A DNA stretch of 21,245 nucleotides from a virus. Below are positions 1-21,245 of the stretch, piece by piece. The DNA lies in IMG/VR virus record IMGVR_UViG_3300017773_000183, positions 1 through 21,245 of that record; one strand, 5' to 3'. How positions within the stretch are numbered: the first letter of the stretch is position 1; each line of letters opens with the position of its first letter. The notes below the pieces were generated by a model. That model did no database searches and was not told the DNA's origin. It saw nothing but the letters and a program-made list of their open reading frames with translations. Both the position numbers and the translations under genes were made by a program.

Positions 1-183
1 AATCCATCTACTCATGGTGCTTTTATGTCACCTATAAATGAAAGTGTAACTAACACTATTAATAATAAATACGACAAAGTTAATAGCATAATATCTGAAA
101 TGTTATGTGAAATGACTGGAACATGTGGAATCCCAAAAAAGAAATCTCCTTGTGGCTGTGGTGGTCAATGTGGCGGATGTTAA
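1..183 (+). CDS. C-terminal fragment of an upstream gene with Cys-rich tail
   Basis: An open frame enters from the left edge and stops at 181-183, giving 60 visible residues. The product is not recognised. Its last 25 residues hold six cysteines (fragment residues 36, 42, 51, 53, 57 and 60), and it ends CGCGGQCGGC after a lysine triplet. Such CxC and CxxC spacing suggests metal binding, or a flexible tail held by disulfides; this is inference. In T4 the genes just upstream of the scaffold gene are the portal (gp20), gp67, gp68 and the prohead protease gp21, so the missing part could be a head gene. Nothing in the fragment identifies which. The next gene starts 9 nt downstream, so the two are probably co-transcribed. 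Confidence 0.7.
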   Translation, partial: NPSTHGAFMSPINESVTNTINNKYDKVNSIISEMLCEMTGTCGIPKKKSPCGCGGQCGGC

Positions 184-192
184 GGAAACAAA

Positions 193-912
193 ATGAAATT
201 AAAAAATCTTATAAATGAAGATGCAAATAGATTAAATTCTAAGAGCAAAAGACAAGTTCTTGAAGCTATTGCAAATTTTAATGCTTTTGGCGAAAGTATC
301 TATTCTAAATCTAATCTTAAAGAAGTAGTTAAATCTATTTCTGAATTATGTGAAAATGCAACAAAATTGGCTTTACAAGAACACGATGATTGGTTTGATA
401 GTGTGACTGTAAAACGTGACATGAAAGAAGTTGCTGGAATTTTAAAAGAGTTCGTTAAAGCTTCTACAGAATCTCAATCTACTCAACAAAGATTAGAATC
501 TCTTTATGAAGATTTAGGTCACAAATTAGGCCGTTACTATGATATAAGTGAAGCTGATAAAGGTGATATGGATAATGATGGTATTGATGAGCCAGATGAT
601 GAAGAATACATGGACAACAAAGATAAAGCTATTAAGAAAGCTATTAAAAATGAAAGTTCTACAAATTTAACAGATATTATTAGTGAACATCATGCTTTAG
701 GAGTTTTACCTTCGTCTAAGTTAATGAAGATGAAGTGGAACCCACTAAAAGAAGAAGAACCAATAACTGAAGGGGCTTCTTCAGAAGAAAAACGAATCGT
801 AATGATGGCAATTAAAAAAATTGCTAAATATCGTAGCGTGCCGTTACACCATGCTGTTTCTGATGTTATGAGAGCTGCAAAGGAATTGGAAAAAACCATA
901 GGAAAAAAATAA
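193..912 (+). CDS. Hypothetical protein with DxDxDG loop, putative head-internal protein
   Basis: A 239-residue soluble, mostly helical, charged protein. It is not a recognised enzyme. The start ATG follows AAGGAA (about 5 nt spacing). Residues 1-10 (MKLKNLINED) contain I-N-E, which fits the (L/I)xE cleavage rule of T4-type prohead proteases, so the N-terminus may be a capsid-targeting leader. Residues 125-130 are DMDNDG, a DxDxDG calcium-loop signature, followed by an acidic patch and a Lys-rich helix at 142-152. Similar acidic-loop plus basic-helix segments recur, from memory, in marine phage structural proteins. ITE at about 191-193 is another possible protease site. The stop overlaps the next start by 1 nt (TAATG), implying translational coupling. 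A virion role is inferred from position upstream of gp22/gp23. Confidence 0.75.
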   Translation: MKLKNLINEDANRLNSKSKRQVLEAIANFNAFGESIYSKSNLKEVVKSISELCENATKLALQEHDDWFDSVTVKRDMKEVAGILKEFVKASTESQSTQQRLESLYEDLGHKLGRYYDISEADKGDMDNDGIDEPDDEEYMDNKDKAIKKAIKNESSTNLTDIISEHHALGVLPSSKLMKMKWNPLKEEEPITEGASSEEKRIVMMAIKKIAKYRSVPLHHAVSDVMRAAKELEKTIGKK

Positions 913-1880
913 TGAAAGAATCCCAACTAAGAGCCCTTATAGAAGCTGAAATTCGTTCTATGCTTACCGAAAAGTTTGCATCTAAAAATATGACGAAAGC
1001 ATTTAAGCGATTAAATTCATATGATAAAAAAATGTTTAATGCTTTATCTAACAAGTATAAGATTGCTTGGGATAAAATAGATGATCCAGCTGTTAGGCAT
1101 ATAAAAAATCCTAGTTCAATAAAAGGTGCACCAGACACTCTAATTCTTTGGTTTACTAATTCTGACAAGTTAACTGGACCAGAAGGCGACTGGGATACTA
1201 TGGATGTCGATAAAGGTTTACTAGCAGTAACCCATGGTAAACAATCTCTATCTTTGGGTGCAAATGTAGTTCAAGCAAACAAACCAGGTAAAGCTAGTCA
1301 AAGTGGAGAATCTGGTAATAACTCAAAATACTTTAATTCCTTTAAAAGAATAGCACAATTTGCTGATGAAGCTTATGTAGTCTATTATGGTACTGATCCT
1401 GGCCGTCATCGTGTAGGAAATCTTCAGGCAACGAGAGTTGCACAAAAAGCAGGTGCTTTAGCTCTTCAGGATGCACGATCTATTGTAGCAGCTAATAGAA
1501 GAAGATATGATGGTGAATTAAAAAAGACTGCAGCTAAGTTAGGTTTAAAAGGTGCTTCAGCTTTTATGGACAAAATCTATGCTTTATTCGAATCAGAAAT
1601 TAAAAAGAAAACTGAATTACTTAAAAAAGGAAGTTGGGACACATCTTGGACTTCTGGGTATACTACAGCAAAACGAGCTTTTGAAAATGCAACTGACCTA
1701 TATGAAAGACTTTTAAGAGACATAGAAGAACATAAAAAAAGAAAAGATAAAGATGGTGACGATGACTGGCAGGATAGATACTTTAAGTCTAGACAAGCAG
1801 ATAGCATGAAAGAAATAAAAGCAGAATACTTAAAGCTAAAAAAACAATTGGCTAGCCACAAGCCACAACTAAACAAATAG
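912..1880 (+). CDS. Hypothetical protein, putative virion or head-internal protein
   Basis: A 322-residue protein. Its ATG overlaps the preceding stop in TAATG, so it is probably translated by reinitiation. The N-terminus (residues 1-20, with LRALIEAEI and ending LTE) is an amphipathic helix with (L/I)xE sites, like a cleavable leader of head-internal proteins. The middle (about 75-145) holds several hydrophobic beta-like strands, including DTLILWF and KGLLAVTHGK. A segment at about 150-200 is rich in Arg and Ala. The last 110 residues are charged helix with a KDKDGDDD patch. I recall similar proteins as unannotated genes in marine myophages but know no function. It has no catalytic motif I can identify. 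Position before the scaffold gene suggests a virion component; this is inference. Confidence 0.75.
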   Translation: MKESQLRALIEAEIRSMLTEKFASKNMTKAFKRLNSYDKKMFNALSNKYKIAWDKIDDPAVRHIKNPSSIKGAPDTLILWFTNSDKLTGPEGDWDTMDVDKGLLAVTHGKQSLSLGANVVQANKPGKASQSGESGNNSKYFNSFKRIAQFADEAYVVYYGTDPGRHRVGNLQATRVAQKAGALALQDARSIVAANRRRYDGELKKTAAKLGLKGASAFMDKIYALFESEIKKKTELLKKGSWDTSWTSGYTTAKRAFENATDLYERLLRDIEEHKKRKDKDGDDDWQDRYFKSRQADSMKEIKAEYLKLKKQLASHKPQLNK

Positions 1881-1889
1881 GAAAATAAA

Positions 1890-2738
1890 ATGGCAAGATA
1901 TAAAACTCCAAAAGCAGACAAGTTTGATATAACTGAATGGCAAAAGTCTGTAAAAAAAAGTGTTAATGAGAATTCTAGTGACCGTGAATGGGAAGTATAT
2001 GTTGCTGATGACTCCTATGGTAAGAATGAAAAAGTTGTGAAGTCAGGAGCATCTAAAAGATCAGCAGTTATTCTTTACAATAAACTAGTTAAGTCAGATA
2101 AATATTTTGCAGTTGGAATGAGAGTAGTTAATGAATCTATTAGTGAAAGTGTAAGTCCAGCAAAAGCAGCTGATGTTATGTTTGGAAAGCTAGCAGCTTC
2201 AAAGCTAATTGGTAAACAGCATAAAAAAGCAGCAACAAATCTTCTTACCTATATGATAGCTAGAAGAAACTTTAAGGTAAGTGATCCTAAGATAGTAGCA
2301 GGATACCTATTTCAAGATTTAGAAGGTGCAAAACTTATTGATAAGCAAAATAGAAATAGGGCAGTAGGAGTTATTGCAAATCTAGTATCAAGCATGAAGT
2401 TAGAAAGTGTTGATGAAAATAAAGGTCTTTGGGCTAACATCCGAGCAAAAAAAGCAAGAGGCGAAAAACCTGCTAAACCTGGCGATGAGGATTATCCAGA
2501 TAAGAAAAATTGGGATGATAATACAAAAGAAGGTATAGAAGAAGCTAAGCCAGATCTTGTCAGTATGATGAGAATGGCAGTAACAGCTACTAAAAAATCA
2601 AAACAAAGCTCTTCTACTTCAAAAGCTTATTTAAAATCCTTAGCTAAAGATTTGGCAAAAAACGCCAAAGATTATGTAGATTATGACCAAGATGATTGGG
2701 TAGAAGATTTGGAAAATTGGATAGCAGATAGAGGCTAA
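1890..2738 (+). CDS. Hypothetical protein with internal repeat and GLW-type phage motif
   Basis: A 282-residue protein preceded by AGGAAA about 8 nt before the ATG. Three parts are visible. Residues about 30-80 form a small alternating strand/helix module (WEVYVADD, then SAVILYNKL, then VGMRVV). Residues about 97-170 contain a 43-residue tandem repeat keyed by KLIGKQ (105-110) and KLIDKQ (148-153). Residues 176-205 carry ENKGLWANIRAKKARGE and a Pro/Asp-rich stretch, a short motif I recall from many otherwise unrelated phage proteins. ISE at about 84-86 fits the prohead protease rule. The C-terminal 60 residues are a Lys/Ser-rich linker then an acidic helix. It is the last gene before a terminator. 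Function unknown; a head or virion protein is the likeliest guess from context. Confidence 0.75.
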   Translation: MARYKTPKADKFDITEWQKSVKKSVNENSSDREWEVYVADDSYGKNEKVVKSGASKRSAVILYNKLVKSDKYFAVGMRVVNESISESVSPAKAADVMFGKLAASKLIGKQHKKAATNLLTYMIARRNFKVSDPKIVAGYLFQDLEGAKLIDKQNRNRAVGVIANLVSSMKLESVDENKGLWANIRAKKARGEKPAKPGDEDYPDKKNWDDNTKEGIEEAKPDLVSMMRMAVTATKKSKQSSSTSKAYLKSLAKDLAKNAKDYVDYDQDDWVEDLENWIADRG

Positions 2739-2756
2739 CCCCAATAAAAATAAATT

Positions 2757-2794
2757 AAAAGTCGGTGTATAATTTTTATATGTCGACTTTTTTT
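2757..2794 (+). terminator. Factor-independent terminator
   Basis: AAAAGTCG (2757-2764) pairs with CGACTTTT (2784-2791). The inner arms continue pairing through G-T wobbles and A-T pairs to a TTT loop at 2773-2775. A T-run follows to 2794. It ends the 193-2738 transcription unit. Confidence 0.85.
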
Positions 2795-2796
2795 AT

Positions 2797-2817
2797 TATA
2801 TTTAAACAATATAAATA
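2797..2817 (+). promoter_or_regulatory. Late-promoter-like motif upstream of bS21
   Basis: TATATTTAAA (2797-2806) matches the recurrent (G/T)ATATTTATA motif with one mismatch. A perfect T4 late promoter core, TATAAATA, lies just after it at 2810-2817 and is the only forward-oriented intergenic copy seen. Either could drive the bS21 gene; TATAAATA lies 15 nt before the ATG, so a start from it would leave a very short leader. Confidence 0.5.
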
Positions 2818-2832
2818 ATTAATAGAAATCTT

Positions 2833-3147
2833 ATGCAAAGAAGAGAATTCCGCAAACGGCGATTCAAAAAAACTGATTTCATTTCTGAGATTAGTTCCAC
2901 AGGTGTAAAAGTACCTGACAGTTCTGATTATGCTTTAGAAGGAGCCTTAAAGGCTTTTAAGCGCAATCTAAAGGACGAAGGAAGGCTTCAACGGTTGAAA
3001 GCCAACAAAGAGTATGTAAAACCCACGACTAAACGTCGGAAGAAAATGAACGATGCAGTTCGTCGCCAATCTTTAGAACATAAAAAGGAGGTGGCAATGT
3101 GGCAGGATATGACTTGGACAACTATAGTAGATGGGGTTCCAAGATAA
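2833..3147 (+). CDS. rpsU: Phage-encoded 30S ribosomal protein bS21
   Basis: The 104-residue product aligns without gaps, by eye, to the core of bacterial bS21. Conserved positions include A38-L39, F42-K43-R44, G50, L52, Y61 and KPTT at 63-66, followed by an Arg/Lys-rich stretch. Cellular bS21 is about 70 residues; this copy has a basic extension of roughly 25 N-terminal residues (RREFRKRRFKK) and an extra C-terminal tail with WQDMTW. bS21 sits on the 30S platform near the anti-Shine-Dalgarno and affects initiation, so a phage copy could alter host ribosomes late in infection. The gene is a single-gene unit between terminators, with late-promoter-like sequences upstream. It lacks a clear Shine-Dalgarno (the 12 nt before ATG are A/T-rich without GGAG), unlike most neighbours. 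Phage bS21 genes are already known from marine T4-like phages. The family call is firm; the effect on translation is inference. Confidence 0.9.
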   Translation: MQRREFRKRRFKKTDFISEISSTGVKVPDSSDYALEGALKAFKRNLKDEGRLQRLKANKEYVKPTTKRRKKMNDAVRRQSLEHKKEVAMWQDMTWTTIVDGVPR

Positions 3148-3170
3148 AAATACAATTTAATTCAACAATT

Positions 3171-3203
3171 AAGGCTGGAAATTTAATATTTCCGGCTTTT
3201 TTT
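3171..3203 (+). terminator. Factor-independent terminator after bS21
   Basis: AAGGCTGGAAAT (3171-3182) pairs with ATTTCCGGCTTT (3188-3199), allowing two G-T wobbles, around a 5-nt loop. The T-tract runs to 3203. A strong terminator separating bS21 from the scaffold/capsid unit. Confidence 0.92.
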
Positions 3204-3225
3204 GTGGTCTTTTCATAAATTCATA

Positions 3226-3235
3226 TATACTTATA
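3226..3235 (+). promoter_or_regulatory. Putative late promoter for gp22-gp23
   Basis: TATACTTATA is a one-base variant (C for T) of the (T/G)ATATTTATA motif found before other late genes here. It lies 125 nt before the gp22 ATG, much farther than the 16-52 nt seen elsewhere, so it would produce a long leader. Confidence 0.4.
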
Positions 3236-3256
3236 TTCGTAAATGGCATGCAAAAA

Positions 3257-3328
3257 TGCTTCATTCATTCTTTATATGAAGCAAGACATGTAAAAAACAA
3301 ATTTCTATTAAGGTTCCTAATAACCTTA
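3257..3328 (+). promoter_or_regulatory. Structured 5' leader of scaffold/capsid mRNA (two hairpins)
   Basis: TGCTTCAT (3257-3264) pairs perfectly with ATGAAGCA (3276-3283) around an 11-nt loop. TAAGGTT (3309-3315) pairs with AACCTTA (3322-3328) around a 6-nt loop. Neither is followed by a T-tract, so they are not terminators. They precede AGGAGA at 3349-3354. They may stabilise the mRNA or control translation of the most heavily expressed genes; that role is inference. Confidence 0.5.
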
Positions 3329-3360
3329 TTTCCTGACAAACATATTATAGGAGAACGACA

Positions 3361-4293
3361 ATGTCAAAAGACTTGTTAAAAGAGGCAATTGCCGATGCAA
3401 AAGCTGTAAGAGAAACTGCTATTGCAAATGCTAAGCTTGCTCTTGAAGAAGCGTTCACACCAAAACTACAATCGATGTTATCTACGAAAATACGAGAAGA
3501 CTATGATGAAGATGAAGAAGAAGACATGGATATGTCAACTGAAGATATTTATCAAGAAGACGAAGAAGAAATGGATGCACCAGAAATGGAAGCTGAAATG
3601 GACATGGGATCTGAGGACGAAGTGCCAGTAGAAGATGAAGAAGATGCAGTAGCGGAATACGACGTAGAAGAAGATGCAGATTTAGATAATGATGATGACT
3701 CACTTGAATTGGAAGCGATTATTCGTGAATTAGAAGGTGAAGACGAAGACGAAGACGAAGATGGAGAAATGGCTGCTGAAGCTGTTGTTTCTGAAAACGA
3801 AGAAGAAGCTAAAGAAGAAGAAGAAGTAGCTACTGAAGCTGTTGAATTGGAAGAATCTGATCTTGATCTTGAAGAAGTTATTAAAGCTTTACAAGAAGAA
3901 GACGAAGATGAAGACGAAGAGCCAGCAGAAGAAGACGATTTGAAAGAAGCTTACAAAACTATTAAGTTTTTGAAAGACAAAATCAATGAAGTTAACTTGT
4001 TAAATGCAAAACTTTTATTCTCTAACAAATTATTCAGAAATGGTAATTTGAATGAAGACCAAAAAATGCGTGTTATTGAAACGTTCGACAGAGCGAATTC
4101 AGTACGTGAAGTAAAATTGGTTTACTCTACTTTAGCAGAATCAATGAAGTCGATGAAGTCATCTACTAACAAGAAGACAATGACCGAAGGTCTTGCTTCA
4201 AAATCAACAAGATCAACTAAGCCTGCAAAAGGTGCTATTGTTGAATCTAACAACTTTTCAGACCGCATGCGTAAGCTAGCTGGTTTGATTTAA
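3361..4293 (+). CDS. 22: Prohead core scaffold protein, gp22-like
   Basis: A 310-residue protein (T4 gp22 is 269) directly upstream of the major capsid gene, the position of T4 gene 22. The N-terminal helix (about 1-40, Ala/Lys/Glu-rich) is followed by about 150 residues dominated by Asp and Glu, including several uninterrupted acidic runs. A helical C-terminal third begins near residue 195 (LKEAYKTIKFLKDKINEV) and ends in a Ser/Lys/Thr tail. The protein would form the internal core on which gp23 assembles and then be degraded by the prohead protease. The start has a good AGGAGA. Identification rests on composition, helical C-terminus and synteny. The very long acidic tract may expand and contract between relatives because its GAA/GAC codons are repetitive. 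Confidence 0.85.
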   Translation: MSKDLLKEAIADAKAVRETAIANAKLALEEAFTPKLQSMLSTKIREDYDEDEEEDMDMSTEDIYQEDEEEMDAPEMEAEMDMGSEDEVPVEDEEDAVAEYDVEEDADLDNDDDSLELEAIIRELEGEDEDEDEDGEMAAEAVVSENEEEAKEEEEVATEAVELEESDLDLEEVIKALQEEDEDEDEEPAEEDDLKEAYKTIKFLKDKINEVNLLNAKLLFSNKLFRNGNLNEDQKMRVIETFDRANSVREVKLVYSTLAESMKSMKSSTNKKTMTEGLASKSTRSTKPAKGAIVESNNFSDRMRKLAGLI

Positions 4294-4316
4294 TTTAAAA
4301 TTTAGGAGACAAAATA

Positions 4317-5798
4317 ATGTCAAATATGTCAAATTTGCTGCAAGAATCGAAAGCTACTTTCAATGCGCAAAAACAAGAAACGGCAAAATATGTATCTAAA
4401 TGGGAAAAGACTGGTTTATTAGAAGGACTTAATGGTGAGTATGACAAGCATAACACTGCAATCCTTTTGGAAAACCAAGCAAAACAACTAATCTCAGAAG
4501 CTAACGCTACCAGTACTGGAGCAAATGCTGAAGATTGGAATGGTGTTGCTCTTCCTTTAGTTCGTCGTATTTTTGCTGAAATTTCTGCAAAGGAATTTGT
4601 ATCAGTTCAACCAATGAATCTTCCTTCTGGACTAGTATTCTGGTTAGACTTTAAATATGCAAACACAAGAGGACCAATCACTCAAGGTGATTCTATTTTC
4701 GGTTCAAATGGTAAAGCTGCTACAACTGATTTTACAAAAGGTTTATACAATGGACCTGGTGTAGAAGCTTATACTATGAATCCAAAAGCAAAGTTATCTG
4801 TAACTCTTGCTTCTAAACAAGTTGATATAGCAGATCTTCCTGGATATGATCCAGACTTAGGTATGGCTGCATACTTTGTAAGTGGTTCTGATACTAGGAA
4901 AGCAACAGTGGTAGATTCAGAGCACATTACTTTTGGTTCTGCAGGTGCTACAGACCAAGGTACTGTTTACTACATGCAAAACCCAGTAGCTGCTACTGAT
5001 CGTGGTGATTTCGAAGCTGTTCATGGTGTTGGAGACACTCCAGAAGAAGCTCAACTAAACATTCCAGAATTGAATGTTGAACTTGCTCAAGAGGCTTTAA
5101 TTGCTAAGACTCGTAAGTTAAAAGTTGTATGGACTCCGGAATTTGCTCAAGATTTAAACGCTTACCATTCAATTGATGCTGAAGCTGAATTAACTTCAAT
5201 GCTTTCAGAATACATTTCAATGGAAATCGATCTTGAAATTCTTCAGATGATCTACAACAATGCAGGTCACTCAGGTTCATGGAATCACAACCCAACTTCT
5301 GCTTCGGCAGCTAATACTGCATATGCTTCTGGTTCAATTTGGGCTTATCAACTAGATTCATACAATAAAACTCTTGGATATGAAATTCAAAAAGTTTCTA
5401 ACAAGATTCACCGTGCTACTATGCGTGGTGGTGCAAACTTTATCGTATGTTCTCCTGATGTAGCTGGAATTCTAGAATCATTATCTGGATTCTCAGTAGA
5501 CACAGATGGTAACAAAGACGACTTTGCTGCTGGTGTTGAAAGAGTAGGTTCATTTGCTAGCCGATATAAAGTTTATAAGAATCCTTACTGGAATTCTGAT
5601 GACATGATTATCGGTTTCCGTGGTTCACAATTCTTAGAAACTGGTGCAGTTTATGCTCCATACATTCCATTAATTATGACTCCACTTGTTTATGACCCAA
5701 CTAACTTTACTCCACGTAAAGGGGTTATGACTCGATACGCTAAAAAAGTAGTTCGTAAGGACTTCTTCGGTAAGATATCGATTCTAAACAAATACTAG
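4317..5798 (+). CDS. 23: Major capsid protein, gp23-like
   Basis: A 493-residue T4 gp23 family protein (T4: 521). Hallmarks seen: VQPMNLPSGLVFWL near residue 98, the WTPEFAQDLNAYHSIDAEAEL segment with its following helix, RGGANFIV, and YAPYIPLIMTP near the C-terminus. The N-terminal pro-region probably ends at ISE (residues 59-61) before ANATSTG. This fits the T4 (L/I)xE rule and matches the position of the T4 cut after E65. It forms the hexameric shell of the head. Start chosen from AGGAGA 9 nt upstream; an internal ATG at codon 4 is less likely. It is 23 nt after gp22 with no promoter between them, so both are presumably on one transcript, which ends at the strong terminator downstream. Confidence 0.97.
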   Translation: MSNMSNLLQESKATFNAQKQETAKYVSKWEKTGLLEGLNGEYDKHNTAILLENQAKQLISEANATSTGANAEDWNGVALPLVRRIFAEISAKEFVSVQPMNLPSGLVFWLDFKYANTRGPITQGDSIFGSNGKAATTDFTKGLYNGPGVEAYTMNPKAKLSVTLASKQVDIADLPGYDPDLGMAAYFVSGSDTRKATVVDSEHITFGSAGATDQGTVYYMQNPVAATDRGDFEAVHGVGDTPEEAQLNIPELNVELAQEALIAKTRKLKVVWTPEFAQDLNAYHSIDAEAELTSMLSEYISMEIDLEILQMIYNNAGHSGSWNHNPTSASAANTAYASGSIWAYQLDSYNKTLGYEIQKVSNKIHRATMRGGANFIVCSPDVAGILESLSGFSVDTDGNKDDFAAGVERVGSFASRYKVYKNPYWNSDDMIIGFRGSQFLETGAVYAPYIPLIMTPLVYDPTNFTPRKGVMTRYAKKVVRKDFFGKISILNKY

Positions 5799-5826
5799 AA
5801 ATTGATTATTATTAATTGAATATATT

Positions 5827-5857
5827 AGAGGCCCATTAATTTGGGTCTCTTTTTTTT
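5827..5857 (+). terminator. Factor-independent terminator after gp23
   Basis: AGAGGCCC (5827-5834) pairs with GGGTCTCT (5843-5850), with one G-T wobble, around an 8-nt A/T loop. T-tract runs to 5857. Confidence 0.93.
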
Positions 5858-5864
5858 GTGCGAA

Positions 5865-5874
5865 GATATTTATA
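5865..5874 (+). promoter_or_regulatory. Putative late promoter for phoH
   Basis: GATATTTATA, an exact copy of the recurrent motif, directly after the gp23 terminator and 21 nt before the phoH ATG. TATACT (5871-5876) also resembles a -10 hexamer. Confidence 0.6.
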
Positions 5875-5895
5875 CTAAACAACTTAGGAGAGTCA

Positions 5896-6576
5896 ATGCC
5901 ACAAATGACAAAGAATAAACCTAAAATCAATAAAAAAGGTTATAGATTTTTACTTTCATTAAATGAAGAACAAAAACTTGCAAAAGCAGAAATACTAGAA
6001 AATGATATTTCTATTATTATTGGAAAAGCTGGATCTGGAAAAACCCTACTGGCCTGCCAAATCGCCTTACAAATGGCCTTAGAAAACCAAGTTAAAAAAA
6101 TTATTATAACAAGACCAACTGTATCTAAAGAAGATCTAGGTTATTTACCTGGTAAGCTCGAAGATAAAATGGATCCTTGGGTAGCACCTATTTATGGGAA
6201 CATGTATCAGCTACTAAGAAAGGAACGTGTAGAAAAAATGATAGCAGATGGTATAATAGAAATAGTCCCAGTTTCATATATGAGAGGCCGAACATTTACT
6301 AATTCATGTATAATAGTAGATGAAGCCCAAAATGTAACCCATGGACAATCTCTTATGATACTACAAAGAATTGGTGTAGGTTCTAGAATGATGTTTTGTG
6401 GAGACACAGACCAAATAGATTTAAAAAACTTTAGTGATACTGGACTTAAATTTTTACAGTCTGTAAATTCTGTTAAAGGTCTACACACTATAAATTTATT
6501 AGAAAATCATCGTCACCCAATTCTAGAAAATGTTTTAGAAGTTTATGAAAATTACAAGTATCGAAAAGGTCTTTAG
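5896..6576 (+). CDS. phoH: PhoH-family P-loop ATPase
   Basis: A 226-residue protein consisting essentially of the PhoH ATPase domain. Walker A is GKAGSGKT (43-50). Walker B is IIVDEAQN with D142 and E143. A sensor-like GDTDQ is at 169-173. ITRPTVSKEDLGYLPG, between Walker A and B, is typical of the family. PhoH genes are widespread in marine phages and have often been treated as auxiliary phosphate-starvation genes, but the biochemical role in infection is unsettled; relatives are linked to RNA metabolism. The gene sits between the capsid and neck genes with its own promoter-like motif and AGGAG, and the upstream terminator isolates it from gp23. No RNase or KH domain is fused. Family call is firm; function is not. 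Confidence 0.95.
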   Translation: MPQMTKNKPKINKKGYRFLLSLNEEQKLAKAEILENDISIIIGKAGSGKTLLACQIALQMALENQVKKIIITRPTVSKEDLGYLPGKLEDKMDPWVAPIYGNMYQLLRKERVEKMIADGIIEIVPVSYMRGRTFTNSCIIVDEAQNVTHGQSLMILQRIGVGSRMMFCGDTDQIDLKNFSDTGLKFLQSVNSVKGLHTINLLENHRHPILENVLEVYENYKYRKGL

Positions 6577-6586
6577 ACTTTATCTT

Positions 6587-6596
6587 GATATTTATA
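6587..6596 (+). promoter_or_regulatory. Putative late promoter for the gp13-gp15 unit
   Basis: Exact GATATTTATA 19 nt before the gp13 ATG. TATAAT at 6593-6598 is also a perfect -10 hexamer, but I see no convincing -35. Confidence 0.6.
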
Positions 6597-6615
6597 ATGG
6601 ATAGGAAAGACAATT

Positions 6616-7758
6616 ATGGCAAATACTAAAATATGGGAAGGAACTTCACAGTTTCTGGGTACAGCAGGCCAAACACCATTTGGACATTTTGATGCTGATG
6701 TTAAGTTTAGATCTGATGCAGATACTGTTGCAGCATGGTGTGCTAAAAGACTAGGTTATCCGATTGTAGATATAGAACTACAGGATGTACAATTTTGGGC
6801 TTGCTTTGAAGAAGCTGTAACAGAATATGGTGCACAAGTTCAAAGATATCAAATAAGACAAAACTTATTAGAAGCTTCTAATACTACAAGAACTGATTTA
6901 ACAAATCGCACTATAGAAGGTAATAATGGACTAATAGGCTTAAGTGAGCATTATGGTACAGAAGCTTTATCTGGTGGTAATGTAACTTTAAAGAGTGGTT
7001 CTGTAGATGTAGTATCTGGAACCCAAAGCTATGATTTACAAGCTTTATATGGCAATGCCAGTGAAAGTAATAGTAGATTAGAAATCAGAAAAATTTTCCA
7101 TGAAATTAGTCCTGCTAGTAGAAGATACTATGACCAGTATGCTGGAAACATTCATAATTCAACAATGGCTCTAGGAGAGTTCGGCTTCCAAAATAGAGGA
7201 GCAGGAGTTTCTTTTATGTTGTTGCCTATTTACGATGTACTATTAAGAAATCAGCAAGTAGAATTTAATGATACTATAAGAAAGTCTGCATACTCTTTTG
7301 AGCTACAAAATAATACTGTAAGGCTATTTCCTAAACCAACATCCGACTTTAAGCTTTGGTTCCAATACTATACAGAAGCTTCTAAAGTAGATGGGTCTAT
7401 GGGTACTGTAAATGCAGTAACAAACTTTGCTGATATTGATTATAGAGTAATGACTTATTCTAGAATTAATGCTCCTGGTATTCAATGGATCAAAAAATAT
7501 ACTCTTGCTTTGGCTAAAGAATTACTAGGCCAAATTCGTAGTAAATATGCATCGGTACCTGTTCCTGGTGGAGAGGTTAGCTTGGATGGAGATTCTTTAA
7601 GAGGCGAGGGTGCAGCAGAAAAAGAAAATTTAATAACACAATTAAGAGAAGATTTAGAAGCTTCGTCCCGTAGAAATATGCTAGAAGCTAAAAAAGACGA
7701 AGCTGAATTTTTAAAAGAAACAATTGGTAATGTACCTCTTAACATATACTTAGGATAA
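6616..7758 (+). CDS. 13: Neck protein, gp13-like
   Basis: A 380-residue protein (T4 gp13: 309). The N-terminal region has FGHFDADVKFRSDAD, RLGYPIVDIELQDV and FEEAVTEYG (about residues 22-77), a signature I recognise from gp13 of marine T4-like phages. The C-terminal region (SLDGDSLRGEGAAEKENL near 323-340) is also typical. gp13 completes the filled head and forms part of the connector to which tails attach. It is first in a coupled three-gene set, with the stop two bases before the next ATG (TAATATG). RBS AGGAAAG lies about 9 nt before the start. The extra length relative to T4 probably lies in mid-protein strand-rich segments. Confidence 0.9.
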   Translation: MANTKIWEGTSQFLGTAGQTPFGHFDADVKFRSDADTVAAWCAKRLGYPIVDIELQDVQFWACFEEAVTEYGAQVQRYQIRQNLLEASNTTRTDLTNRTIEGNNGLIGLSEHYGTEALSGGNVTLKSGSVDVVSGTQSYDLQALYGNASESNSRLEIRKIFHEISPASRRYYDQYAGNIHNSTMALGEFGFQNRGAGVSFMLLPIYDVLLRNQQVEFNDTIRKSAYSFELQNNTVRLFPKPTSDFKLWFQYYTEASKVDGSMGTVNAVTNFADIDYRVMTYSRINAPGIQWIKKYTLALAKELLGQIRSKYASVPVPGGEVSLDGDSLRGEGAAEKENLITQLREDLEASSRRNMLEAKKDEAEFLKETIGNVPLNIYLG

Positions 7759-7759
7759 T

Positions 7760-8275
7760 ATGGCACTTTTCGGTTCATCTAAAGATATAAATTTATTTAA
7801 TACTTTTAATAAAGAATTAATAAATAACATTATAGACACTAAAGTAGATGTTTATAAGGTTTCTGTTGGTGATGCAAACGATAACCTTTATGGTGAGCAT
7901 ATAGACAAAGTTTATAATCCAGCGGTAAGAGTAGGTTGTTTGGTCGAATTACAAGATCCATCTTATGTTGACGCTGAGTATGGTACAGATATAGACCAGG
8001 AAGCAGAATTTAGTTTTGTTAGAGACATGTTAAAAGAAACCGCAAATTTGGTTTTAGAGGTTGGTGATATAATAGATTATGATGGCAGTTATTGGGAAGT
8101 TGATAAAGTTATAGACAATCAGTATATAGCCGGTAAAAATCCAGATAATGATAAAAATGAAAAATCTTTTGGCTCTAACTTCTCAATTGTTTGTAATACC
8201 CACAGAGCTAGAATGTCTAAATTAAACATAGAAAAATCCGTAAAAACCTACAATAAAAAACTTAAAAATATATAA
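7760..8275 (+). CDS. 14: Neck / head-completion protein at the gp14 position
   Basis: A 171-residue protein between gp13 and gp15, the place of T4 gene 14 (256 residues in T4). It contains FVRDMLKETANLVLEVGDII followed by DGSYWEVDKV and IAGKNPD, a strand-rich segment I recall from neck proteins of marine T4-like phages (roughly residues 90-135). The likely role is building the neck between the head and the tail terminator. It is translationally coupled on both sides (TAATATG before, TAATG after). No Shine-Dalgarno of its own is obvious, which fits coupling. The call depends on synteny and remembered motif similarity. It is shorter than T4 gp14, so a different head-closure family is possible. 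Confidence 0.7.
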   Translation: MALFGSSKDINLFNTFNKELINNIIDTKVDVYKVSVGDANDNLYGEHIDKVYNPAVRVGCLVELQDPSYVDAEYGTDIDQEAEFSFVRDMLKETANLVLEVGDIIDYDGSYWEVDKVIDNQYIAGKNPDNDKNEKSFGSNFSIVCNTHRARMSKLNIEKSVKTYNKKLKNI

Positions 8276-9039
8276 TGGCTAAAAAAAATATAAATAGAGC
8301 AGAACAAGTAAATAGGACAAATGATGGTCCTAATATTACTATGGGCCTATATGAAATAGATTCTGTAATAAAATACTACTTCGACAATGTGGTTGTTCCA
8401 ACTGTTAATACAGAAGATGGACCGTTAGCAGTTCCAGTAATATATGCATCTCCAGAAAGATGGAAAAACATTCAGAAGTCTGGATTACTTAGAGATGCTA
8501 AAGGTATGATCCAACTGCCTGCTATAGCCTATAAAAGAACATCATTTGAAAGAAAACTTATCGGTAGTAAAGTCGATATAAATAATCCTTTAGTACAATC
8601 GTTCCAAACTTCATATTCAAGCAAGAATACTTATGATAACTTTGAGGTTTTAAATGGAAGAAAACCAGTTGGCACTTACCATAATGTAGTGGTGCCTGAC
8701 TACATCACTCTTCAGTATGAGTGTGTAATTTGGACCGATTATATTACCCAGTTAAATGCAATAATAGAAGATGTTAACTATGCTTCTAATCAGTATTGGG
8801 GAAATGAAAAGTTTAAATTTTTAGCAAGAATTGATAGTTTTGCTACAGACCTAACAGTAGATGCAGGAACTGATCGTGTTAATAAAGCCACATTTAATGT
8901 TGTTATGAATGGTTATGTTATACCAAACAACATTCAAAAAGCAATCAGCAAGTATAATCCTAAAACATTTAGTCCTGCTATAATTAGTGTAGGTACTGAA
9001 ACTGTTGTTAATATTGATAAAGATATTCCCTCCAAATAA
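8275..9039 (+). CDS. 15: Tail completion and sheath stabiliser protein, gp15-like
   Basis: A 254-residue protein (T4 gp15: 272). It shows the family signature VIYASPERWKNIQKSG followed by LPAIAYKRT (about residues 61-92), and later YITLQYECVIWTDYITQLNA and the C-terminal NVVMNGYVIPN. gp15 forms a ring capping the tail tube and sheath and connects the tail to the neck. The ATG overlaps the previous stop (TAATG). It is the last gene of the neck unit. Weak A/T-only pairing follows the stop, but no convincing terminator, so read-through into the next small gene is possible. Confidence 0.92.
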   Translation: MAKKNINRAEQVNRTNDGPNITMGLYEIDSVIKYYFDNVVVPTVNTEDGPLAVPVIYASPERWKNIQKSGLLRDAKGMIQLPAIAYKRTSFERKLIGSKVDINNPLVQSFQTSYSSKNTYDNFEVLNGRKPVGTYHNVVVPDYITLQYECVIWTDYITQLNAIIEDVNYASNQYWGNEKFKFLARIDSFATDLTVDAGTDRVNKATFNVVMNGYVIPNNIQKAISKYNPKTFSPAIISVGTETVVNIDKDIPSK

Positions 9040-9063
9040 TTTTTTTATTTGATAAATTTTTCT

Positions 9064-9073
9064 TATATTTATA
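9064..9073 (+). promoter_or_regulatory. Putative late promoter
   Basis: TATATTTATA, 28 nt before the ATG of the 83-residue gene. A T-run precedes it. Confidence 0.55.
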
Positions 9074-9101
9074 AGTTTAATTTAATTAATAGGAGATAAT
9101 A

Positions 9102-9353
9102 ATGTCTAAAGAAGTAAAAATAACCGAAGAAGAAATTAGTAAAGTAAAATCTGTAAGAGATAGTTTTGATACTTTAACGGTTAAATTCGGTCAAGTCGAA
9201 ATGGAACTTGCAAATCTAAATAGAACCAAACAAGTTTTAGAAACTCAATTTTTCGAAGTAAAAACCAAAGAGCAAGAAATAATAAAAGCTATTACTGATA
9301 AATATGGTGATGGTGAATTAGACGTAAACACTGGCGTATTTGTTGCAAAATAG
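9102..9353 (+). CDS. Small coiled-coil protein of unknown function
   Basis: An 83-residue protein with a strong AGGAGA. Residues about 8-66 are a continuous amphipathic helix with heptad-like Leu/Ile/Val spacing, probably a coiled coil. It ends KYGDGELDVNTGVFVAK. I recall this combination (glutamate/lysine coiled coil plus a YGxGxLDxxTGxF tail) in small proteins of many marine phages, but no function is known to me. It has promoter-like motifs on both sides (9064 and 9376), so it may be a separately controlled unit. Position between the tail terminator and sheath genes suggests an assembly factor or small virion protein; that is inference. Confidence 0.8.
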   Translation: MSKEVKITEEEISKVKSVRDSFDTLTVKFGQVEMELANLNRTKQVLETQFFEVKTKEQEIIKAITDKYGDGELDVNTGVFVAK

Positions 9354-9375
9354 TGACTGTTTGGGTTTATTACAA

Positions 9376-9385
9376 TATATTTATA
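9376..9385 (+). promoter_or_regulatory. Putative late promoter for gp18
   Basis: TATATTTATA, 52 nt before the sheath gene ATG, giving the longest leader among the exact motif copies. Confidence 0.55.
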
Positions 9386-9437
9386 TACTGATTAGTAATA
9401 CCATTTTCATAATCAATGACAATCTAGGAGAAAATAA

Positions 9438-11147
9438 ATGGCTGAAAAACTTATAAGCCCTGGCGTATTTACTGCCGAAAACGATCTTTCATTCATACCA
9501 GCAGGTGTCGGTGAAATAGGTGGTGCAATCGTAGGGCCAACAGTAAAAGGACCTGCAATGGTACCAACTGTTGTTAATAGCTATGCAGAATACGTACAAA
9601 TGTTTGGAGACACATTCCAGTCTGGAAGTTCCAATACAGAATATTTAACATCAATATCCGCAAGGGAATATTTAAAGCACTCAGGAACTCTTACAGTAGT
9701 TAGAGTAATGCCTGATTCTTATAGTAATGCTAGCTCTAATGTAACTCAGTCAGATGGTACAGGTTCATCATTTACTCTTAATACTATATCAGATGGTGAG
9801 ATTATGAATAGTACATCTTCTGTAGATGGAAATGGAGTTTTACCTTCAGGAAGCAAAGACAATTTAAGATGGGAAATTACCTCTGTTAACGATACAAAGG
9901 GAACATTTACTCTTGTTATTCGTCGTGGTAACGATTCTACAAAACACAAAGTAGTTCTTGAAACCCACAATGGTCTTAGCTTAGATCCAAACTCACCAAA
10001 TTACATAGCCAAAAGAATTGGAGATCAAAGAAATGAATTATCCTCTGATGGTTCATACATACAGCCTTCAGGAAATTATCCAAACCAATCAAAATACGTT
10101 TATGTAAGTGGCGTAGCTGATACTATAGATTTTCTAGATCCAGCAGGAGCGGTTAGAGTAGCTACAGCTACTGGAAGTTTACCAGCAGTAGCAAGTGGTA
10201 CCTTTGCTGGTGCAACAGATGGTACGGGAGCTACGGGAGCTAAACATATGTTTGGAGACATTAGTTCAGATAACGTTCAAGGATTGGGAGCTACAACAAA
10301 AGGATTCACAAATTATGGACATGCTTTTAACTTGTTAGCAAATCAAGACGAGTATGATATAAATCTTTTATGGGCGCCAGGTCTAAATAATAAAGATCAT
10401 AGCGCATTATGCAATACTTTAATTACTACCTGTGAAGGAAGAGGAGACTGTTTTGCCCTGGTAGATCCAGTAAATTACGGAGCTACTTTAGCTAATGCTG
10501 TTACAGAAGGTGGACTTGAAGATTCGTCTTATGCAGCTATGTATTGGCCATGGGTACAAACATCAGCTAATGGTAAATATGTTTGGGTACCAGCTTCAAC
10601 ATTAATGCCAGGTGTTATTGCATTTAACGATAAAGTTTCTCATGAATGGTATGCTCCAGCAGGATTAAACCGTGGAGGACTTAGTTCAGCAATTCAAGCA
10701 GAAAGAAAGCTAACCCATGCAAATAGAGACTCATTATATGAAGCAGCTATTAATCCCTTAGCAACATTCCCTGGTGAAGGCGTTTGTGCATGGGGTCAAA
10801 AAACACTTCAAAGAAAAGCATCGGCACTAGATCGTGTTAATGTAAGAAGATTATTAATTAACCTTAAGAAATTTATTGCTAGTACATCCAGATACTTAGT
10901 ATTTGAAAACAATACTTCTGCAACTAGAAACCGATTCTTAGCTTCAGTTAATCCTTACATGGAATCTGTACAAGAGAAAAATGGTTTATATGCTTTTAAA
11001 GTTGTAATGGACGATACAAACAATACTCCAGATATTATAGATAGAAACATTATGAAAGGTGAAATATTCCTACAGCCAGCTAAAGCTGCTGAATTCATCG
11101 TGGTAGACTTTAATATAATGCCAACTGGTGCAACTTTCGAAGACTAA
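9438..11147 (+). CDS. 18: Tail sheath protein, gp18-like
   Basis: A 569-residue protein (T4 gp18: 659). The N-terminus SPGVFTAENDLSFIPAGVGE followed by AIVGPTVKGPA is the classic start of T4-type sheath proteins. The C-terminal domain (from about residue 390) holds NRGGLSSAIQAERKLTHANR, INPLATFPGEGVCAWGQKT and the RRLLINLKKFIAS helix, all typical of the domain that mediates sheath-tube and intersubunit contacts. The middle (about 100-300), rich in Ser, Gly and Thr, corresponds to the surface domains and is shorter than in T4. The protein polymerises around the gp19 tube and contracts during DNA delivery. The start has AGGAGA. The stop at 11145-11147 abuts the next promoter-like motif. Confidence 0.96.
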   Translation: MAEKLISPGVFTAENDLSFIPAGVGEIGGAIVGPTVKGPAMVPTVVNSYAEYVQMFGDTFQSGSSNTEYLTSISAREYLKHSGTLTVVRVMPDSYSNASSNVTQSDGTGSSFTLNTISDGEIMNSTSSVDGNGVLPSGSKDNLRWEITSVNDTKGTFTLVIRRGNDSTKHKVVLETHNGLSLDPNSPNYIAKRIGDQRNELSSDGSYIQPSGNYPNQSKYVYVSGVADTIDFLDPAGAVRVATATGSLPAVASGTFAGATDGTGATGAKHMFGDISSDNVQGLGATTKGFTNYGHAFNLLANQDEYDINLLWAPGLNNKDHSALCNTLITTCEGRGDCFALVDPVNYGATLANAVTEGGLEDSSYAAMYWPWVQTSANGKYVWVPASTLMPGVIAFNDKVSHEWYAPAGLNRGGLSSAIQAERKLTHANRDSLYEAAINPLATFPGEGVCAWGQKTLQRKASALDRVNVRRLLINLKKFIASTSRYLVFENNTSATRNRFLASVNPYMESVQEKNGLYAFKVVMDDTNNTPDIIDRNIMKGEIFLQPAKAAEFIVVDFNIMPTGATFED

Positions 11148-11157
11148 GATATTTATA
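11148..11157 (+). promoter_or_regulatory. Putative late promoter for gp19
   Basis: Exact GATATTTATA starting on the base after the gp18 stop and 18 nt before the gp19 ATG. It would let tube protein be made independently of sheath. Confidence 0.6.
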
Positions 11158-11175
11158 TTAAAGGAGAACACATAA

Positions 11176-11670
11176 ATGGCAAATTTAATAGACCCAACAG
11201 AATTAATGTACAACTCATTTGAACCAAAGGTTCAGAATAGGTTCATTATGTATGTTGACGGAATCCCTTCATATCTTATTAGAAAGGCGTCAAGACCAAC
11301 TTTTAAGAATAGCGAAGTACAAATGAAGCACATGAATTCACAAAGATTCATTAAAGGTCGTAGTGAATGGGATCCAATGACTGGTATCGAGCTTTATGAT
11401 CCAATAGTTCCTTCAGCTTGTCAATCCGTAATGGAATGGGTTCGTTTACATCATGAATCTGTAACAGGAAGAGATGGTTATGCAGATTTCTACAAGAAAG
11501 ACATAACTATCAATATGTTAGGACCAGTAGGTGATAAGGTAGAAGAATGGCAATTGAAAGGTGCTTTTATAACTAATGCCCAATTTGGCGATGTTAGTTG
11601 GGAAGAAGATGGAACTCCTGTTCTAATAACTTTAGATTTAAGATTCGACAAAGCAATATTGCAATACTAA
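11176..11670 (+). CDS. 19: Tail tube protein, gp19-like
   Basis: 164 residues, essentially the T4 gp19 length (163). The family pattern is clear: FEPKVQNRFIMYVDGIPSYLI near residues 16-36, then KASRPTF, WDPMTGIELYDPIVPSA around 71-88, a central helix (VMEWVRLHHESV), and the strand-rich C-terminus with WQLKGAFITNAQFGDVSWE. It forms the hexameric rings of the inner tail tube. RBS AAGGAGA is the best match to consensus in the window, in line with a high-copy structural protein. The gene is followed by a strong terminator. Confidence 0.95.
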   Translation: MANLIDPTELMYNSFEPKVQNRFIMYVDGIPSYLIRKASRPTFKNSEVQMKHMNSQRFIKGRSEWDPMTGIELYDPIVPSACQSVMEWVRLHHESVTGRDGYADFYKKDITINMLGPVGDKVEEWQLKGAFITNAQFGDVSWEEDGTPVLITLDLRFDKAILQY

Positions 11671-11690
11671 TATTCATTCAATAATATTAA

Positions 11691-11716
11691 GACTCCCAGA
11701 AATGGGAGTTTTTTTT
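11691..11716 (+). terminator. Factor-independent terminator after gp19
   Basis: ACTCCCA (11692-11698) pairs perfectly with TGGGAGT (11703-11709) around a GAAA tetraloop, with a T-run to 11716. Separates sheath/tube from the assembly/baseplate unit. Confidence 0.95.
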
Positions 11717-11723
11717 GTTGACA

Positions 11724-11733
11724 TATATTTATA
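11724..11733 (+). promoter_or_regulatory. Putative late promoter for the gp26-like unit
   Basis: TATATTTATA, 27 nt before the ATG of the gp26-like gene. TTGACA lies just upstream at 11718-11723 but is too close to pair with this motif as a -35. Confidence 0.55.
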
Positions 11734-11760
11734 TATACAAAACAATAAGGAGTTATTTTT

Positions 11761-12636
11761 ATGTCAAATAAGGTTACAGAAGACTACCCAGGCAAATCAC
11801 TAAGCGTAGAAGAATTAAAAGCAAAAGTTACTGCAGATGCTAATATAGAAGCAGTAAAAAAATCAAAATTCCCAACAGAAATTATAGACTTACCAAGTAA
11901 AGGATTATTATATTCTAGTGACAATCCATTAAGTTCTGGTAAAGTAGAAATGAAATATATGACAGCAAAAGAAGAAGACATTTTAACATCTTCTAATCTT
12001 ATCCAAAAAGGTGTTGTTATCGATACATTGTTAAGAGCTTTAATTGTTAGTAATGGCGAAGGTCAATCTGTTAGTTATGGTGACTTAACTATTGGAGATA
12101 AAAATGCAATAATGGTAGCTGCAAGAGTCCTTGGTTACGGATCTGAATATCCTGTAGAAATGACTTGTCCTCATTGTCAAGCTAAATCTAAATTAGAAGT
12201 AGATTTAGCTTCTCTAGAAAATAAATCTATAGATGAATCTTTATTAAAAGATGGTCCAATATATGAGTTTAACCTGCCAGCATCTAAACGTGATATAACT
12301 TTTAAAATCCTAACCCACAACGATGAAAAAAAAGTGGAAGAGGAAGCTAAAAAGATGAAAAAGAAAAACTTTGGTGGCAATGGAATTACCTATGAATTAA
12401 CTAGTAGATTAAAGCACATGATACTATCTGTTGATGGAGTTACCGATTTAAAATCTATTAAGGAGTTTGTAGAAAACGAGTTCCTATCCAGAGATTCTTT
12501 GGCATTTCGTAAGCACATAGAAACTATGTCCCCTGATGTAGATATGTCAGTACCTTTTGAATGTGAGCATTGTGGCCATGAAGAGCCATCTATCCAGATG
12601 CCAATGAATGTAAACTTTTTTTGGCCTGGGGCTTAA
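11761..12636 (+). CDS. 26: gp26-like baseplate hub / tail-assembly protein
   Basis: A 291-residue protein of the T4 gp26 baseplate family. The diagnostic region is LPSKGLLYSSDNPLSSGKVE, then KYMTAKEEDIL and DTLLRALI (residues about 44-94). Two CxxC pairs, C136-P-H-C139 and C268-E-H-C271, probably bind one or two zinc ions. It ends PMNVNFFWPGA, FFWP being the usual end of the family as I recall it. T4 gp26 (208 residues) is needed for baseplate hub assembly and lies next to gene 51. Here the gene follows the tube gene and precedes the tape measure, where most other tailed phages have tail-assembly chaperones. RBS is AAGGAG. A slippery run and hairpin overlap its 3' end and probably direct some ribosomes into the next ORF. 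Confidence 0.88.
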   Translation: MSNKVTEDYPGKSLSVEELKAKVTADANIEAVKKSKFPTEIIDLPSKGLLYSSDNPLSSGKVEMKYMTAKEEDILTSSNLIQKGVVIDTLLRALIVSNGEGQSVSYGDLTIGDKNAIMVAARVLGYGSEYPVEMTCPHCQAKSKLEVDLASLENKSIDESLLKDGPIYEFNLPASKRDITFKILTHNDEKKVEEEAKKMKKKNFGGNGITYELTSRLKHMILSVDGVTDLKSIKEFVENEFLSRDSLAFRKHIETMSPDVDMSVPFECEHCGHEEPSIQMPMNVNFFWPGA

Positions 12637-12646
12637 CTATAAGCCC
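12616..12646 (+). promoter_or_regulatory. Putative programmed ribosomal frameshift signal
   Basis: Seven consecutive T (12616-12622) are read as two Phe codons in the gp26 frame. A 6-nt spacer (12623-12628) follows, then a perfect stem GGGCTTA (12629-12635) / TAAGCCC (12640-12646) with a 4-nt loop. The stem encloses the gp26 stop codon. The downstream frame is open from 12614 to 12862 with no start codon before 12671. Moving from the gp26 frame to that frame needs +1 or -2, and both keep tRNA-Phe on UUU. No T-tract follows the hairpin, so it is not a terminator. Confidence 0.7.
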
Positions 12647-12670
12647 ATTCTGCACAAACAGATTTTTGAA

Positions 12671-12862
12671 ATGTTATACTTTTCTCAAGGATCTTTTACA
12701 CATACCGATCTGTATGAGATGCCAGTTTACTTAAGAACATTCTATTATAAGGAGCTAAGTAAGCAGCTAAAAACTGAAAAGGAAGCCATGGATAAAGCCG
12801 GAAAAGGCAAATCTTCTGGAAAGCCTAATATACCTAGTTGGGCAAAAAGTTCTGGCAAATGA
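12671..12862 (+). CDS. Small ORF after gp26, putative frameshift extension (tail-assembly chaperone)
   Basis: From ATG 12671 the product is 63 residues, but this start has no Shine-Dalgarno (upstream is TTTTTGAA). The frame is open back to 12614, and the extra residues (NYKPILHKQIFE) read as natural protein continuing into the first helix. No ATG, GTG or TTG lies in that stretch. A fusion to the gp26-like protein by +1 or -2 frameshifting at 12616-12622 would give about 366-367 residues. The sequence SFTHTDLYEMPVYLRTFYYK resembles the short MPxxxR-containing helical proteins seen before tape measures in other myophages, from memory. The Lys/Gly/Ser tail is probably disordered. It occupies the position of T4 gene 51, but similarity to gp51 is not evident. 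The stop overlaps the next promoter-like motif. Confidence 0.75.
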   Translation: MLYFSQGSFTHTDLYEMPVYLRTFYYKELSKQLKTEKEAMDKAGKGKSSGKPNIPSWAKSSGK

Positions 12863-12870
12863 TATTTATA
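12861..12870 (+). promoter_or_regulatory. Putative late promoter for the tape measure unit
   Basis: Exact GATATTTATA overlapping the TGA of the preceding ORF, 30 nt before the next ATG. Confidence 0.6.
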
Positions 12871-12900
12871 AGCGTATAGATACATTTTTAGGACTTACTT

Positions 12901-13194
12901 ATGAATACAAATACCAAATTAAAAAAATACATTCGTGAATCTATTGCATTTGAAATTAAACAAAATCCAGATGCTAATTGGTTATCAGAAGGTTTTGTTA
13001 GTAGAATAGCAAACCACTTAAAAAAAGTTTTAAGCACCTCTGCTACCCAAAGATATGATGCTGAGCTATCCAAAATAGCTAAAACAGGTCCCGCAGGAAA
13101 AAAAGCCGTTAAAAAATTAGTCGATACAATTTCACAAGTAGAAAAAGATATGAAAGAAGTAGATAGATTAATAGCTAAGTATGGTATTGATTAA
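12901..13194 (+). CDS. Hypothetical 97-aa helical protein upstream of tape measure
   Basis: A short basic, almost entirely helical protein. The N-terminus (LKKYIRESIAFEIKQ, residues 7-21) resembles the leader-like helix of the 912-1880 protein. Residues about 66-92 form a second charged helix that could be a coiled coil. RBS is AGGA about 8 nt before the ATG. It overlaps the tape measure gene by 1 nt (TAATG), so the two are probably made in a coupled way, as expected for a tape measure partner or chaperone. In T4 this neighbourhood holds hub genes 27 and 28, but I see no similarity to them. Function unknown. Confidence 0.78.
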   Translation: MNTNTKLKKYIRESIAFEIKQNPDANWLSEGFVSRIANHLKKVLSTSATQRYDAELSKIAKTGPAGKKAVKKLVDTISQVEKDMKEVDRLIAKYGID

Positions 13195-15269
13195 TGGCTA
13201 AAAAAGATCCAAAAGAGACGTTAGATTCAGCTAGAGAACTTGCTAAACAGTTAGGTTCTAATACAAGCGCTGTGCAAGCATATCTTAAGGTTCAAGAAAA
13301 AGTAAGAGACATTCAAAAAGAAATGGTTGATCTTGTAAAAGAAGAAGCCATTAAAAATAATGACCAAGTTAAAGCTGCCCAGCAGGTTTCAGATGCCCAA
13401 AGAAGACATATTGATAGACAGAAAGAACTTAATAATATGGTCCAAAAGTATGTTGATAAATGGTACGATTTTAAAGCTATAGCTCAAGACCCACAAGTTG
13501 CTAGAGGTTTATTTTTAGTTGCATCAGCAGCAAAAGCAAAAGAAATCGCTGGATCTTTTCATGATATGCAACATGAAGCTGGACTAGCTTATACTCAAAC
13601 ATTCCAAATGGCAGGTACTCTAGGTAAATCTGTAGCATCTGGGTTTATGCTAGGTGTAGGATTTAAAGCTTCTGCAAAAGCTGCCGGTGCACTTGCAAAT
13701 GAAATGGGTGACATCAGCAAAGTAAGTTCTGAAGCAGTGGTCCAAGTAGCTTCTATGGCTAAATCTTATGGAGTTTCTGAAGCAGAAGGTGCTAAGCTAT
13801 TTAAGCAAATGAAATCTATTAGTGGAGCTTCTGATGCAGTTGTAGCAGCCAACATGAAATCTACTATAGAATTAGCTAGAGCCAGTGGAGTTGCTCCAGG
13901 TAAGGTAATGAATTCTATAGCTTCTGATACGGAATTCTTTGCAGGGTTTGCTAAAGATGGTGGAAAAAATATAGGTGAAACTGCAATTCAAGCAGCTAAG
14001 CTAGGTATATCTATGAGTGATGTATCATCTATGCTAAATGGAATTCTGGATGTAGAATCTTCTATAGAAAAAGAAATGGAAGCTTCTGTATTATTAAACA
14101 GACAAATTTCATTTGACAAAGCTAGACAACTAGCTATGGATGGTGATACACTTGGTGCTACTAAAGCAATATTAGAACAAGTAGGTGGTGCAGCAGAATT
14201 CCAAAATATGTCTATTATTCAAAGAAAAGCTTTAGCCGAAGCTGCTGGTGTAGAATTAAGTACAATGCAACAGATGGTTTCTAGTAGAGAATCCCAAATA
14301 GAAATGGGTCTTGTGGAAGCTAGCACAACAGAAAAAATAATGAAAACAGTTATGGGAACTGGTTCTTTCTTAAAAGAAAATTTAACTGTAATGTCATCAG
14401 GTCTTAATGTTGTAGCTAGTTTAAAAAATACAAAATTGGGTGAATATGCAGCAACAGCACTTCATAACGCAAAGCAATTAGTTTTCTTCGCAGCAGAAAA
14501 AGCTCATGTGGCTTACTTAAAAATGTTTAAAGGTGGTAAAGGTGTAACTAAAAATAATATGTTAGACCGAAGATCTTTCGGCCGTGGTGGCGGAGGATTC
14601 ACTGGAATGACTCCTACTGCTAGTAAAGGAACTGGAGGATTCTTAAAAGGTTTAAATCCTACGTCTCTAATAAAAGGTGCAGCTGCAATGGTTCTTATGG
14701 GTGCAGCTTTATTCGTAGCAGCTAAAGGATTTCAAGAGTTGGCTAAAGTAGAATGGGGTATGTTATTCCCTGGCGCAGTAATAGCATTGGTTGCTTTAAC
14801 TGCAGCAATGGTTGGTATAGGTGCAATAGCACCATTAGTACTAACAGGGTCTTTAGCTTTTGGTGCTATGTCAGTAGCTCTATTGTTATTTGGTACTGCA
14901 CTAAGTGTAGTTGCAGGGTCCTTACCTTTAATGGTAACTCCATTAACCCAACTTGCTGAAGTAGGTGGAACTGCTTTAATGAGTATAGGTTTAGGATTTG
15001 GTGCAATGGGTATGGGTCTAGTTTCAATGGCTGGCGGTCTTGCACTAATAACTCCTATGTTACCAACACTTCTAGCAGTAGGTGGTCTTGCAACAATGGG
15101 AATGAGTTTACTAGGTGGTGGCGGTGAAGGAAAAGCTGGCGGTGATAATGTAGTTGTAGAAAAACTTGACGAGTTAATAGGGTTAATTCGTGAAGGTGGA
15201 ACTATTAATATGGATGGCAAAAAAGTTGGTGATGTTATAGCACTAGCTCAAGGACCTTTAGGATCTTAA
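13194..15269 (+). CDS. Tail tape measure protein, gp29 analogue
   Basis: A 691-residue protein, the longest in the window (T4 gp29: 590). The N-terminal 100 residues are charged coiled coil (VQEKVRDIQKEMVDLVKEEA). Residues about 120-400 are Ala/Met/Ser-rich helices. A Gly-rich linker lies near 463-485 (GRGGGGFTG). Residues about 490-645 form a long hydrophobic region with five or six membrane-like segments. The C-terminus ends with a short strand (INMDGKKVGDVIALAQG) typical of tape measures. Position after tube and putative chaperone genes supports the call. It would set tail length and probably enter the host envelope during DNA delivery. At about 1.5 angstrom per residue, the usual rule of thumb, it would span about 100 nm; this is an estimate. 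The next gene starts two bases after its stop. Confidence 0.88.
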   Translation: MAKKDPKETLDSARELAKQLGSNTSAVQAYLKVQEKVRDIQKEMVDLVKEEAIKNNDQVKAAQQVSDAQRRHIDRQKELNNMVQKYVDKWYDFKAIAQDPQVARGLFLVASAAKAKEIAGSFHDMQHEAGLAYTQTFQMAGTLGKSVASGFMLGVGFKASAKAAGALANEMGDISKVSSEAVVQVASMAKSYGVSEAEGAKLFKQMKSISGASDAVVAANMKSTIELARASGVAPGKVMNSIASDTEFFAGFAKDGGKNIGETAIQAAKLGISMSDVSSMLNGILDVESSIEKEMEASVLLNRQISFDKARQLAMDGDTLGATKAILEQVGGAAEFQNMSIIQRKALAEAAGVELSTMQQMVSSRESQIEMGLVEASTTEKIMKTVMGTGSFLKENLTVMSSGLNVVASLKNTKLGEYAATALHNAKQLVFFAAEKAHVAYLKMFKGGKGVTKNNMLDRRSFGRGGGGFTGMTPTASKGTGGFLKGLNPTSLIKGAAAMVLMGAALFVAAKGFQELAKVEWGMLFPGAVIALVALTAAMVGIGAIAPLVLTGSLAFGAMSVALLLFGTALSVVAGSLPLMVTPLTQLAEVGGTALMSIGLGFGAMGMGLVSMAGGLALITPMLPTLLAVGGLATMGMSLLGGGGEGKAGGDNVVVEKLDELIGLIREGGTINMDGKKVGDVIALAQGPLGS

Positions 15270-15270
15270 T

Positions 15271-16902
15271 ATGGCATTATTTGGGGATTTAAAAAACGAC
15301 GACTTTGCTAAAAAACTAGCAACTCACTACCATAAACATATAGGAAAAAATGAGTTTAAAGATATTAGATCTGAAGCTGAAATAAACAATCCTAATACTC
15401 CTTTGTGGAATAAAGCACCTTTAATGCAGAGAGGAATTCAGAGAGGTCAAGAAAATCCAAACGGTAAAATAAACTTTATAACTGCACCTGCTATAGATAC
15501 ATTAAGAGTCGGTAAGTATTTAACTTCTCCTGATGGTTTGCTATTTATGGCCAAGCAATTTGGTTTGCAAGCAAGTAATCCTAAAATGGAATATGGGATT
15601 GATCTTCATCCCAATAGAATATACAACCCATTAACAACTATAGCTCAAATTCCTGCTAATCTTATAGGCTTGCATATTGATCGACATGGTGCCGGTGTAG
15701 CAAATCAGCCAGAAACCAATTACGAATTTGTAGTTAAAGCAAATAATAAAATAGATAAAAATAGACTTTTACAGTTAGCAAAAGACATGGGTGTCGGTAG
15801 ATTTGATAAAGCTGCTAACCCAATTAAAGTTCCAAAAGGTATTGCTAAAATAAATGAAATTCTAGATAAGCTTGGTGGATTTTTAAATCGTGGTGCTGGT
15901 GAGCCAATAAAAAGGCTATCTGGAATTATGGGTCCTAATTCTTTATTTGGAGTTGGAAGGACAACCATAAGAAGACATGCAGCACCGGAATCTTTTAGTT
16001 CTGAAAAAATCGGAATGCAATATTCTCATGGAGATAATACATATACTAAAAAATATCCTGAAGGTCTTTTTAAAGAGTTACATGATTTTAATCCTGAAGA
16101 AGGTGTTTATGGAATCATATCTGATGCACCGGCTGCTTCAGGCGAATCTACAACACCAAAAGGTATTTTTGCGTATAAAAGTTTTGAGTATGGTGATATA
16201 GTTAGAGCTTCTAAAGAAAATACATTAAAAGATTTTACAGGTAAAAAAGACTATACAGAAGTAAATGCAAATAAAATTAATGGTCTTGTTAATTATGGTA
16301 ATCAACGAGGAGATTCTGATAGGTTGGTAACCGAAGAAGATCCAGATTTAGAAGACTTTGTTAAGTTTTCTATTACTGGTATGGTTAATAATACAGAAAC
16401 TATTTTAAAATTTAGAGCTTATGGCCTTGGTTCTATAAGCGACGATACAGCATTTAATTGGAATGAAGTTAACTATTCTGGAAGAACCATGTCTCAGTAT
16501 GCATTTGATAAAGTTTCTAGAACATTAACTCATGATTTATTAATACCATCATTTACAGCTGCTGAATTAAAAGCTAATTATAATAAGCTAGATAGACTAT
16601 ATAAAATGGCTTCTCCTAGTATAGATTCAGCTGGACTTCCAATTGCCCCATTAAATAAATTTACTCTTGGCGATCTTTATGATGATGTTAATGTTATTAT
16701 TGAAAAAATAACTTTTACTTTAGAAGAGGATTATTCTTGGGATCTTGGTATAGGTGATGGAGATGAAACTTCCGGAGCTCAACTACCAATGGTTATAAAA
16801 TTAAACCTTAGCTATAAGTTTGCTACAAACGTAGATGGAAATTTATTTACTAATTCTAGTAGATTCTTCGGTAAAAAAATAGAGGAGTTTGGTAATGTCT
16901 AG
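15271..16902 (+). CDS. Putative baseplate / tail tube-baseplate junction protein
   Basis: A 543-residue protein directly after the tape measure, coupled by TAATATG. The N-terminus MALFGDLKNDDFAKKL is followed by a variable region. The C-terminal third is the recognisable part: TILKFRAYGLGSISDDTAFN, then NEVNYSGRTMSQYAF, LTHDLLIPSFTAAELKANYN and FTLGDLYDDVNVIIEKITFT, with DYSWDLG near the end. I recall this arrangement in unnamed baseplate proteins of marine myophages. Its place suggests the role of T4 gp48 or gp54, which initiate the tube on the hub, but I cannot show homology to either. Alternatives are a wedge component or a second hub protein. It overlaps the next gene by 8 nt. Confidence 0.6.
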   Translation: MALFGDLKNDDFAKKLATHYHKHIGKNEFKDIRSEAEINNPNTPLWNKAPLMQRGIQRGQENPNGKINFITAPAIDTLRVGKYLTSPDGLLFMAKQFGLQASNPKMEYGIDLHPNRIYNPLTTIAQIPANLIGLHIDRHGAGVANQPETNYEFVVKANNKIDKNRLLQLAKDMGVGRFDKAANPIKVPKGIAKINEILDKLGGFLNRGAGEPIKRLSGIMGPNSLFGVGRTTIRRHAAPESFSSEKIGMQYSHGDNTYTKKYPEGLFKELHDFNPEEGVYGIISDAPAASGESTTPKGIFAYKSFEYGDIVRASKENTLKDFTGKKDYTEVNANKINGLVNYGNQRGDSDRLVTEEDPDLEDFVKFSITGMVNNTETILKFRAYGLGSISDDTAFNWNEVNYSGRTMSQYAFDKVSRTLTHDLLIPSFTAAELKANYNKLDRLYKMASPSIDSAGLPIAPLNKFTLGDLYDDVNVIIEKITFTLEEDYSWDLGIGDGDETSGAQLPMVIKLNLSYKFATNVDGNLFTNSSRFFGKKIEEFGNV

Positions 16903-17197
16903 ATATGAAAGTAATAAAATTATAAAAAATAAAAATTCTAATAGAATTTATAAAAGTAATATATATCCCAAAATAGAAAGATCCGTCACAGATATATACA
17001 TAATTACTAAAAGTGGTGATCGATTAGATTTGCTAGCAAATAAGTATTATAATGACCAAAATTTATGGTGGATTATAGCTACAGCTAACAACTTAGGTGC
17101 ATCTGGTTTAATAGTGCCTCCTGCTAAACAGATAAGAATACCAACAGAAGTTGCAAATATTTTAAGCGAATATCAAGAGTTACAAGAGGAAAGATAA
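16895..17197 (+). CDS. 53: LysM-like baseplate wedge protein, gp53-like
   Basis: A 100-residue protein from ATG 16895. An in-frame TTG at 16889 is a poorer start because GAGGAG at 16882-16887 sits 7 nt before the ATG but almost touches the TTG. The core is a LysM-type module: YIITKSGDRLDLLANKYYND, then LWWIIATANNLG and a PPAKQIRIP end strand (residues about 34-83). T4 gp53 (baseplate wedge) has a LysM-like fold, and marine T4-like phages carry short gp53 homologues of this kind. It probably binds other baseplate proteins rather than peptidoglycan. The start lies inside the previous gene and the stop overlaps the next start (TAATG), so the three tail genes are tightly coupled. Confidence 0.8.
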   Translation: MSRYESNKIIKNKNSNRIYKSNIYPKIERSVTDIYIITKSGDRLDLLANKYYNDQNLWWIIATANNLGASGLIVPPAKQIRIPTEVANILSEYQELQEER

Positions 17198-19239
17198 TGC
17201 CTATATTTTTAAGAGATTTTCCTTATGGTTCACATTTAACCTCTAGGGAAAATGCTATGAAAAGCCCTGGTCAGTTTCAACCGTGGAATACGTCTAAGAT
17301 ACCTTGGATGAGATTTACATCTAATGTTTTAGTAGATGGTTCTAGATTAAAGCACAGTGTACTTTCTGGTGGTTCAGCCAAAACTTTAGAAGACTTATAT
17401 GATACTAGTAGCAGAAATACCCCTTCTCCAGGTGTAACAGATGCAACAGTAAAACATAAAGGTTCGATGGGTTCTTTAAAAGAAGTTATTGTAAACTATA
17501 AATGTTGGAATTTAAAACAACTTGCTCAGCTAGAAAAATTATTTATGTCTTTAGGTAAAACTGTAGTTTTAGAATATGGCTGGAGTATAAAACCTAATGG
17601 ATCTAGAGTTTCTAGTGCTCTTGGTTATGATGGATGTTCTAAAGAATTCGTAGACTTTTTTACTTCTGCACAATCTAAAATGAAATCTGAACAAGGTTGC
17701 TATGGTGCAGAAAAAGGTGTTGTATCTAATTTTAGTTGGACTCAGAATGATGATGGATCTTATACATGTTCTACAACTTTTGTAACACCATCTGAAATGA
17801 TGATGTCTAAAGATACTAAAAAAACTACAGATGAAATATGTTGTAAAACTTCTAAAGATGCTGATGATAATGAAGCCTGTAAAAAGCAATCAGATTTAGA
17901 AAGACCTTTAGATGAAATTGTAATAGGCCAAGTAATGCCTGTAGGAAAGTTATTGGTAACTTCCGGCCGAGTTCCCATAGGTACTTCTATAAAAATGGAT
18001 AAAGAAACTACTGAAGAGGAAAGAGAAAATGCTGCCGATAAATCTTGGTGGGACTGGACTAAAAAAACTCTTGGGATTACTTCATTTACTGTAGAGCAAC
18101 CATATATTTCATGGTCTTATTTTGAAGAAGAAATTGTAAATAAAACTCTAATGGACAAGTCAGATAATGATTCTAAGTCTCACATACTACCAGCAGATAT
18201 AGAAACTTGCCAATCTGGGTTTAGAAGAGATAGCATTAAGTGTTTAACCAGATTGGACTGTAGAGGTACCAAAATTTTAAATGTTAAAGATTCATTCACT
18301 TCTGCAGACCCAACAGTCTGTTTAATACCAGATCAATTTGTATGGGATATGTTTGACCATGATGGGGACTTAGAGGATTTTACAGACACTGCAGGTCTTT
18401 ATGAATATGCAAAAAGAGCCCCTTTTGATACTGGAGAAGGTAATAAAGGCTGGCTAGGTAATATTCTTTTAAATGTTTATTTCGTAAAAAAATGTGCAGC
18501 AGAATCTAATACCTTAGAAGAATTATTATCGAAAGTTTTATCTGGGATAAATTCTGCTTGTGGAAATAATTGGGATTTAATAACTTTACCTTTAGAGTCT
18601 AATACAAATATAATGACCGTTGTAGATTCTAAGTCCTTGGGTAAATCAGTACCAACATCACATACAATTAATGTATTTGGAAACAATTCTATATGTAGAA
18701 GTGTTAATATAGATACGAAAGTTCCTAATGCCATAAAAGCTCAGGTTATGTATGGGTCAAATAGAAAAGGATCTTCTGCGCCAGAAGGTGATGAGTATAG
18801 TTTATTTGGTAGTGGTTTAACAGATGCCACTAAATCTTGGAATAACCTATCTCAAAAAGTACCAAGTCCTTGTAAAGGTCCAGATGAAGGTTCTACAGAT
18901 AATAAAAAAGAAAATCCTCAGGAATTAATACAGGAAGCTATAGATGACTTAATGGAAGGTGTTGATAGTGAAACTATTAATGCTGTTAAGTCTGCTATAA
19001 AAGCTAAGTTAAATAAAAATAAAAAAGTACAAGAAGTCCAAGACCCACCTTTACTACCTATAAATCTAGGATTTTCCCTTGATGGTTATAATGGATTCCT
19101 GTGGGGACATTCTGTTAAAGCAAAACCAATTCCTAGTAGATATAAAGATGTTATATTTATGGTTAAAAGTATTGAGCATAAAATAGATATTAATAATTGG
19201 GAAACCACAATAGATACAGTTTTAAGAGTAGGCCAATAA
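17197..19239 (+). CDS. Putative baseplate hub protein, Cys-rich
   Basis: A 680-residue protein. Features seen: GSMGSLKEVIVNYKCWNLKQ, then LEKLFMSLGKTVVLEYGWS (about residues 89-129); GVVSNFSWTQNDDGSYTCST near 174-193; and a C-terminal domain with FSLDGYNGFLWG, YKDVIFMVKSIEHKI and NWETTIDTVLRV. These are, from memory, shared with large unnamed hub-type baseplate proteins of marine myophages, and the final domain resembles the strand-rich end domain of phage tail hub proteins. It carries 15 cysteines, strikingly many here, including a cluster at 215, 216 and 228. A Glu/Lys-rich helical insert lies near 565-610. Its order after the tape measure and LysM protein fits a gp27-like hub role. No lysozyme or peptidase motif is visible. 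The specific role is inference. Confidence 0.6.
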   Translation: MPIFLRDFPYGSHLTSRENAMKSPGQFQPWNTSKIPWMRFTSNVLVDGSRLKHSVLSGGSAKTLEDLYDTSSRNTPSPGVTDATVKHKGSMGSLKEVIVNYKCWNLKQLAQLEKLFMSLGKTVVLEYGWSIKPNGSRVSSALGYDGCSKEFVDFFTSAQSKMKSEQGCYGAEKGVVSNFSWTQNDDGSYTCSTTFVTPSEMMMSKDTKKTTDEICCKTSKDADDNEACKKQSDLERPLDEIVIGQVMPVGKLLVTSGRVPIGTSIKMDKETTEEERENAADKSWWDWTKKTLGITSFTVEQPYISWSYFEEEIVNKTLMDKSDNDSKSHILPADIETCQSGFRRDSIKCLTRLDCRGTKILNVKDSFTSADPTVCLIPDQFVWDMFDHDGDLEDFTDTAGLYEYAKRAPFDTGEGNKGWLGNILLNVYFVKKCAAESNTLEELLSKVLSGINSACGNNWDLITLPLESNTNIMTVVDSKSLGKSVPTSHTINVFGNNSICRSVNIDTKVPNAIKAQVMYGSNRKGSSAPEGDEYSLFGSGLTDATKSWNNLSQKVPSPCKGPDEGSTDNKKENPQELIQEAIDDLMEGVDSETINAVKSAIKAKLNKNKKVQEVQDPPLLPINLGFSLDGYNGFLWGHSVKAKPIPSRYKDVIFMVKSIEHKIDINNWETTIDTVLRVGQ

Positions 19240-19790
19240 TGAAAAAAAATTATACAAGTGGTGGTGAATTTAGAGTTTATAAAACTGGAAAAGAGTATAT
19301 AGGATTTTATTTTGAAAAAAATAATGATTACTATGGCGGTATAGAAGCTGAAGGTACAAACTATATTTTTTTAATGGATTACAATATTAGTAGTGAAGCT
19401 GCTATTTTTAGAAATTTAAAAACAACATTTAAAAAGAAATTAAAACGTCCAAACTATTACAGACCGAGGCCTACAGACAAAGATTATGATCGTGGAGTAA
19501 TAACTAGATATTTTATTAAGAATGACCATAACAAAGATATATTTGAAGTGGATAAAAAAACTTATAAGTATTATTCTAAAAAAGATAATCCATTAAAAAA
19601 TATTTATTTAACAGTATCTTTTGATTGGAAAATATCTGGGCCACAAAATGATTTGGTAGATGAAGACAATACTATCTTAGCTACAGGTGTTTTTGAGACA
19701 AATAAGAGGACTTTAGATAGATATGTTGATACTATTCCGGAGCTTCAACTCATACTTAACTATACCGACCTTGCTAAAATTACCTCATAA
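19239..19790 (+). CDS. Hypothetical tail/baseplate-associated protein
   Basis: A 183-residue protein from the ATG overlapping the previous stop (TAATG at 19237-19241). An in-frame upstream ATG at 19197 would lie inside the hub gene and has no ribosome site. The N-terminus reads SGGEFRVYKTGKEYIGFYFE, a short glycine/aromatic motif I recall in several phage tail-region proteins. Further on are GVITRYFIKNDHNKDIFEVD (about residues 82-101), a SFDWKISGPQND segment and a C-terminal FETNKRTLDRYVDTIPELQL. The protein is very rich in Tyr, Lys and Asn and probably strand-rich. I have seen similar unnamed genes beside baseplate genes in marine T4-like phages. A minor tail or baseplate protein is likely; no enzyme motif is seen. 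Confidence 0.72.
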   Translation: MKKNYTSGGEFRVYKTGKEYIGFYFEKNNDYYGGIEAEGTNYIFLMDYNISSEAAIFRNLKTTFKKKLKRPNYYRPRPTDKDYDRGVITRYFIKNDHNKDIFEVDKKTYKYYSKKDNPLKNIYLTVSFDWKISGPQNDLVDEDNTILATGVFETNKRTLDRYVDTIPELQLILNYTDLAKITS

Positions 19791-19810
19791 TTATTTCATT
19801 ATTACAATTA

Positions 19811-19823
19811 TTTTTCTTATATT
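19811..19823 (+). promoter_or_regulatory. Possible promoter before the polymerase-like gene
   Basis: TTTTTCTTATATT is identical to the sequence at 9057-9069 that precedes and overlaps the motif copy at 9064. It then diverges (AGTCCT instead of TATAAG), so only part of the motif is kept. It ends 6 nt before the GTG, leaving almost no leader. Confidence 0.25.
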
Positions 19824-19829
19824 AGTCCT

Positions 19830-20828
19830 GTGAGATTAGTAGACAAAATATCAATGCGTAGTTATCTTAATAATGGTAAAGCCATAGATTTAGATACCAT
19901 AGAGCTTCCTGTATTTAAATTTTTTAAATCTAAATACTGGAATAGGCCTGATGTAGATAAAATTATTCCTGAAAACAAACGTAGGGAGCAGGAAGAGGTT
20001 TACAATAGAGTTTACTCTAAAATGGAACCATCTCAGACAGAAGAGCATTATGAAAAAGAAATAATACCAGCTCTAAAATATATTGAAAAATCTGGATTGT
20101 ATACTAAGAAAGGTATGGAGCATAGTAAATATAATCTATGGACTCTAACCGGCAGGCCTTCCAATACCTTTGGTGGTATAAATTACGCTGCACTAAATAA
20201 AGATGATGGTAGTAGATCTAGGTTCGAAAGCAGATTTGATAGTGGTGTATTAATAGAGTTCGATTTCGATGCATACCACTTAAGACTTATAGCAAATTTA
20301 ATAGATTACGAATTTCCAGAAAAATCTGTCCATAGTCACCTTGGTAAAATGTATTATGATACGGATAATTTATCCGATGAAGAGTATGAAGAATCTAAGA
20401 GAATATCTTTCAGAGTATTATATGGCGGTATACCGAAAGAATTTGAAAATATAAAATACTTTAAAAATGTTAAGACCTATATTTTTAAACTATGGGATAT
20501 TTATAATTGTAAAGGTTATATAGAAACACCAATATACAAAAGAAAGTTTTATAAGAAAAATTACGAAGAAATGACTCCTCAGAAGTTATTTAACTATCAA
20601 ATACAAGCTTATGAAACAGAAAAAAATATAGGGGTTATATTATCTATACAAAAATTATTAAAAGATAAAAAAACCAAAATGATTTTGTACACCTATGACT
20701 CTTTATTGTTTGATGTTTCTCCTGCTGATGGCAAAGAAATAATTGGTGAAATCCATAAACTAATGGATATGCCAACCAAAGCAAAATATGGTAAGAACTA
20801 TGGTGATATGAAGCCTTTGAAATTATAA
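19830..20828 (+). CDS. Short family A DNA polymerase-like protein, no exonuclease domain
   Basis: A 332-residue protein with family A polymerase motifs in order. LTGRPSN (106-112) matches the PolA TGRLSS element, followed by INYAALN where PolA has LQNIP. Motif A is D145-FDAYHLR152 (PolA DYSQIELR). Motif B is K190-RISFRVLYG199 (PolA KAINFGLIYG). Motif C is Y289-D290-S291 (PolA HDE). Both metal-binding aspartates (145, 290) and the motif B Lys, Phe and Tyr are kept. The motif A Glu is His, motif C His-Asp-Glu is Tyr-Asp-Ser, and the motif B leading Arg is missing. There is no exonuclease domain and little thumb; PolA Klenow is about 600 residues. The start is uncertain: GTG 19830 without Shine-Dalgarno, with ATG 19854 as alternative. 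T4-like phages replicate with a family B enzyme, so this is an extra polymerase or a derivative with another role, placed among virion genes. Confidence 0.8.
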   Translation: MRLVDKISMRSYLNNGKAIDLDTIELPVFKFFKSKYWNRPDVDKIIPENKRREQEEVYNRVYSKMEPSQTEEHYEKEIIPALKYIEKSGLYTKKGMEHSKYNLWTLTGRPSNTFGGINYAALNKDDGSRSRFESRFDSGVLIEFDFDAYHLRLIANLIDYEFPEKSVHSHLGKMYYDTDNLSDEEYEESKRISFRVLYGGIPKEFENIKYFKNVKTYIFKLWDIYNCKGYIETPIYKRKFYKKNYEEMTPQKLFNYQIQAYETEKNIGVILSIQKLLKDKKTKMILYTYDSLLFDVSPADGKEIIGEIHKLMDMPTKAKYGKNYGDMKPLKL

Positions 20829-20831
20829 TAT

Positions 20832-20841
20832 GATATTTATA
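20832..20841 (+). promoter_or_regulatory. Putative late promoter
   Basis: Exact GATATTTATA 16 nt before the ATG of the last gene, the shortest spacing in the set, just after the polymerase-like gene. Confidence 0.6.
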
Positions 20842-20857
20842 ATATAAGGAATGAACC

Positions 20858-21245
20858 ATGAACATAAATGCTTTAATTAGAGAATGGGCTTGGCGTGTCA
20901 ACGATGGAATGCCAGACCCAAAAAATAGAAATCACATCCAAGTACTTGAATCTGTTTTAAAAGCTTATAAATATCCTCAAGAATTTATAGATGGCTACTT
21001 AAAAAACTTAACAGAAGCCGAAGTAGATTCTGAAACTCCCGTAAAATATAAAGATGAAAATGGTGAAAGAAAAGAAATGGCTTTTGCTACAGCTCTAAAG
21101 CAATCAGATGGTCATCCTGCTAGAATAGAAGCAGAAAAAATGAAAGATGAAGATCCTGAAGATACAGCTGCTGCGTCTAAGAGTATGTATGATAACCCTG
21201 AAAAAGGCTCGGATGCTGCTGAAAAGAAAGCTATAGAAAAGAAAC
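20858..21245 (+). CDS. Hypothetical protein, partial at the right edge
   Basis: 129 residues are visible, open to the window end. ATG 20858 is chosen because AAGGA lies about 7 nt upstream; ATG 20851 is out of frame and stops after nine codons. The N-terminus MNINALIREWAWRVNDGMPD with NRNHIQVLESVLKAYKYPQE is a helical module (residues 1-55) that I recall in unnamed marine myophage proteins. It ends KNLTE, an (L/I)xE-type site. Residues about 62-90 hold VKYKDENGERKEM and DGHPAR, another short motif that recurs in phage proteins. The remainder is Asp, Glu, Lys and Ala-rich and probably disordered. Function unknown; a virion or head-internal protein is possible. Confidence 0.78.
   Translation, partial: MNINALIREWAWRVNDGMPDPKNRNHIQVLESVLKAYKYPQEFIDGYLKNLTEAEVDSETPVKYKDENGERKEMAFATALKQSDGHPARIEAEKMKDEDPEDTAAASKSMYDNPEKGSDAAEKKAIEKK

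Follow-up and report, generated by a model that had tools for sequence, protein, structure and literature searches.

The gp26-type gene of the window, by which we mean the whole stretch of 21,245 nucleotides analysed here (positions 1 to 21,245 of the IMG/VR virus record IMGVR_UViG_3300017773_000183), and the reading frame that follows it very probably form one tail-assembly-chaperone locus, from which a short and a long protein would be made by a +1 slip. The gp26-type gene (11761 to 12636, + strand) encodes a putative short tail-assembly chaperone of 291 aa and about 32 kDa. The +1-frame extension (12623 to 12862, + strand; 79 codons plus stop), which we call the T domain, would turn this into a fusion with a predicted 366 aa and about 41 kDa. 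In the proposed mechanism most ribosomes would stop at the stop codon of the gp26-type gene (12634–12636), and their product would be the short, gp26-type form that corresponds to lambda G. A minority would shift at UUU-YUN-UGG, close to the 3′ end of the gene: here the peptidyl tRNA-Phe would slip +1 from UUU to UUY and translation would proceed in the +1 frame to 12862. The resulting long form would carry an additional helical domain, as lambda GT and T4 gp51 do. Both products would chaperone the tape measure protein, where the client and the short:long ratio are assumed from lambda. We infer the slipping of the ribosome and its exact codon, as we do the ratio and the chaperoning; the direct basis is the conservation of the slippery cassette, an open +1 frame under selection, the lack of usable start codons and the homology to cyanophage counterparts and through them to T4. 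The original prediction had read the pair as joined by a programmed frameshift and the core of this reading holds with amendments.

The product of the gp26-type gene belongs to the gp26 family (T4_baseplate, PF12322). It matched the Pfam model with E=1.8e-16 and 60.9 bits against a curated cut-off of 24.5, covering most of the model (profile positions 9–219 of 219), and it also matched PHROG 150, baseplate hub (E=1.5e-18). For the fold searches the N and T domains were modelled apart. The AlphaFold model for the N domain had a pLDDT of 83.7 and matched the baseplate hub subunit of SP-15 with E=6.9e-19, and its best matches in the PDB (ranks 1 and 2) were to the HK97 tail assembly chaperone 2OB9, neither of them significant (E=0.7 and 1.0). 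A sequence search of the PDB with the N domain gave no match. Read in frame, the 3′ end of the gene is AAC TTT TTT TGG CCT GGG GCT TAA. The slippery cassette TTT TTT TGG CCT occupies 12616–12627 (+ strand) and we can see the elements described beforehand at the very end of the gene: the T7 run (12616–12622), a 6-nt spacer (12623–12628) and a perfect 7-bp hairpin, GGGCTTA-ACTA-TAAGCCC (12629–12646, + strand; stem 12629–12635 and 12640–12646). The downstream frame is likewise open as had been described, from 12614, directly after its last stop (TAA, 12611–12613), across the run and up to the stop at 12860–12862. Searching the window for the pattern T7-N6-AGG returned no match.

The pair is located between the tube and tape measure genes, as in loci of the lambda G/GT kind. 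We identified a tail sheath gene at 9438–11147 (PHROG 23 tail sheath, E=5.8e-79; Pfam Phage_sheath_1, E=1.6e-11), a tail tube gene at 11176–11670 (PHROG 4542 tail tube, E=1.2e-20) and the gene of the tape measure protein, the putative client of the chaperone, at 13194–15269, all on the + strand. The product of the last of these showed 28% identity (E=5e-12) to the protein annotated as tape measure in the Flavobacterium phage immuto. The PHROG matches and this similarity bear out the order sheath, tube, pair, tape measure that had been read from the window, with the addition that a 97-aa ORF without a family match (12901–13194) precedes the tape measure gene. The order sheath, tube, pair was also found in Mel-JY01 (a Microcystis phage), immuto and SP-15. 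The interval between the tube and gp26 genes contains a hairpin and T run that resemble an intrinsic terminator (GACTCCCAGAAATGGGAGTTTTTTTT, 11690–11716), and the AT-rich DNA after it may be a promoter. A terminator is annotated at the equivalent place in SP-15. Two large tail-region ORFs (15271–16902, 543 aa, and 17197–19239, 680 aa) were without a convincing Pfam or PHROG match, and neither an Rfam family nor a tRNA was found in the window.

Using the window gene as the query, we found at least 590 relatives in IMG/VR, of which the best 80 were used, and a second scan with the immuto gene added 80 more. The junction was readable in 162 related loci. The consensus of the site across these loci is TTT YTN T.., with GGCCT nearly always following, and we detected the following variants: TTTTTTTGG in 121 loci, TTTCTTTGG in 35, TTTCTATGG in four and TTTCTATTC and TTTCTTTAC in one each. 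For a non-redundant set of 82 loci (<93% identical over 300 bases) the cassette was nearly invariant: T1–T3, Y4, T5, T7 and T12 were 100% conserved, G8G9 was kept in 80/82 loci and C10C11 in 81/82, all counted without correction for phylogeny. T3 is the wobble base of a Phe codon and is always T at the site. Elsewhere in the same 82 genes Phe was encoded by 577 TTT and 201 TTC codons (26% TTC), and the naive chance of finding TTT in all cases is 2e-11, with relatedness not accounted for. Further than 30 nt upstream of the site we found no in-frame T7 in the genes of the relatives. Given the conserved bases in the 82 loci, the Phe codon use and the scarcity of T7, the site is not due to chance; the run or an equivalent slippery site is present throughout the relatives, as proposed. 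The UGG is not essential, as TAC and TTC stand in its place in three loci (L129, L087 and L259). Coding in +1 does not fully account for the near invariance of GGCCT after the run, and this block may act itself.

The +1 direction is common to the distant phages Mel-JY01, immuto, RM378, SP-15, LIS04 and GXN1, and for SP-15, LIS04 and GXN1 a TTT-Y is available near the end of the gene in each case. The site of GXN1 reads TTT CGT, which are the shift codons of influenza PA-X (PMC5009743). Scans with the gp26 genes of SP-15 and RM378 each matched only the query itself. The junction pattern was also seen in ten loci on MAG contigs of bacteria and archaea, mostly Flavobacteriales; the MAG contigs carrying the gene are probably phage contigs that were binned with their hosts. 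The labels of these contigs (L259–L269) are mainly Flavobacteriales, besides Halobacteriovorax, Methylococcaceae and one Woesearchaeota bin, and they suggest Bacteroidota hosts for much of the clade.

In each junction examined, across all clades, the +1 frame stayed open as had been expected, and the junctions continue in this frame into a domain of the form GLxxxYRxxLHxQIFDIxxHGxGGFxxxxVYNMPxWLRxF. Over the 16 codons that separate the run from the ATG of the window we observed pN/pS values in the +1 frame of 0.28–0.29 in the window clade and 0.31–0.36 in the immuto clade, compared to 2.8–3.3 and 2.4–4.6, respectively, for the same stretch in frame 0. Judged from these ratios, purifying selection acts in +1 only and the stretch after the run appears to be translated in +1. 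This makes it very unlikely that the downstream ORF stands as a small gene by itself, with its own start or translated by re-initiation after the gp26 stop. The window does have an ATG at 12671, which opens an ORF of 63 aa (12671–12862, + strand), many cyanophage members show an ATG, GTG or TTG near the gp26 stop and in some members upstream starts are accompanied by a Shine-Dalgarno-like sequence. However, the ATG at 12671 lies behind 16 codons that are already under purifying selection, it is replaced by Ile or Leu in the relatives and it falls inside predicted helix 1 (residues 6–20 of the T domain). It also lacks a Shine-Dalgarno in the window, as noted originally. Well-placed starts are generally absent from the relatives too: before codon 20 of the T domain 51/82 loci lack an ATG and 15/82 lack start codons altogether. 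Furthermore a separate gene would leave the invariant cassette unexplained. Since the selection precedes the ATG and starts are generally missing, the 63-aa ORF is best regarded as the distal part of a longer extension that would be reached by fusion only. The structure model of the T domain consists of three helices (pLDDT 82), for which Foldseek returned no significant match, and tblastn of the domain among isolated phages found two records only. The GenBank record of Mel-JY01 lists the extension as a hypothetical protein with a TTG start (L082:4851-5087) and that of immuto as a 36-aa fragment (L083:4848-4958), and SP-15 has a 39-aa hypothetical ORF at the matching place (L084:4809-4928). 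These entries are probable annotation artefacts of a missed frameshift.

Homopolymers attract sequencing and assembly errors, yet the probability that such an indel has split a single gene is practically negligible: the same junction is found in phage isolates as well as in >150 separate contigs, also where the site contains no homopolymer, and the site itself is invariant. The T7 run would also be a possible place for RNA polymerase slippage, which would generate mixed mRNAs, one of them encoding the fusion. This is extremely unlikely, as about 40/162 loci carry TTTCTT or TTTCTA with no run longer than 3 and nevertheless show the same frame relation and the conserved domain. The remaining alternative concerns the direction of the shift, as both +1 and −2 reach the frame of the extension and both are possible for tRNA-Phe on T7. 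In a −2 shift, as used by phage Mu (PMC5009743), the P-site tRNA-Phe would re-pair two bases back, from T4-6 to T2-4, and the same fusion would contain one extra Phe. We observed TTT CTA TGG in four loci and TTT CTA TTC in one huge phage (L087), and these occur, together with TTT CTT TGG, in the same family and with an identical frame change. At the CTA sites the pairing after a −2 shift would be poor (Leu-tRNA on UUC, Phe-tRNA on NNU), whereas the +1 re-pairing from UUU to UUC is perfect. A Mu-type shift would call for −2 re-pairing in all members, which the CTA variants do not allow, and because they allow only the UUU to UUC re-pairing at +1 we favour +1 and consider −2 unlikely. Of the +1/−2 relation that had been proposed, +1 is the better reading and the Mu-like −2 the poorer one. 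The +1 slip of the first Phe codon from UUU to UUY fits all 162 loci, and a UUY at positions 2–4 would account for the invariant T3 and for the restriction of base 4 to T or C. The alternative, RF2-like slip at the second codon (from UUU or CUU to UUU) would be possible in most members and fails for those with CTA. An upstream internal Shine-Dalgarno (GGGG in many members of the immuto clade) was also considered as a stimulator and rejected; it is not universal and is explicable by coding. In E. coli tests UUU_U shifted only weakly in +1 and CUU_U far more strongly (Atkins 2016, PMC5009743), so the +1 slip would depend on stimulators to be highly efficient, and many members do not have the hairpin.

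The hairpin had been taken as part of the signal and this proved correct in part. Across 30 members of the window clade we detected compensatory changes at 6/7 pairs, and 70.5% of the hairpin cells were paired compared to 30–43% when the hairpin was slid. It is thus real and covarying in part of the window clade. It is not a general or defining element: about a third of the window clade retains it in intact form, many members lack it and it is largely missing from the immuto clade. We regard it as a putative optional, clade-limited stimulator.

In the cyanophages gp26 ends in an invariant T_TTT_TTC (a −1 heptamer) with gp51 in the −1 frame in 81/81 loci, 40 of which are non-redundant and 10 of these lack a start codon in the first 15 codons. 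Probably the cyanophage gp51 is a −1 frameshift extension and not a separate gene. The arrangement can be seen in S-PM2 (L090:21136-21364) and in loci L172–L251, and in the huge phage LR756511 (L088:4693-4990) a gp26 homologue combines GGT TTT TTC with a −1-frame T-like domain, similar to the cyanophages. Using hhalign, the +1 fusion aligned to the cyanophage gp26+gp51 fusion over both domains with prob 95.6 (T domains alone: 88.0). The cyanophage fusion in turn aligned to T4 gp51 along its length (prob 98.7). The direct match to T4 gp51 is weak (prob 10.0 for the +1 fusion and 2.9 for the T domain), and hence the link of the clade to T4 runs via the cyanophages. Within T4, gp26 aligned to residues 5–203 of gp51 (prob 99.4) and the C-terminal 42 residues of gp51 matched the short cyanophage gp51 (prob 96.6); by these alignments T4 gp51 is a gp26 paralogue plus a C-terminal domain. 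The cyanophage gp51 has been described as about 20% of the T4 length and as covering only the C-terminal part (Sullivan et al. 2010, PMC3037559).

G/GT frameshifting is classical in long-tailed phages, where −1, −2 and +1 cases are known, and a 2016 recoding review names T4 as an exception to this conserved tail frameshift (PMC5009743). With lambda G/GT the locus would share a short and a long chaperone from one gene, the place just before the tape measure gene and a small extra domain, and here too two ORFs in different frames overlap at a conserved slippery sequence. The shift of lambda is −1, whereas the window clade would use +1, with a larger gp26-type N domain and a different slippery cassette. 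Cyanophages of the S-PM2 type have homologous N and T domains with the junction at the same -FF- motif, but in a −1 relation at T_TTT_TTC instead of +1. In T4 gp51 likewise combines a gp26-like N part with a C-terminal domain matching cyanophage gp51, but gp26 and gp51 are separate genes on opposite strands and no frameshift is involved. The P-site slips of RF2 (CUU_U) and influenza PA-X (UUU_C) are resembled by TTT CTT TGG C and TTT CGT, respectively; unlike these, the window clade has neither an A-site stop codon nor a universal upstream Shine-Dalgarno stimulator, and the proteins are unrelated. For Pakpunavirus Adele and the Vandenendeviridae a frameshifted tail chaperone with a conserved poly-T and a misannotated extension is described (PMC12846349). 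The Adele shift is −1 at GTTTTT, compared to the proposed +1 of the window clade.

Tail-assembly chaperones of T4-like phages have reportedly been identified by Vladimirov, Gautam and Davidson (Virology 2022, 566:9-15), with T4 said to use two genes and a non-frameshift mechanism. PRFect cites the work with regard to a short gene and a longer fusion gene (PMC10885494), and it is cited elsewhere for poly-T −1 signals in T4-like chaperone genes (PMC12846349). The original statement that no such device had been described for a T4 gp26-type gene is therefore out of date, as far as the title of the 2022 study and the citations to it indicate. In the literature searched, where this study is represented by its title and citations, we did not see a +1 site described for a gp26-type gene. 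The locus extends the known lambda G/GT scheme, and T4-like chaperones as such were already identified in 2022.

We lean slightly towards the view that the gp26/gp51 superfamily reaches its short and long forms by three routes at one conserved -Phe-Phe- hinge: +1 shifting in the window clade and in phages of Flavobacterium, Bacillus, Listeria, Streptococcus and Rhodothermus, −1 shifting in cyanophages and a huge phage, and gene duplication in T4, with UUU-YUN-UGG-CCU, which has neither a stop codon nor a universal stimulator, as an undescribed signal. The group with the +1 site is a large one of mostly uncultured, contractile-tailed phages. For these the cassette provides a simple annotation rule for a domain that was missed or shortened in records such as those of Mel-JY01 and immuto, and it would be a new +1 cassette for the study of bacterial ribosomes. 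The family would represent a natural series in which the direction of the frameshift changed and the fused protein stayed, and a gp26-type gene whose +1 site is deeply conserved, beside −1 homologues, relates the two-gene arrangement of T4 to the general G/GT scheme.

Follow-up and report, generated by a model that had tools for sequence, protein, structure and literature searches.

A divPolA1-type family A polymerase without an exonuclease core at the 3′ edge of a T4-like virion module

The window analyzed here, a 21,245-nt stretch of an IMG/VR virus record (IMGVR_UViG_3300017773_000183), encodes Gp23, PhoH, tail sheath, tail tube, and T4-type baseplate proteins. This gene set confirms a T4-like virion module. 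Just upstream of the capsid region, a small ORF (2833–3147) matches ribosomal protein S21 (phrog_21469, 5e-7). The module ends with a conserved protein of ~181–197 aa (19197..19790; this and all window features below are on the + strand), followed by a 332-aa ORF with a GTG start (19830..20828) identified by sequence, structural model, and tree as a divPolA1-type family A DNA polymerase comprising palm and fingers. The last ORF (20858..21244) is the start of a ~700-aa charged protein, cut by the window end, which follows the polymerase in many loci (718 aa in L005:7030–9186; 694 aa in L006:7023–9107). It carries a conserved motif (IREWAWRVNDGMPD-like) at its N terminus and matches no family.

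A preliminary description had placed the polymerase gene inside the virion cluster; it is instead located at the 3′ edge, as the first gene of a replication/recombination block. The window ends one gene past the polymerase, and the downstream order is known from relatives. Across loci, a hub-like protein and the ~181-aa protein come before PolA; after it come the large charged protein, a ~130-aa protein, in some cases the UV-damage endonuclease UvdE, and then gp32, UvsX, 5′ nuclease, and helicase. Among loci from the same subclade as the window, UvdE is encoded in L005, L006, and L008, and gp32 and UvsX in L006 and L008.

The 332-aa ORF matches Pfam DNA_pol_A (PF00476) with an E-value of 1.6e-8 and 34.4 bits, just above the curated cut-off of 34.3, and 39 of 49 divPolA1 family members match it at E 0.01 or better. 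Using phmmer, the ORF matched Klenow and Taq with all motifs in order, and a profile built from 49 non-redundant relatives reached Klenow at 4e-6. The AlphaFold2 model, made from 46 natural sequences (L001–L003 were left out of the model alignments), has a mean pLDDT of 92.5 and a pTM of 0.88. It aligns to the palm and fingers of Pol I (Bst residues 368–876; VIA Z 25.5, 322 residues aligned, rmsd 3.4), so the predicted fold is that of a polymerase palm, as the preliminary description had supposed. The top structural matches are the Bst, Taq, and Pol theta polymerases, the best in Foldseek being Pol theta (8efk, E 1.4e-14), and all listed sequence and fold matches are DNA polymerases as opposed to T7-type single-subunit RNA polymerases. 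The ORF is a family A polymerase core in which both catalytic Asp residues are kept. It shares with Klenow, Bst, and Taq the palm and fingers fold, the TGR element, and motifs A, B, and C in order, but at only 15–20% identity, with E710, R754, H881, and E883 replaced, the thumb cut from ~120 residues to ~17, and the exonuclease core absent. DNA polymerase theta is a proofreading-free family A repair polymerase and resembles the window protein in that respect; however, the window protein has no helicase domain, is about half the size, and aligns to Pol theta with a Z no better than to Bst or Taq.

The TGR element (residues 107–109), Asp145, and Asp290 are present, as the preliminary description had it. 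TGRPSN (T107–N112, 20148..20165) includes R109, equivalent to Klenow R668, and its R, P, and N are invariant. Motif A, DFDAYHLR (D145–R152, 20262..20285), contains catalytic D145 and has an invariant His150 at the E710 steric gate. Motif B (Y186–G199, 20385..20426) has Y186 at R754, with K190, F194, and Y198 corresponding to K758, F762, and Y766, all invariant. The segment NYQIQAYETE (N255–E264, 20592..20621) holds the N845/Q849 equivalents as well as an invariant, family-specific E262–T263, and in motif C, YDSLLFD (Y289–D295, 20694..20714), catalytic D290 is flanked by Tyr and by Ser/Ala replacing His and Glu. All 49 rows are invariant at R109, D145, H150, Y186, K190, F194, Y198, G199, Q259, E262, T263, Y289, D290, and D295; position 291 (Klenow E883) varies between Ser and Ala. 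The replacements reported earlier (E710 by His150, R754 by Tyr186, H881 by Tyr289, E883 by Ser291) are thus real, and they are family traits, fixed at every position except 291.

Three full-length phage PolAs (CRP-3, RODI, and immuto gp199) have Glu as the steric-gate residue, and none of the regular PolAs in this comparison offers a precedent for the invariant His, which is the most distinctive point of the divPolA1 active site. The change at E883 is not fatal, as the polymerase of Thermus phage Tt72 has Ser at this position (S616) and is active; its S616A variant keeps 76% of activity, and E389A, at the E710 equivalent, keeps 35% (PMC9324360). Tt72 polymerase is similar to the window protein in being a phage PolA with this Ser, but differs in being full-length and in keeping both a steric-gate Glu and strong proofreading (PMC9324360).

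The divPolA1 family was named by Yutin et al. (2024; Virol J 21:200, PMC11348598) for a divergent PolA found in 14 phages with genomes of 155–190 kb, including immuto phages, and encoded besides a regular polymerase of family A, B, or C. These authors described an intact palm, a truncated thumb, and an inactivated exonuclease, independently inferred that polymerase activity is kept and exonuclease activity lost, and noted that gene neighborhood is better conserved around divPolA1 than around the regular polymerase (PMC11348598). The name occurs, in the literature searched, only in that paper and its preprint. The member in Flavobacterium phage immuto, of which the paper names three genomes, is 37.8% identical to the window protein (E 2e-47). 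Relatives were found by tblastn in immuto (gene 1, annotated as DNA polymerase family A), Microcystis phage Mel-JY01, and a 484-kb uncultured phage; IMG/VR contains at least 386 related loci, of which 80 were kept, and seven MAG contigs carry relatives.

The window protein is a new member of divPolA1, a family known since 2024 (PMC11348598), and not the one-off oddity it had seemed. It has the defining features in common with the described set: the sequence family, second-polymerase status, intact palm, truncated thumb, lack of a working exonuclease, and a conserved replication neighborhood. Our results add to the known family at least 386 loci, a reduced subclade, the extent of thumb reduction, family-wide active-site traits, and a conserved gene block. 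The divPolA2 of barbaviruses is likewise an exonuclease-less second PolA with an altered thumb but, from the paper's description, belongs to a different group and has an unrelated N-terminal domain and a variable neighborhood (PMC11348598).

Most divPolA1 members are 408–452 aa long and keep the exonuclease core as an inactive remnant, in contrast to the window protein and six other non-redundant rows, which are 332–339 aa and have lost the core outright. These short forms start at the equivalent of Bst residue 368. The model of a 446-aa relative, by contrast, aligns to Bst from residue 302 onward, so this protein keeps an exonuclease-like domain. The earlier observation that no proofreading domain is present is borne out by the window model, which begins at Bst 368 and lacks the exonuclease core; residues 1–84 (19830..20081) are modeled as a helical remnant of the Pol I exonuclease-like domain, matching its C-terminal part. 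In the tree the 332–339 aa forms make up one clade (support 99/95) nested among the long forms, which can be explained by a single loss of the core. The dN/dS between the window gene and its nearest relatives is about 0.09, a rough ratio given that dS is near or above 1; this value argues that the loss is not decay and that the gene is under purifying selection. Next, residues 85–106 (20082..20147) consist of an IEKSG element and then 17 residues in place of the thumb. The stretch from IE.NG to TGR is 17–34 residues family-wide, compared to 121 in Klenow, so that very little of a thumb remains anywhere in the family. The window member belongs to the most reduced branch of divPolA1.

A split or frameshifted full-length polymerase does not account for the short ORF, as close relatives on independent contigs share its length and neighbors, and the flanking ORFs have no polymerase domains. 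The preliminary description had considered that the missing domains might reside in neighboring ORFs; none do, and the ORF upstream is a conserved separate protein, present at the same place in relatives, including before the long, exonuclease-bearing forms. A search for a separate PolA-type exonuclease gave no DNA_pol_A_exo1 match in 12 records other than the full PolA of immuto. Rhodothermus phage RM378, whose split polymerase we took to be a possible precedent, was also rejected: its 313-aa “DNA polymerase” (L109, 21996–22937) is not matched by the divPolA1 profile. By eye, the RM378 protein resembles the exonuclease part of a family B enzyme, which suggests a split PolB.

As had been proposed, this would be a second polymerase: 10 of 12 related records encode a family B polymerase, among them both long contigs of the exonuclease-less subclade (G006 and G009), a status that is read from relatives, the window record being a 21-kb fragment. 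Immuto, the eleventh, has no PolB and instead encodes a full-length PolA with exonuclease and polymerase domains; the remaining record (G008) is a 63-kb fragment. The regular PolB of Mel-JY01 adjoins clamp-loader genes. A search for sliding-clamp families gave no match in any control genome and so was uninformative. Replacement of a primase by divPolA1 was considered and rejected, since immuto and Mel-JY01 each have an annotated primase and a primase-type Toprim match occurs in three records (G002, G004, and immuto); in these three, the match indicates that priming is independent of divPolA1.

All nine records searched encode a 5′ nuclease like the N-terminal one of Pol I (PF02739), mostly within the block, and six of the nine encode UvdE (G001, G002, G004, G005, G006, and G009); UvdE also lies at L006:10694–11617 and L005:10139–11041. 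A tblastn search of 50,697 phage records gave UvdE matches in 85; those listed are Erwinia, Vibrio, Dickeya, Aeromonas, Bacillus, and Listeria phages, with no cyanophage among them. Because these two figures come from different methods and habitats, the enrichment in divPolA1 contigs (6/9 vs. 85/50,697) is suggestive only, and it may reflect a sunlit marine habitat and shared ancestry. Only in L020 and the window's subclade does UvdE fall inside the block; other genomes carry it at a different place, and immuto, Mel-JY01, and G003 gave no UvdE match. It is therefore not an obligate partner of divPolA1, and is possibly a UV-repair trait of this T4-like group.

Taken together, we give about an even chance to the reading in which divPolA1 is a catalytically active, template-directed DNA polymerase, acting on short gaps in a distributive manner, and is not a replicase. 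The window protein is very probably an active polymerase, and divPolA1 would most likely serve repair or recombination with low processivity. We propose that gp32 and UvsX, whose genes follow within a few positions in relatives, would act on single-stranded gaps and on recombination intermediates; the 5′ nuclease of the same block would take off flaps and damaged or RNA-containing ends; UvdE, in the many of these phages that have it, would nick at UV lesions; and divPolA1 would fill the resulting gap for a ligase to seal. The absence of proofreading and of a thumb fits a distributive enzyme better than a replicase, and a short-gap role is favored by the proximity of single-stranded DNA-binding protein, recombinase, and 5′ nuclease genes, together with a regular replicase encoded elsewhere. 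With the thumb nearly absent, DNA binding by divPolA1 is uncertain, and the enzyme would be weakly processive unless a partner supplies the grip. Of the preliminary reading, a second palm-and-fingers polymerase without proofreading stands, and a lone oddity in a virion cluster does not.

The neighborhood does not by itself separate replication from repair, since gp32, UvsX, 5′ nuclease, and helicase serve both. One reading, which we consider rather unlikely, is that divPolA1 and the separate 5′ nuclease act as a split Pol I (Taq-like, without proofreading) in lagging-strand maturation: together they would take off the RNA primers and fill in the Okazaki gaps left by the main replicase. The PF02739 nuclease in every record, and the single-stranded DNA-binding protein and replicative helicase in the block, agree with it, and by sequence it cannot be separated from a gap-filling repair role; however, T4-like phages have an equivalent 5′ nuclease and carry out Okazaki maturation without any PolA, and most of the thumb that Pol I needs for nick translation is missing. 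A main role in genome replication, for example in initiation or on one strand, with the regular polymerase the lesser enzyme, was left open by Yutin et al. and would agree with the gene block conserved here and with a divPolA1 neighborhood more stable than that of the regular polymerase (PMC11348598). We judge this role quite improbable, as an enzyme with neither thumb nor proofreading is an unlikely replicase for a 160–190 kb genome, and in Mel-JY01 it is the regular PolB that sits beside clamp-loader genes.

The active site invites two further alternatives. That divPolA1 accepts ribonucleotides, or makes RNA or mixed primers, is possible given the invariant His150 in place of the steric-gate Glu and the motif C change, in which E883 is Ser/Ala throughout and YDS resembles the HDS of T7 RNA polymerase. 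We nonetheless find it very unlikely: His is bulky and may serve as a gate no less than Glu does, a primase is encoded by several of these phages, and Ser at the E883 position also occurs in the ordinary DNA polymerase of Tt72 (PMC9324360). The reduced thumb and several altered active-site residues could also indicate a non-catalytic derivative with a DNA-binding or structural function, an option raised in the preliminary description. Both metal-binding Asp residues, the TGR Arg, the motif B Lys and Tyr, and the Q849 equivalent are, however, invariant in 49 diverse members, and the gene appears to be under purifying selection; with the core catalytic residues unchanged, a non-polymerase function is highly improbable.

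The divPolA1 family is a widespread second polymerase of marine T4-like phages and may offer insight into the repair of UV-damaged DNA by phages in the ocean. Its window member, although very small for a family A polymerase, has a full motif set, and poses the questions of how little of Pol I suffices to make DNA and what takes over from the thumb and from Glu at the steric gate. A doubtful but specific idea is that the His gate, the motif B Tyr, and Glu262 provide a new nucleotide selection that would admit ribonucleotides or damaged or modified nucleotides, and that the near-thumbless core would need a phage partner protein from the same block. A protein of ~130–151 aa is encoded between the polymerase and gp32 in nearly all loci (e.g., L006:9113–9505 and L003:1346–1801); it had no Pfam or PHROG match and is a candidate partner of divPolA1.
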